A stretch of 45,243 nucleotides of DNA from a virus. This document shows, piece by piece, positions 1 to 45,243 of the stretch. Both the position numbers and the translations under genes were made by a program. The notes under the pieces were generated by a model. The model had not been told where the DNA came from. It did not search any database and was given only the letters and a program-made list of their open reading frames with translations. Position 1 is the first letter of the stretch. Each line of letters begins with the position of its first letter. The stretch is from positions 1 to 45,243 of IMG/VR virus record IMGVR_UViG_3300043448_000556; one strand, 5' to 3'.

Positions 1-979
1 CAGTAGCACGACTTATAATATCCTTATGCTCGTCAACTAACTGCTGCACCTTAGCTTCATCAATAGCACTAAAACAAGTAGGACACATTCCGTGCAATTT
101 ATTTAGCTTGGCTATAAATTGTTCGCTGTCCTTAACAGTTTTTGCTAGTGTGGTTGCTTCTTGTTCGCACTCTTTGATACGTTTAGTATCTACTGACTCA
201 GGTATGCTAGTTATATTTATACTGGCTAGCTGTTCAATATAGGTATTGTTTTGATTAATCTTGCGATTAGTTTTGTCCACATTGGCTATTTCTAGCTCAA
301 GTTCTGTTACACGCTTACCTAAGCTGTCGTCTAAAACTTCTACTGGCTTTAAGGTTTTAGTAGTTAAGTCACTTTTTTCATACTTATCTAGCCAGTTATT
401 GATGGTAGTAATCTTAGCCTGACAAGCACTAATCTCTTTGCCCAAGTCAACACTGTGCTCTTTAAACACTTCGCCTGCTCTAGTATACTTAGTTAAGTTT
501 AAGATTTCAATAAGAAACTTTTTACGTGCAGTATCAGCACTTGTTAAGAACTCTAGGCTACTAGCATTACTTTGATAAACAATCTGTGCAAAGCTTTTAT
601 GATCAATGCCTATAATATCTTCTATGATTTTGTAGGTTTGCGTAGCTGTGTGACCACTAATATCTACACCATTTTTTAACAATTTAACAGTTTGCTGTGT
701 ACCACGAACGCAGCGAATATTATACTCATTGCCGTCACGCTCTAAGTCTAGTTCAATAGTATAACTTTTATCTTTTATATATCTGTTTAATATATCAGAT
801 TTTTTAATGCCTTTACTGTTTTTATTAAACAGCACTTCTTCTAGGATAAGTGCTACGCTGCTTTTACCGTGTCCGTTTTTACCTACTAGTTGCGTAAGTG
901 GAGCTTTGATGAAATTTATAGTATTATCACTACCATAACTAAAACAATTGCTCCAGCGTAATTCTTTAATTGTTATCAT
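1..979 (-). CDS. SbcC/Rad50-like recombination nuclease ATPase subunit (gp46-like), C-terminus beyond window
   Basis: The reverse strand reads open from ATG at 979 to the window edge (326 codons), so the 3' part is missing. The N-terminal ABC-ATPase half carries Walker A GKNGHGKSS near residues 33-41, followed by a long coiled-coil-like stretch and a CPTC zinc-hook motif near residue 297, the order expected of SbcC/Rad50/T4 gp46. The partner nuclease gene lies immediately upstream and overlaps by ATGA, indicating coupled translation. The complex processes DNA ends for recombination-dependent replication. I translated this myself because it runs off the edge. Confidence 0.9.
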   Translation of the reverse strand, partial: MITIKELRWSNCFSYGSDNTINFIKAPLTQLVGKNGHGKSSVALILEEVLFNKNSKGIKKSDILNRYIKDKSYTIELDLERDGNEYNIRCVRGTQQTVKLLKNGVDISGHTATQTYKIIEDIIGIDHKSFAQIVYQSNASSLEFLTSADTARKKFLIEILNLTKYTRAGEVFKEHSVDLGKEISACQAKITTINNWLDKYEKSDLTTKTLKPVEVLDDSLGKRVTELELEIANVDKTNRKINQNNTYIEQLASINITSIPESVDTKRIKECEQEATTLAKTVKDSEQFIAKLNKLHGMCPTCFSAIDEAKVQQLVDEHKDIISRAT

Positions 980-1935
980 TCATGCTCTATCTTATCTAGG
1001 TTATTTTGTACCTCAACCGCAGCACGTTCAACAGTCTCTTCAGGCAGGTTAAGTATATAGCGTAAGTATTCTCTAACTTCTTCAATCAAGCTCATCTCTG
1101 CATCAAGCATAAGTTGTACATCACTTGTGCGCTTGATTACCTTACGATCAATTAATTCACTATCTTCCAGCTCACCCAACTCCTGCAAGTCACCCTCAAC
1201 TTGATAAATTGTGTGGTGATAGTCGGTTGGCGGTTTAGGGTCGTTTACTCCAACAGTTTTTCTTATCAACTGAGGTAATTCTAGCTTAATCCAATTATGT
1301 TCTAGCGTATCTGTATCTAGTAAGATTACACCTGTGTCAACAGGATGGCGGTGAAAACTGGTAGTGACAGGGCTGCCAGGATAAAGAATATTGAGTTGAC
1401 AATTTTCATAGCTATGTAGGTCTCCGGCTAATACTACATCCCATTGTTTAAATATACTTAAATCTACTTCAGGTGTTACATGTGGCGGTATTGCACCACG
1501 AACATGTGTGCATAGTATGCTGCCACCTTCAGGCCAAGGATTAGCCTGTTCAAATTCTTTTAGTTTATTGTATGGTACAAATTCAATACCATAGTCACTG
1601 TAAAAATCGTCTACTACGATTACCTTACGATTCATACGATTAGTAGCTTTAGCTAAATTAGTCATAAACGTCGTAGACTTTTTTACTGCTTCGTGATTGC
1701 CGCTATAGATAATTGTGTTGATATTACAATGATTGATTAGGTCAAAGTAAATCTCCAACTCTTCCATGCTAGGCAATTTATCAAACACATCGCCGCCTAT
1801 AACAAATAAGTCGGCTCTAATTTGTTGTACTGCTAGTTGTTGCCACAATAAATTGTATCTATTTCTAGCCCAATCTTGTGGTACATTTTTCTGACCTAGC
1901 TTTATGTGTATATCTGCTGTAAATAGTACTTTCAT
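976..1935 (-). CDS. SbcD/Mre11-like nuclease subunit (gp47-like)
   Basis: Calcineurin-type metallophosphoesterase with the expected metal-binding blocks in order: TADIH near the N-terminus, GGDVFD, SGNHE, THVRG and GDLHS. This matches SbcD/Mre11/T4 gp47, the nuclease partner of the following SbcC-like ATPase. An upstream in-frame ATG at 1983 exists, but the start at 1935 (MKVLFTADIH) puts the first metal motif at the usual place and has GGAAC upstream. The extension would run through a terminator hairpin at 1953-1980. The stop overlaps the next start by ATGA. Confidence 0.92.
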   Translation of the reverse strand: MKVLFTADIHIKLGQKNVPQDWARNRYNLLWQQLAVQQIRADLFVIGGDVFDKLPSMEELEIYFDLINHCNINTIIYSGNHEAVKKSTTFMTNLAKATNRMNRKVIVVDDFYSDYGIEFVPYNKLKEFEQANPWPEGGSILCTHVRGAIPPHVTPEVDLSIFKQWDVVLAGDLHSYENCQLNILYPGSPVTTSFHRHPVDTGVILLDTDTLEHNWIKLELPQLIRKTVGVNDPKPPTDYHHTIYQVEGDLQELGELEDSELIDRKVIKRTSDVQLMLDAEMSLIEEVREYLRYILNLPEETVERAAVEVQNNLDKIEHE

Positions 1936-1952
1936 TGTAGTTCCAAATAGAA

Positions 1953-1980
1953 TGGCCCAGTAACCGAAATTACCGGGCCA
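1953..1980 (-). terminator. intrinsic terminator-like hairpin between SSB and SbcD genes
   Basis: On the minus strand TGGCCCGGTAA pairs with TTACTGGGCCA around a short loop, followed by ATTCTATTT. It sits directly after the SSB stop and before the nuclease start, so it may limit read-through from abundant SSB mRNA into the nuclease genes. A very similar hairpin-plus-ATTCTATTT arrangement occurs on the plus strand at 36346-36374. Confidence 0.65.
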
Positions 1981-1984
1981 CATG

Positions 1985-2626
1985 TTAACCTAATTCTTTG
2001 ATAGCTTCAGCTTGACTTTCGTCCAGATCATCACCATCAGTACTAGCTGTGGTAAGTTTCTCTAGGAGAGCTTTAACTTCATCTGCTGTAGGTCTTGGAA
2101 ACTTTTCATCAATGTTTTGTGCAGTATCGGCCAGTTTACGATCTTCTTCGCTAAGAGCGCGAGGCTTGCAACGCAATACTTGTAGTGTATACTCAACATT
2201 AAATGCAAGTGGGCCAGTTTTAGTGCGTTTAAATACTACATCCCAGCCTGTATCATAATCGGTAGGATCACCTAAATCTTCTGCTGCTGTAAGAATTTGT
2301 TCAAACAGTTTCTTTTTAAGATTTAGTGCCTTGACCTTGCCATCTTTAGGATCGATACAGTTAATAGAGTAGCTCCAGCTGCATTTAAGATCAGGAAAAT
2401 AATCGGGCACATGATCTTTTTCCAGATTGTCAAACTTCTCCTTTTCACGACTAAAGGCCAAGCACTCAATAGGAATATCCTTGTTGTTAGTACCCTTAGT
2501 CCAGTAAATATAGCGTGGTAAAACTCCGCCAATTAATCTAACAGTGTTTTCGCCGTCTTTGTATTCGTAAGTTTCTACTTTGTTTGTAACTGCTTTACCT
2601 TTTGTTTGTTTAAAGCTAAGTGCCAT
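1985..2626 (-). CDS. single-stranded DNA-binding protein (phage gp32/SSB-type)
   Basis: 213 residues. Lys/aromatic-rich N-terminal and central region (for example YIYWTKGT and WSYSINC) fit an OB-fold ssDNA-binding core, and the C-terminal 20 residues are strongly acidic (TDGDDLDESQAEAIKELG), typical of SSB and gp32 tails that recruit replication proteins. It sits between the recombination nuclease genes and the helicase/polymerase genes, as in many large phages. Family assignment rests on composition, tail and context; I see no single diagnostic motif. Confidence 0.7.
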   Translation of the reverse strand: MALSFKQTKGKAVTNKVETYEYKDGENTVRLIGGVLPRYIYWTKGTNNKDIPIECLAFSREKEKFDNLEKDHVPDYFPDLKCSWSYSINCIDPKDGKVKALNLKKKLFEQILTAAEDLGDPTDYDTGWDVVFKRTKTGPLAFNVEYTLQVLRCKPRALSEEDRKLADTAQNIDEKFPRPTADEVKALLEKLTTASTDGDDLDESQAEAIKELG

Positions 2627-2989
2627 TTATTCCTCGTATTTGAAATATAGTTTGTTTTCTGTAATTGTTAATAGCGGATTGTATTTTATTGCGTCAATTT
2701 TTAGGTCTGGATAATAACTTAAGTCTAAATATATGTAACCTAAATCTTTGTATTGCTGATAACTTCTACGTGCCGCTAGTTGTATATACTGCGATTTAAA
2801 TAGTATATCTGTGTTACGATCAAAGAAAAGCTGTCCAGGACTAGTTAAAAAACTACTACCACCACTAAATCCAAGGTTAAAACCTTTATAATAATCTTCT
2901 AGTAATTCAACTAATTTTATTGGATTGCCTTTAGCGGCATGCTCTAACTTACTAAGGTTAAAACGGAAACTTTTTCTTTGATTCATCAT
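2627..2989 (-). CDS. hypothetical protein, 120 aa, possibly leaderless
   Basis: Not recognised. Basic N-terminus (MMNQRKSFRFNLSK), a mid-region rich in Gly/Ser/Phe and a tyrosine-rich C-terminal half. Its stop abuts the SSB start, so it is the first gene of an SSB transcript. A consensus promoter (TATAAT at 2997-2992) lies so close that the predicted transcript start falls on the second Met codon (2986), implying a leaderless message. The codon at 2989 would lie upstream of that start. Confidence 0.75.
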   Translation of the reverse strand: MMNQRKSFRFNLSKLEHAAKGNPIKLVELLEDYYKGFNLGFSGGSSFLTSPGQLFFDRNTDILFKSQYIQLAARRSYQQYKDLGYIYLDLSYYPDLKIDAIKYNPLLTITENKLYFKYEE

Positions 2990-2991
2990 AT

Positions 2992-3020
2992 ATTATAACA
3001 CAATACACTAACTACAACAA
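2992..3020 (-). promoter_or_regulatory. sigma70-like promoter for the 2627-2989/SSB unit
   Basis: Minus strand TTGTTG (3020-3015), 17 bp spacer, TATAAT (2997-2992). Same spacing as the other promoters in the window. Confidence 0.7.
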
Positions 3021-3030
3021 GTTAAAATTT

Positions 3031-4335
3031 CTATACCGATACAGTTTCCCAGCCTTTTTTCATGTATAGGCCTAAACGATCAGTATTTTGCTTTTTATCA
3101 GCCCAACCACTAAACTGAACATCTACTACTATTGGATTTAGCTTGCCAGGATGCGGTCGCATAATTCGGCCAACAATTTGTTCTAGTAAACTATCGTTAC
3201 TCATTGGTACTGCTAAGATGACGCAGCTGAGTATGTTGATTGAGATTCCTTCGCTGAAGATTTGACGGCTACCAGCAATGCACATTTTTGCTTTGCTGAG
3301 GATTTGCTCTTTAGCATATTGCCGTTCTTCAAAACTGGTGTCGCCAGTAACCAACAAACACGTTTCTCCAACATATTCTTTTACTTTCTCCAAAAATTCT
3401 ACTCTATCTGCTACTACCAATACGGAATGACCTGCCACAACATGATAAGTAGCAAGACCAGCAATAAACTTTCTATAATAGTCATTTTGTGTTAGTTCAT
3501 TAATTTTTTCTACCCAAGGTACGTTTGGTTTTAGTGTAATATTACTTTTTACTAGATGTACTACTGGATTGATTGTGTTGGCTTGTTCGGGTTTAAATAT
3601 AGTAGTACCAAAATAATCTTGAAATAGTACGTGTTTACCATCTTTACGCTGCATTGTACCACTAAGTGCTAGTCTATATCTAGCATGAAAACTATCTATG
3701 GTTTGACTAAATGTTGTGGCAGGACAATGGTGTGCTTCATCTAAGATTATTGTACCAAATTCTTTGTTAATCTTAGCTAGATTTTTTACTATGCTTTGTA
3801 CATTACCTACCACAATAAAGTGATCTTCTACGTCGAAATTACCGCTGCCTATAATACCAGGACTAATACCAAATAGTGCTTCAATTTCTTCATGCCACTG
3901 ATCTCGCAGTGCTGTAGTATGAGTTATTACTAGTGTTTTTTGACCCCATTTACGTGCGATATGTAGTGCCGTAAATGTTTTGCCCCAGCCCACTAGGGCG
4001 TTAATAAAGCAAGTATCTGTAACTTGATCATATATTTCCTGTTGATCTGGTCTAAGTTCATATCTAGCTGTAGGAAACGGTACAGGATTGTTAACGCGCT
4101 TATCTACTATGCTATAACCGTCTGGTATTAAGTCTAATCTGCCCTGCGGTACACTAATCATACCACCAGTATAAGTTTTATAGTTTTTAATAGTTTCTAC
4201 ACTAACAAACTTCTTTGACCCAGTATTTTTATGAATTTTATAGGTAAGTGTATTCATAATAAATTTACTAGCAGCACTACCTGGATTATCCATGTAGATT
4301 CTGTTGCTAATAATAGCTTTCACACTTTTCTCCAA
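3031..4335 (-). CDS. SF2 DNA/RNA helicase, UvsW-like
   Basis: 434 residues with superfamily 2 helicase motifs in order: Walker A GWGKTF near residue 116, motif II DEAH (ILDEAHHCPA) near 200, motif III SGT (LALSGTMQR), and motif VI QIVGRIMRP in the second RecA-like domain. N-terminal about 95 residues precede the core. T4 UvsW unwinds branched recombination and R-loop intermediates; placement beside recombination nucleases, SSB and polymerase supports the same role. Its first codons overlap the end of the upstream gene by 16 nt. Confidence 0.9.
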   Translation of the reverse strand: MEKSVKAIISNRIYMDNPGSAASKFIMNTLTYKIHKNTGSKKFVSVETIKNYKTYTGGMISVPQGRLDLIPDGYSIVDKRVNNPVPFPTARYELRPDQQEIYDQVTDTCFINALVGWGKTFTALHIARKWGQKTLVITHTTALRDQWHEEIEALFGISPGIIGSGNFDVEDHFIVVGNVQSIVKNLAKINKEFGTIILDEAHHCPATTFSQTIDSFHARYRLALSGTMQRKDGKHVLFQDYFGTTIFKPEQANTINPVVHLVKSNITLKPNVPWVEKINELTQNDYYRKFIAGLATYHVVAGHSVLVVADRVEFLEKVKEYVGETCLLVTGDTSFEERQYAKEQILSKAKMCIAGSRQIFSEGISINILSCVILAVPMSNDSLLEQIVGRIMRPHPGKLNPIVVDVQFSGWADKKQNTDRLGLYMKKGWETVSV

Positions 4336-4883
4336 GTAGGTTTAATTGGCTCACTGTAAAAGCCATATAATAAGTTTCTGCCGCTATAGGTAAGTATGCC
4401 GGCATATAATTCATTGTCTTGTGGTACTTGCAGACTTTTAAAGCGTTCTGCCAGACCCTCAACCTCTAAAACACACCCAATGCCCTGTATGGGAAAAACT
4501 TGTTTTAGTCTGTATGTTTGCAGTTTGGCGCGCCTGGTTTTTTTATGTTGAAATAATTGTCCGTGGTTGTCTATAAACCACGTAGTACTTTTTGCTAATT
4601 TTATTACGTCTTGTAAGAAGTAGATAGCTGTGCCTATAGGGTATAAGCTGTCACCAATTTGAAGTCTGCGCAACCCTAGTGTAGGCTTAGCTATATTCTT
4701 ATCATCTACTATGCGATAGTTATCGCTGTATACAACCGTATCTTGATCTACATATTCTTTACGAAAGAATATTAAGCCACCTAACTGCTGTGGCTCACGT
4801 TCTCCTAGTCTAAATACGGGCCAGACTAGTGCCGTCAGTTCTATAGGTTTCCTCAAAATGTCCAAAGCTATAGTCATCTCCAA
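4320..4883 (-). CDS. hypothetical protein, 187 aa (start uncertain)
   Basis: Not recognised. Mixed alpha/beta composition, no signal peptide, no membrane segment. It lies between the polymerase and the UvsW-like helicase, overlapping both; the overlap with the end of the polymerase gene is 74 nt if ATG 4883 is used. No better ATG/GTG with a clear ribosome-binding site follows soon after, so the true start could be slightly downstream. Position suggests a replication accessory protein, but that is inference only. Confidence 0.65.
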   Translation of the reverse strand: MEMTIALDILRKPIELTALVWPVFRLGEREPQQLGGLIFFRKEYVDQDTVVYSDNYRIVDDKNIAKPTLGLRRLQIGDSLYPIGTAIYFLQDVIKLAKSTTWFIDNHGQLFQHKKTRRAKLQTYRLKQVFPIQGIGCVLEVEGLAERFKSLQVPQDNELYAGILTYSGRNLLYGFYSEPIKPTWRKV

Positions 4884-7089
4884 TATCTTGATCTACGCCA
4901 ATAGGAAAACCCGCAATATTGCAACCCCAGTTGTATTGAGTATTTTGGCGTAAAATATCACAATACTGTTCTACATGCTCGGTCTTAACAAGTGCCACGA
5001 TTGAGTCATGGACAAGCATGAAGATTCTTGCGTCAAGTCCGCGCTCAACAATTTCTCTTGCAGTTCCAATAGCTCCAAGTAAGTTAACGTCACTTGCCAG
5101 CGATTGGATTTCTGAATTAATACCACTTCGTACTTCGTGGGCTGCGATTCCTTTGTCACTGCTGAATACATTAGGAAGCCGTCTTTTTCGGCCAAAAAAC
5201 GAGTAAGTATATCCATTTTGTTGAATAAAGTCTTTGCGGGTATCTAACCACTGTTTAAGTTTTTTGAAAGTCGTAAAATATTGTTTAATATCATCACGGG
5301 CACGATCTACTGGGTAATGCTGACCTGTTGCTTTAGTAACTGTAACACTAACCTTATCTGCTCCCGATCCGTATAGGATACCAAAGCTAATAGCCTTAGC
5401 ACTTTGACGCATGTCTGGGTACATTTTCTTTACCTGGTCAACTGGACAGGGCAGGTCAAACACCATTTTAGCAATACTGCTGTGAAAGTCACCGCCATCA
5501 GTAAATACTTTTTGCAAGTTCTTATCCCCACTGAGCACGGCCGCATAATACATTTCAGCAGTTCTTAAGTCTTGTGATACGATTTTATAGCCCTGCGGAG
5601 CTTTGATACACCCCTTGATAATAGGGTCGTCTCTTGGGATTTGTTGTGCATTAAATTTACCGCTACTAGACAGGCGACCACTAGTGGTGAAAATAAGATT
5701 AAAATTAGTACGAATCCTATCATCTCTATCCAGCTCTGGAAGTATTTTATGTATATACGTGTTTTGGATCTTGGATAGTTTACGTACTTGTAAGATTGCT
5801 TTCGGTAAATCATGTTCTTCACTTAATTGCTCTAGAACTTCTGCATCTGTGCTAATAGCACCTGTACTAGTTTTCTTGCCCGTTGGTGTTAGGCCAACAT
5901 AGTCAAATAGTATACTACGCAGTTGCATAACACTGTTAGGGTTAAATAGCTTGCAGTTAGCTATCTCAAATTTCTTAACTTCGTCAAAAGTATAAATATG
6001 CTCTTTGGCCTCTTCAATCTTAGTGGACAGGTACTTATCCGCAAGCTGCATGCGCTCACGACTAATAGGTATTCCTACTTCTTCCATGTCCATTAAGAAT
6101 AGTGTACCTGGGATTAGTATTTCTGTGTATACTTTGTGCAGATTAGTGTTCTTTTGAACAATAGGCCAAAACTTGTTAAACAGCTCTAGTGTAACTGCTG
6201 TATCTATACTAGCATATTCGCTGATAATATCAAAGGGAATTAAGTCGTAGGTAAAGTTCTCGTTGAGCATACCGTGTTGACGACAGTACTCCCGCTTAAA
6301 TTCATCCAGTTTAGCGTCATAGTCACCATAATCGGTATATTTTAGTGCTAGGTCTTTTAAGCCGTGACCATCAGTTTCATCTAGCACATAGTGCATAACC
6401 ATTGTGTCATGTACTCGTGATCTGTCAAAGTCTAAGTCTAGGTGATATTTCAGCATTTTATAGTCAAACTTCATATTATGAAATATGATTGTAAAACGAC
6501 TACAGATTTCTTTTAATAATTCAAATGTACTTTCACCAAGACAATCGCAGCTAATATATCTGCCGTGATTTGGCTTATAACTCATGCTAATTCCTAGCAC
6601 ATAACCGTCACGCGGGTATAAGCCTGTGGTTTCTGTGTCTATAGCGACCACACCTTGTGCATTTTCTAAAACTTCTTGGAAAAACTCACGTGCCTGTTCC
6701 TCATCATCAATACCAGCAAAGTCGCCTTGCTTAACGCCCTTAACCTCACCATTAATATGTTTATGTATTTTGTCTAGGGCACGTTCAAAGTCTGGTTTTC
6801 CCTCTGGCTTAAATGCTAGCATTGCAGGATTGCTAATAGGTATAAACTTTTCGTTTACTAGTTGACCGGCATAATTAGTAACGCTAGTAATTTTAGCATA
6901 TTCTTTAGCCGCTTCTGCACCTACCAAGATCACTAAGTCATAGAGATCAGTATCTATATCAAGATCAACGTCTTTTTTCAGCAATTTAGTAATTGGCTTT
7001 GAACTCATGTGAAAATGCTCAAAGTCAAACTGAAAATAATCTTTATATCTGGTTCTGTTAGGTGCTTTATCAATTACGGCAATTTTCAT
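4810..7089 (-). CDS. DNA polymerase, family A with 3'-5' exonuclease
   Basis: 759 residues. The N-terminal about 120 residues are unassigned. Proofreading exonuclease: Exo I VAIDTETTG, Exo II HNMKFDYKML, Exo III YASIDTAVTL. Polymerase domain: motif A SQDLRTAEMY, motif B RQSAKAISFGILYG, motif C LVHDSIVAL, plus NAQQIPR upstream of motif A. All catalytic acidic residues are present and the frame is intact, with no intein. Motif A DLRTAE differs from the common DYSQIE, as in some other phage enzymes. Preceded by a primase gene overlapping by 4 nt, so this is the main replicative polymerase of the phage. Confidence 0.96.
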   Translation of the reverse strand: MKIAVIDKAPNRTRYKDYFQFDFEHFHMSSKPITKLLKKDVDLDIDTDLYDLVILVGAEAAKEYAKITSVTNYAGQLVNEKFIPISNPAMLAFKPEGKPDFERALDKIHKHINGEVKGVKQGDFAGIDDEEQAREFFQEVLENAQGVVAIDTETTGLYPRDGYVLGISMSYKPNHGRYISCDCLGESTFELLKEICSRFTIIFHNMKFDYKMLKYHLDLDFDRSRVHDTMVMHYVLDETDGHGLKDLALKYTDYGDYDAKLDEFKREYCRQHGMLNENFTYDLIPFDIISEYASIDTAVTLELFNKFWPIVQKNTNLHKVYTEILIPGTLFLMDMEEVGIPISRERMQLADKYLSTKIEEAKEHIYTFDEVKKFEIANCKLFNPNSVMQLRSILFDYVGLTPTGKKTSTGAISTDAEVLEQLSEEHDLPKAILQVRKLSKIQNTYIHKILPELDRDDRIRTNFNLIFTTSGRLSSSGKFNAQQIPRDDPIIKGCIKAPQGYKIVSQDLRTAEMYYAAVLSGDKNLQKVFTDGGDFHSSIAKMVFDLPCPVDQVKKMYPDMRQSAKAISFGILYGSGADKVSVTVTKATGQHYPVDRARDDIKQYFTTFKKLKQWLDTRKDFIQQNGYTYSFFGRKRRLPNVFSSDKGIAAHEVRSGINSEIQSLASDVNLLGAIGTAREIVERGLDARIFMLVHDSIVALVKTEHVEQYCDILRQNTQYNWGCNIAGFPIGVDQDIGDDYSFGHFEETYRTDGTSLARI

Positions 7090-7934
7090 TGAATATACTC
7101 TTTTATACTTTGTACGTCTAGTTGGTCTAATTCACCAGGATCAACACCGTCTGGCAGTTTCATTATTTCTACTATAAAATCGTCTTCTTCTAGTACAGGT
7201 TTTAGCTGTTTTGCTGCTTTTTCGCCTGCTTCATCACCGTCAAATAAGATGTATATATTTGTAACACCTTGTGCCTTAAATGGTAGTAGTTTTTGTTTTG
7301 CAGTATTTTGCAGTGTATTTGTACCAAAACAGCAGACCGCATTTTTAACCCCTTTATCATAAAGATTAAGCATATCAAATACACCTTCTACTAGTACAAT
7401 ACTACGACTAGGTGTTTCTAAATAACTGGGAAACAGTGGTAACTGTACGCCACTTGGATAATTTATATATCTAGGATTTACGTTACTAAGTGTGTGTCTA
7501 CCAACAAATACTTTAATCCTATTAGTAACATCTTGTATAGGAAATACAATACGATCTTGTAGTTTTTCTACTTGATTTGTATAAAAAGCGTTAAAATGTT
7601 TTAGTGTACTAACACTAATGCCACGAAAAGGCTTTGTCCAGGGTGTATGGCCTAGTGGTATGGCAACTTCTTGGCTTGCACTGAGTTCTTGTAGTTTCTT
7701 CTTGAGATTAGCAATCCTAAGTGGTACAGGATTAGTAAAGACCCCAAAATATTTAAAGATGTTAGTTTTAAACCCACAACTAAAACAATGGGCAGCACCA
7801 CTAACACGATCGATTCTAAAACTAGGATTATTATCTTCATGCTCTGGATTTAAACATTTAATTAAGTAATCACGGCCACTTACACTATAACCTAGGCTGT
7901 TCTTTTGTAGTAGTTCTAGAATTGGATCGCTCAT
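7086..7934 (-). CDS. DNA primase (zinc-binding plus TOPRIM domains)
   Basis: 282 residues. The N-terminal zinc-binding region has CLNPEHE and CFSCG (Cys/His ligands near residues 28-60). A TOPRIM domain follows with the catalytic Glu in VLVEGVFDML and the Asp pair in LFDGDEAG. It is shorter than bacterial DnaG and lacks a helicase domain; the helicase is a separate gene immediately upstream at 7937-9319. It synthesises RNA primers for lagging-strand synthesis. Overlaps the polymerase start by 4 nt, indicating coupled translation. Confidence 0.93.
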   Translation of the reverse strand: MSDPILELLQKNSLGYSVSGRDYLIKCLNPEHEDNNPSFRIDRVSGAAHCFSCGFKTNIFKYFGVFTNPVPLRIANLKKKLQELSASQEVAIPLGHTPWTKPFRGISVSTLKHFNAFYTNQVEKLQDRIVFPIQDVTNRIKVFVGRHTLSNVNPRYINYPSGVQLPLFPSYLETPSRSIVLVEGVFDMLNLYDKGVKNAVCCFGTNTLQNTAKQKLLPFKAQGVTNIYILFDGDEAGEKAAKQLKPVLEEDDFIVEIMKLPDGVDPGELDQLDVQSIKEYIQ

Positions 7935-7936
7935 AG

Positions 7937-9319
7937 TTAGGTGTCCCAGGGTAAATCTGCTGCTGTGTCGTCTTGCTTAAGGTCTTTCTTTTTTCCAGCT
8001 TTTTTAATTGTTTCTTTTTCTTGCGGTTTGTCTATACTTTGTGGACTAATTCTAAGAGTTTCCCAATCTATAGGACTGGTAAATTTCATCTCTTTACCGC
8101 CACGAATTTTAGTAGTTTCAAAACTAATAGCATTACTACTTTTATCATGAGCCTCCATTACTAGTGCAATATCTGCAGCATCTAAGATGCCTTTGGCAAA
8201 TCTAGCCTCACCAGTTGCATCAATTTGATAGGGGCTTACCAGTACAACCTCGTACTTTCTAGCTAAATTCTTTAGCTTTTTTGACACTTCAATTTGAGGT
8301 TTCCAGTCATACATATCAGCGCCTTCAATTACAATTTGATTTAAGTAGTCTACCACTACAACCTGTAACTTATCACCAAATTTAGCTTTAGCTTTGCCAA
8401 TATGTAGGTCAATACTACTAATAGTTAAATCTCTGTCATCAACTATAATCATTTGATTGTCAGACTTTAATTGATGATTACGTACTAGTTGTTCTTCAAA
8501 CTTAAATCGGTCACGATGACGTAAAAAGTCTAGTACAGTTTGATCTGCTTCTTGAAACATGCCTGCTCTAGCTTTGACCACTTTTAATACTTCATCATCA
8601 GTTAATTTATTTTGCTTTAGTCGTTGTAAATCTACATTTGTTAGTATGCTAAGGTTACGTTCCATAACCTCATAAGCGGTCATTTCAATTGAGAAATATA
8701 TAGAACTATTCCCATTCTCATACTGATTAATAAAAATATTACTACTAGTAATACTTTTGCCGCTGCCTCGTTTACCGCCGATGAGTATGAGTTCTTGTCT
8801 AGCCACACCGCCAAGTACAGCATCAAAAGTATTATTAAGTCCCAAGTAAACACGTTCTTTCTCCAAATCATCGGGATGCCTAAATAACATCATATCAGCC
8901 ATAGTAAATACTTTTTCACTGGTATGTGTTTTTTCTTCTATAGTCATAGCTATAGTAGACAAGTTTTCTTTTATTTCATTGGTGTCGTATAGCGGCAGTT
9001 TATCTACAAATTTGTCTAATAATTTTACAGTTTCGTTTTGTGTATATTGATCTATTAAAGCATCTAATGCTATTTCTGCACTAACGTCAGGCACTTCCGT
9101 TAAGCGGAGAGTAGCTAACGTCTTAGACGCTGGACCCTCCCTTAATGTTAATGCTAAATCATCAAAACTTGGTACTTGATGGTACTTTTCGTAATGTTTA
9201 TTGATTGCACTGTAAAGAGAGCTGTACGCAGGGTCTAAAAATACTAGTTTGAGCCGTGCCCATAATTCTAGGTTTTGCTCTGCTAGTAGTTTGTTTAAGA
9301 CTACTGCACTTGTATCCAA
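7937..9319 (-). CDS. replicative DnaB-type (SF4) DNA helicase
   Basis: 460 residues. RecA-like core with Walker A GGKRGSGKS near residue 185, the H1a-like IYFSIEMTAYE segment, Walker B VVVVDYLNQI and a later LVSPYQIDATGEAR region matching motif H3. The N-terminal about 170 residues would be the hexamer-forming/primase-binding part, as in T4 gp41 and DnaB. Directly upstream of the primase gene with 2 nt between them, so the two form a primosome operon with the polymerase. Confidence 0.93.
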   Translation of the reverse strand: MDTSAVVLNKLLAEQNLELWARLKLVFLDPAYSSLYSAINKHYEKYHQVPSFDDLALTLREGPASKTLATLRLTEVPDVSAEIALDALIDQYTQNETVKLLDKFVDKLPLYDTNEIKENLSTIAMTIEEKTHTSEKVFTMADMMLFRHPDDLEKERVYLGLNNTFDAVLGGVARQELILIGGKRGSGKSITSSNIFINQYENGNSSIYFSIEMTAYEVMERNLSILTNVDLQRLKQNKLTDDEVLKVVKARAGMFQEADQTVLDFLRHRDRFKFEEQLVRNHQLKSDNQMIIVDDRDLTISSIDLHIGKAKAKFGDKLQVVVVDYLNQIVIEGADMYDWKPQIEVSKKLKNLARKYEVVLVSPYQIDATGEARFAKGILDAADIALVMEAHDKSSNAISFETTKIRGGKEMKFTSPIDWETLRISPQSIDKPQEKETIKKAGKKKDLKQDDTAADLPWDT

Positions 9320-9320
9320 A

Positions 9321-9620
9321 TTAACCTACTTTCGATTCATTGTCTATGATAACTTGGTCTATAATTTCCGTTACTTTGTATAGTACTTCTTCTCGTAATT
9401 TTTTAATATCTTGTTGATAGCTTGCGTCTCGCTCAAATAGCAGACTAAGCTGTTCGTGTGTTACTAATTGCTGCAGGCCGAAATATATGTGATCGTAAGC
9501 CATAGTAGATTCAGGCATTACCTCAACTTGTGCTGTTCGGCCGTAGTTGTCGGTAGCTAATTTTACTACTTCTTCTACCGTAAAACTCTGATTATCGTGA
9601 TAGGTAATAGTTACTTTCAT
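9321..9620 (-). CDS. hypothetical protein, 99 aa
   Basis: Not recognised. Beta-rich first 40 residues (MKVTITYHDNQSFTVEEV) followed by a helical, charged C-terminal half. First gene after a terminator (9635-9668), with GGGCCGAAG upstream of ATG. One base separates it from the helicase gene, so it likely shares the replication transcript. Confidence 0.7.
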   Translation of the reverse strand: MKVTITYHDNQSFTVEEVVKLATDNYGRTAQVEVMPESTMAYDHIYFGLQQLVTHEQLSLLFERDASYQQDIKKLREEVLYKVTEIIDQVIIDNESKVG

Positions 9621-9634
9621 CTTCGGCCCAAAGT

Positions 9635-9668
9635 AAAAAAGGCCGGGAGCATTTTACCTCTCCCAGCC
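9635..9668 (-). terminator. intrinsic terminator after SANT-repeat protein gene
   Basis: Minus strand GGCTGGGAG pairs with CTCCCGGCC around a 10-nt loop and is followed immediately by TTTTTT. It isolates the 9686-10438 gene from the replication genes downstream. Confidence 0.85.
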
Positions 9669-9685
9669 TGGGTTTTATTGCTTAA

Positions 9686-10438
9686 TTAGGCAGCGCGCTT
9701 TGCTTCTGCTTTATCTCGTTTACTAGCTCCGTCATAGTCTGCAACTTTAATGCCTCGACGAGTTAACAGTGTTTTAAGGCCGCGCTCTGTTTTATCAACA
9801 GCAGCTGCAATCTCTGCAACAGTCATTTGATGAATCTTGTTACCTAGTGAAGTAACAGGATCTACGCTCTCTTTGGCATAGCTGTTCTTTTGCGCAGGAA
9901 TCTTAGCAATTTGACCCTTGCGAGTAAGGCTAAGTGCTTTACCACGCACACTGGCAACAGTCTTGTTAAGTGCAGTGGCAATATCCTCAATAAAAGCACC
10001 TTTTTCAGCCATTGCAATAAACTTAGCTTCTTCACTGTCGGTGTATGTTCTGGCAACTTCAACCTTTTCAGCAGGCTTAACACTACCAGTAAGTTCAAGA
10101 GCAAGTAATTTACCTTGGATTTGCTTGGCGGTAAACTTGCCATCCATAAATTCTTCAGCGATTTGTTTATAGGTAAGTTCACCAGCATTGCTAACTACAA
10201 ACTCTGCAAGCTCAGCGCCTTCATCTTCAGTAAATGCACTAGTTTTTTCTTTGGCCATGCTAGCAACTTCTACTTCAAGTTGACGTAGTTTGCTAGCCAC
10301 ACTACGAGCAGTAAAATCGCCGCCAAGTGCTTCAGCAGCATGTTCAACAGTAGCAGCACTAACAGGACGTTGTGTACCAACTAGTTTCATAAGTTGGTCA
10401 ACAGTAGCGTCAGACCATTTTTTAGCTTTTTCAGTCAT
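9686..10438 (-). CDS. multi-repeat SANT/HTH-like DNA-binding protein, putative regulator
   Basis: 250 residues with at least three tandem tryptophan/aromatic-led helical repeats of SANT/Myb flavour (starting KWSDATVDQL, AFTEDEGAEL, RTYTDSEEAK). Each ends in a recognition-helix-like segment (ARSVASKLRQL, AKQIQGKLLAL, VASVRGKAL). A C-terminal HTH (TVAEIAAAVDKTERGLKTLL) and a basic tail (DKAEAKRAA) follow. Related in style to proteins at 13215-13589 and 36036-36341. Probably a phage transcription or nucleoid protein; the strong terminator behind it suggests high expression. Function is inferred. Confidence 0.6.
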   Translation of the reverse strand: MTEKAKKWSDATVDQLMKLVGTQRPVSAATVEHAAEALGGDFTARSVASKLRQLEVEVASMAKEKTSAFTEDEGAELAEFVVSNAGELTYKQIAEEFMDGKFTAKQIQGKLLALELTGSVKPAEKVEVARTYTDSEEAKFIAMAEKGAFIEDIATALNKTVASVRGKALSLTRKGQIAKIPAQKNSYAKESVDPVTSLGNKIHQMTVAEIAAAVDKTERGLKTLLTRRGIKVADYDGASKRDKAEAKRAA

Positions 10439-11189
10439 TAATATGTTCTCTTAAAAAAGTATTTAAGTTTGTGATAATTTTTATGCCGAGTTGTTCGGCT
10501 TTTTTACGTTTTGTACTACTTTTATCTTCTTCGTCAACTAAATAGTCCGTAGTTTTTGTTACAGTTTCGCTTATTCTGAATCCGTGCTCTGTTAGTTGCT
10601 TGTAGGCTTCGGCCTTAGTTTTATAAGAAGATAGTTTGCCTGTAACACATACTATAGGTCCGGCGGTATTTGCCACAGGTGTTTCACTGCGAAAAGAGAA
10701 TGGTAAGAACTCTCTAATTTCTTTGAAATCTAGTTCTAACCAGCCTAGGAGATTTTGTGTTACTTTATCTCCTAGTCCAGCTTGTTTACAAGTTTCTAGG
10801 TTAATTTCGTCTATATGACTAACTACATTGGCAATTTTAGTGCTAGCTGTGTTACCTACTAACGGAATACTGAAACTTGCTAGTACCTGATTAAGTGGAG
10901 CACTACGACTTTTATCAATTTCTGCTAAGAGCTTTTCTGCTACTTTTATACTACTTAGTAAGTCACTGACTTCATCAAGCTCTAAGTAGTATAACTCAGT
11001 AATGTCTGCTAGCCCTAGTTTTTCAATAGTCTTTGCACCCATACCCTTGATGTTCATAGTTTTGCAAAAGTGTTCTACACGCTTGCTAAGCTGGGCATCA
11101 CAAGCCTGGTTGCGACAAAACAACTGATCGTTAACCAGTTCTAGTTTATAGCTGCAACAGGGACAATGTGTGGGTATTTCAATCTTCAT
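10431..11189 (-). CDS. NAD-dependent DNA ligase, C-terminal subunit (Zn finger, HhH, BRCT)
   Basis: 252 residues corresponding to the C-terminal part of LigA. A four-Cys zinc finger (CPCC and CRNQAC) is followed by helix-hairpin-helix segments (IKGMGAKTIEKLG and later VGNTASTKIANV), then a C-terminal BRCT domain (VCVTGKLSSYKTK to TDYLVDEED). The catalytic half is a separate upstream gene at 11275-12231. It has its own promoter (11214-11242), so subunit ratio could be set independently. Split NAD ligases are known in phage T5. Confidence 0.9.
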   Translation of the reverse strand: MKIEIPTHCPCCSYKLELVNDQLFCRNQACDAQLSKRVEHFCKTMNIKGMGAKTIEKLGLADITELYYLELDEVSDLLSSIKVAEKLLAEIDKSRSAPLNQVLASFSIPLVGNTASTKIANVVSHIDEINLETCKQAGLGDKVTQNLLGWLELDFKEIREFLPFSFRSETPVANTAGPIVCVTGKLSSYKTKAEAYKQLTEHGFRISETVTKTTDYLVDEEDKSSTKRKKAEQLGIKIITNLNTFLREHIND

Positions 11190-11213
11190 GTGTATTAATT
11201 AACCTAAGATATT

Positions 11214-11242
11214 ATTATACAGTATTAACCAGTGTATTACAA
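11214..11242 (-). promoter_or_regulatory. sigma70-like promoter for ligase C-terminal subunit
   Basis: Minus strand TTGTAA (11242-11237), 17 bp, TATAAT (11219-11214), in the gap between the two ligase genes. Confidence 0.7.
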
Positions 11243-11274
11243 GCTAAAATTTTTGTTGCCTTGGCAGCAGAAAT

Positions 11275-12231
11275 TTAGGCATCAACCTTGTGTAGTATGC
11301 AAGGTATAATTTCACCAGCTCTAGCAACTGCCACTGTATCGCCAATCTGTAGGTCTAGTGCTTCGATAAACCCAGGATTGTTGAGTGTGGCTCGGCTTAC
11401 TAATGCGTCACCGATCTTAACTGGCTCTAGAATAGCTGTTGGTGTTACTTTGCCAGTTTTGCCTACATTCCATTCTACGCCTAGCAATTTAGTTTCTACA
11501 TGAGCCGCGCGTTCCTTACGTGCATATGCGCCGCGTGGATGTTTGCTAGTATAGCCCAACTGTTCAAACTGATGATTATTATTCAGTCTAACAACAATGC
11601 CGTCACTAGGATAAATCTTAGCAAGGTCTGGCTCTAGTACAGTGTTAAATCCTAGTTGCTTAAGCACACGCATATCACCAGACCAAGTGGGGTCTAAGTT
11701 TGGTGTTATTTGATAGGCAAAAAACTCAATTGCTCTGGTTTTGAACTCACTGAGGTCTTTTAAGTTTAGGCTACCTGCTGCATAGTTACGGCTATTCTCC
11801 ACATGTAGTGGAGCTACAATCTCGCCAGTAACTTGCACAGTTACATTACCAAGATTAATCTTTAGCGGCACTAGGCTACCGTGCTCGTACATTTTATCTG
11901 TAATTAGTTGACCCTCAACGCCATCACCACGAGTAAGTGCCTGCACTAGTACTCCGTCTACGTATAACAGGCTAATAGCCGCACCGTCTAGTTTGATACT
12001 GGTGGTAACGTCTAGGCCTGCTAGTGGATCGGCTTTACCCTCATCTTCATAAAACTTTTGCAGGCTATACATGCGGTGCGTATGCTTGTCTTTTTTGCCG
12101 TGTACTACTGCACCAACTTTGTTATAGCCGCAACCCTCTGCTAGCATGTCAAACATGTAATCTGGAATAGTGGGCGTACCGGCATAGTAGGCCTCACTTG
12201 CTCGGTCTAATAGTTCGTGTAATTTATTCAT
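11275..12231 (-). CDS. NAD-dependent DNA ligase, N-terminal catalytic subunit
   Basis: 318 residues. The N-terminal NMN-binding Ia-like segment (YYAGTPTIPDYMFDML) is followed by the nucleotidyltransferase motif SIKLDGAA (adenylated Lys in KxDG), VTGEIVAP, YPSDGIVVRL, the KYP-like HPRGAYARK region, and an OB fold ending at GDTVAVARAGEIIP. It stops before the zinc finger, which is encoded by the next gene 85 nt away, so the enzyme is split at the OB/zinc-finger junction. Own promoter upstream at 12239-12267. Confidence 0.92.
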   Translation of the reverse strand: MNKLHELLDRASEAYYAGTPTIPDYMFDMLAEGCGYNKVGAVVHGKKDKHTHRMYSLQKFYEDEGKADPLAGLDVTTSIKLDGAAISLLYVDGVLVQALTRGDGVEGQLITDKMYEHGSLVPLKINLGNVTVQVTGEIVAPLHVENSRNYAAGSLNLKDLSEFKTRAIEFFAYQITPNLDPTWSGDMRVLKQLGFNTVLEPDLAKIYPSDGIVVRLNNNHQFEQLGYTSKHPRGAYARKERAAHVETKLLGVEWNVGKTGKVTPTAILEPVKIGDALVSRATLNNPGFIEALDLQIGDTVAVARAGEIIPCILHKVDA

Positions 12232-12238
12232 AAATAAT

Positions 12239-12267
12239 ATTATAGCAGTTTAGGGTATACGGTTCAA
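12239..12267 (-). promoter_or_regulatory. sigma70-like promoter for ligase catalytic subunit
   Basis: Minus strand TTGAAC (12267-12262), 17 bp, TATAAT (12244-12239). ATG follows 8 nt after the -10, so the leader is very short or absent. Confidence 0.72.
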
Positions 12268-12268
12268 G

Positions 12269-12550
12269 TTATTTTTTTGTAATCTGATCGTGAAAGAACT
12301 TAATTACTTCTTCGCCTTCGGCTTTGGCACAAATGTCTAAGAGTCCATAGAGTAAGCTATGTATGTTTTCTATACTAGCCGGAATACTAACGCCCTCTCT
12401 AGAAGCTTGCCAATCACCCTCATAAGTAAGAAAATACTTACGTAGCTGTATGTAGGTAACGTCTCTAAAGTCATTTACTACTAGCTTAACCTGAAAACCT
12501 TTTTCGATATTTTCTTCGATTAAGCGTTCGTAGAGTATATTGCTGTCCAC
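12269..12550 (-). CDS. PC4/YdbC-like ssDNA-binding protein
   Basis: 93 residues. The core VNDFRDVTYIQLRKYFLTYE then GDWQASREGVSIP matches the PC4/transcriptional coactivator p15 pattern (strand, IRKYY-like strand, acidic turn, xxKGISL), followed by a C-terminal helix. PC4-like proteins of bacteria and phages bind ssDNA as dimers and affect transcription or replication. Start ATG overlaps the stop of the upstream HTH-protein gene by 1 nt. Identification is by pattern only. Confidence 0.65.
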   Translation of the reverse strand: MDSNILYERLIEENIEKGFQVKLVVNDFRDVTYIQLRKYFLTYEGDWQASREGVSIPASIENIHSLLYGLLDICAKAEGEEVIKFFHDQITKK

Positions 12551-13173
12551 TATACCTGTACTCCAAGTTCACGAATTTGTTCTAAGCTGGCTAGTTCATA
12601 TGCCGGTTGCCAGCAGTATTGACGCCACTTGTCGTCCATTAGCCAAAGGTGATAAATATGCCCATGTTTAGGGTCGAGTTTTTCACTGTATATCTTAGCC
12701 AGTGAACCATATCTAGCACTCCATACTACCTCGCCAACAGCAAACTTATCACGAACAGCACCATCTGGAATTAGCTGTGGATTAAAGTAGTTTTGACCTG
12801 GTATGCGTAGTGGTACACTATACTCGTCTAATACTTGCTTGATGATAGTTACGCCGCGATAAGTGCTTTTAGTAATTGCATCAATAGTGCTACCAGTAAG
12901 ATATTCTTGAATAATAAATATCTTCTCATCTTTGGTAACAGCCTTACCACGCAGTTTAGCTCGTTGTTCAGCAGTTCTACGCTGACGCTCCTTAAACTGC
13001 TCAATGATTGTGGCAAGTCTAGTAGTGTTATATGCCATGCCAAGCATTTGGCAAGCATCTTTTTTAGTAATTGGTTTTTTACCTTCTTCAGGCTCTAGCA
13101 ATCTAATAACGCGGCTAAGATTGCTGTCTGTCATACGTTCTTCTTCAAGCTCAGTCTTACGTTTTCTAGCCAC
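12550..13173 (-). CDS. HTH-domain DNA-binding protein, putative regulator
   Basis: 207 residues. Very basic start (MARKRKTELEEER), a first HTH-like unit (ITKKDACQMLGMAYNTTRLA) and a second (TGSTIDAITKSTYRGVTIIK), then a C-terminal beta-rich domain (FAVGEVVWSARYGSLAKIY, then HIYHLWLMDD). It follows a terminator and precedes the PC4-like gene with 1 nt overlap. Probably a phage transcription regulator acting with its PC4-like neighbour; specific role unknown. Confidence 0.6.
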   Translation of the reverse strand: MARKRKTELEEERMTDSNLSRVIRLLEPEEGKKPITKKDACQMLGMAYNTTRLATIIEQFKERQRRTAEQRAKLRGKAVTKDEKIFIIQEYLTGSTIDAITKSTYRGVTIIKQVLDEYSVPLRIPGQNYFNPQLIPDGAVRDKFAVGEVVWSARYGSLAKIYSEKLDPKHGHIYHLWLMDDKWRQYCWQPAYELASLEQIRELGVQV

Positions 13174-13189
13174 TAGATTCTCCAGAAGT

Positions 13190-13210
13190 AAAAGGCGGCA
13201 CTAGGCCGCC
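13190..13210 (-). terminator. intrinsic terminator after 13215-13589
   Basis: Minus strand GGCGGC-ctagt-GCCGCC followed by TTTTAC, directly after the upstream stop codon. Confidence 0.8.
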
Positions 13211-13214
13211 ACAA

Positions 13215-13589
13215 TTATGCTGCTTTTAATACGCTGGCAAAATAGACTGCTGCTTTGCCAGTAAGTTTGCCTAAAATATCCTCGTCAATTGGGCCACCTT
13301 TGGCTTCAATAGCTGCCTTGAGTGCTGCAATTGAATCTTCTTTTGATACACGCTTGCTACCTTCACCACTTGCAGCTTTAGTTGTCTTAGCAGAGCCGGT
13401 ACTAGCATCTTTCTTAACATATACGCCAGCTTGCACAAGAACCATACGTACACCATTTGGCGACATTTCAATATCTTCTGCAATGTCTTTGATAATTTCA
13501 GTTGAGCTTTCAGGGGTTGGACCTGCTTGCTCGTACATTTCGATAACTTTAGCTTTGAGTTCATCTGTCCACTGTGATTGAGTTGCCAT
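13215..13589 (-). CDS. SANT/HTH-type small DNA-binding protein
   Basis: 124 residues. The N-terminal SANT-like HTH (QWTDELKAKVIEMYEQ to MSPNGVRMVLVQAGVYV), an Ala/Ser/Lys-rich linker, and a C-terminal helical domain (KEDSIAALKAAIEAKG to GKAAVYFASVLKAA). The same layout (HTH ending GVYV, basic linker, short C-terminal domain) occurs in the plus-strand protein at 36036-36341, so the two look like paralogues on opposite arms. RBS AAGGAAAA precedes ATG; a strong terminator follows. Confidence 0.65.
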   Translation of the reverse strand: MATQSQWTDELKAKVIEMYEQAGPTPESSTEIIKDIAEDIEMSPNGVRMVLVQAGVYVKKDASTGSAKTTKAASGEGSKRVSKEDSIAALKAAIEAKGGPIDEDILGKLTGKAAVYFASVLKAA

Positions 13590-13598
13590 GTTTTTTCC

Positions 13599-13847
13599 TT
13601 AGTGTAAGTTTGGATTTTGTTTAGGGTTAAGTGTTTCTATTAAATCGCGGTCTAGTAGTTTGTGATACATTGCTTCGTTACTAGCAACTAACATATAAAG
13701 TAAACTGCTAGGCACTAAACTGTCTGGCAACTCTTCAAGTGTTTTGTTGTTTTCTACACATAGTTGTTCGAGTTTTGTGCGAAGCTGTATACCTTGTGTT
13801 ACAGTTTCGTGTATATGGATACTGTCCCATATTCTAAATTTAGACAT
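13599..13847 (-). CDS. hypothetical protein, 82 aa
   Basis: Not recognised. Helical, Leu-rich, soluble. Overlaps the upstream gene (13840-14112) by 8 nt, so both are read from the promoter at 14143-14171. Confidence 0.65.
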   Translation of the reverse strand: MSKFRIWDSIHIHETVTQGIQLRTKLEQLCVENNKTLEELPDSLVPSSLLYMLVASNEAMYHKLLDRDLIETLNPKQNPNLH

Positions 13848-14112
13848 ATTCTACTTGAACATCAAGCATACCACTAGGCTTAAATCGCCGGTAGTTATGT
13901 TTGAGATCAAACTCCTGTAATAGTTGCATAGTTTCAGCATGTTGACGACGACGTAACTCGCCCATGGTTTCAGTAAACTTAGCAAATTCACCTGGATCAA
14001 GTTGTGTAACGTCCCAGCCCTCAACAAACTCTGACGGAGTTACAAGCTCGATAACTGCACGTTTACTAACATCACCAGCTTGTTTAACATAAGTAAATTC
14101 TAGTAGTTTCAT
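13840..14112 (-). CDS. hypothetical protein, 90 aa
   Basis: Not recognised. Beta-strand-like start (MKLLEFTYVKQAGDV), a central acidic part and a basic helix (GELRRRQHAETMQLLQEF). First gene behind a consensus promoter; overlaps the next gene by 8 nt. Confidence 0.65.
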   Translation of the reverse strand: MKLLEFTYVKQAGDVSKRAVIELVTPSEFVEGWDVTQLDPGEFAKFTETMGELRRRQHAETMQLLQEFDLKHNYRRFKPSGMLDVQVEYV

Positions 14113-14142
14113 GGTTGGCCTTTTGTCATCAACAGAAATAAT

Positions 14143-14171
14143 ATTATACAGTGTTGGACAAGCAATTTCAA
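14143..14171 (-). promoter_or_regulatory. sigma70-like promoter
   Basis: Minus strand TTGAAA (14171-14166), 17 bp, TATAAT (14148-14143), then ATTATTT. It is the closest leftward match to the right-arm promoter consensus. Confidence 0.8.
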
Positions 14172-14181
14172 TAAAGAAATT

Positions 14182-14442
14182 TTAGTCTTGTTTAAATATT
14201 TCCTCTTGTAGTGCTTGACGAAATAGTTGTGCTTTGGCTTCGCTAAAAAGCGGCACGAACAGCATAGGAGCAATAAATACAGAAATAATAATATATACTA
14301 TGCTGCTTAGTATAGGATTATCAGTAAATGTATTACTAACTCCACTAGCCCTAGCCGCCCTAACAATTGGTAGATAGTAGAACAGCCATACACATATGGC
14401 AGTTGATAGTGCAAATACTAGGTATACCACTAACCAATCCAT
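14182..14442 (-). CDS. small inner-membrane protein, 86 aa
   Basis: Two hydrophobic segments: residues about 3-26 (WLVVYLVFALSTAICVWLFY) and about 46-66 (ILSSIVYIIISVFIAPMLFV), separated by a short positively charged loop. Charged C-terminal tail. No family recognised. Start overlaps the end of the 14430-14840 gene by 13 nt. Confidence 0.6.
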   Translation of the reverse strand: MDWLVVYLVFALSTAICVWLFYYLPIVRAARASGVSNTFTDNPILSSIVYIIISVFIAPMLFVPLFSEAKAQLFRQALQEEIFKQD

Positions 14443-14840
14443 ACAGGTCTGCCTTGATTGTCATGTGCTCGTGCACCAATGCTAAAGTCTACTCGACTTG
14501 TTTGGTTTACACGGCTTGGGCCACGACCACCACGGCTATAACTCATCAATGCCTCTTGCTGAATTTTTTGATTGCTGTTGAACATATCCTTGTTAACGTG
14601 TCCTGCAAACTCTTTGAAAAGCATGGCAATTCTAATCTTGCCAGGCGTCCATTGCGGATCTTTAGGTGTTGCACGACGATACTTAATATTACCTAGTGCA
14701 CGCTGAGCACTAGTATCCCCAGGATGTTTGTTTAGGTGACGATTAAGTTTTCGTTTACGATTGGTTTCCCAAGTTTTATTACTTTTATATCTAGTGTAAT
14801 AGTTTTGGTCACTTTTACTACTAGTTTTGCCTTTGGCCAT
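14430..14840 (-). CDS. hypothetical basic protein, 136 aa
   Basis: Not recognised. Strongly basic N-terminal half (MAKGKTSSKSDQNYYTRYK and NRKRKLNRHLNKHPG), then a KDPQWTPGKIRIAM segment and a glycine-rich C-terminus. Composition suggests nucleic-acid or virion binding. Abuts the 14841-15050 gene without a gap. Confidence 0.6.
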   Translation of the reverse strand: MAKGKTSSKSDQNYYTRYKSNKTWETNRKRKLNRHLNKHPGDTSAQRALGNIKYRRATPKDPQWTPGKIRIAMLFKEFAGHVNKDMFNSNQKIQQEALMSYSRGGRGPSRVNQTSRVDFSIGARAHDNQGRPVWIG

Positions 14841-15050
14841 TTATACCTCAATACAATTAATTAGTGATTCCTCAGTATCCCACAGCCAATCTTGTAAGTC
14901 AGCAGCACTGTCAATGCCGTCTGGAACGTGATCGTAGTCTAAAAAGTTTAGCATTGCGTCTAGTGGATCTGTACCAAATACAATTTCTAGATCAATACCA
15001 GCATCCTGAGGATGTTGAAAAGCTACAACATATTGTTTATCTTGTTTCAT
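14841..15050 (-). CDS. hypothetical acidic protein, 69 aa
   Basis: Not recognised. Start chosen at ATG 15050 (MKQDKQYVVAF) because AAAGGA lies 6 nt upstream and the promoter at 15078-15106 would not include the longer reading. Acidic C-terminal half (SAADLQDWLWDTEESLINC). Confidence 0.65.
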   Translation of the reverse strand: MKQDKQYVVAFQHPQDAGIDLEIVFGTDPLDAMLNFLDYDHVPDGIDSAADLQDWLWDTEESLINCIEV

Positions 15051-15077
15051 AATCCTTTCCTTGAATATTGAATAAAT

Positions 15078-15106
15078 ATTATAGCAAAACACAACACACA
15101 AGTCAA
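15078..15106 (-). promoter_or_regulatory. sigma70-like promoter
   Basis: Minus strand TTGACT (15106-15101), 17 bp, TATAAT (15083-15078). It follows the terminator of the tRNA/rubredoxin unit. Confidence 0.78.
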
Positions 15107-15120
15107 TATAATTTTTTTAC

Positions 15121-15150
15121 AACAAAAAACCCAGCCTAAGCTGGGTTTGG
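15121..15150 (-). terminator. intrinsic terminator after tRNA (CAT)
   Basis: Minus strand AAACCCAGC-ttag-GCTGGGTTT followed by TTTGTTGT, 6 nt after the encoded CCA of the tRNA. It ends the rubrerythrin-rubredoxin-tRNA transcript. Confidence 0.88.
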
Positions 15151-15156
15151 TGTTTG

Positions 15157-15233
<77 letters not shown>

Positions 15234-15383
15234 TTAGATGTACTGTGTTTCAAACCAGCTTTTTTCTACACTGCAAGCTGGACATAAGTAATCTTCTGGT
15301 AGTTGTTCAAAAGGCACAGTACGATCTGGATCATTTTCATAAACATAGTCACATACTGGGCATACATGAATTTCATTGCTCAT
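15234..15383 (-). CDS. rubredoxin-like protein, 49 aa
   Basis: Short gene found by direct translation. It has two CxxC knuckles, CPVCDYVYENDP near residues 8-19 and CPACSVEKSWFE near the C-terminus, the classic rubredoxin iron site and also the C-terminal domain of rubrerythrin. Its ATG overlaps the stop of the rubrerythrin-like gene (TAATG), so the two subunits are made together. It likely donates electrons to that diiron protein for peroxide reduction. It ends exactly where the tRNA begins. Confidence 0.88.
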   Translation of the reverse strand: MSNEIHVCPVCDYVYENDPDRTVPFEQLPEDYLCPACSVEKSWFETQYI

Positions 15384-15835
15384 TATGCTACCTTTGCTAA
15401 TACTTGCTTATACTGATTGGCATGTTTTTCTTCTACCTGCTTAAGTGCGGCAAAGACTTTTTCAGCCTTAGCAAGTTTAGCCTTAAATTGTTGAGCGTGC
15501 TCGCTGCTCTCTAGGATTTGGTTTCTAAACTCGTTGAGTGCAACTGTATCCATTTCAGCTCTAGCAATCGACTCAAACTGTGGATACATTTCTGTATACT
15601 CGTAGGTTTCACCCTGAATAGCCAGCTTAAGACATTCTACAACATTAGGCTCACCAATTAACAGTTTAAGGTGTCCCCAAGCGTGTAGTATTTCTTGATC
15701 TGCTGTATGTTCAAAATGATCTGCTACATCTGGAAAGCCAGCTTGTCTGCACAGTTTAGCAAAGTATCGGTACTTGATGTGTGCCATGCTTTCACCAGCT
15801 AGGGCACTTTCCACGTTTTTAAGTGTTACACTCAT
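15383..15835 (-). CDS. rubrerythrin-like diiron protein (erythrin domain only)
   Basis: 150 residues from ATG 15835 (AAGGA upstream; the longer reading would enter tRNA-Gly). Ferritin-like four-helix bundle with iron ligands in GESMAHIKYRYFA, ADQEILHAWGHLK, QGETYEYTEMYP and LESSEHAQQF. Rubrerythrins reduce hydrogen peroxide in the cytoplasm. The usual fused C-terminal rubredoxin domain is absent and is encoded by the next gene, so this is a split rubrerythrin. A phage could use it to protect itself or host metabolism from oxidative stress. Confidence 0.88.
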   Translation of the reverse strand: MSVTLKNVESALAGESMAHIKYRYFAKLCRQAGFPDVADHFEHTADQEILHAWGHLKLLIGEPNVVECLKLAIQGETYEYTEMYPQFESIARAEMDTVALNEFRNQILESSEHAQQFKAKLAKAEKVFAALKQVEEKHANQYKQVLAKVA

Positions 15836-15853
15836 AGTTTTCCTTGTGTTGTG

Positions 15854-15928
15854 TGGAGCGGGCGACAGGATTTGAACCTGCAACGAACAGCTTGGAAGGC
15901 TGACACTCTACCGTTGAGTTACGCCCGC
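15854..15928 (-). tRNA. tRNA-Gly(TCC)
   Basis: Acceptor GCGGGCG/CGCCCGC, discriminator T, encoded CCA, anticodon loop CTTCCAA. It sits just upstream of the rubrerythrin start and is probably cotranscribed. Confidence 0.93.
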
Positions 15929-15938
15929 ACTCGAATAT

Positions 15939-15968
15939 ATTCTACCCTAATAAAATTGTACTTGTCTA
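15939..15968 (-). promoter_or_regulatory. possible promoter for tRNA-Gly/rubrerythrin unit
   Basis: Minus strand TAGACA (15968-15963), 18 bp, TAGAAT (15944-15939). Weaker than the others. A TTAGGGTC motif lies just upstream at 15989-15996. Confidence 0.4.
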
Positions 15969-16021
15969 TTGACCAACGTAACAACAGTTTAGGGTCGGTT
16001 AGCTTGATGTACTCTAGCCTA

Positions 16022-16231
16022 TCAGTCTGCCCAGTTTTCGTCTTCGGTGCTTTTGCTGTCATCGTCATCTTCTACAAAATCACTCATTACTACAAGACTG
16101 ACTCCAGTGTGACTAGCTAGCTCTTCAACTAGAGCTGCGATCTTGTGTAGGAGGTCAACGTGATCATAGTGATCATCTCCATCACATTCAAAACTAACAC
16201 TCATGCCTGCATGTTTAAACTCTAGTTCCAT
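16022..16231 (-). CDS. hypothetical acidic protein, 69 aa
   Basis: Not recognised. Acidic His/Asp cluster (ECDGDDHYDHVDLLHK), a helical centre and a very acidic C-terminus (VEDDDDSKSTEDENWAD). AAAGGATAAAT upstream of ATG. It lies directly downstream of the tmRNA gene on the same strand, and the acidity suggests a nucleic-acid-mimic or protein-binding role, unproven. Confidence 0.6.
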   Translation of the reverse strand: MELEFKHAGMSVSFECDGDDHYDHVDLLHKIAALVEELASHTGVSLVVMSDFVEDDDDSKSTEDENWAD

Positions 16232-16255
16232 ATTTATCCTTTGGTTGTGTTGTGT

Positions 16256-16583
16256 GGCGGTTGTTGGCTAATAAGGTCAACCGCCTAAACCCCAGCCTAG
16301 CTTATGCTGCTAAGGCAAATACCTCATCGTTGGCATTTATTTTGTTTGCGTCTACGGCCAGCTAGTGCTAACCCTACGGCTTCTGCATTGCCGAGTTGTC
16401 TGCCACAATACTCTTTACCCCGTCGAAACCATGTCTGGCCCATCAGAAGTATACTGCACTAGCCAGTTGAATACAGCCGACCAGTCTTCCTTATCAGTGA
16501 AGTGCAATATACTTCTGGTGGACCAGGCGGGAGTCGAACCCGCGTCCGCAGTACTTTTCTATTAGCTTCATACAACTATAACT
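16256..16583 (-). ncRNA. ssrA: circularly permuted (two-piece) tmRNA
   Basis: The minus strand first gives the 3' tRNA-like half: T arm GCGGGTTCGACTCCCGC, acceptor strand CTGGTCC, then ACCA (end at 16516). After a 74-nt intervening segment (16442-16515) the 5' half begins at 16441: GGGCCAG followed by ACATGGTTTCGACGGGG. GGGCCAG pairs with CTGGTCC and has the G3-U70 wobble that marks alanine acceptance. The intervening segment folds on a 14-bp helix (16446-16459 with 16502-16515). The resume codon GCA follows GTAGAC; the tag at 16349-16305 reads ANKINANDEVFALAA, then TAA. A final hairpin lies at 16256-16285. Two-piece tmRNAs are known from alphaproteobacteria, cyanobacteria and some betaproteobacteria. 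Outer ends are approximate. SmpB would have to come from the host or lie outside the window. Confidence 0.95.
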
Positions 16584-16658
16584 TGGTGCTGAATATCGGA
16601 TTCGAACTGATGACCTACCGCTTACAAGGCGGTTGCTCTACCACTGAGCTAATTCAGC
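16584..16658 (-). tRNA. tRNA-Thr(TGT)
   Basis: Acceptor GCTGAAT/ATTCAGC, discriminator A, encoded CCA, anticodon loop CTTGTAA. Directly followed by the tmRNA acceptor piece. Its first bases overlap the stop codon of the preceding gene. Confidence 0.93.
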
Positions 16659-16869
16659 TTATAATCTTTTTATCTTGGCAAAGTTCTTCAAAACAATCCC
16701 ACAATTTATTAAATTTTACCTCATAAATAGTTTCTAGGCCAAGTAAATAATTTTCAACTTGATCTTGGGTTGGATTAGTTTCCATGTATTCACGCAGGTG
16801 TTTAATCTCGGTGACTACTTCCCAGTTTTTTAGTATCAGTTGCTCTAGGTCAAATCTGTTATATTTCAT
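16654..16869 (-). CDS. hypothetical protein, 71 aa
   Basis: Not recognised. Mostly helical, acidic and amphipathic (FDLEQLILKNWEVVTEIK), with a basic end (CQDKKIIS). Overlaps the upstream RNase H-like gene by 4 nt (ATGA) and its TGA stop lies inside tRNA-Thr by 5 nt, so tRNA processing would cut the end of this reading frame. Confidence 0.65.
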   Translation of the reverse strand: MKYNRFDLEQLILKNWEVVTEIKHLREYMETNPTQDQVENYLLGLETIYEVKFNKLWDCFEELCQDKKIIS

Positions 16870-17336
16870 CGGCTTAATATAAATTTTAGTCTGTCAGCTG
16901 CATAGCTTGCAGCAAAAGCATCTGGTTTGATTAAGGCTTCAACACTACAAGTACCACGAATATATCCTATAGCTTGTTGTACAACAGCATTGCTAGCATA
17001 ACACTCTTGTGGATTAAGATCTAGGTGTATTTCTACGTGTCTGTCCTCAATAACATCTTTAAGCTCTAGGAAGATTTCACTAACTTTATAAACTTCAGTC
17101 ATTAATCTAACACTAGGTCTATTCTTTTTTTGATCGTAGTCACGTTCACGAATATGATAGCCAAATATCTTACAACCATGTTTGCCGTCTATATGCACTA
17201 CAATAGCCACAGTATAGTCTGCCCACCAAACTTTGTCTAGTCTAGTACGCTCACTATCTGCGCCTAAGTAGATTTTACTCTCTAGCGTACTCTGCCGAAT
17301 ATACTCTTTAACTTCATTAATATCAAAAGGTTTCAT
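16866..17336 (-). CDS. RNase H-like protein of the YkuK/DUF458 family
   Basis: 156 residues from ATG 17336 (MKPFDINEVKEYI). Motifs fit the DUF458/YkuK group of the RNase H fold: YLGADSERT (first Asp), VVHIDGKHGCKIF, EIHLDLNP (second Asp) and a final IKPDAFAASYAADRL (third acidic site). Members are predicted metal-dependent nucleases; some phages carry them. A longer start at 17375 is possible but lies over a hairpin (17358-17383). Confidence 0.75.
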   Translation of the reverse strand: MKPFDINEVKEYIRQSTLESKIYLGADSERTRLDKVWWADYTVAIVVHIDGKHGCKIFGYHIRERDYDQKKNRPSVRLMTEVYKVSEIFLELKDVIEDRHVEIHLDLNPQECYASNAVVQQAIGYIRGTCSVEALIKPDAFAASYAADRLKFILSR

Positions 17337-17391
17337 GTTGTTCTCGAAGTGTTCTAGTATGGCCACTGGTATCAATGGCCATAGTGGACTA

Positions 17392-17607
17392 CTACTTGAC
17401 GATTTTGCAATGCTTGTAATTTTTAAAGAAACTTTCTACAGTATCTTCAAAGTCTTGTTTAATATTAATAAATTGATCGTATCCCTGACTACCATTTTTA
17501 GCAAAGTCTAATGCTGCGGCTGCCATATTATGACCACTTGTTTTAATTGCCTGCATATCTGCTAATTGTTGTGCATCATTACCTAGTTTTATAATAATTG
17601 AATCCAT
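17392..17607 (-). CDS. hypothetical protein, 71 aa
   Basis: Not recognised. Helical and soluble with a basic C-terminus (FFKNYKHCKIVK). It begins 2 nt after the collagen-like gene ends, so it is probably expressed with that virion gene and could be an assembly partner. Confidence 0.6.
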   Translation of the reverse strand: MDSIIIKLGNDAQQLADMQAIKTSGHNMAAAALDFAKNGSQGYDQFINIKQDFEDTVESFFKNYKHCKIVK

Positions 17608-17608
17608 T

Positions 17609-18271
17609 TTAAACCTGTGCCTGCCCTGTTATATGCCAACTGTCGTTGAAGATTAATGTTATTGACTCGTATGGTGACTGTAACACAACTTCATCACCAT
17701 CATCTATTTTATCACCATTTTGTGTTACTATATAGATTTTCTTGTTTCCAATCTGCTTTTGCTGTGCTTTTATTATAAGCATTTTGCCCTTAGGCGGATT
17801 TTCTGGTAGATATATTTCTATACTTTTTGTGTTTAGTACTCCTATGTAACAATCGTCTGGTTGAATGTGATAGCTTTCTGTAATAACTTTAGCAGGCAGT
17901 ATGCAATTCATAATACCACTAGGTCCTGCTGGGCCTGTGGGACCAGTTTGTCCGCTTATGCCTTGTGGTCCTTGTGGACCAGCCACTCCTTGTTCGCCTT
18001 GTGGTCCTGGTGGTCCTTGTATGCCGCTTTCACCTGGTGGCCCTTGTGGACCTTGAGGTCCTGTATTGCCTTGTGGTCCTTGTGCACCTTGCGGTCCCTG
18101 CGGCCCTGCAACACCCTGTGGTCCTTGTGGTCCTTCTGGGCCAGTAGGCCCTTGTCCAGTGGTATTATTAATAATTACATCATTGTCACTAGTAGTTTGT
18201 GGAACGTATACTGGAGTAGGTGGTGGAGCAAAATACCAGGGCGGTGGAAAAAAATATTGATTTTGATACAT
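17609..18271 (-). CDS. collagen-like repeat protein, probable virion fibre/appendage
   Basis: 220 residues from ATG 18271 (GGAGATTAG upstream). The N-terminus is rich in aromatic residues and proline ([18 protein letters not shown]). About 25 G-x-y triplets ([24 protein letters not shown]) lie near residues 50-125, forming a collagen-like triple helix. The C-terminal beta-rich globular domain ([15 protein letters not shown] to [14 protein letters not shown]) resembles a trimerising fibre tip. Such repeats are common in phage fibres and decoration proteins. The DNA repeats explain the long opposite-strand open frames here. Confidence 0.85.
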
Positions 18272-18290
18272 ACTAATCTCCAATAAATGT

Positions 18291-18315
18291 GCCACTAGAC
18301 TTTTGGTCTAGTGGC
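18291..18315 (-). terminator. strong hairpin upstream of collagen-like gene
   Basis: Perfect 10-bp stem GCCACTAGAC-caaaa-GTCTAGTGGC with only a short T-rich stretch (ACATTTATT) after it. It lies between the 18333-19094 stop and the next start. It may be a terminator or an mRNA-stabilising 3' hairpin. Confidence 0.6.
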
Positions 18316-18332
18316 TAGCACAGTTTTAGAGA

Positions 18333-19094
18333 TTATCTAATATTTGTGTTTGTATTTGTTGGGTTAGCGGTTAGTGTACCACTGCCAACGTTAATTGCTT
18401 CGTTGTTGCTGCGAATATTTTGAGCAAGGCCCCAAATAGCATTGTAGAGTTGACCCCACTGCTGCTGTTGTTGCTGTTGCTGTTGCATCTGGTTGATGTT
18501 GTTGGTTGTGGTAACTTCAACGCCACGAGTAGCTGCACCTGTGTCTAGCTTAGCTTGCAGAGCAATAATAGCTGCGTTAGCGTCTGTAAGTTGACGGTTT
18601 AGTGTAGCTTCGTACTGTTGTGTGATAAGAGCACGAGTCTTATCGCCATCGTTAGTAATATCCTTACTAAGCTCATAACGATTTTCCATTACTTGCTGCT
18701 GTAAACCATTTAGCTGTTGTGCTAGCACCATTGTGCCGGCATTAACAGCTTCTTTAACACCGTCAGTACGAGCAGCTAGGCTACTAGCAACATTATTTAA
18801 CTGAGTTGTAATGCCCAGTGTTTGTGTTGCTTGACTAGCTTCCATAGCAGCTACACTAGTAGAAACACTTTTATCTACCTGACCAATAGCTTGCATCAGG
18901 CTCATGTTAGCCTGATCTTGCTCAGGTGGATTACGAAGTGCAGCAGCTGCAGCAGCTCCGCCGTCGTTACCAAATAGGTTACCATTATTACGCAGTAGTG
19001 ATCCTAGGATCAGGCCACCAATAAGGCCGCCACCGCCAAATAGGCCGTCGCCGCCACTCATCATCATACCAGCTGGTGTAATACTTTCTGCCAT
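18333..19094 (-). CDS. putative virion protein with glycine-rich N-terminus and poly-Gln tract
   Basis: 253 residues from ATG 19094 (AAGGAG upstream). Residues about 15-40 are Gly/Leu-rich (GGGGLIGGLILGSLLRNN), then alanine-rich. A long helical coiled-coil-like centre (SLMQAIGQVDKSVSTSV to LNRQLTDANAAIIALQAK) follows. A Q-rich tract near residue 205 contains ten consecutive Gln, and the C-terminus is Asn/Thr-rich. Low-complexity ends with a coiled coil fit a fibre or head-decoration component; context next to the collagen-like gene supports this. No named family recognised. Confidence 0.6.
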   Translation of the reverse strand: MAESITPAGMMMSGGDGLFGGGGLIGGLILGSLLRNNGNLFGNDGGAAAAAALRNPPEQDQANMSLMQAIGQVDKSVSTSVAAMEASQATQTLGITTQLNNVASSLAARTDGVKEAVNAGTMVLAQQLNGLQQQVMENRYELSKDITNDGDKTRALITQQYEATLNRQLTDANAAIIALQAKLDTGAATRGVEVTTTNNINQMQQQQQQQQQWGQLYNAIWGLAQNIRSNNEAINVGSGTLTANPTNTNTNIR

Positions 19095-19169
19095 TTTATG
19101 CTCCTTGTTGTTATAATTATAATGGAGATTTGGCATGTGTTACTGGCAGGTAACTCATGCCAGTAAAAG

Positions 19170-19433
19170 TTACTCGTAAGGAGTAACTTCAGTAGGTGGA
19201 CAACTGTTTGGATTGTTATGCTTTACGCGTCGCATATCTTCTTGAGGAATAATGCTCTTATACTGATTCATTGTCATTTTTACAGTATCACTGGCTAGCT
19301 CATGTATTCGCTCAGCCATAAAATGTAAATCTTCGTCAGTAGTAGCTTCTTCTCTAATATACTCAAACAGTCGTAACAGTAGGGGGATACTAAGCATAGC
19401 AAAACGCTGCTCAGTTTTATATAATTCATGCAT
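19170..19433 (-). CDS. hypothetical helical protein, 87 aa
   Basis: Not recognised. Helical, Met-rich (FAMLSIPLLLRLFEYIREE then MAERIHELASDTVKMTM) with a proline-containing tail. AAGGTAACCC precedes ATG. Confidence 0.6.
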   Translation of the reverse strand: MHELYKTEQRFAMLSIPLLLRLFEYIREEATTDEDLHFMAERIHELASDTVKMTMNQYKSIIPQEDMRRVKHNNPNSCPPTEVTPYE

Positions 19434-19473
19434 GGGTTACCTTTATTATTTTTATTATTGAACCAGTTTAATA

Positions 19474-19665
19474 CTAGTGTGGAGACTCCATTTGATCTAA
19501 CAAGTAATTATATACTTTAATTCGGCCACTACTAGTATGCCACAGATCGTCTGGCAATTGCATATCAAATGCTCGGTTAGGGCTAGACCACCAACGCTGT
19601 ACTAATTCATCAGTGCCTAGTAATGCCTTTAATATTCTATTTGCTTTTTCGTCAATTGAGTTCAT
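19474..19665 (-). CDS. MbcA/ParS-like toxin-binding domain protein, 63 aa (tentative)
   Basis: The segment VQRWWSSPNRAFDMQLPDDL then WHTSSGRIKVYNYLLDQ follows the DUF2384/MbcA-ParS-Xre pattern (W-L-x-x-P-N-x-A-L, P-x-D-L, G-x-x-x-V-x-x-x-L). That domain is the toxin-binding part of RES/Xre-type antitoxins. No RES-domain toxin is adjacent; a tRNA-Leu pair follows. If right, a stand-alone copy could neutralise a host toxin. The match is short, so this is tentative. Confidence 0.45.
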   Translation of the reverse strand: MNSIDEKANRILKALLGTDELVQRWWSSPNRAFDMQLPDDLWHTSSGRIKVYNYLLDQMESPH

Positions 19666-19675
19666 TTTTATTCCT

Positions 19676-19759
19676 TGGTGCCCTAGGCGAGACTCGAACT
19701 CGCACGCTTTTCAGCACTGGCTTCTAAGACCAGCGTGGCTACCATTACACCACCAGGGC
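19676..19759 (-). tRNA. tRNA-Leu(TAG)
   Basis: Class II tRNA: acceptor GCCCTGG/CTAGGGC, encoded CCA, anticodon loop CTTAGAA, extra arm with GCT-gaaa-AGC. Located just after 19474-19665 on the same strand orientation. Confidence 0.9.
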
Positions 19760-19764
19760 AATTT

Positions 19765-19849
19765 TGGTAGGGAAGACCGGAGTCGAACCGGTATGCCTTT
19801 CAGCGACAGATTTTAAGTCTGTTGTGTCTACCTGTTTCACCACATCCCC
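19765..19849 (-). tRNA. tRNA-Leu(TAA)
   Basis: Class II tRNA: acceptor GGGGATG/CTTCCCT with a G-U first pair, encoded CCA, anticodon loop CTTAAAA, extra arm present. Five bases separate it from tRNA-Leu(TAG). Confidence 0.9.
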
Positions 19850-19852
19850 AAA

Positions 19853-20068
19853 CTAGACTTCAATGCTGCCACGACTGTGTATAATGTATACGCGATTATA
19901 GCTGCTGCGTAAATATTCAATATCACGAATACTACAAAAGGGACCAGATTCGATACGAAAGTCCTTACCCGAACGCCAATCTTCGATAATTTCCGCACGG
20001 GTTTGCATCCACTTTCGCCAGGGAGCTGGTTGTAAGTATAGGTTGTCAAGTAGTTGCTGTACAGCCAT
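19853..20068 (-). CDS. hypothetical protein, 71 aa
   Basis: Not recognised. Start ATG 20068 has AAAGGAAAGCAA upstream and is preferred to the overlapping frame at 19837-20049. Helical N-terminus, then a segment SIRDIEYLRSSYNR similar to MADVEYLERIWYN of the 23679-23843 protein, hinting at a shared small domain. It is followed after 3 nt by tRNA-Leu. Confidence 0.6.
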   Translation of the reverse strand: MAVQQLLDNLYLQPAPWRKWMQTRAEIIEDWRSGKDFRIESGPFCSIRDIEYLRSSYNRVYIIHSRGSIEV

Positions 20069-20095
20069 TTGCTTTCCTTTATCCAGTAAAATAAT

Positions 20096-20124
20096 ATTTT
20101 ACACTGTTTAGCTGGCTAGTGCAA
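20096..20124 (-). promoter_or_regulatory. sigma70-like promoter
   Basis: Minus strand TTGCAC (20124-20119), 17 bp, TAAAAT (20101-20096), 28 bp before ATG 20068. Confidence 0.6.
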
Positions 20125-20134
20125 CTGCAAAATT

Positions 20135-20353
20135 TCAATCTGGTATAGCAGCTAGCTTTTCATTAATAGCTGCCATTAGGGCGGGCTCTTCTGTAGGATT
20201 ATATGCCACGTTAAATTTTAATTCATATAGACCTATATTTTTGTATACTTCGTTGCCTATATCCTCATAAACTTCTACTTTAGCCACTGTTTCTGGCATA
20301 AAAGTACTAACTGAAATAGTTGCAATTTTTACTTGTTTGTTGGTTAAATCCAT
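20135..20353 (-). CDS. hypothetical protein, 72 aa
   Basis: Not recognised. Beta-rich (VKIATISVSTFMPETVAKVE) with a short C-terminal helix. It lies 8 nt after the virion-type gene 20362-20835 and is probably the last gene of the tail-module transcript. Confidence 0.6.
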   Translation of the reverse strand: MDLTNKQVKIATISVSTFMPETVAKVEVYEDIGNEVYKNIGLYELKFNVAYNPTEEPALMAAINEKLAAIPD

Positions 20354-20361
20354 AATTTCTC

Positions 20362-20835
20362 TTATAAATAGGAATAAATTTTTGCATAATAAGAAACGTT
20401 ATGCGTGCCTGTAGCGGGATAAGGTGCTGTTCCCATGCCAGTATCTCCTTGTGTTCTAGCGGGCCGAAATATTAAGTTACTGCCAAAAATAAATATAGAT
20501 AAAATCTCTGATTCTGCTTTTGAATAATATACAAAACCATTATACAGTATTTCATATCTAAACTTAGTATTTATTGCATTATTTGCATATAAATTGAGTC
20601 CTAATAAGGGCTGAACACTGTTTCCATCCGAACTGTTAAATCTTACCTGTATATCATAAAAATCACTTGTCGGATCTAGGCTCTGAAACGGTACATATAT
20701 TTCGGTACCACCACTTATATTTATAGTACCAGAAGTAGAGTATTTTAGGTACACCAGTTTATCACTACTATTAAACTTTATTTGACCTAAACTATTTTTT
20801 ATTTGTATTTGTGAGCTAGTAATATTAAGGGTCAT
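20362..20835 (-). CDS. putative virion/tail-tip protein, 157 aa
   Basis: Beta-rich, Asn/Ser/Tyr-rich composition typical of phage receptor-binding or baseplate proteins. Its N-terminus (KNSLGQIKFNSSDKLVYLK) aligns with that of the adjacent protein 20832-21626 (RDALGQISFDSNNQYLK), suggesting a shared attachment module. Start overlaps the preceding stop by 4 nt (ATGA). No named family. Confidence 0.6.
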   Translation of the reverse strand: MTLNITSSQIQIKNSLGQIKFNSSDKLVYLKYSTSGTINISGGTEIYVPFQSLDPTSDFYDIQVRFNSSDGNSVQPLLGLNLYANNAINTKFRYEILYNGFVYYSKAESEILSIFIFGSNLIFRPARTQGDTGMGTAPYPATGTHNVSYYAKIYSYL

Positions 20836-21626
20836 GGTGTTACTGCTAGGGCTAAAGTAGTATTTGGTTTAGTAAGATTTATAAAAGCAGCGGCCTGCCA
20901 GTATGAATTAGTGGTTAATACATTTCTAAATGTAGGTACTGCAGAATAAGTACTACCAATGCTAAATCTTAGTGTACCTGCAGTATTTATTACCATGCTA
21001 GGTACTATGTCTATTGGGTGAAACCACCAACCTTTAAAGTTAAGAGATCCTGGAACGCTTCTACCTGCTGGTGGCGTATATACAAATCTTTGTAGTCCAA
21101 CAAGTCTGTATGTGCCTGCTACTACACCATTGTAGGTATAGTTCATATAATTTGAGTACGCCAAAACCGTGCCATTTTGAACATTATAAGTACTAAACAA
21201 ATTACTACCAGTAAAAGCTGTAAGATAGGCAGAGCCAATAGACGAAGTTCCTAGATAATTATATCTACCTTGACTTAAAAATGGTGCTGCTTCAGACGAA
21301 GCTATTTCTAGTATAGGTTTTTGATCAAATCTAGCAGTTGTTTCAGCTCCTGTGCTTACCTCTGAATCTGTTCTAGCTGACGCTGGTCCATATAAACCAG
21401 TCCAAATAGGAATACTTAGTGCTCCCATTTTTGATGGGGGAATTAGTTCTGGTCCACTACCTGACACTCTTTCAGCAATTACAGTTGTATAGTCTATACC
21501 ACCGGTTAAAAACTGTGCCCCTGCTTGAGTTTTTAAATATTGATTATTGGAATCAAAACTAATCTGCCCAAGAGCGTCTCTAGTTAAAAATCTATTTGTA
21601 GTTATTTTTATTCGTTCAATTGGCAA
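20832..21626 (-). CDS. putative virion/tail fibre protein, 264 aa
   Basis: Beta-rich and low in charged residues, with Tyr/Ser/Thr/Gly-rich segments (ARTDSEVSTGAETTARFD, FTGSNLFSTYNVQNG), typical of tail fibre tips. The N-terminal LGQI-F-S-YLK element is shared with the next gene. It overlaps 21616-21897 by 11 nt. I infer a virion surface protein from composition and the tail-tip neighbours. Confidence 0.62.
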   Translation of the reverse strand: MPIERIKITTNRFLTRDALGQISFDSNNQYLKTQAGAQFLTGGIDYTTVIAERVSGSGPELIPPSKMGALSIPIWTGLYGPASARTDSEVSTGAETTARFDQKPILEIASSEAAPFLSQGRYNYLGTSSIGSAYLTAFTGSNLFSTYNVQNGTVLAYSNYMNYTYNGVVAGTYRLVGLQRFVYTPPAGRSVPGSLNFKGWWFHPIDIVPSMVINTAGTLRFSIGSTYSAVPTFRNVLTTNSYWQAAAFINLTKPNTTLALAVTP

Positions 21627-21897
21627 TGTACACCTCCACAGGTCCTACAGTCTGTGCTGGTATATCATACTTATACGTTACTACATGGCAATATAGTCGC
21701 ACTTCTCCCGTGCTTTGATTATAGGTAGGAAAATAGTATCTAAAAGCAGCGTCAGTATAAGTTACTCTCACTCCGGTTCCATATGCAACACCACCAACAA
21801 CTAAAAATAAAGTAGGATTACTTAATCCAGCGGTTACATATCCTACACTTACTGACTGTACGGCTTGTGCAGGCACATACTCTGTTCGTGTAGCCAT
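21616..21897 (-). CDS. hypothetical virion-associated protein, 93 aa
   Basis: Beta-rich small protein (VSVGYVTAGLSNPTLFLVVG, then VRVTYTDAAFRYYFPTYN). It lies in a tight tail-module operon between the Hint-domain gene and a fibre-like gene. No family recognised. Confidence 0.6.
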   Translation of the reverse strand: MATRTEYVPAQAVQSVSVGYVTAGLSNPTLFLVVGGVAYGTGVRVTYTDAAFRYYFPTYNQSTGEVRLYCHVVTYKYDIPAQTVGPVEVYIAN

Positions 21898-21900
21898 GTA

Positions 21901-22791
21901 CTATATACCTCGTAATTTTTTTAAGAAAAAGCCCAGGCCCTGACAAAATCTTTTTATAGTAGCATAACTAAATCTATGCTTAGTGCCCCAACTAATTATC
22001 TTGAATATAAAATCTATGTTTAATAGTCCTAAATATCGGTTTACCTCATATGCACCATATCTAGTATTAATATTTTCTGTGGAAGCCATATTTTCTAATA
22101 TGTCACATACCTGTTTATTAGTTAAGTAGCCTCTAGCAAAACTTTTAGCTAAAAGGCCTCCGTTGCCTATTATGCTATGAGTAGAGAACCCATTTACAAT
22201 ATAAGTACCATCGCCTGTTAACCATAAGTTGTATACAAGTTTTCCTGTAGCTGGTGTAATTATTGGCCTATCTATTTTTTTAAGCTTACCTAACCATGGA
22301 TGTAGGCTATAGGTAAGTTCCGGATCTGGAGTACTAAGTTCATTATTAATAAACAGCGGATGGTTAATAGTAGCAAATGGCTTTAATTCTGGTGTTGGGC
22401 TGTACAGGTATTTACTTATAACGTCTATACCTTGTTCTACAAAAACCACTTTATTTACTGTAACTTTATCTTTACTTAGTACTAGATCTCCAACTTGTAC
22501 TTTACTAATTGGCTTGTACGTGCTATCCGCCATTAAAACCATAGAATTTGCAGTAAAACAAAAACCACTTCCGGTACCATCGTCCCAGACTACTGCAGCA
22601 GGTTGTGCTAATGCTGCAAATGTAGCACTACTAAGGCTAACCTTTCCTACTAGTTGCATGTACTCTAGCTCAGTATGAAAATTTAAATTACTTAAATAAG
22701 CGTATGGATTGTCAATAGCAGCATTAATTGTACTAGATTCTCCAATAGCAATAGTACCTGTGGATCCTTTAAGTAGAAAGGTTTTGGGCAT
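21901..22791 (-). CDS. Hint (hedgehog/intein-like) domain virion protein
   Basis: 296 residues. The N-terminal about 75 residues look structural. From residue about 78 a Hint domain begins with Cys (FCFTANSMVLMADSTYKPI, then VQVGDLVLS), block B TINHPLFIN with its Thr and His, and a C-terminal block LVYNLWLTGDGTYIVNG. It does not end in the intein HN plus nucleophile; the frame continues about 80 residues. Autoproteolysis at the Cys, rather than splicing, is therefore more likely. It sits between a peptidase-like tail gene and fibre-like genes. Hint domains occur in some phage tail proteins. Confidence 0.8.
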   Translation of the reverse strand: MPKTFLLKGSTGTIAIGESSTINAAIDNPYAYLSNLNFHTELEYMQLVGKVSLSSATFAALAQPAAVVWDDGTGSGFCFTANSMVLMADSTYKPISKVQVGDLVLSKDKVTVNKVVFVEQGIDVISKYLYSPTPELKPFATINHPLFINNELSTPDPELTYSLHPWLGKLKKIDRPIITPATGKLVYNLWLTGDGTYIVNGFSTHSIIGNGGLLAKSFARGYLTNKQVCDILENMASTENINTRYGAYEVNRYLGLLNIDFIFKIISWGTKHRFSYATIKRFCQGLGFFLKKLRGI

Positions 22792-23326
22792 ATCTGTAAA
22801 TACCTCTTACTCTTTGTAATTCTAGTATGTCTATACTAGACATTTTTTGAAACTCATGTTGAAGTATACGATTATTACCTATATAAATTGCTATATGTGG
22901 TATACCGATAAGAGAATCATATACTATTAAATCTCCTAGCTCCATAGTTTGTTCTGGTACAAAACCATAGCTTTCTAGCCAAGAATCTAACTCACCAGAA
23001 TTAATTTTATTCTGTAGCTCTGGTATACTGATTGGCCTATATTTTTTTAATAGTTGGGTACCTTTGTTATTATCGTGCCACTCAAAGCACAGCGGCAAAC
23101 AATCAGCAATAGGAGTAGAACTGCTATACCGCCCTATATAAGCATCCTTAGAAACAACAAGATTAACCTTGGTCTCTAGTGTATTAACATAAATACAAGG
23201 ATTTTGAAAGGTTTTGCTAACTATAAAGATTCCGTTAGTATCTTCTTCTAATTCGCCTTCAACTATAGTATACCTGTTTCCTATTTCACTATAGTAGTAT
23301 TGATATTCATAATATTGTTGTATCAT
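22769..23326 (-). CDS. NlpC/P60-like tail assembly/peptidoglycan hydrolase
   Basis: 185 residues. A candidate catalytic Cys lies in DCLPLCFEWHD, the His in GIPHIAIYIGNN preceded by LGDLIVYDS, and a third polar residue in ILQHEF. That order matches NlpC/P60 cysteine peptidases such as lambda tail protein K. The N-terminal about 95 residues are beta-rich. First gene of the tail-tip operon, directly behind a promoter overlapped by a perfect inverted repeat (23345-23384). Overlaps the Hint gene by 23 nt. Confidence 0.72.
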   Translation of the reverse strand: MIQQYYEYQYYYSEIGNRYTIVEGELEEDTNGIFIVSKTFQNPCIYVNTLETKVNLVVSKDAYIGRYSSSTPIADCLPLCFEWHDNNKGTQLLKKYRPISIPELQNKINSGELDSWLESYGFVPEQTMELGDLIVYDSLIGIPHIAIYIGNNRILQHEFQKMSSIDILELQRVRGIYRYAQNLST

Positions 23327-23344
23327 AATATATTTTGTTTGTAG

Positions 23345-23384
23345 TATACTATTAAATACTGTGCAAACAATATTTAATAGTATA
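23345..23384 (-). promoter_or_regulatory. 14-bp perfect inverted repeat over a promoter (operator candidate)
   Basis: TATACTATTAAATA (23345-23358) and TATTTAATAGTATA (23371-23384) are exact inverse copies, 12 bp apart. On the minus strand TTGTTT (23372-23367) and TATACT (23350-23345), 16 bp apart, fall inside it. Binding of a dimeric repressor would block the tail-module promoter; alternatively it is an mRNA hairpin. Confidence 0.6.
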
Positions 23385-23402
23385 GGCCCGTATTGTGGGC
23401 CT
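23384..23402 (-). terminator. terminator-like hairpin after 23409-23642
   Basis: Minus strand AGGCCC-acaata-CGGGCCT type stem followed by an A+T-rich tract, abutting the inverted-repeat promoter. Confidence 0.55.
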
Positions 23403-23408
23403 GTAAAC

Positions 23409-23642
23409 TTATTTAGCGTTAGTACCGACTACATATGCCTCCATGGCTTTAGCTAGATCAATAGCCTCTTGCGGAGTATATATAGTTGGCATAAAACTAG
23501 TGTAATTGTCTATAGGAACCCCTTGCTTAAGTTTATGTTCAAAAAATAATTTTGCAAACTTCTTTTGAGTACGAAACTTACAGTCCAAGTATTCCATAGC
23601 CTGTTCTAGCAATTCTTCACGTAATTCATGTACATCTGCCAT
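23409..23642 (-). CDS. hypothetical protein, 77 aa (paralogue of 23821-24045)
   Basis: Helical protein whose layout matches the 23821-24045 product: ELREELLEQAMEYLDCKF versus EIRAQLLEMSKQYLDKQF, a shared F-A-K/R-x-x-F-x-x-x-L-K centre, then FMPTIYTPQEAIDLAKA versus FMPKMYSFEDVIDQAKK. Similar small proteins occur in T4-like cyanophages, from memory. Function unknown. AAGGGGC lies upstream of ATG. Confidence 0.7.
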   Translation of the reverse strand: MADVHELREELLEQAMEYLDCKFRTQKKFAKLFFEHKLKQGVPIDNYTSFMPTIYTPQEAIDLAKAMEAYVVGTNAK

Positions 23643-23678
23643 TTTAGCCCCTTTTTATTTTTATTATCGGCGTGGCAC

Positions 23679-23843
23679 CTACCAGTTGCGCGGATCAGTA
23701 TGATTATACCAAATACGCTCTAGGTATTCTACATCAGCCATTGATTGTGGTTTGTGATCTTCTATGAACTTTTGTAGTGAGTAAGGCTGGCTGAAATATT
23801 CCTGTACTCGCGCCCAAAGTTCACTTACTATTGACGAAACCAT
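23679..23843 (-). CDS. hypothetical protein, 54 aa
   Basis: Not recognised. Start ATG 23843 (MVSSIVSELWARVQEYF) overlaps the end of the upstream gene by 23 nt. Aromatic and helical. The segment SMADVEYLERIWYNH is echoed in the 19853-20068 protein. Confidence 0.55.
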   Translation of the reverse strand: MVSSIVSELWARVQEYFSQPYSLQKFIEDHKPQSMADVEYLERIWYNHTDPRNW

Positions 23844-24045
23844 ACAGCTTTTTAGCCTGATCAATTACATCTTCAAAACTATACATTTTTGGCATAAATT
23901 CTTCGTACTTTTGTTGTACAGCAATGCCATTTTTTAATGCTTCGTCAAATGCTTTACGGGCAAATTCTGTGTTGATTTCAAACTGCTTGTCTAGGTATTG
24001 CTTGCTCATCTCCAGCAATTGAGCGCGAATTTCAAAAGGATTCAT
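23821..24045 (-). CDS. hypothetical protein, 74 aa (paralogue of 23409-23642)
   Basis: Helical; see the 23409-23642 pairing. GGAGAATAGT precedes ATG 24045 and contains the stop of the tiny gene before it. The two copies flank one unrelated small gene, suggesting a local duplication. Confidence 0.7.
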   Translation of the reverse strand: MNPFEIRAQLLEMSKQYLDKQFEINTEFARKAFDEALKNGIAVQQKYEEFMPKMYSFEDVIDQAKKLYGFVNSK

Positions 24046-24046
24046 A

Positions 24047-24154
24047 CTATTCTCCGTGTTGTGTGTTCATTAAACGCTGAGCTTTTCGCCATTGTCCACT
24101 ACGAGTTAGTTGTGTGGCTAATAATGCCTGGCCAAATGCCAGTATCCAGCTCAC
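24047..24154 (-). CDS. tiny hydrophobic protein, 35 aa
   Basis: GTG start overlaps the stop of 24151-24255 (GTGA). The product begins with a hydrophobic stretch (SWILAFGQALLATQL) and has a basic tail (RSGQWRKAQRLMN). Stop is 1 nt from the next ATG. Too short for family assignment; supported by tight coupling on both sides. Confidence 0.45.
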   Translation of the reverse strand: MSWILAFGQALLATQLTRSGQWRKAQRLMNTQHGE

Positions 24155-24255
24155 TGCCAGCCCCTATAGTTCATATATCGCCGGGCACGTGCTTGACCGC
24201 TTTGTTCTAGTGCTAAGAATATCTTTTTGCACCATGTACATACTCGTTGTTTCAT
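24151..24255 (-). CDS. tiny CxxC protein, 34 aa
   Basis: ATG 24255 with GGAGATAAGC upstream. The product starts MKQRVCTWCKKIF, a zinc-knuckle-like CxxC, then a basic helix (GQARARRYMNY). Coupled to 24047-24154 by overlap. No family recognised. Confidence 0.5.
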   Translation of the reverse strand: MKQRVCTWCKKIFLALEQSGQARARRYMNYRGWQ

Positions 24256-24290
24256 GCTTATCTCCGTGTGTGTTTGCTAATTTGGCTAGT

Positions 24291-25010
24291 TTAGCTTCTA
24301 GTTTTACAATATAATTTCTGTATTTCTTTTAGCAGACTGCGAGGTATTTTGTTGATTAAATTTTTTATATTTTTTGACATTGACCATAGTTTAAAAGACA
24401 TATGATTTATGCCCATATGCTTGTGCTGATCTACATAGGCAAAATAATTGCTTAGTGCTGGCCAATACCAAAACTTGTCACAACTACTTTTAAGTGCTAT
24501 AGCTCTAGTTCTTGTTTCTATTTCCTCGATTGGCTCATTTTCATAGTGATCTAGAAATATGCAATCAGCACTGTAGCTAGGAATTAGCTCGGCGTCATCG
24601 TTAATAATAGTTAGTTTATCAGTGTTAAAGTTATTTAGCCTACAAAGTTCATAGAATATTTCTACTACATCGCTGCTTTTTTCATAAACTGTTAGAGCAC
24701 TAACCCTAGGATTAATTAATAATAGTGTTTCTTTAATAGCCAGTCCTAGTCCTGTAGTAATTACATTACCATAAGCTAGGTTGGCTTCAACAATTTGTTC
24801 TTTTGCACTGTATTTACTACTAGGATTATAGCTCATCCACTGCTGATTGTCAACTAATAATTTATAAATACTATTACTATAAACAATTTCTGCGCTTTTA
24901 ATTTTAATTGACTGATAATTTAATAGGGCTTGTATAGTATCACAGTCTACAATAATATTATCTTTTTGGCTTTTTGCGGTGGCCAGGCTCTTCTCTTGGT
25001 TCTCTGTCAT
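24291..25010 (-). CDS. SAM-dependent methyltransferase-like protein (tentative)
   Basis: 239 residues. Rossmann-type pattern: GNVITTGLGLAIKETLLL (motif I), an acidic end of strand two in ALTVYEKSSDVVEIF, and SADCIFLDHYENEP in the position of motif IV. This resembles class I methyltransferases of the spermidine-synthase/RNA-methylase type. Substrate unknown. The C-terminal part is basic and helical. Located with small accessory genes, so it is probably a modifier of nucleic acid or host protein. Confidence 0.55.
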   Translation of the reverse strand: MTENQEKSLATAKSQKDNIIVDCDTIQALLNYQSIKIKSAEIVYSNSIYKLLVDNQQWMSYNPSSKYSAKEQIVEANLAYGNVITTGLGLAIKETLLLINPRVSALTVYEKSSDVVEIFYELCRLNNFNTDKLTIINDDAELIPSYSADCIFLDHYENEPIEEIETRTRAIALKSSCDKFWYWPALSNYFAYVDQHKHMGINHMSFKLWSMSKNIKNLINKIPRSLLKEIQKLYCKTRS

Positions 25011-25018
25011 GTGGTCTT

Positions 25019-25207
25019 TTAGCCATGTTTTACATCTTTTGTGGCTTTTTCTTGCCTGGTTTTTTCATTGGCTTGTAGCTCATGTTTTTTATCCTCTCTG
25101 GCATGAATAGCCTGCTCAGCTTCCTGGCAGGCACCTAATGTATCAAATTGGCAGTTGCCACGTTGACCATATTTATATTTACCATTACTACATTTATAAC
25201 AAGGCAT
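25019..25207 (-). CDS. small Cys-rich phage protein, 62 aa
   Basis: The N-terminal motif MPCYKCSNGKYKYGQRGNC contains a CxxC and a later Cys (TLGACQEAE), followed by a charged helix. Similar leading motifs appear in small proteins of several large phages, as far as I recall. Function unknown. Start overlaps the previous stop by 1 nt. Confidence 0.65.
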   Translation of the reverse strand: MPCYKCSNGKYKYGQRGNCQFDTLGACQEAEQAIHAREDKKHELQANEKTRQEKATKDVKHG

Positions 25208-25518
25208 TATAGTGGGTCTATTTTAGTTAGGGTTTTAATTTTGTGTCCAACAATAGTATCAGTAGGTTTATAGCCGTCACCGTCCTTTTGATAAACACGT
25301 ATAAGCGCGCCTGGATCCTCTGGTGTACCAGTAATCTTAAAACTACTATCAGGTACTTGTTCTTCTCCGTTATTAATTATCTTAGTAATCTTACCGCGAG
25401 CAGTACCGCCCGACGACGACCAGCTAACGCTGTCGCCACGTTTAACACTACCAGGCTTAGCCTTTTGTATAGCCGCGATCATGCTTGAGTAAAATTCTAA
25501 TTCATAGATTCTATCCAT
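25207..25518 (-). CDS. Tudor-like (DUF2945-type) small protein, 103 aa
   Basis: The segment VKRGDSVSWSSSGGTARGKI then TKIINNGEEQ and, later, VGHKIKTLTKI fits the SH3/Tudor-like DUF2945 (hypervirulence-associated) fold found in bacteria and phages. The N-terminal 20 residues are separate. GGAGGTTAC precedes ATG 25518, just after the structured RNA at 25531-25713. Role unknown. Confidence 0.6.
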   Translation of the reverse strand: MDRIYELEFYSSMIAAIQKAKPGSVKRGDSVSWSSSGGTARGKITKIINNGEEQVPDSSFKITGTPEDPGALIRVYQKDGDGYKPTDTIVGHKIKTLTKIDPL

Positions 25519-25530
25519 GTAACCTCCTTA

Positions 25531-25713
25531 TATTGTGGTGCCCTCTGTTTACTGCCTGGGCCGCTAAGCCCATGCCCTAAACTTACATAGCTTCATGACG
25601 GCTTGCTGTACTTTAGGGTCAGACACGATTGCTAACTACTATTCCGGTCTTCACTAACAACAGACTCTGCAATGTTCCGGTTCATCCGGCTACGAGCAAA
25701 GAGCACCACAATA
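25531..25713 (-). ncRNA. structured intergenic RNA closed by a 17-bp helix
   Basis: The ends TATTGTGGTGCCCTCTG (25531-25547) and CAAAGAGCACCACAATA (25697-25713) pair over 17 positions with two G-U or A-C positions depending on strand. Inside, CCCTAAA (25575-25581) pairs with TTTAGGG (25612-25618) and CCGG-atgaa-CCGG forms a hairpin. No open frame of note. Flanking genes are leftward, so a minus-strand RNA is likeliest, but orientation is not proved. Confidence 0.6.
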
Positions 25714-25737
25714 TAGCCTATTGCTAGGCTATAGCTA

Positions 25738-26751
25738 CTACTTGATGTAATCTTTTACAAATTTTTGACTAGCAAGATTTTTCTGCTTTGACTCGCACAT
25801 AATATCTGCCCACTCCGCGTGACTAGCGGCCCACTCATTTACTCTGTTATTCCAGTAGTAGTCACTGTGTGCTCGCAATTTAGCTGACGTAAAACCCATG
25901 CTTGTAAGTAGTTTGTAGTCAGGCAGTTCGTCTGCTGTGTGGTCGACAAGCACATCTTCTCTGGATACTGAATAGTGTATAACAGGTCTAATACCTCGCC
26001 ACGAATCTTTAACCACAGTAATTCGCTTGTCGTTAGGCTCAATGTATTCTCCCTTACTATATATCCAGTGGTGATGTATGTCTAGGACTAGTGCACAGTG
26101 GTCTACTAACTCTAAGCTATGCTCTAAGCCCCAGGTATATTCGGCATTTTCGATTGTTAATATGTTACGTGCTTCTGGACTTAGTTTATTACACGCTTGT
26201 ATAATTCCTGCTGGCCCGCGTTTGCCGCCAATATGAACATTACACTTAAAGTCTTGAAACTTACGGCCATAGCCCATGTAACGGGCGATGTCAGTATGAT
26301 ACTCAAACTCAATAATACTGTTGTCAACAATTCCATCATTCTCACTTGCTAGTACACAAAATTGTCCGGGGTGAAAACTGAGGCGTACGTCTTTGCCTCG
26401 TGCTATATCACCTACTTTGCCTAGATGCTTTTCAAGGTAGTTTACTACATCTGGCTGAAAATAAAACCACATCCAGTCTTCATGTGTGTAAGCTGGAAAT
26501 AGGTCACTGCTAATACGAAACTGACGCTGATCTTTAGAGAGGTTACCAACCCACTCTACCTGTCGCTTCAGTGTTTCACAGTTGTGGTGTATAATTGTCC
26601 AGATCTTTTCTACCGCTTTGTCTCTAGTCTGCTTGTTAAGATAAGTAAGTGTTGTAGTAGTTGTATTTAACTTTTTATCGGCCTTGTCATGATCTGTTTG
26701 AATTTTGCAGGCAAAGCCTACGCGCGGTTGTGTTATATCAAATGTGTGCAT
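25738..26751 (-). CDS. UV damage endonuclease (UvsE/UVDE family)
   Basis: 337 residues, TIM-barrel UVDE. Family hallmarks include VGFACKI at the start, WMWFYF, RLSFHPGQFCVLAS, CNVHIGGKRG, LTIENAEYTWG, LVLDIHHHW and PVIHYSVSRED, supplying the His/Asp/Glu metal ligands. The enzyme nicks DNA 5' of UV photoproducts and other lesions, starting an alternative excision repair. Length is normal for the family. A phage copy would repair its own genome in sunlit habitats. Starts 3 nt after the upstream small gene ends. Confidence 0.92.
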   Translation of the reverse strand: MHTFDITQPRVGFACKIQTDHDKADKKLNTTTTTLTYLNKQTRDKAVEKIWTIIHHNCETLKRQVEWVGNLSKDQRQFRISSDLFPAYTHEDWMWFYFQPDVVNYLEKHLGKVGDIARGKDVRLSFHPGQFCVLASENDGIVDNSIIEFEYHTDIARYMGYGRKFQDFKCNVHIGGKRGPAGIIQACNKLSPEARNILTIENAEYTWGLEHSLELVDHCALVLDIHHHWIYSKGEYIEPNDKRITVVKDSWRGIRPVIHYSVSREDVLVDHTADELPDYKLLTSMGFTSAKLRAHSDYYWNNRVNEWAASHAEWADIMCESKQKNLASQKFVKDYIK

Positions 26752-26753
26752 TA

Positions 26754-26912
26754 TTATTGTGGCCAGCGATTAAGCGGGCAACTATTAGTTAGTCGTTTGT
26801 TGTAAATTGATACTATTTTTTCTGTTTGTTGACAAGTATCCATAATCTTGTTATAGCTGCTACAAGCATTACAGATTTTTATTCGCACTGCATAAAGTGT
26901 TTGTTGTTCCAT
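26754..26912 (-). CDS. small four-Cys phage protein, 52 aa
   Basis: Found by direct translation. KICNACSSYNKIMDTCQQ followed by NSCPLNRWPQ matches a widespread small phage motif: CxxC, a second Cys (here CQQ instead of CxxC), then CPLxxW at the C-terminus. Probably zinc-binding; function unknown. ATG 26912 lies 7 nt after the CCA of the preceding tRNA gene; the stop is 2 nt from the UVDE start. Confidence 0.75.
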   Translation of the reverse strand: MEQQTLYAVRIKICNACSSYNKIMDTCQQTEKIVSIYNKRLTNSCPLNRWPQ

Positions 26913-26918
26913 GTTACT

Positions 26919-26996
26919 TGGTGTCCATGATCAGATTCGAACTGACACAACCTTTGCTATAAGTAAAGTATCTTGTACCAATTAGGTTACATGGGT
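26919..26996 (-). tRNA. divergent tRNA, probable anticodon TAT (Ile)
   Basis: T arm CAG-TTCGAAT-CTG, encoded CCA and a seven-base anticodon loop CTTATAG are clear. The acceptor ACCCATG/CATGGAC has its first two positions mismatched, the D stem is weak, and the anticodon stem has one A-C mismatch. It may be a decaying gene, an RNA needing repair, or an unusual AUA-reading tRNA. Confidence 0.6.
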
Positions 26997-27001
26997 TATG
27001 A

Positions 27002-27193
27002 TTAAATTGGTTTAATTGCAACAATAGTTTCTTGCTCTATCATTTTAATTATATCTTTGGTTAACTTATACTCGCGCTCAATCCAAACTAATTTTTCGCT
27101 TATAATCTCAAGCTGTTCGCGGTAGTAAGCTAACTCCTTTTCCTTTTGTTCCTTAATAGCATATACATCTTGTAATAATACTATTTTAGTCAT
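27002..27193 (-). CDS. hypothetical coiled-coil protein, 63 aa
   Basis: Long charged helix with heptad-like spacing (EQKEKELAYYREQLEIISEK). Overlaps the upstream gene by 4 nt (ATGA). No family recognised. Confidence 0.65.
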   Translation of the reverse strand: MTKIVLLQDVYAIKEQKEKELAYYREQLEIISEKLVWIEREYKLTKDIIKMIEQETIVAIKPI

Positions 27194-27393
27194 CGTTTAA
27201 TATCTGCCCTGTACTTGCGTAAGTATTCCGCATCTAGTGATGCATAGTCACGAAACTTGTCTTTGCCATATGTGTCATAGGTCTTGTTGGCAATACGCTC
27301 AAGACTTAGCAACCCTTCAATATCTATTGAGGGCACTTTAGTAAAGCGCCACAAGTAGGCATCAATTAAAAATTCGCGTGTATAGCCTGCCAT
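27190..27393 (-). CDS. hypothetical protein, 67 aa
   Basis: Not recognised. Helical with many Tyr and basic residues (REFLIDAYLWRFTKVPSI, YASLDAEYLRKYRADIKR). First gene behind the promoter at 27418-27446 with AGGAGTTTAAC upstream. Confidence 0.65.
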   Translation of the reverse strand: MAGYTREFLIDAYLWRFTKVPSIDIEGLLSLERIANKTYDTYGKDKFRDYASLDAEYLRKYRADIKR

Positions 27394-27417
27394 GTTAAAC
27401 TCCTAGAATGAATAACA

Positions 27418-27446
27418 ATTGTATCATAGCTAGGGCTTAGGGTCAA
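27418..27446 (-). promoter_or_regulatory. sigma70-like promoter
   Basis: Minus strand TTGACC (27446-27441), 17 bp, TACAAT (27423-27418). A TTAGGGTC motif (27437-27444) overlaps the -35. Confidence 0.75.
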
Positions 27447-27493
27447 GTTAATAAATTTAATTGTGTGAAATATATGTACAAATTTCGGACAAA

Positions 27494-27709
27494 TTATAGG
27501 CCAATTAATTTAGCGCAATAGCTGCATATAGGATTTTCATCTAAGTCAGGTATTAACTTAGTTGACCAAACACCGCAGTGTGTACACTGATCTATGTGTT
27601 TGGCCAATTCGTGAACATCTATGGTATCCATGTCTATACCAAGATCTTTACAAACCTGGTATAGGGGCTTGTAGGTTTTATTTAGATTGTTCTTTAGTTT
27701 TGTGTACAT
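27494..27709 (-). CDS. zinc-ribbon protein, 71 aa
   Basis: Two CxxC pairs (CTHCGVWSTK and CSYCAKLIGL) at the C-terminus form a probable zinc ribbon; the N-terminal part is helical. Start overlaps the end of the DUF5664 gene by 32 nt. Likely nucleic-acid or protein binding; function unknown. Confidence 0.65.
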   Translation of the reverse strand: MYTKLKNNLNKTYKPLYQVCKDLGIDMDTIDVHELAKHIDQCTHCGVWSTKLIPDLDENPICSYCAKLIGL

Positions 27710-28334
27710 CTACTTTATAACGATCATCCAACTGTGGATGTGTTTTCTCAAATTCTAGTAGGAACATAATGCAACAGGCTGCATGTGCAAGGTGACTTAA
27801 TCCACTTTCAGGATCTTTATCCTCGCCATCGTTAAAGGCCATGATATGTCGCATAGCTGCGGCTAATGGTCTGCTCCAGGCAAAACCATCTCGCCAGTTG
27901 TGTGCATGATATTTATCAGCACCAAATTTTAATACTGCTGCTGTTTGTAGTAGTGCTTCGCTGCTGAGTAGGTTAACAGGCAATTTATCAGTATCAAACT
28001 TCATTGCACTGCCACCTGCACCGCCACTAGCGGTAGTTACCTTGTTAGTAAAGGTAATCTTACGCCAGTCAAAGGGAATATTTTGCGGTTTAGGGTCGGT
28101 ATTTAAATTGATTGTAGGCTGTGCGCTCCAACCATCTAATTTAATTATATCTTCTGGCGACAGCGGTTTAATCTGATCAAAAGTATTAGTACTAAATACA
28201 GCGTTTTCGTAACCAGGATGGTATGGTGCCTCTTCAACCAGCTTTCTAGCTTCTGGACTACCAGCAGGTGGCACAGTAGTATTAAAAAATAAATTTAACT
28301 CTTGTTGTTCAGTAAATTCTTCGTGTTTAGGCAT
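27678..28334 (-). CDS. DUF5664-type dATP/dGTP diphosphohydrolase-like protein
   Basis: 218 residues from ATG 28334. The C-terminal half matches the DUF5664 pattern: MKFDTDKLPVNLLSSEAL, then LKFGADKYHAHNWRDG, RHIMAFNDGEDKDPESG and SHLAHAACCIMFLLEF, the helical metal-binding core of all-alpha NTP pyrophosphohydrolases. Such enzymes trim dNTP pools and occur in many phages. The first about 115 residues are Pro/Asn-rich and unassigned. A terminator hairpin ends only 7 nt before the ATG and no clear ribosome-binding site is visible. No purZ-like gene is present in the window. Confidence 0.75.
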   Translation of the reverse strand: MPKHEEFTEQQELNLFFNTTVPPAGSPEARKLVEEAPYHPGYENAVFSTNTFDQIKPLSPEDIIKLDGWSAQPTINLNTDPKPQNIPFDWRKITFTNKVTTASGGAGGSAMKFDTDKLPVNLLSSEALLQTAAVLKFGADKYHAHNWRDGFAWSRPLAAAMRHIMAFNDGEDKDPESGLSHLAHAACCIMFLLEFEKTHPQLDDRYKVDVHKTKEQSK

Positions 28335-28340
28335 AATAGT

Positions 28341-28361
28341 AAAAAGGGGGCTAGTGCCCCC
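28341..28361 (-). terminator. intrinsic terminator after Hsp20 gene
   Basis: Minus strand GGGGGC-acta-GCCCCC followed by TTTTTAC. It sits between the Hsp20 stop and the DUF5664 start. Confidence 0.85.
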
Positions 28362-28365
28362 TAGA

Positions 28366-28767
28366 TTAATTGATGGTAATTTGTTTAGGCTTTTTATTTT
28401 CAGGCACAAGTTGCTCTAGGTAAATATTGAGCATGCCATCTTTATATTCTGCATGTTTAATTTTAATATGATCTTGTATGTATAAGCTCTTCTCAAAATT
28501 ACGCATTGCCAATCCTCTATACAGGTAATGTCTACCTGCTTGCTCCCCTTTTTGACCGCGGATTGTCAATGTGTTCTCGTGAAGTTCTACAGTTAACTCA
28601 TCCCTAGAAAATCCAGCGGCGGCTAACTCTACAAGCCAATTATCGTCGTCAATTTTTACTACATTATGTGGAGGATAAGTTTTTGTACTAGCGCGAACAT
28701 TATCCAGTTGATTAAAGATTCTGTCGAATCCAATAAGTGCATGATTTACTAAATCTAATTGTGTCAT
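28366..28767 (-). CDS. small heat-shock protein, Hsp20/IbpA family
   Basis: 133 residues from ATG 28767 (AAGGAGATAACT upstream). Alpha-crystallin domain: FDRIFNQLDN at the start, YPPHNVVKIDDDNWLVELAAAG, LTIRGQKGEQAGRHYLYRGL, then RNFEKSLYIQDHIKI and DGMLNIYLEQLVP, with a C-terminal IxI-like tail (QITIN). It holds unfolding proteins during infection. Phage-encoded Hsp20 genes are well known in T4-like cyanophages. A strong terminator follows. Confidence 0.93.
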   Translation of the reverse strand: MTQLDLVNHALIGFDRIFNQLDNVRASTKTYPPHNVVKIDDDNWLVELAAAGFSRDELTVELHENTLTIRGQKGEQAGRHYLYRGLAMRNFEKSLYIQDHIKIKHAEYKDGMLNIYLEQLVPENKKPKQITIN

Positions 28768-28784
28768 AGTTATCTCCTTAAATT

Positions 28785-28907
28785 TCAAGCAAGATTAGGC
28801 CCGAGGAATGTTTTACTAGCCGAACCTCGGACTGCTAGCCTCTGACGGATTTTTGAGCGACCCTCAGTAAAGGGATTTTTAATCTCAGCATCTAGTTGTC
28901 CCAACAC
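28785..28907 (-). CDS. possible short protein, 40 aa (GTG start)
   Basis: Open frame in an otherwise gene-free gap: LGQLDAEIKNPFTEGRSKIR then QRLAVRGSASKTFLGPNLA. Composition is protein-like and basic. No strong ribosome-binding site is visible and the frame stays open upstream without ATG, so it could be a gene remnant. Confidence 0.35.
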   Translation of the reverse strand: MLGQLDAEIKNPFTEGRSKIRQRLAVRGSASKTFLGPNLA

Positions 28908-28989
28908 TATTACTGTAGCTGTTTTTGATACTAGATTTAGGCAAGTTGAGTTGTTTTTAAATATACGTAGTCAACGGCCCAACACTACG

Positions 28990-29115
28990 TTAATTTGTTA
29001 AAAATAAAAATGCACCTAATAATATAAACATTACTGTGGGAACAGCCCAGCTAATTAGCCATCCGAGGTAGATAAATAATAGTAGCCAGGTTAGGTGATA
29101 AGTATTAAAAAACAC
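28990..29115 (-). CDS. possible small membrane protein, 41 aa
   Basis: GTG start at 29115 after the outer-membrane protein stop. Two hydrophobic stretches (LTWLLLFIYLGWLISWAV and VMFILLGAFLFLT). Start is uncertain. No family recognised. Confidence 0.4.
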   Translation of the reverse strand: MFFNTYHLTWLLLFIYLGWLISWAVPTVMFILLGAFLFLTN

Positions 29116-29140
29116 TGGGTTTGCTATAAGATTAAACGCC

Positions 29141-29677
29141 CTAGAACGTAATTCTAATACCTGCACCAACAGCGGTTTCCTTAATATCTTGCGTACTCTT
29201 ACTAGCGCCAATATTAGCACTTAGTTGTTTTGTAATTGGCATGCTAACACCAATGAAAGTTACTGTTTGTTTGGGAAGAATATCACTTGAATTTACGCGC
29301 GTTTTAGCTCCACCATAGGCATATAATTTACCTAGTGGTACACCAGCAGTAACGCCTAGTAAACCGTATTGAAAACTCTTGTTGCCGTTATAGCCAAGAT
29401 CGTGCCCAATACCAACAAACGGACTAACTGGTCCTAGTTGTTTGCCTGCTGTAAATTCTACGCTGTGCACCATACCGCCGCCGGTAAAACTAGCAGTACG
29501 AGCTTGCATCATTGTATTAAATCCTACTACTTCTCCACCAGCGCGAATATAATGTGCTTGACTATCGCTGCCGCCTTTGTTATCTGCCTTGACTTTATCT
29601 ATGTCATAACTAATCCAGCCTGCTTGAGCAGTACCAAAACCAGCGGCTACAGCAATACTTAAAATAGTTTTCTTCAC
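29141..29677 (-). CDS. outer-membrane beta-barrel protein with signal peptide
   Basis: 178 residues, GTG start with AAGGGA upstream. Signal peptide MKKTILSIAVAAGFGTAQA with AQA cleavage site. The rest alternates beta-strand-like segments rich in Gly, Tyr and Thr and ends in Phe (VGAGIRITF), the recognition signature for outer-membrane assembly. Expressed by its own promoter near the divergent region, so it may be early. Phage outer-membrane proteins (for example lambda Lom) can alter the cell surface or block superinfection; that role is inferred here. Confidence 0.8.
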   Translation of the reverse strand: MKKTILSIAVAAGFGTAQAGWISYDIDKVKADNKGGSDSQAHYIRAGGEVVGFNTMMQARTASFTGGGMVHSVEFTAGKQLGPVSPFVGIGHDLGYNGNKSFQYGLLGVTAGVPLGKLYAYGGAKTRVNSSDILPKQTVTFIGVSMPITKQLSANIGASKSTQDIKETAVGAGIRITF

Positions 29678-29709
29678 AAATTTCCCTTAAAAAATTAAAC
29701 TGAACTACT

Positions 29710-29738
29710 ATTGTAGCCTGTTTAACAAAATTTTTCAA
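29710..29738 (-). promoter_or_regulatory. sigma70-like promoter for the outer-membrane protein
   Basis: Minus strand TTGAAA (29738-29733), 17 bp, TACAAT (29715-29710). Confidence 0.75.
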
Positions 29739-29929
29739 GCGAGATTTTTTCGTGGTTTGAGTAAAGCACCAGGATCCTTTGTGTGCTTAATCTCACGAAT
29801 TACGTCATAGCTGATTTCTTTAGCCAGTGGGCTGAACGGGTATCGTCTGCAATAGTCTTCATAGGCAGGTAAAAGGGTACTAGATATGAGATGTTCTAAT
29901 TCTGCCGTGTAGTTCACGATTTTAGACAT
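29735..29929 (-). CDS. hypothetical protein, 64 aa
   Basis: Not recognised. Helical start (NYTAELEHLISSTLLPAYED), basic C-terminus (DPGALLKPRKNLA). First leftward gene from the divergent promoter region; GGAGGAATAC precedes ATG. Likely early. Confidence 0.7.
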   Translation of the reverse strand: MSKIVNYTAELEHLISSTLLPAYEDYCRRYPFSPLAKEISYDVIREIKHTKDPGALLKPRKNLA

Positions 29930-29949
29930 AGTATTCCTCCATTAACTAT

Positions 29950-29978
29950 ATTATAGCAGCTAGGAAAACATTTGTCTA
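29950..29978 (-). promoter_or_regulatory. leftward promoter of the divergent region
   Basis: Minus strand TAGACA (29978-29973), 17 bp, TATAAT (29955-29950). Confidence 0.65.
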
Positions 29979-30025
29979 GCGCAATTTTTTTGTGTTTTTG
30001 GCGCAGTACCAGTAGATATTTTGAC

Positions 30026-30054
30026 TTGAAGTTTTTTTGTCAATCAATTATAAT
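30026..30054 (+). promoter_or_regulatory. rightward promoter of the divergent region
   Basis: TTGAAG (30026-30031), 17 bp, TATAAT (30049-30054), preceded by ATATTTTGAC as in the right-arm promoters. Confidence 0.8.
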
Positions 30055-30091
30055 AGAATTATGACAATTATATTACAGAAAGGAACCACAA

Positions 30092-30574
30092 GTGAGCATA
30101 GCACAGCTATTTACGGCTAGTGTTATTGTCCTACTATTGTCTTTCCCACAAGTATCTATAAAATTCGGCGAAACGCCAATTAACTATTATTACGTACTAG
30201 CACATACAAAACAAGACCTACATTGCCTAGCAAAAAACATTTACTTTGAAGCACGCGGAGAGAGCAATCAAGGAAAAATAGCAGTAGCACAAGTAACCCT
30301 TAATCGCGTTAAACATACAGGAAACTTTAGCAAGACTATATGCGGTGTAGTCTACCAACCCGATCAGTTTAGTTGGACCAGCTTGCCTAAACAAGCTATA
30401 AAAGACATAAAACAGTGGGAGGAATCATTACATATTGCACAGGGCGTCCTCAGTGGTAGGATATTCCTAGAAAACTTTAATGCACTATATTTTCATGCAC
30501 AGCATGTTAAACCGTATTGGAGAAAAACTAAAAGGCATATACGTACTATAGGCAAACATATATTCTATGTTTAA
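30092..30574 (+). CDS. SleB-type cell wall hydrolase (putative endolysin)
   Basis: 160 residues, GTG start with AAAGGAACC upstream. N-terminal hydrophobic helix (IAQLFTASVIVLLLSFPQV), then the SleB/hydrolase_2 core: LAKNIYFEARGES with the catalytic Glu, GKIAVAQVTLNRVKH, CGVVYQPDQFSWT and LYFHAQHVKPYW. The enzyme cleaves peptidoglycan glycan strands. The N-terminal helix could act as signal-anchor (SAR-type), exporting it via the host Sec system. Transcribed alone between a promoter and a terminator. Confidence 0.9.
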   Translation: MSIAQLFTASVIVLLLSFPQVSIKFGETPINYYYVLAHTKQDLHCLAKNIYFEARGESNQGKIAVAQVTLNRVKHTGNFSKTICGVVYQPDQFSWTSLPKQAIKDIKQWEESLHIAQGVLSGRIFLENFNALYFHAQHVKPYWRKTKRHIRTIGKHIFYV

Positions 30575-30578
30575 TGGT

Positions 30579-30615
30579 GGGGTAGCAGGCTAAAATATTA
30601 GCTTGCTACCCCTTT
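30579..30615 (+). terminator. terminator after SleB gene, overlapping the ThyX promoter
   Basis: GGGGTAGCA-g-GCTAA (30579-30593) pairs with TTAGC-t-TGCTACCCC (30598-30612), then TTT. The -35 of the next promoter (TTGCTA, 30603-30608) is inside the 3' arm. Confidence 0.8.
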
Positions 30616-30631
30616 GCATTTCTGCTATAAT
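30603..30631 (+). promoter_or_regulatory. promoter for thyX, embedded in terminator
   Basis: TTGCTA (30603-30608), 17 bp, TATAAT (30626-30631), 30 bp before the ThyX ATG. Confidence 0.65.
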
Positions 30632-30660
30632 ATAAACACCAACAACACAACTAAACTAAG

Positions 30661-31326
30661 ATGAATACAGCACATATTTGGTGGACAACACCTGAAATCG
30701 ACAAAAACATTGCACAAATTGCACGTGTAAGTAATCCACAAAATCAAATGAACAGTGAATATGGCGGATTGCTGCGCTATATGATTAGAGAGGGCCATGT
30801 TAGTCCATTTGAAATGGTTAATGTTTGCATGGAAATTAATACAACACGTGATATTGCTCGTCAAATATTACGCCATAGGTCGTTTAGTTTTCAGGAGTTT
30901 TCGCAGCGCTATCAGTCGGTTGAAGCGTTGGGTGCGCTAGACACAACACGCGAACCACGTAAACAAGACAATAAGAACCGACAGAATAGCATACCACTAG
31001 ACTATTTAGTGGATAGTGATCGCATACTAGGCTCACAGTGGGAAACTAGACTTAAAACTATTGTTGAGGATGCACAGCGACACTATACCTGGGCTATTAG
31101 TGCAGGTATTGCTAAAGAGCAGGCACGCGCAATTTTACCTGAGGGTTTAACACCAAGTCGCATGTATATGAACGGTACTTTACGTAGCTGGATTTTTTAC
31201 CTAAAACAGCGGCTACATCCTAGCACGCAAAAAGAGCACAGACTAGTAGCTAAATGCGCTTATAATGAGCTTTGCCGTGTAGCACCAATTACAATGCAGG
31301 CATTTTTTGAGGAATATACTGAGTGA
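30661..31326 (+). CDS. thyX: flavin-dependent thymidylate synthase ThyX
   Basis: 221 residues. ThyX signature RHRSFSFQEFSQRY (canonical RHRxxSxNxxSxRY with Gln for Asn), preceded by HVSPFEMVNVCMEI. C-terminal substrate-binding region ARAILPEGLTPSRMYMNG then RSWIFYLKQRL. It makes dTMP from dUMP with FAD, NADPH and methylene-tetrahydrofolate, feeding phage DNA synthesis. Length is normal. Its stop overlaps the next gene's GTG by 4 nt. Confidence 0.95.
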   Translation: MNTAHIWWTTPEIDKNIAQIARVSNPQNQMNSEYGGLLRYMIREGHVSPFEMVNVCMEINTTRDIARQILRHRSFSFQEFSQRYQSVEALGALDTTREPRKQDNKNRQNSIPLDYLVDSDRILGSQWETRLKTIVEDAQRHYTWAISAGIAKEQARAILPEGLTPSRMYMNGTLRSWIFYLKQRLHPSTQKEHRLVAKCAYNELCRVAPITMQAFFEEYTE

Positions 31327-31706
31327 ACATAATACTCTATACCCACGATTTTGAGCCTATTACTGTAGTAGATCTTCCACACTGGCTATTAGAAGCTGTT
31401 GAGCGCGAGGGTGCTGTTAAGGTAGCTGTAAAGCGCCCTATTACACCCGACTTTATTGAGCAGGTGGCAGTTGGCTCAGTTGAGGGTCCGGAGACAGTTA
31501 CTATTCAAGCTAAACGCCTGCAGTGGAGCGATGGTACGGTAAAGCCAATATATGTTACTAATGATGAAATACTAGCACTAACACTAAAGCCTGAGTGGTT
31601 ACCTGGCCAGCGGTTGCAAGTACAAAACCTACAAGCAGCTGCCGAGTGGTTGGGCAAGCAACTTAAACGACTAATGCGAAAATATAATCTTGACGGCGGA
31701 TTCTGA
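31323..31706 (+). CDS. hypothetical protein, 127 aa
   Basis: Not recognised. GTG start coupled to the thyX stop (GTGA). Beta-rich first half (IILYTHDFEPITVVDLPHW, AVKVAVKRPITPDF) and a helical basic end (WLGKQLKRLMRKYNL). Cotranscription with thyX suggests a metabolic or regulatory role, unproved. Confidence 0.7.
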   Translation: MNIILYTHDFEPITVVDLPHWLLEAVEREGAVKVAVKRPITPDFIEQVAVGSVEGPETVTIQAKRLQWSDGTVKPIYVTNDEILALTLKPEWLPGQRLQVQNLQAAAEWLGKQLKRLMRKYNLDGGF

Positions 31707-31744
31707 TTACTTTATAATATATTTTTATTTGACGGAAATGCGCC

Positions 31745-31972
31745 ATGAAAAAATACCGCACTAATCGTATTCCTAAATTAGCTCCGCCACCAGGCCGCAC
31801 TATGAACGATCATATTCCTAGTCGCGATAGTGGCGATGGCATAGGTGCTAAGCGTGAAAATCCGGTTTATACTGGCGGTAACATCATTGGCATTGGTACA
31901 CTACACAAATCAAATGCTGTGCCTATCTTTAGTCAACAAGAGGCTAAAGATATTAGTGCTATGCGGAGGTAA
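31745..31972 (+). CDS. conserved phage hypothetical protein, 75 aa
   Basis: The layout KLAPPPGRTMNDHIPSRD, then PVYTGGNIIGIGTLHKSNAV and PIFSQQEAKDISAM, matches small proteins I recall from many large phages, with unknown function. No domain. AATGCGCC lies before ATG; a weak ribosome-binding site GACGGAAA is visible. Confidence 0.7.
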   Translation: MKKYRTNRIPKLAPPPGRTMNDHIPSRDSGDGIGAKRENPVYTGGNIIGIGTLHKSNAVPIFSQQEAKDISAMRR

Positions 31973-31973
31973 T

Positions 31974-32156
31974 ATGCGGTTAACAAGAAAACAGATTAAT
32001 CAATTGGCTGAGATTGTAGATCACTTTCAAGAAGTTGAACTATATGAATTGTATGAGGAACACACTGGCATTGGCCCTATCGTAAGAGTAAAATTTTCGC
32101 TTTTTGGCAAAACTAGTGATACTAGCATAGATATAACTGATGTGGAGAATTGGTAG
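31974..32156 (+). CDS. hypothetical protein, 60 aa
   Basis: Not recognised. ATG 31974 has GGAGGT 4 nt upstream, so this start is better than the longer one. Acidic and helical N-terminus (INQLAEIVDHFQEVELYELY), beta-strand-like end. The stop TAG shares its last base with the next GTG. Confidence 0.65.
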   Translation: MRLTRKQINQLAEIVDHFQEVELYELYEEHTGIGPIVRVKFSLFGKTSDTSIDITDVENW

Positions 32157-32359
32157 TGAACGTACCTGTACAAAAGAAATTTATTGAGTGGTTTTACAAC
32201 AAACCTTTTCCTAGCTATGATAGCAACCGCAACCGCAATGGTTTTTTAGAAGAAATGTTAGATTGTGGTAATGTTAGGCATGATACTATACAATACTGGG
32301 TACAAGAAGCATTTCATCAAGGGGCTAAGGCACAACGGGAGTTAGACAGTGAAAAGTAA
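32156..32359 (+). CDS. hypothetical protein, 67 aa
   Basis: Not recognised. GTG 32156 with GGAG 7 nt upstream is preferred to TTG 32150. Aromatic/basic start (KKFIEWFYNKPFPSYDSN). Overlaps the next gene by 11 nt. Confidence 0.65.
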   Translation: MNVPVQKKFIEWFYNKPFPSYDSNRNRNGFLEEMLDCGNVRHDTIQYWVQEAFHQGAKAQRELDSEK

Positions 32360-32654
32360 TCTTGGACAAATGTGGGGCGGTATACCACCACCCGAGACTC
32401 GTGCTCAACAAGGTTTAGAGGCTAAGTTACACAAGCTGGAGCAAGAGATCATGGAATTAAGGCAATTAGTATACAAACTAATACCACCAGTACAACCAGT
32501 GCAGCCTGCAATTTACAGAGGTTGTCAAGTATGTGGCATGACTATGGAGCGTAGTATGGGCTACGTATGTCCACACTTTGGTTGTCCCACTCGCGTAACC
32601 TCTACTAGTGTACAACCAGCTACATACCTAGACTTAAGCAGAGAACAAGCATAA
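32349..32654 (+). CDS. zinc-ribbon-like phage protein, 101 aa
   Basis: GTG start. Short coiled coil (LEAKLHKLEQEIMELRQLVY), proline/valine linker, then CQVCGMTMERSMGYVCPHFGC, a four-Cys zinc-ribbon-like site. Similar proteins with a coiled coil plus cysteine cluster occur in other phages. Function unknown. Confidence 0.65.
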   Translation: MKSNLGQMWGGIPPPETRAQQGLEAKLHKLEQEIMELRQLVYKLIPPVQPVQPAIYRGCQVCGMTMERSMGYVCPHFGCPTRVTSTSVQPATYLDLSREQA

Positions 32655-32664
32655 AGGAACTAAC

Positions 32665-33315
32665 GTGAAAGTAATTATTGACTCATATAACAATTGGTTT
32701 GGCCCCTATCAGCTAGCTGAACTGCTTTGCTTTTGGGTCAAAGAAGTTAAAGACGAAGATGGTTTGTTAGACAAGCCCAAATGGGTTCACCGTTTTGGTG
32801 AATGGCTTTCTGAAAAACAGGATGGCACTCCTACTCTATTACATAAGTTCTTGTTATGGGTAGACCGCAAAAAAACTCGTCAAGTGTACGTAAAGATTGA
32901 CAAATGGGATACTTGGTCAATGGATCATACCCTAAGTCATATAGTTGTACCCATGCTCAAGCAATTGCAAGCCACTAAGCATGGTGCACCGCTGGTAGAT
33001 GATGAGGATGTGCCAGAGCACTTACGTAGCACTAGTGCACCCCCAAAAGAGCATGATTATGATGTTGATGATAATCACTTTAAGCGCTGGGACTGGGCAC
33101 TAGATGAAATGATTTGGGCCTTCGAGCAAAAATTAGATGATAATCCTGACGATCAGTTCTATACCCATCCTAGTGAGGCGGAGAAAGCTGGCAAGAGCTT
33201 TCAGGAACAAATTGAGCTGATTAAGATTGATCGTGACGGTTTAGATGCCTGGCAAGCTCGCAAGGCCAATGGCTATAGACTATTTGGTAAATACTATGAA
33301 GCACTGTGGGATTGA
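32665..33315 (+). CDS. conserved phage hypothetical protein, 216 aa
   Basis: GTG start with AAAGGAACTAAC upstream. Trp/Asp-rich, with WVHRFGEWLSEK, KIDKWDTWSMDHTLSHIVVP and RWDWALDEMIWAFEQ. The last segment recurs in hypothetical proteins of T4-like and related phages, from memory. Soluble; no catalytic motif recognised. Acidic centre (VDDEDVPEHL, DVDDNHFKRWDW). Confidence 0.7.
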   Translation: MKVIIDSYNNWFGPYQLAELLCFWVKEVKDEDGLLDKPKWVHRFGEWLSEKQDGTPTLLHKFLLWVDRKKTRQVYVKIDKWDTWSMDHTLSHIVVPMLKQLQATKHGAPLVDDEDVPEHLRSTSAPPKEHDYDVDDNHFKRWDWALDEMIWAFEQKLDDNPDDQFYTHPSEAEKAGKSFQEQIELIKIDRDGLDAWQARKANGYRLFGKYYEALWD

Positions 33316-33317
33316 AC

Positions 33318-33488
33318 ATGGAAATATTACTTGGTATAGGCATATTCTTTTTAATCATTGGCTTAGTAGTTTGGCGACTTAGGGTCCGCCAAGAACTGGA
33401 AGAACGCCGCGTTAATGCAGCATATACAGTAGCTGGTAAAGATAATTACCCTGGTGAACCGTGGCCTTGGCCTAAAAGTGAGAAATAA
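33318..33488 (+). CDS. small membrane protein, 56 aa
   Basis: ATG 33318 (MEILLGIGIFFLIIGLVVW): one N-terminal transmembrane helix, then a basic segment (RLRVRQELEERR) and a soluble tail with PWPWPKSEK. It overlaps nothing and lies just before the tRNA-array promoter. Confidence 0.6.
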   Translation: MEILLGIGIFFLIIGLVVWRLRVRQELEERRVNAAYTVAGKDNYPGEPWPWPKSEK

Positions 33489-33494
33489 TTTACT

Positions 33495-33523
33495 TGATTT
33501 ATGTGGCTAAACGGCCTATAATA
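33495..33523 (+). promoter_or_regulatory. promoter of the tRNA array
   Basis: TTGATT (33495-33500), 17 bp, TATAAT (33518-33523), followed by ATTATATATTG as in other right-arm promoters. First tRNA begins 31 bp later. Confidence 0.8.
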
Positions 33524-33554
33524 TTATATATTGATTGATTAAACAAAACACAAC

Positions 33555-33631
33555 GCACCGTTCGTCTAGCGGTCTAGGACAACGCCCTTTCACGGCGTAG
33601 ATCACGGGTTCAAATCCCGTACGGTGTGCCA
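33555..33631 (+). tRNA. tRNA-Glu(TTC)
   Basis: Acceptor GCACCGT/ACGGTGT, discriminator G, encoded CCA, anticodon loop CTTTCAC. Confidence 0.93.
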
Positions 33632-33636
33632 AATAT

Positions 33637-33721
33637 GGACAACGAGCAGCATTGGCGAATGCAGCAGACTGTAAATCTGTCACCTTTGGTATACGGGGTT
33701 CGATTCCCTGGTTGTCCACCA
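33637..33721 (+). tRNA. tRNA-Tyr(GTA)
   Basis: Class II with extra arm; acceptor GGACAAC/GTTGTCC, encoded CCA, anticodon loop CTGTAAA. Confidence 0.93.
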
Positions 33722-33727
33722 AACAAC

Positions 33728-33801
33728 TCCGGTGTAGTATAATGGCAGTGCGACGGTCTCCAAAACCGTTAGTGGGGGTTCGATTCCCTCCACCGGAGCC
33801 A
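33728..33801 (+). tRNA. tRNA-Trp(CCA)
   Basis: Acceptor TCCGGTG/CACCGGA, discriminator G, encoded CCA, anticodon loop CTCCAAA. Confidence 0.93.
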
Positions 33802-33806
33802 TATTG

Positions 33807-33859
33807 AAACACACTGATTGTCCCACAGAGGCCTTTACTAATATCTGTACAGTGTGTTT
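33807..33859 (+). ncRNA. small stem-closed RNA element within tRNA array
   Basis: AAACACACTG (33807-33816) pairs perfectly with CAGTGTGTTT (33850-33859), and ACAGA (33825-33829) with TCTGT (33844-33848). It lies between tRNA-Trp and tRNA-Asp. Either a stable small RNA or a processing stem. Confidence 0.5.
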
Positions 33860-33865
33860 TAATAT

Positions 33866-33940
33866 GGCTTGTTAGTTCATTGGTTATAATAGTGGCTTGT
33901 CACGCCACAGAGACGAGTTCGAATCTCGTACAGGCCGCCA
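33866..33940 (+). tRNA. tRNA-Asp(GTC)
   Basis: Acceptor GGCTTGT/ACAGGCC, discriminator G, encoded CCA, anticodon loop TTGTCAC. Confidence 0.93.
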
Positions 33941-33944
33941 TATT

Positions 33945-34037
33945 GGAAAGTTGGCTGAGCTGGTTTAAGGCAGCGACTTGCTAAGTCGTCGATTGGCTAA
34001 CGCTGATCCGTGGGTTCGAATCCCACACTTTCCACCA
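33945..34037 (+). tRNA. tRNA-Ser(GCT)
   Basis: Class II with long extra arm; acceptor GGAAAGT/ACTTTCC, encoded CCA, anticodon loop TTGCTAA. Confidence 0.93.
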
Positions 34038-34044
34038 AATCAAT

Positions 34045-34119
34045 TCTGAGATAGCTCAGCGGTAGAGCAGTTGGCTGTTAACCAATTGGTCGTAGGTTCG
34101 ATCCCTACTCTCAGAGCCA
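34045..34119 (+). tRNA. tRNA-Asn(GTT)
   Basis: Acceptor TCTGAGA/TCTCAGA, discriminator G, encoded CCA, anticodon loop CTGTTAA. Confidence 0.93.
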
Positions 34120-34125
34120 AACAAT

Positions 34126-34200
34126 CGCGGGATAGAGTAGTGGAATCTCGTTAGCCTCATAAGCTAAAGGTCACAGGTTCGAATCCTGTTCCCGCAACCA
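34126..34200 (+). tRNA. tRNA-Met(CAT), initiator-like
   Basis: Acceptor CGCGGGA/TCCCGCA has an unpaired C1-A72, the hallmark of bacterial initiator tRNA, and the 5' and 3' ends resemble tRNA-fMet. The anticodon stem TTAGC/GCTAA lacks the three G-C pairs that normally favour the P site. Anticodon loop CTCATAA; encoded CCA. Confidence 0.9.
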
Positions 34201-34201
34201 A

Positions 34202-34277
34202 TCCAGATTAGCTCAGCTGGTAGAGCAAACGACCGATAATCGTTAGGTCAGTGGTTCGAGTCCACTATCTGGAACCA
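34202..34277 (+). tRNA. tRNA-Ile(GAT)
   Basis: Acceptor TCCAGAT/ATCTGGA, discriminator A, encoded CCA, anticodon loop CCGATAA. Confidence 0.93.
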
Positions 34278-34279
34278 AA

Positions 34280-34399
34280 ATATAGTTGAGTACATTAGCA
34301 GTTGGCGTTCAACCACCTGAAAATATAACCTTGCAAGGCAGCACGTTTAGGCAACGAGGTACACGTTGCAAAAGTGGATGCTAGTGTACTCAACTATAT
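34280..34399 (+). ncRNA. structured RNA closed by a 21-bp helix, in the tRNA array
   Basis: The outer arms 34280-34300 and 34379-34399 pair over 21 positions with a single G-U. Inside, CCAC pairs with GTGG and encloses CCTTGCAAGG and GCAACG-aggtaca-CGTTGC hairpins. No protein frame fits. It starts 2 nt after tRNA-Ile CCA, so it is transcribed with the array. T4 also carries stable non-tRNA RNAs in its tRNA cluster; similarity beyond context is untested. Confidence 0.75.
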
Positions 34400-34437
34400 T
34401 GCCCGTAGGCAGCACCAACACACAGCACGAGGATATT

Positions 34438-35070
34438 ATGAAAACTGCAAAGATACTAGTATGTGATCCTTATCTAGAACTTGACTGTGCACATGCTGTT
34501 GCTAGTGCGCTTAAGCCTGAGTTTAAGGTACAAATGATTACCCTAGAAAATATGCCGTTTGCTCTCTATGATTGTGATCTTTTAGTAGTAGGTGGTGGTA
34601 TCGGCGACAGCGATGTATTTGACGATGTTATGAGTCGTAATAATATTCGTGCGGTACAAGATTATGTAGAAGCTGGTGGTAAGTATTTGGGAATTTGCAT
34701 GGGTGCTTACTGGGCCGGTGGACTTTACTTTGACATTGTGCCACTAGCCGTCGGACAGTATGTTGTTACCCAGGACAATGGTATCGACCACGAAGACCCT
34801 ACTGTAGCTAAGATTAGCTGGCAAGGTGTGGAACATAACATGTACTTCTACGACGGCTGTACTTTTCATGCACCAACTAAAGATACCGAAGTCATTGCTA
34901 GATACCAGAATGGTTATCCTATGGCTATTATTGAGAATAATCAGGTTGGATTGATAGGTTGTCATCCTGAAAGCGAGCAGTGGTGGTTTGACGATTTTGA
35001 AGTTAACCACTACAGCCCGCAACATGCACAACTATTAAAAGACTTTGCCATTAGGTTAGTATTAAACTAA
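34438..35070 (+). CDS. class I glutamine amidotransferase-like (BPL_N-type) protein
   Basis: 210 residues from ATG 34438 (GAGGATATT upstream); the longer frame would enter the structured RNA. Pattern: ILVCDPY start, LLVVGGGIGDSDVF, nucleophile elbow GICMGAYWAGG with Cys, and GCHPESEQWWF containing the catalytic His and Glu. This fits the BPL_N/GATase1-like fold. Substrate unknown. It is flanked by tRNA genes on both sides, so translation and tRNA processing share one transcript. Confidence 0.8.
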   Translation: MKTAKILVCDPYLELDCAHAVASALKPEFKVQMITLENMPFALYDCDLLVVGGGIGDSDVFDDVMSRNNIRAVQDYVEAGGKYLGICMGAYWAGGLYFDIVPLAVGQYVVTQDNGIDHEDPTVAKISWQGVEHNMYFYDGCTFHAPTKDTEVIARYQNGYPMAIIENNQVGLIGCHPESEQWWFDDFEVNHYSPQHAQLLKDFAIRLVLN

Positions 35071-35073
35071 AAT

Positions 35074-35151
35074 CTCGGATTAGTTCAGCCTGGTTAGAAT
35101 GCCTGCTTTGGGAGCAGGAGGTCGAGAGTTCGAATCCCTCATCCGAGACCA
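35074..35151 (+). tRNA. tRNA-Pro(TGG)
   Basis: Acceptor CTCGGAT/ATCCGAG, discriminator A, encoded CCA, anticodon loop TTTGGGA. Confidence 0.93.
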
Positions 35152-35160
35152 ACAAACAAC

Positions 35161-35238
35161 ATGGAGGTGGCCGAGTGGTCCAAGGCAACGATCTGCAAAA
35201 TCGTACAATCGCGGGTTCAAATCCCGCCCTCCATTCCA
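35161..35238 (+). tRNA. tRNA-Cys(GCA)
   Basis: Acceptor ATGGAGG/CCTCCAT, discriminator T, encoded CCA, anticodon loop CTGCAAA. Overlaps the only canonical start of the following DUF1737 frame. Confidence 0.9.
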
Positions 35239-35426
35239 CTGTAACAAAATACATTATCTTAAAATCATCTAGCGTTGACACCCTAGTCATAGAGGTCAAC
35301 GCTCTTTTGCGTTTAGGTTGGCAACCCCAGGGTGGGGTTGCTAGGAACGGCGATGTTTATGCTCAAGCAATGGTTCAGTATGGTAACCAATTTACTAATA
35401 ATGTTAGTACTCCTATTCGGATTTAG
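35175..35426 (+). CDS. DUF1737-like protein, start inside tRNA-Cys or non-canonical
   Basis: The segment KYIILKSSSVDTLVIEVNAL then LRLGWQPQGGVARNGDVYAQ matches DUF1737 (strand, helix, GWxxxGG, Y-x-QA). The domain begins at about 35244, just after the tRNA CCA end at 35238. No ATG, GTG or TTG occurs between the tRNA and the domain; the only in-frame canonical start is GTG 35175 inside the tRNA. Either translation begins within the tRNA sequence, or at an ATT (35253), or the 5' end was replaced by the tRNA. Confidence 0.6.
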   Translation: MVQGNDLQNRTIAGSNPALHSTVTKYIILKSSSVDTLVIEVNALLRLGWQPQGGVARNGDVYAQAMVQYGNQFTNNVSTPIRI

Positions 35427-35484
35427 TTTACTTATAATCCCAACAGTAGGTATAGTATTAGGCTTAATAAGGAAAACACTATGA
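35380..35484 (+). CDS. tiny membrane protein, 34 aa
   Basis: ATG 35380 in another frame inside the DUF1737 end. The product is almost wholly hydrophobic (MLVLLFGFSLLIIPTVGIVL) with a basic end (GLIRKTL). Its TGA overlaps the next start (ATGATG). Supported by coupling and hydrophobicity only. Confidence 0.4.
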   Translation: MVTNLLIMLVLLFGFSLLIIPTVGIVLGLIRKTL

Positions 35485-35669
35485 TGATGTGGGTCGATCC
35501 GCCAAGTGGTTGGCGTTATGGATTTCCTAAGATTTATAAGCGGGACATGCCCATTGAGCAATGGTTAATTGACAATGGTTATCCAGAACATGATGTAGAC
35601 TGGGCTGCTCAACACATGCGTTGGTGGCCTGTAGAGGAGGGTGACGAGGATGAAACAATGGCTAAGTGA
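35481..35669 (+). CDS. hypothetical protein, 62 aa
   Basis: Not recognised. Trp/Pro-rich (MWVDPPSGWRYGFPKIYK) with an acidic C-terminus (VEEGDEDETMAK). AAGGAAAACACT precedes ATG. Overlaps the next gene by 20 nt. Confidence 0.6.
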   Translation: MMMWVDPPSGWRYGFPKIYKRDMPIEQWLIDNGYPEHDVDWAAQHMRWWPVEEGDEDETMAK

Positions 35670-35871
35670 GTTTAAGGCCAGTTGGCGCGACAAGAATTTT
35701 ATTTGTGCCATGCTGGTATTTATCCTAAGTTATATGCTAATAGCCGCCGTTGCCATGCTACTATCAGCACAACTTGCCCTAGCAATTCTAGGCGGTATAG
35801 CTGGTTGGCAATTAGCAAGTTGGAGCTTTCGTATTGCGCCTAAGATAAAGCAATCTTTATTTAAAGACTAA
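35650..35871 (+). CDS. small membrane protein, 73 aa
   Basis: ATG 35650 (MKQWLSEFKASWRDK) with GAGGAGGG upstream; GTG 35641 is an alternative. Two hydrophobic helices (FICAMLVFILSYMLIAAVAM and LALAILGGIAGWQLASW) and a basic tail. No family recognised. Confidence 0.6.
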   Translation: MKQWLSEFKASWRDKNFICAMLVFILSYMLIAAVAMLLSAQLALAILGGIAGWQLASWSFRIAPKIKQSLFKD

Positions 35872-35881
35872 AAATATTCTG

Positions 35882-35910
35882 TTGACCCATATGTGGTTTG
35901 TCTGTATAAT
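35882..35910 (+). promoter_or_regulatory. tandem promoter 1 upstream of SANT/HTH gene
   Basis: TTGACC (35882-35887), 17 bp, TATAAT (35905-35910), preceded by AAAATATTC. Confidence 0.85.
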
Positions 35911-35967
35911 ATACATATTGATTGGCAGACAACCAATAAAACCAAATAAACAACAAAAAATATTCAT

Positions 35968-35996
35968 TTGACGGGTTTGATGATTGTCTGTATAAT
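35968..35996 (+). promoter_or_regulatory. tandem promoter 2 upstream of SANT/HTH gene
   Basis: TTGACG (35968-35973), 17 bp, TATAAT (35991-35996), preceded by AAAATATTCA. Two near-identical promoters 86 bp apart both drive 36036-36341. Confidence 0.85.
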
Positions 35997-36035
35997 CATA
36001 TTATTGATTTGCAAATAACCCCTAGGAAAAACAAA

Positions 36036-36341
36036 ATGGAAAACAAAGCACAAAACTACACCCCTGAGCAAACCCAGTTGATTGTTGAGCAGTACAAACA
36101 GGGTACTCCAGTTGAGCAGATTGCCCAAACCCTTGGCAAGAGCACCCGCAGCATCGTTGCCAAACTTAGCCGTGAAGGTGTTTATGTAGCCAAGACCAAG
36201 GCTGCACAGCCCCGTGTTCGCAAGGCTGATCTTGTAGAGCGTATCGCCGGTGCAGTTGGTGTTCCTAGTGAAGTTTTTGAAAGCCTGGAAAAAGCCAACC
36301 ACGAAGTACTTGAGCAGCTTGCACAAAAACTTGGTGTTTGA
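36036..36341 (+). CDS. SANT/HTH-type small DNA-binding protein (right arm)
   Basis: 101 residues from ATG 36036 (AGGAAAAAC upstream). N-terminal HTH (YTPEQTQLIVEQYKQGTPVE, then QIAQTLGKSTRSIVAKLSRE) ending in GVYV, basic linker (KTKAAQPRVRKADL) and a C-terminal helical domain. The layout parallels the leftward protein 13215-13589. Codon use is more GC-rich and regular than neighbours, and two strong promoters plus a terminator surround it, all signs of a highly expressed DNA-binding protein. Confidence 0.7.
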   Translation: MENKAQNYTPEQTQLIVEQYKQGTPVEQIAQTLGKSTRSIVAKLSREGVYVAKTKAAQPRVRKADLVERIAGAVGVPSEVFESLEKANHEVLEQLAQKLGV

Positions 36342-36345
36342 ATTG

Positions 36346-36374
36346 TGGGCCAGCACTGCTGGCCCATTCTATTT
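36346..36374 (+). terminator. intrinsic terminator after SANT/HTH gene
   Basis: TGGGCCAGC-act-GCTGGCCCA followed by TTCTATTT. Mirrors the 1953-1980 hairpin, including the ATTCTATTT tail just before a ribosome-binding site. Confidence 0.8.
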
Positions 36375-36385
36375 CTAGGACAGCT

Positions 36386-36685
36386 ATGAAAATTATTATT
36401 ACTACTCAGGTCTATTGCAACTATGGTACAGCTAACAACCCTTACTGGAAAGCTAAAGGTGCTGGTGATTATGTAGTCAACCTGCCTTGTGGATATACTG
36501 ACGAAGATGTTAAGCGTAAGATAGAACTGGCCAAAGCTGTTATTGAGCTGCACAATACGCCCATGTGGTGGGAAACATGGCTTGGCTATCATGTAGTTGA
36601 AGATAATATTCTCACAGACTTTGAGTCGCAGCAACTAGAGTGGGATGGTAAAATAGAATTTCCAGCAGAGGTATTAAATGTTTAA
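36386..36685 (+). CDS. hypothetical protein, 99 aa
   Basis: Not recognised. Beta-strand start (MKIIITTQVYCNYGTANNPY) and a helical centre (EDVKRKIELAKAVIEL). AGGACAGCT precedes ATG. First of four overlapping small genes (to 37596). Confidence 0.65.
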   Translation: MKIIITTQVYCNYGTANNPYWKAKGAGDYVVNLPCGYTDEDVKRKIELAKAVIELHNTPMWWETWLGYHVVEDNILTDFESQQLEWDGKIEFPAEVLNV

Positions 36686-37058
36686 TGAAGAATTACATAA
36701 TAGCTTTCAGCGGTGGGAGCAAGATCTTGAACAAGATCACGACAAGTTCTGGAATGGATTAAATAAAGACGATCAGCTAAAAGCGTTTTGCAGTGTTATG
36801 CGTAGATTGTATAAAGCTGAGATAGAGCAGAACAGTAGCTATCGCCACACCCTCTACGATGTATTCGGTTTTGGGCCTGAAAGTTATGTGCAGGCACAGG
36901 TTAGTGGCTTTTTAGCAATACACAATGCTATTTGGGACGGCGAACGTCTTGGCCAGTTAATAGATAAACTAGAAGCTCGTGTGGTGGAAGCCCTGGCCGA
37001 AGATGCTGAAGAAGTTAAACAGGTATTCGACAAATTTAGGAAAGATCAATGGATGTAA
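36678..37058 (+). CDS. hypothetical protein, 126 aa
   Basis: Not recognised. Highly helical and charged (FQRWEQDLEQDHDKFWNGL; LEARVVEALAEDAEEVKQVF). Overlaps the neighbours by 8 and 10 nt. Confidence 0.65.
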   Translation: MFNEELHNSFQRWEQDLEQDHDKFWNGLNKDDQLKAFCSVMRRLYKAEIEQNSSYRHTLYDVFGFGPESYVQAQVSGFLAIHNAIWDGERLGQLIDKLEARVVEALAEDAEEVKQVFDKFRKDQWM

Positions 37059-37387
37059 CTAAAATTGTAATTAACCGTGACTATGGCGGTGGGTTTCACC
37101 TTAGCGATGAAGCCTACAGCTTTATTGCTAAACGTAAGGGCTGGCAACATGCTTACGATGACTATGATCACAGCTATTTTACTACTGGTAACAACGATTA
37201 TATGTATGCCAACGAGCTTAACCGTGACGATCCAGACCTAGTCCAGTGCATTGAAACACTAGGCGAAGCTGCTAATGGTCGCTATAGCGAACTTAAAATT
37301 GTTGAGATACCCAGTGACGTTAATTGGATCATCTGTGAGTATGATGGCATCGAGTGGGTAGCGGAGCAGCATAGAACATGGCACTGA
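37049..37387 (+). CDS. hypothetical protein, 112 aa
   Basis: Not recognised. Tyr/Asp-rich (DYDHSYFTTGNNDYMYANEL) with a LVQCIETLGEAANGRYSELK segment found in small proteins of other phages. Start lies in the end of the previous gene; overlaps the next by 10 nt. Confidence 0.65.
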   Translation: MDVTKIVINRDYGGGFHLSDEAYSFIAKRKGWQHAYDDYDHSYFTTGNNDYMYANELNRDDPDLVQCIETLGEAANGRYSELKIVEIPSDVNWIICEYDGIEWVAEQHRTWH

Positions 37388-37596
37388 CACCACATGTTGT
37401 ACGTAACGTACTAGAATTACACAGCCAGGATATTGCTAGAGTACTAGATAGGAGCTCTGACGATATACTGGCTACAAGTGTTTTTCACATTAGAGATTAT
37501 GAACTTGCCAGACTGCTTCAAATGGTTTATAATAAAGCTATAAATCACATGTTAGACGGCATTGACAATGATACAGGCAGAAGTGCCTACGATTAA
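37378..37596 (+). CDS. hypothetical protein, 72 aa
   Basis: Not recognised. Helical and soluble (VVRNVLELHSQDIARVLDRS). ATG overlaps the previous stop region (ATGGCACTGA). Confidence 0.6.
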   Translation: MALTPHVVRNVLELHSQDIARVLDRSSDDILATSVFHIRDYELARLLQMVYNKAINHMLDGIDNDTGRSAYD

Positions 37597-37607
37597 AGGA
37601 GAATAAC

Positions 37608-38171
37608 ATGGCCAATTGTTGGCTTATCAGTGACATGCACTTTGGTCATGCAAATATCATAAAGTTTACCCGACACGACGGTACTTGGCTGCGTCCCTTT
37701 AGTAGTGTTGAGGAAATGGACGAGCACATGATCGACAACTGGAATCGTGTTGTTAATGCTAAAGACCGTGTATACATGCTAGGTGATGTGGTTATTAACC
37801 GTAAAAGTCTGCACACGCTAGATCGACTCAACGGACGTAAGGTGTTGATCAAGGGCAATCACGATATTTTTCCTGCTGAAGACTATCTTGGCTATGTAGA
37901 CGATGTTCGTGGTTATCATGTACTAGACGGTATGATACTGAGTCACATACCAGTACACCCAGACAGCCTAGCTAGATTTGGCTGTAATATTCACGGACAC
38001 CTACACTACCGTGAAGTAGTGCTGCCTGGTGACAAGGTTGACCCCAGATACTTTAACGTAAGTGTAGAGCGCGTTAACTATACACCAATCAGCTTTGAAG
38101 AATGCAAGCGCATAATCAAATTTCGTGGTGGTCATGTTGGCTTTCACGAACACGGCGAAAGGGCAATGTAA
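37608..38171 (+). CDS. calcineurin-like metallophosphoesterase
   Basis: 187 residues with the full set of metal-binding blocks: SDMHFGH, MLGDVV, KGNHD, LSHIPVH and NIHGHLH. Resembles small bacterial and phage phosphoesterases acting on nucleotides or phosphodiesters; too short to be the recombination nuclease, which is already at 976-1935. AAAGGAGAATAAC precedes ATG. Substrate unknown. Confidence 0.88.
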   Translation: MANCWLISDMHFGHANIIKFTRHDGTWLRPFSSVEEMDEHMIDNWNRVVNAKDRVYMLGDVVINRKSLHTLDRLNGRKVLIKGNHDIFPAEDYLGYVDDVRGYHVLDGMILSHIPVHPDSLARFGCNIHGHLHYREVVLPGDKVDPRYFNVSVERVNYTPISFEECKRIIKFRGGHVGFHEHGERAM

Positions 38172-38320
38172 TGGAAAATGTAGAGGTTGAGCTAACTGAC
38201 GAAGAGTTCTTGCACATTGCTAAACTTGCACATGAGCAGGACATTACTTTTAACCAAATGGTTGCAAAAATTCTAGAACAGCACCTAGAGGAACTAAAAC
38301 GTGGCACACATAGTTCGTGA
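38171..38320 (+). CDS. small helical protein, 49 aa, ribbon-helix-helix-like
   Basis: The N-terminal strand-like NVEVELTDEEFLHIAKLAHE and second helix ITFNQMVAKILEQHLEE fit a ribbon-helix-helix or arc-type fold, though length and sequence give only weak support. ATG immediately follows the phosphoesterase stop. Confidence 0.5.
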   Translation: MENVEVELTDEEFLHIAKLAHEQDITFNQMVAKILEQHLEELKRGTHSS

Positions 38321-38570
38321 TGGCGAGATTGTAGCAATACCTATCCAACTCAATCAGCGCGTTAAAATTGGCTGCTACTATCAGCCGCCACAGCTAAACT
38401 ACTTAGACAGGGATCAGCTATGGATACAAGATGTATATGTGTTTAAGCAGATTCCTTGGTATATGATTAAAAACAGATTTGAACGCTACCTACTGTACGC
38501 CGCACTATATGGTGCTATAGTAGTAATGCTAACCATGATTGGCCGACACTGGCTAGGAGCACCACATTGA
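38301..38570 (+). CDS. small membrane-anchored protein, 89 aa
   Basis: GTG start overlapping the previous gene by 20 nt. Soluble N-terminal 60 residues and one C-terminal transmembrane helix (YLLYAALYGAIVVMLTMIG). No family recognised. Confidence 0.6.
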   Translation: MAHIVRDGEIVAIPIQLNQRVKIGCYYQPPQLNYLDRDQLWIQDVYVFKQIPWYMIKNRFERYLLYAALYGAIVVMLTMIGRHWLGAPH

Positions 38571-38764
38571 ATAAACAGTTAGTAGAAGGCTACAAGCGCA
38601 GGAGCTTTGCTAGATTTATGCGTAATCAAACTAACTATGAGTTGCTAGTGCAACTTGTAGTAGATGATTGCCTAGAGATTATTGAAACTAGTAAGCATCC
38701 CGGCCGATTAGCTATTGCCAAACTTATTAGAGAACACTACGGCTATGAGAGTATTCAAGTATAA
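38567..38764 (+). CDS. hypothetical protein, 65 aa
   Basis: TTG start with AGGAGCACCACA upstream, overlapping the previous stop by 4 nt. Basic first 20 residues (GYKRRSFARFMRNQTNYE), helical throughout. Not recognised. Confidence 0.55.
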   Translation: MNKQLVEGYKRRSFARFMRNQTNYELLVQLVVDDCLEIIETSKHPGRLAIAKLIREHYGYESIQV

Positions 38765-38948
38765 CGAGTATGAGGATACCGAACCCAGATTAATTACCGA
38801 GCAAGAAATACGTGCAGAGTACTGGCCACATTGGTATAGTCGCATGTGTAAAAAGTTTGGTAAACTGGAGGTTGATAGTAAGTTTACATTTGAGGATTGC
38901 CTAAACGACTGGGTTATTGTCAACTGGGCTTGGGAAGTAAAGGAATAA
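38745..38948 (+). CDS. hypothetical protein, 67 aa
   Basis: ATG 38745 (MRVFKYNEYEDTEPR); a TTG start at 38715 is possible. Trp-rich C-terminal half (YWPHWYSRMCKKFGK, WVIVNWAWEVKE). Not recognised. Confidence 0.55.
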   Translation: MRVFKYNEYEDTEPRLITEQEIRAEYWPHWYSRMCKKFGKLEVDSKFTFEDCLNDWVIVNWAWEVKE

Positions 38949-38949
38949 T

Positions 38950-39258
38950 ATGGATCAACTAATCGTCAATAGCATTAATCTAGCAACAAAACCAAATCAA
39001 CAACCACAAACACCCACAAAATTAACACCAAGATTTAAAGCACTGGCTAGGGAATGTGGCTTTGTATTTTGGGGCACTGAACCACACGGCCCTGGGCCTG
39101 GACACATTGACTGGAGCACTGATTATACCAAGGAGTTTGAACACTATAGTCGTGAACTTGTAACCTGGACCTGTGAACTAATGCGGCAAGAGATTATACG
39201 TGACTACTTATTTAGGGCAAGTAAAAGCACATACCAGCATTTAGTAGTTCAAGACTAA
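38950..39258 (+). CDS. FAELIVRE-type small protein, divergent member, 102 aa
   Basis: AAGGAATAAT precedes ATG. After a Thr/Pro/Gln-rich leader, RFKALARECGFVFWG and YSRELVTWTCELMRQEII echo the pattern RIRELAEQAGF ... FAELIVRECV of the tandem family at 42262-43405, so it is probably a distant paralogue. Function unknown. It is the last gene before the first giant RNA. Confidence 0.55.
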   Translation: MDQLIVNSINLATKPNQQPQTPTKLTPRFKALARECGFVFWGTEPHGPGPGHIDWSTDYTKEFEHYSRELVTWTCELMRQEIIRDYLFRASKSTYQHLVVQD

Positions 39259-39268
39259 AAATTTTATC

Positions 39269-39297
39269 TTGAATGAGTTGGTTAAACCCTGTATAAT
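39269..39297 (+). promoter_or_regulatory. promoter of giant RNA 1
   Basis: TTGAAT (39269-39274), 17 bp, TATAAT (39292-39297), followed by ATTATTTATAG. Confidence 0.85.
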
Positions 39298-39613
39298 ATT
39301 ATTTATAGTCAGTGAGGAAAGCAAAGTCTGACAAGACTGACCGCTTTAAATGACATTTTGCCACACTAGATAAAAGTCTTAAACTTCACAAAATGTGCAT
39401 TGTAGCGACCACTGACTGTACTACCAATCTCGGCCATACCCAATGGTAGAGCGCGATAAAGCTAGCGTTAGGGGCTTTAGGTTAGTTACTAGACCTCCCA
39501 GTAGGCGATACATCTACTGTGGTAAAACGGTAACGGGGACTACCTTACCCCGACTAAGGTATGGACAGAGTAACTGCTCAAGTTGGGGCCACTGGGTAGT
39601 GGTAGCCGACTAA

Positions 39614-39712
39614 ATCCTCTGATGAGCTGGTGCAACTCCAGCGAAACCCAAACCCACAAGGTTGACGCTGTAGCCTTCAACTGCTACACCTTCCGCGGTT
39701 TAGGGTAAGGAT
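39614..39712 (+). ncRNA. type I hammerhead ribozyme inside giant RNA 1
   Basis: Core CTGATGA (39619-39625), stem II GCTGG-tgcaact-CCAGC (39626-39642), GAAA (39643-39646). Stem III is ACCC/GGGT (39646-39649, 39703-39706) extended by AAACC/GGTTT (39650-39654, 39697-39701) with one bulged A. Stem I is ATCCT/AGGAT (39614-39618, 39708-39712). All core bases are present; the cleavage-site triplet is GTA, so cleavage is predicted after A39707. Stem III is capped by a further hairpin TGTAGC/GCTACA. Confidence 0.9.
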
Positions 39713-40193
39713 AATAAGGCCCGATAAGCTTGCTGTCACATTTCCCTAGTGGCTAGGCGGCCAATGTCGAGGCGGGTGAAAGCCCCGTCAACTAAAATAT
39801 GCGAGTGATGGTGGACTACGCATAAGGTTATCTGAGACCTGCGGACTGTCGTCCAAGAGTAAAAAGACAATATGATCCAGTTTAGGGACTGGTGTCATAT
39901 TCAAGCACACTAGAGATAAGCAGGAACAGGTCTAGACACTGGTCGCCTCGTCAAGTGTGTTTGAATATGGTAGCAATATCATAACACGTGGCTATCAGCG
40001 TGTATAAAGGCGGCGAGCCTTCAACGAAGTAGGGTAGCGGGATTTTGAACATCAACCTCGAAAGTGTTGAGCCGGATTTTGTAACCGGTAGCCATACAAA
40101 AGCTGATTAGGGTTCGATACAGGCATTTCCGGACTTGTACTGTAGCGCCCCAAAGGTGAGGAATAGTAATCAGCTTTTGTATGGTTTTTCTTT

Positions 40194-40222
40194 GGCAGCC
40201 ACTTGGCTGCCGTTTTCTTTTG
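40194..40222 (+). terminator. intrinsic terminator of giant RNA 1
   Basis: GGCAGCC-actt-GGCTGCC (40194-40211) followed by GTTTTCTTTT. Confidence 0.88.
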
Positions 40223-40230
40223 GAGAACAA

Positions 40231-40473
40231 ATGTATACATGTAAAGTTGTTAACAGCTTGACTAGTGCAATTGTTGATGAGTTTGAGGTTGACTATCTTT
40301 ACGAGGCTAGATTGGAGTTTAGCAGGTGGCATGCAGATGCAGACCCAACACAATATGACTGCCATGTCTACGACGAGTTTGGTGATAGTGTTGACTTTAC
40401 CAGTGATATTGATAGGAGCGTTTATGAACCTAGTGAATACGATGAGTGGAGGAGCTATGACCCCGATTGTTAA
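40231..40473 (+). CDS. hypothetical protein, 80 aa
   Basis: Not recognised. TTGGAGAACAA precedes ATG, just after the RNA 1 terminator, so expression may depend on read-through. Acidic, Asp/Tyr-rich (HVYDEFGDSVDFTSDIDRSV). Overlaps the next gene by 17 nt. Confidence 0.6.
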   Translation: MYTCKVVNSLTSAIVDEFEVDYLYEARLEFSRWHADADPTQYDCHVYDEFGDSVDFTSDIDRSVYEPSEYDEWRSYDPDC

Positions 40474-40711
40474 ACTTGCAAAACAGCACGGTGCTACACA
40501 TAAAGCAAACCTAGGCGTTTATCAGTTCTATGAATATGAATGGGTCAACTATAATAATGCCCTAGTTGAAGTAGCGCTAGAGGCATTACAAGACTTACGT
40601 GGATATTCGGGCGTTGGCGCCGACGGCAATCCACTGTGCACCCACAGTTGGAACAGTGCACTGCTTGCAGCTAAACAGCTTATCAAGGAGCGCATCCTTG
40701 GCACTGTATAA
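40457..40711 (+). CDS. hypothetical protein, 84 aa
   Basis: Not recognised. ATG 40457 preceded by GGAGGAGCT. Helical (NNALVEVALEALQDLRGY, WNSALLAAKQLIKERIL). Overlaps its neighbours. Confidence 0.6.
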   Translation: MTPIVKLAKQHGATHKANLGVYQFYEYEWVNYNNALVEVALEALQDLRGYSGVGADGNPLCTHSWNSALLAAKQLIKERILGTV

Positions 40712-40991
40712 ACACTTATGCCCCGACTGGGACTTCTTATTAATAGACGACGAGTGCGAAGAGTTTAACGCTTGCACTTGTAAGATAGATAGCGATGGTC
40801 AAACTGCAAAGTTTACTAGTGGCACTAGGGTACTAGTACTGCCTAATCAGATGGTGGCTACTGTTATCAAGCAATGGTTAAACTACGATGGGCCAGAGAG
40901 CTTTTGGGGCAATGTACTAGTAGAGTATGATGATGGTATTCGTGGTACTTGCCACAGCTGGCAACTACAATACATAGAAGCAAAACCATGA
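40698..40991 (+). CDS. hypothetical protein, 97 aa
   Basis: Not recognised. TTG 40698 with AAGGAGCGCATCC upstream is the best start. Four Cys in the first 30 residues (LCPDW, DECEEFNACTCK) could bind metal. The second half (GTRVLVLPNQMVATVIKQW to VLVEYDDGIRG) has an SH3-like strand pattern. Confidence 0.55.
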   Translation: MALYKHLCPDWDFLLIDDECEEFNACTCKIDSDGQTAKFTSGTRVLVLPNQMVATVIKQWLNYDGPESFWGNVLVEYDDGIRGTCHSWQLQYIEAKP

Positions 40992-41188
40992 AATTTATAG
41001 GGCATCAACTAACACAAACAGTTTTTCTAGAAACTGAGGACGGAAAGAGTTATCGTACCGATCCTCTAGGCAAATACTGGGAATGTTTATACGGCGAAAG
41101 CTGGGAAAGTATATGGGGCTCAGAGGAAACGCGGTGTAAGGCTGCCTACATGGCGTACCTAAGTACGCATCAACTACAAGACGACTAA
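40988..41188 (+). CDS. hypothetical protein, 66 aa
   Basis: Not recognised. ATGA overlap with the previous gene. Trp/Tyr/Glu-rich centre (YWECLYGESWESIWGSEE). Confidence 0.6.
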   Translation: MKFIGHQLTQTVFLETEDGKSYRTDPLGKYWECLYGESWESIWGSEETRCKAAYMAYLSTHQLQDD

Positions 41189-41191
41189 ATC

Positions 41192-41596
41192 ATGCTAGAA
41201 TGTTTAATTTTAGGCGACAGTATTGCCTTAGGTGTTGCACAGTTTCGCAGTGGTTGTGAAGTTCGTGCTAATGTAGGCATTAGTACTAGTGGTTGGCTAA
41301 AGCGTTATCGGCACAGTAACCTAGCAGCTAAAACTGCCATTATTAGCCTAGGTGTTAATGATGGTGATGCATCGAATACTTATGGCAAATTGCGTGAACT
41401 TAGAACCAAGATTACTAGTGGGCAGGTTTACTGGATTGTGCCCACCGAACAAACGCACAAACATCTATACCAAGACGTAAATACTATTGCGGGTATGTTT
41501 GGTGATCAAGTAATACAAACTAACAAGTATCAGGCAGATAGAGTACATCCTACTATGCAGGGTTATAAAGAACTAGCGGAGCAAACACGATGGTAG
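41192..41596 (+). CDS. SGNH/GDSL-type hydrolase
   Basis: 134 residues with the SGNH blocks: block I ILGDSIALG (Ser), a Gly in block II (NVGISTSGWLKR), block III SLGVNDGDAS (Asn), and block V DRVHPTMQGY (Asp-x-x-His). Smaller than most GDSL esterases but catalytic residues are all present. Phage SGNH enzymes often deacetylate host surface polysaccharides or act in lysis; here it sits among small early-type genes, so substrate is unknown. Confidence 0.85.
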   Translation: MLECLILGDSIALGVAQFRSGCEVRANVGISTSGWLKRYRHSNLAAKTAIISLGVNDGDASNTYGKLRELRTKITSGQVYWIVPTEQTHKHLYQDVNTIAGMFGDQVIQTNKYQADRVHPTMQGYKELAEQTRW

Positions 41597-41679
41597 ATAA
41601 CAACAATCATGGCTATAAGCGCACTATAATTTTTGTGTTACTAGTACTCGCACTCATATTAGCCATCCTATTCGGCTAA
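41590..41679 (+). CDS. tiny membrane protein, 29 aa
   Basis: ATG 41590 inside the end of the hydrolase gene. One transmembrane helix (TIIFVLLVLALILAILFG) behind MVDNNNHGYKR. Stop lies just before the next promoter. Confidence 0.45.
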   Translation: MVDNNNHGYKRTIIFVLLVLALILAILFG

Positions 41680-41694
41680 ACAGAAAATATTCTC

Positions 41695-41723
41695 TTGAAA
41701 TGTCTATCTAACCAGTGTATAAT
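41695..41723 (+). promoter_or_regulatory. right-arm consensus promoter
   Basis: GAAAATATTCTC then TTGAAA (41695-41700), 17 bp, TATAAT (41718-41723), ATTTATATAATG. Confidence 0.9.
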
Positions 41724-41747
41724 ATTTATATAATGTGAGGAGAGGCA

Positions 41748-41948
41748 ATGACTATTGAAACCTATACACGTAGTGCTAAATTTGCCGAACTTAAGGCTTA
41801 CTGCCAACATGCTAGTGATACGGATTTTATGGAAGTGTGTGAGTGGAGTAATGGTGAAGGGTTTGATGTTACCATTAACAACCGTATCATGCAATTCACA
41901 TACGGCCAGTGGGATTGCCTTCAAGTTTTGGTAAACTATAAAGAATAA
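41748..41948 (+). CDS. hypothetical protein, 66 aa
   Basis: Not recognised. Own consensus promoter, AGGAGAGGCA before ATG. Acidic, with SAKFAELKAYCQHASDTD and FDVTINNRIMQFTYGQWD. The next promoter starts right after its stop. Confidence 0.7.
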   Translation: MTIETYTRSAKFAELKAYCQHASDTDFMEVCEWSNGEGFDVTINNRIMQFTYGQWDCLQVLVNYKE

Positions 41949-41958
41949 AAATATTCAC

Positions 41959-41987
41959 TTGAACTGTGTGCTTAACTACTGTATAAT
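41959..41987 (+). promoter_or_regulatory. right-arm consensus promoter (RNA 2 and small-gene family)
   Basis: AAAATATTCAC then TTGAAC (41959-41964), 17 bp, TATAAT (41982-41987), ATTATTATTG. Confidence 0.92.
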
Positions 41988-41993
41988 ATTATT

Positions 41994-42230
41994 ATTGTGT
42001 TAGAGAACAATCGCCAGAGAGTACAACCAACCAATATTAAGGCTAAGCTATGACTTAGCAGCGGTACTCCCTCTAACCCTATTTGTTTAGTGTTATCAAG
42101 GTATCGCTATAGGACGCTATAGCTATTCGGGTTCAATCAGCCGGAGACGAATCCTGAGATAACTGCATCGGCTATGACTGGCTAGCTACCATATGTCTAA
42201 ATTTGCACGATAGCACTAAACAAATGGATG
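41994..42230 (+). ncRNA. structured RNA 2 or leader RNA (about 235 nt)
   Basis: No protein frame. GTTAGAG/CTCTAAC (41999-42005, 42071-42077) encloses GAGTAC/GTACTC and GCTAAG-ctatga-CTTAGC. A second domain is closed by a 17-bp helix with one G-U (42081-42097 with 42209-42225). The 5' end resembles that of RNA 3 (AACAA-CG, CCAAyATTAA, CTATTTGT). It could be a free RNA or a 5' leader controlling the genes from 42262; no terminator is seen. Confidence 0.7.
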
Positions 42231-42271
42231 AATACTATGAACCCACTAATGGAGGAATACTATGAACCCAC
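42230..42271 (+). repeat. tandem duplication of a start region
   Basis: GAATACTATGAACCCAC occurs at 42230-42246 and again at 42255-42271 (25-bp period). The first ATG (42237) is out of frame with the second (42262), which has GGAGGAATACT upstream and is the likely start. Confidence 0.85.
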
Positions 42272-42513
42272 GAATTCGAGAACTTGCCGAACAGGCTGGA
42301 TTTCAATACATCAAAGATGAAGGTATCGGCTGGGCAGGGAATCATAATGCTAGTTTGCCAAAGTTCGCCGAGTTGATCGTTCGTGAATGTGTTACTGCGA
42401 TCACCGACGACGATTTGGCAAAAGATTGTGGCACCATTTTAATGGACTCATATGCGAAGGGCATGCGCTATTCAGCAGAAAAGATCAAGGAACATTTCGG
42501 AGTTGAAGCGTGA
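42262..42513 (+). CDS. FAELIVRE-type small protein, copy 1 (83 aa)
   Basis: First of four tandem relatives: begins MNPRIRELAEQAGF, core FAELIVRECVTAI, ends KIKEHFGVEA. GGAGGAATACT precedes ATG. Similar small proteins are widespread in phages; function unknown. ATGA-type overlap with the next copy (42510). Confidence 0.8.
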   Translation: MNPRIRELAEQAGFQYIKDEGIGWAGNHNASLPKFAELIVRECVTAITDDDLAKDCGTILMDSYAKGMRYSAEKIKEHFGVEA

Positions 42514-42743
42514 ACCAACGAATTAAGGAACTTGCTAGTCAATGCTGGGATCAGCGTTTATATGGCAGGCATTTTGATCAGGAGAAGTTCGCCGAATTGA
42601 TTGTTCGGGAATGTATTGATATTGTTGCACCAAGTAATTATCGCCGAGCATATCCAGAAAATTATCTGGGTGGTATGGATTGTCTATACACTTTAGATGA
42701 TCGAGTGAGAAAAATCAAACAACATTTTGGAATTGAACAGTGA
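42510..42743 (+). CDS. FAELIVRE-type small protein, copy 2 (77 aa)
   Basis: MNQRIKELASQCWDQ start, FAELIVRECIDIV core, IKQHFGIEQ end. GTG start overlaps the previous stop by 4 nt. The middle differs completely from copy 1, so ends are conserved and the centre varies. Confidence 0.8.
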   Translation: MNQRIKELASQCWDQRLYGRHFDQEKFAELIVRECIDIVAPSNYRRAYPENYLGGMDCLYTLDDRVRKIKQHFGIEQ

Positions 42744-42940
42744 ACGAACGAATCAGAGAACTGGCTGAACAGGCTTGGGATGCCACTGCGGTGGGGCCGG
42801 AAGTAGTGGTTCTGGTTTCATTTGCAGAAAAGTTCGCCCAGTTGATCGTTCGTGAATGTGCTAACAGAATAGACTATTGGGAATCAAGACAGGGCGAACA
42901 TTCTGATGATTTACTAAAACATTTTGGAGTTCTAGAGTGA
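42740..42940 (+). CDS. FAELIVRE-type small protein, copy 3 (66 aa)
   Basis: MNERIRELAEQAWDA start, FAQLIVRECANRI core, LLKHFGVLE end. GTG start overlaps copy 2 by 4 nt and its stop overlaps the next GTG. Confidence 0.8.
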   Translation: MNERIRELAEQAWDATAVGPEVVVLVSFAEKFAQLIVRECANRIDYWESRQGEHSDDLLKHFGVLE

Positions 42941-43083
42941 TTAGGTGGTACTGGCACAAGTTTATGCAGCACATTGGCTACAGAAAAGTCTGGTACTTTC
43001 CTACCCATCACATGTGTGGCCTAAGTGACTTTTGGCAGTGGGAGTATCGACCTGACCTGCCTAGTGGAGTATATAGGCGATGA
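42937..43083 (+). CDS. hypothetical aromatic-rich protein, 48 aa
   Basis: Found by direct translation; GTG start (GTGA overlap with copy 3, GGAGTTCTAGA upstream). Trp/Tyr/His-rich: VIRWYWHKFMQHIGYRKVWY, then FPTHHMCGLSDFWQWEY. Stop overlaps the next ATG. Not recognised. Confidence 0.6.
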   Translation: MIRWYWHKFMQHIGYRKVWYFPTHHMCGLSDFWQWEYRPDLPSGVYRR

Positions 43084-43199
43084 ATGGTAGTGAATACTAT
43101 AAACGCTGGGCTATTACCTACTTATTGCTAGTAGCCCTAGCAGCTATATTTACCACGGTTATGCTAGCCATTTACCACATTAAACTATGGTTTCTATGA
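43080..43199 (+). CDS. small membrane protein, 39 aa
   Basis: Found by direct translation; ATGA overlap with the previous gene. One transmembrane helix (ITYLLLVALAAIFTTVMLA) and a short tail. Stop overlaps the next ATG by 4 nt. Confidence 0.55.
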   Translation: MNGSEYYKRWAITYLLLVALAAIFTTVMLAIYHIKLWFL

Positions 43200-43405
43200 A
43201 CAAAACTCTACAAGAACATATTAAAGAAGCAGCATTTGCTGTTGAACAAGAAGGTATTCTCTTACCTTTAGTACTAGAAAAGTTTGCACAATTGATTGTT
43301 CAGGAATGTGCTGGCCTGTTTGAAGTGGAATGGGGTGAAGAAAAACTAACCGGCAATGATGTTGGTTATGTTGTAAAGAAACATTTTGGTATTGACAACA
43401 ACTAA
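43196..43405 (+). CDS. FAELIVRE-type small protein, copy 4 (69 aa)
   Basis: MNKTLQEHIKEAAFA start, FAQLIVQECAGLF core, VKKHFGIDNN end. ATG 43196 chosen for its coupling to the previous stop and alignment with the other copies; ATG 43187 is the alternative. Confidence 0.75.
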   Translation: MNKTLQEHIKEAAFAVEQEGILLPLVLEKFAQLIVQECAGLFEVEWGEEKLTGNDVGYVVKKHFGIDNN

Positions 43406-43415
43406 AAATATCGAC

Positions 43416-43444
43416 TTGAAATAGCCAACCCAACAGTGTATAAT
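43416..43444 (+). promoter_or_regulatory. right-arm consensus promoter
   Basis: AAAAATATCGAC then TTGAAA (43416-43421), 17 bp, TATAAT (43439-43444), ATTATTATTG. Confidence 0.92.
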
Positions 43445-43470
43445 ATTATTATTGATTGGGAGAACAACAC

Positions 43471-43656
43471 ATGTCAATGATGACGCTAGAAGTTGAAGTT
43501 GGCAAGGGTTTGGTAGAACTAACTGGCAGTAACTGTAAATATTGGCAGGGCTATGGACTGCCAGACTATGTGGGCCCAATTAGCGGGCTACCACAAACTG
43601 TAATCGAAACACTGCTACAACTAGGGGCAATTAAAAATATTCACTTGAAGTTGTAG
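43471..43656 (+). CDS. hypothetical protein, 61 aa, 3' end overlapping a promoter
   Basis: ATG 43471 with GGGAGAACAACAC upstream. Product MSMMTLEVEVGKGLVELTGS, then YWQGYGLPDYVG and a short helix. Its last codons (IKNIHLKL) are made by the upstream half of the next consensus promoter, so the gene probably lost its original end to, or was extended by, the promoter sequence. Confidence 0.6.
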   Translation: MSMMTLEVEVGKGLVELTGSNCKYWQGYGLPDYVGPISGLPQTVIETLLQLGAIKNIHLKL

Positions 43657-43673
43657 TCCCCGTAGTGTATAAT
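43645..43673 (+). promoter_or_regulatory. promoter of giant RNA 3
   Basis: AAAAATATTCAC then TTGAAG (43645-43650), 17 bp, TATAAT (43668-43673), ATTATTATTG. Confidence 0.92.
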
Positions 43674-43679
43674 ATTATT

Positions 43680-44526
43680 ATTGTGTAGGAAACAACGGGC
43701 GAACCAGGGCCAACATTAATCTGTTGGATAAGTTCTTAATCTGTGTTGAATTTACCCTTAACACAGACCCAACCATCAGCCTATTTGTATAACTGCTGAT
43801 TTGACCCCATGCAGGTTGGTGGTTATACAAATGTGTTGAAATCTGTGGCCAACTAGCTTGTGTAGCTAACCTGCTGCGGAACGGATATGCATGGTGGAAG
43901 CTGCTAACCACCTTAAAGGAACCAGCCCCCTAGTTTGTCAACAGTTATAGGGGTTAACCAAAAGACCTGTTACCGTAGCATATACGTAGTTATGCGTTAC
44001 TTACTACGAGAAGTAAGAACCAGTGGAGCCGATTCTGCCACAGTGCATGGCGGCCAACCACTACAGCCAGTAGCTCAAACGTGCTCAGAGCGACAGTGTG
44101 CTAGAAATAAGCCCTCTAGCCTGGCAACCGATCCGGTTTAGGGTCTAGCGTATTATGTATAGTCAGATAATACCGCAGCTAGTATAAAATACTGATTATG
44201 CCCAACTGGGCAGTGCGCCAACAATAAATGGCAAGGCTATAACCACAGTGCCTGGTTAGTCGCGTTTTTGTAAGCAAACATCCCTTAAGTGGGGAATGTA
44301 GGTGAAAACCCTACACGCGCTAGTTGCCCATCTTGGCTGGAACCCAAGACTTAAAGCAACTAAGAGAATACGTTCTCGGGACATCACCTACACCGACTTA
44401 TGACGACTCGCAATCGTCTAGAGTGTAGATAAAGATGCCGGTGGTCGCAGTAGCGCTGCATAAAAGAAATCCACTTCCACAACAAAAACAGCTGTTCAAA
44501 AGCCCGCCTAGTGCGGGCTTTTGTTT
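43680..44526 (+). ncRNA. giant structured non-coding RNA 3 (about 845 nt)
   Basis: Promoter, no credible frame, then a strong terminator. Hairpins seen: CTGTGTT/AACACAG (43741-43747, 43760-43766); ATTTGTATAAC/GTTATACAAAT (43783-43793, 43822-43832); TGTAGG/CCTACA around TGAAAA (44297-44315); TAGTTGC/GCAACTA (44321-44327, 44356-44362); GAGAA-TACG-TTCTC with a UACG tetraloop (44364-44377). A GGTTTAGGGTC element (44135-44145) echoes the hammerhead strand of RNA 1, but the catalytic core is absent. Candidate GOLLD/ROOL-like RNA; identity untested. Confidence 0.85.
44498..44526 (+). terminator. intrinsic terminator of giant RNA 3
   Basis: AAAAGCCCGC-ctagt-GCGGGCTTTT (44498-44522) then GTTTT. Confidence 0.93.
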
Positions 44527-44540
44527 TACTAGGAACTATA

Positions 44541-44750
44541 ATGGCAGAACTAACCAACCAGCAACTGCAAGATCTCAATGACGACGTAGAGGAGTTTATA
44601 CAAAAACTACAAATACACTACAACAACGACACACTAGCAATAGCGGCAGCACTAACGCAGTGGGGACTACGACTTTACAAAAGTGAGCTATCAACTCCAG
44701 AATTTCACCAACTACTAGTCTATACAATCGAAACTAACAGATACCTCTAG
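44541..44750 (+). CDS. hypothetical protein, 69 aa
   Basis: Not recognised. AGGAACTATA precedes ATG. Helical, acidic, Asn/Gln-rich (LTNQQLQDLNDDVEEFIQKL, then AIAAALTQWGLRLYKSEL). Located 15 nt after the RNA 3 terminator. Confidence 0.65.
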   Translation: MAELTNQQLQDLNDDVEEFIQKLQIHYNNDTLAIAAALTQWGLRLYKSELSTPEFHQLLVYTIETNRYL

Positions 44751-44764
44751 AAAAACAGACCCCT

Positions 44765-44792
44765 CAAGCCAAAATAATTTTGCCTTGTTTTT
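44765..44792 (+). terminator. intrinsic terminator after 44541-44750
   Basis: CAAG-c-CAAAAT-a-ATTTTG-c-CTTG (44765-44787 region) then TTTTTC. Confidence 0.7.
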
Positions 44793-44832
44793 CTGACCCT
44801 AAACCACAGCAATGTCCTCAAAAAATTTACAC

Positions 44833-44862
44833 TTGAAAAACTATCCAAACCCGTGATATAAT
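44833..44862 (+). promoter_or_regulatory. promoter of small RNA 4
   Basis: AAAATTTACAC then TTGAAA (44833-44838), 18 bp, TATAAT (44857-44862), CATATATAAT. Confidence 0.82.
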
Positions 44863-44868
44863 CATATA

Positions 44869-45040
44869 TAATTTATAAAATTTGAGATATGTGTGTTGAC
44901 AGCCTAAGGCTAGATCAACTTGTGCTATCTCCTGGGGGTTCAGGGGTCCCGAGATGGATAGCAGCAAGTTGTTGCAGACGTCTAGCAACTTAGGGTCGTC
45001 ACAAACACACAGGATAAAACACTAAAAATCCGTTTTATGA
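44869..45040 (+). ncRNA. structured small RNA 4 (about 130-170 nt)
   Basis: TGTGTGTT (44890-44897) pairs with AACACACA (45004-45011). Inside, AGCC-taa-GGCT forms a hairpin, and CAACTTG (44916-44922) and GCTATC (44924-44929) pair with CAAGTTG (44965-44971) and GATAGC (44957-44962). ATAAAAC/GTTTTAT (45014-45020, 45032-45038) may end it. No frame or ribosome-binding site. From 45041 to 45130 I see only A+T-rich sequence with a -35-like TTGAAA lacking a clear -10. Confidence 0.65.
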
Positions 45041-45130
45041 ACCTATATAATAAAAAAATTTTGACTTGAAACAATTTGAGTGAGTTTTCCACCCCTAGCC
45101 ACTCCAACACTAGCAGAACCCAAACAAAAC

Positions 45131-45243
45131 ATGATAATTCGCAAACAAGATATCTACACACTAGAAATCGAACACTGGCTACCACTAGGTCAAGAGGAAT
45201 TCCTCAAAGAGGTAACCAGTGCAAACTTACACAACTACAGTAG
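45131..45243 (+). CDS. partial hypothetical protein, runs off window
   Basis: ATG 45131 opens a frame of 37 codons to the window edge: MIIRKQDIYTLEIEHWLPLG then QEEFLKEVTSANLHNYS. No stop is reached. No ribosome-binding site is obvious. Identity cannot be judged. Confidence 0.5.
   Translation, partial: MIIRKQDIYTLEIEHWLPLGQEEFLKEVTSANLHNYS

Follow-up and report, generated by a model that had tools for sequence, protein, structure and literature searches.

A type I hammerhead ribozyme within a large phage RNA, at the position of tRNA ends in related RNAs

Most bacterial and phage hammerhead ribozymes have, to our knowledge, no known purpose, and the locus studied here raises the question of what a self-cleaving motif would be doing in the middle of a long non-coding RNA. 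Type I hammerheads were described in phages and prophages by Perreault et al. (2011), some of them flanking genes in series; a processing role in phage transcripts was suggested for such hammerheads, and cleavage of phage-type representatives has been demonstrated both in vitro and in E. coli (PMC3088659). According to a 2023 paper, the reason for their association with phages is still unknown (PMC10085705). The window analysed here is a whole IMG/VR viral record of 45,243 nt, in which an earlier note had proposed a complete type I hammerhead at positions 39614–39712. Every element of that proposal was found in its place. The invariant core bases (CUGAUGA, GAAA, the G10.1-C11.1 pair and the GUA triplet) were all located, stems II and III are closed and stem I is open, and the GUA triplet ends at 39707, with the cut predicted after A39707. 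The parts of the ribozyme are:

39614–39712 (+): hammerhead ribozyme, type I, predicted cut after 39707 (from descriptor, alignment and covariation)
39610–39613 (+): CUAA, 5' side of the stem I internal loop, common to this phage hammerhead variety
39614–39618 with 39708–39712 (+): stem I, AUCCU/AGGAU
39619–39625 (+): core CUGAUGA
39626–39642 (+): stem II, GCUGG/CCAGC, with G10.1-C11.1
39643–39646 (+): core GAAA
Stem III (+): ACCC..GGGU from A15.1-U16.1, then AAACC/GGUUU beyond a bulged A
39651–39699 (+): structured arm within stem III, tip hairpin 39669–39688 (from covariation)

The window sequence has the features of the class, namely the CUGANGA and GAAA core, the 10.1-11.1 pair, A15.1-U16.1, an NUH cleavage triplet (GUA ending at 39707) and three covariation-supported stems with stem I open. 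The hammerhead is also the unconstrained minimum-energy fold of positions 39600–39725, and the CUAA segment likely contacts loop II. A descriptor with all core constraints matched once in the window and in 2 of 1500 dinucleotide-shuffled windows, none of the 1500 having a match in which stems I and II are both at least 5 bp long. The search with the Rfam hammerhead models that had been proposed as a check gave no match at the gathering score: the best one, to Hammerhead_3, reached 23.2 bits, below the gathering score of 48.5, which is a database threshold, the hammerhead class itself being defined by chemical and structural features. Hammerhead_3 describes type III, the wrong permutation, and the weak score is presumably due to the arm of about 50 nt inside stem III.

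Relatives were found by pattern and protein searches. Three more lineages (L019, L020/L021 and L022/L005) have the ribozyme at the same locus, and the promoter, the 5' domain, the ribozyme and the 3' core are kept in all of them. Across the four lineages stem I is identical, stem II occurs as GCUGG/CCAGC, GCCAC/GUGGC and, in L019, UUCAU/AUGAU, and stem III is paired in every case. The catalytic bases and the cleavage triplet are intact in all four, as well as in a second RNA family described below. L019 has a U.U mismatch at 10.1/11.1, beside the core, and in its predicted fold a shifted stem II can pair with the core GAA. Further relatives, from other phages, came from wider scans. A covariance model was built from eight sequences, which score above 95 bits by construction; elsewhere, it gave 49.7 bits in the 234-kb phage contig L010, 40.6 bits in L163 and 34.5 bits in L203. 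The alignment of 11 distinct matches, which was fitted to the model and hence leans towards the structure (the strands of the eight sequences were also inspected directly), shows changes on both sides in 20 of 23 pairs. Its covariation score is 0.587, compared with 0.167 in shuffles (none of 500 as high) and at most 0.123 in slid-alignment controls. A chance resemblance to a hammerhead, for which the missed Rfam gathering score would speak, is practically excluded by the shuffles, the covariation and the conservation.

The hammerhead lies mid-way in a non-coding RNA of about 0.9 kb in total, the other parts of which are:

39269–39297 (+): sigma-70-like promoter TTGAAT-17-TATAAT, start expected near 39304; hexamers kept in homologues
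39304–39613 (+): 5' RNA domain, kept in four lineages
39708–40220 (+): 3' RNA piece past the predicted cut
39720–39900 (+): conserved 3' core, 12 distinct alleles, beside tRNA or tRNA-like ends in most non-hammerhead relatives
39743–39749 (+): invariant UCCCUAG, complementary to the invariant hairpin loop UUUAGGGA (39881–39888)
40092–40184 (+): long terminal hairpin module, missing in L019
40193–40220 (+): intrinsic terminator (also delimited as 40193–40212)

The sizes given in the earlier note for the two pieces (about 405 and 510 nt) follow from the –10 hexamer ending at 39297 and from the terminator at 40193–40212. None of the listed ORFs of at least 80 aa overlaps positions 39304–40020, and the indels among the four alleles fit no reading frame. 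Consensus structures show both-sided changes in 19 of the 81 predicted pairs of the 5' domain (4 sequences) and in 10 pairs of the 3' core (12 sequences). The folding z-scores (–5.7 for the 931-nt region, –3.0 and –4.7 for the two pieces) are uninformative for the large RNA, since neighbouring control stretches of the window score similarly (–4.2 for 38400–38900, and –2.3). The host RNA matched no Rfam family, even at E 10, and an identity with GOLLD, ROOL or another Rfam RNA was rejected. A circular RNA is disfavoured, there being only one ribozyme copy in the unit, and no RNA ligase which could rejoin the pieces was found among the window proteins scanned (a subset of the ORFs). Elsewhere on the minus strand of the window, an NAD-dependent DNA ligase is present as two separate ORFs assigned to separate PHROG families (10431–12231), and a weak Hint-domain match below the Pfam cut-off, possibly an intein or Hint protein, lies beside an NlpC/P60 protein (21901–22791).

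The 3' core was also found in eight further distinct alleles (L001, which is Limnohabitans phage DC31, L036, L059/L064/L096, L070, L081, L094/L135, L141/L143 and L142). The search used a strict pattern; a looser one mainly picked up an unrelated repeat of isolate prophages. No core was found in cellular genomes when genome contigs were scanned with the pattern. UCCCUAG and UUUAGGGA are unchanged in all 12 core alleles and form a plausible candidate kissing loop, either intra- or intermolecular, with the reservation that invariance cannot prove pairing. In seven of the eight further alleles, several of which are closely related and not fully independent, a tRNA or tRNA-like 3' end lies 7–13 nt upstream of the core CCCG; in the window lineage, the distance from the ribozyme cut to CCCG is 12 nt. 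A tRNA immediately precedes the core in L001, L081 and L094, and an elongated tRNA does so in L141 and L142 (37–42 bits with Rfam). The preceding element of L036 and L059 is tRNA-like by inspection only (acceptor pairing, T arm, CCA) and is not recognised by Rfam. In L141, a tRNA-Met starts where the last helix of the RNA ends, and tRNA processing could free both ends of the RNA there. The exception is L070, where the core follows an ORF and not a tRNA, and extends on its 3' side as far as a permuted tmRNA. This tmRNA, directly behind the core RNA, carries the tag ANDEVYALAA; a similar permuted two-piece tmRNA (tag ANDEVFALAA) is found in the window beside tRNA-Thr (16211–16608, minus strand). 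The L070, L094 and L001 RNAs did not match the Rfam GOLLD model up to E 5.

Since tRNA clusters in phages commonly neighbour large RNAs, proximity by itself argues little, and the weight lies on the narrow spacing. On the simplest reading, the hammerhead and the tRNA are end-formers that occupy one slot. The tRNA-like element of L036 and L059 (GGACAA..TTGTCCACCA) has an odd middle; a hammerhead hidden in it (CTGATGCTGATGCGAAAC) was rejected by inspection, with core A9 absent and no NUH following. The elongated tRNAs, of about 111 nt (L036 6677–6787, minus strand; L141 8487–8597, plus strand; L142 219–330, minus strand), have a long insert near the anticodon region and sit between a tRNA-Arg and the core RNA. 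At the tRNA-linked loci L001, L036, L059, L094 and L141, a Shine-Dalgarno-like AAGGAG comes after the core and then a gene, homologous among these loci, which in L001 (3258–4070) codes for a protein with DUF7277 and DUF7275.

The arm inside stem III, of about 50 nt, contains two additional helices. The stem III loop is only 3–5 nt long in 114 of the 144 distinct hammerheads among the loci examined. An extended hammerhead is also present in a second RNA family, made up of long non-coding regions of phages (L175, L228, L250, L251, L255 and L258), where the predicted cut precedes AGGACGAAA. The same arm is seen in L175, L228, L250 and L251, with strands that differ yet pair, and also in L258. The downstream part of this family has repeated ACCCUAA-type motifs, complementary to the stem III strand UUAGGGU, and in L258 a predicted tRNA-Glu ends immediately 5' of the hammerhead. 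Its retention in two families of large RNAs points to a role of the arm beyond the closing of stem III. Extended hammerheads also occur between tRNA-Leu and tRNA-Ala of dense tRNA arrays in L010 (3354–3456) and in the 332-kb phage contig L015 (5925–6030), and a hammerhead of L151 (about 5600–6250) lies in 1.7 kb of non-coding sequence flanked by tRNAs, which may represent a further large RNA.

From these observations we infer cleavage, its timing and its purpose as follows. A non-coding transcript of about 0.9 kb would be made with a promoter and a terminator to itself, and the type I hammerhead would fold and cut after A39707 during transcription, once the polymerase had moved beyond 39712. 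Hammerhead cleavage leaves 2',3'-cyclic phosphate and 5'-OH ends. The 5' piece (about 404–405 nt) would retain the ribozyme body and end in the 2',3'-cyclic phosphate, and the 3' piece (about 510 nt) would begin with the 5'-OH at AGGAUAAUAAGGCCCG. The main use of the cut would be a defined 5' end for the 3' RNA, with the conserved core 12 nt further on, and in the relatives tRNA 3' processing would generate the corresponding end. The recurrence of the core in homologues suggests that the 3' piece is an independent RNA. On the sequence data, we consider it probable that the downstream RNA receives its 5' end from a co-transcriptional ribozyme cut, as it would from tRNA processing in the relatives. 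The L019 mismatch beside the core and the position of the L070 core behind an ORF speak against this reading. The self-cut two-piece RNA suggested in the earlier note is supported as an interpretation, but two RNAs made from one transcript would fit equally well.

An active ribozyme could also be ordinary punctuation of phage transcripts, with no special link to the RNA that carries it. Hammerheads of this variety turn up often in viral contigs, usually in short intergenic gaps, hammerheads are known in prophages (PMC3088659), and L173 and L207 have about nine of them each, in series and spaced by genes. This explanation is nevertheless unlikely for the present locus, where the hammerhead lies inside one promoter-to-terminator unit and not between genes, where the cut coincides with the tRNA-end position of the relatives, and where the expanded arm of stem III recurs in another family of large RNAs. 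The elaborate and conserved arm, together with the departure of L019 at 10.1/11.1, could instead indicate that the hammerhead now acts chiefly as a structural or regulated domain, cutting slowly or only on release of stem III, for example by a CCCUAA/UUUAGGG exchange with the 3' core. Its stem III strands ACCC(U)AAA/UUUAGGGU resemble UCCCUAG/UUUAGGGA of the core, so that an alternative pairing is possible. Such a domain would not need an intact triplet and catalytic bases, yet these are preserved in all four lineages as well as the second family, and we regard a mainly structural role as distinctly unlikely. It is very improbable that the ribozyme serves to trim the 3' end of the 5' RNA, the 3' piece being a by-product or a separate RNA: a type I hammerhead does remain on the 5' piece, and only together with the ribozyme was the 5' domain found, but the 3' core recurs without the 5' domain beside tRNA ends and is hence the widely kept part.

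Formation of the 5' end of the downstream RNA by the ribozyme is the preferred reading, in which the tRNA-linked relatives give the hammerhead a specific and testable job, the 5'-end maturation of a conserved RNA. It would help to define what a large phage RNA looks like when mature, such transcript boundaries being otherwise guessed, and, if true, the hammerhead and the tRNA would be natural substitutes for one another. A wider proposal, which we put forward tentatively and hold to be slightly less than an even prospect, is that in large modular phage RNAs the junction between a variable 5' part and a conserved 3' core is a slot for an end-forming element: a hammerhead, a tRNA or tRNA-like element, or a tRNA with a hammerhead immediately behind it (as in L258, of the second RNA family). 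Ribozyme and tRNA processing would then be interchangeable ways through one maturation step, with the enlarged arm of stem III linking the ribozyme to the RNA that hosts it.

Compared with the hammerheads of Rfam clan CL00010 and of Perreault et al., the window hammerhead has the same core, the three stems with stem I open, the NUH triplet and the phage location. It differs in lying inside one large non-coding RNA and not between protein genes, in its conserved stem III arm of about 50 nt and in scoring below the Rfam thresholds. The window RNA resembles GOLLD in layout only (conserved 3' part, less conserved 5' part, phage location, tRNAs nearby), and the GOLLD linker sometimes contains tRNAs (PMC12286853), as a tRNA or ribozyme occupies the junction here. 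Unlike a GOLLD RNA, it has no match to the Rfam GOLLD model up to E 10 and no detectable homology, and the word "hammerhead" is absent from PMC12286853. It is similar to ROOL in being a large phage RNA of a kind often found near tRNA islands, but has no match to the Rfam ROOL model, and no ribozyme is described for ROOL in the searched text of the same source (PMC12286853). In the open-access literature searched, no report was found of a hammerhead inside a large phage RNA or of a ribozyme and a tRNA in the same slot, and "GOLLD" and "hammerhead ribozyme" occurred together only in a drawing-software paper. Separately, hammerheads and giant RNAs of phages are both known; the two combined were not met with in that literature. 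In tRNA punctuation, as in mitochondria, tRNA processing releases RNAs. The relatives of the window RNA are similar to this in having a core bounded on its 5' side by a tRNA or tRNA-like element, and on both sides in L141, whereas in the window lineage it is a self-cleaving ribozyme that lies at the boundary.
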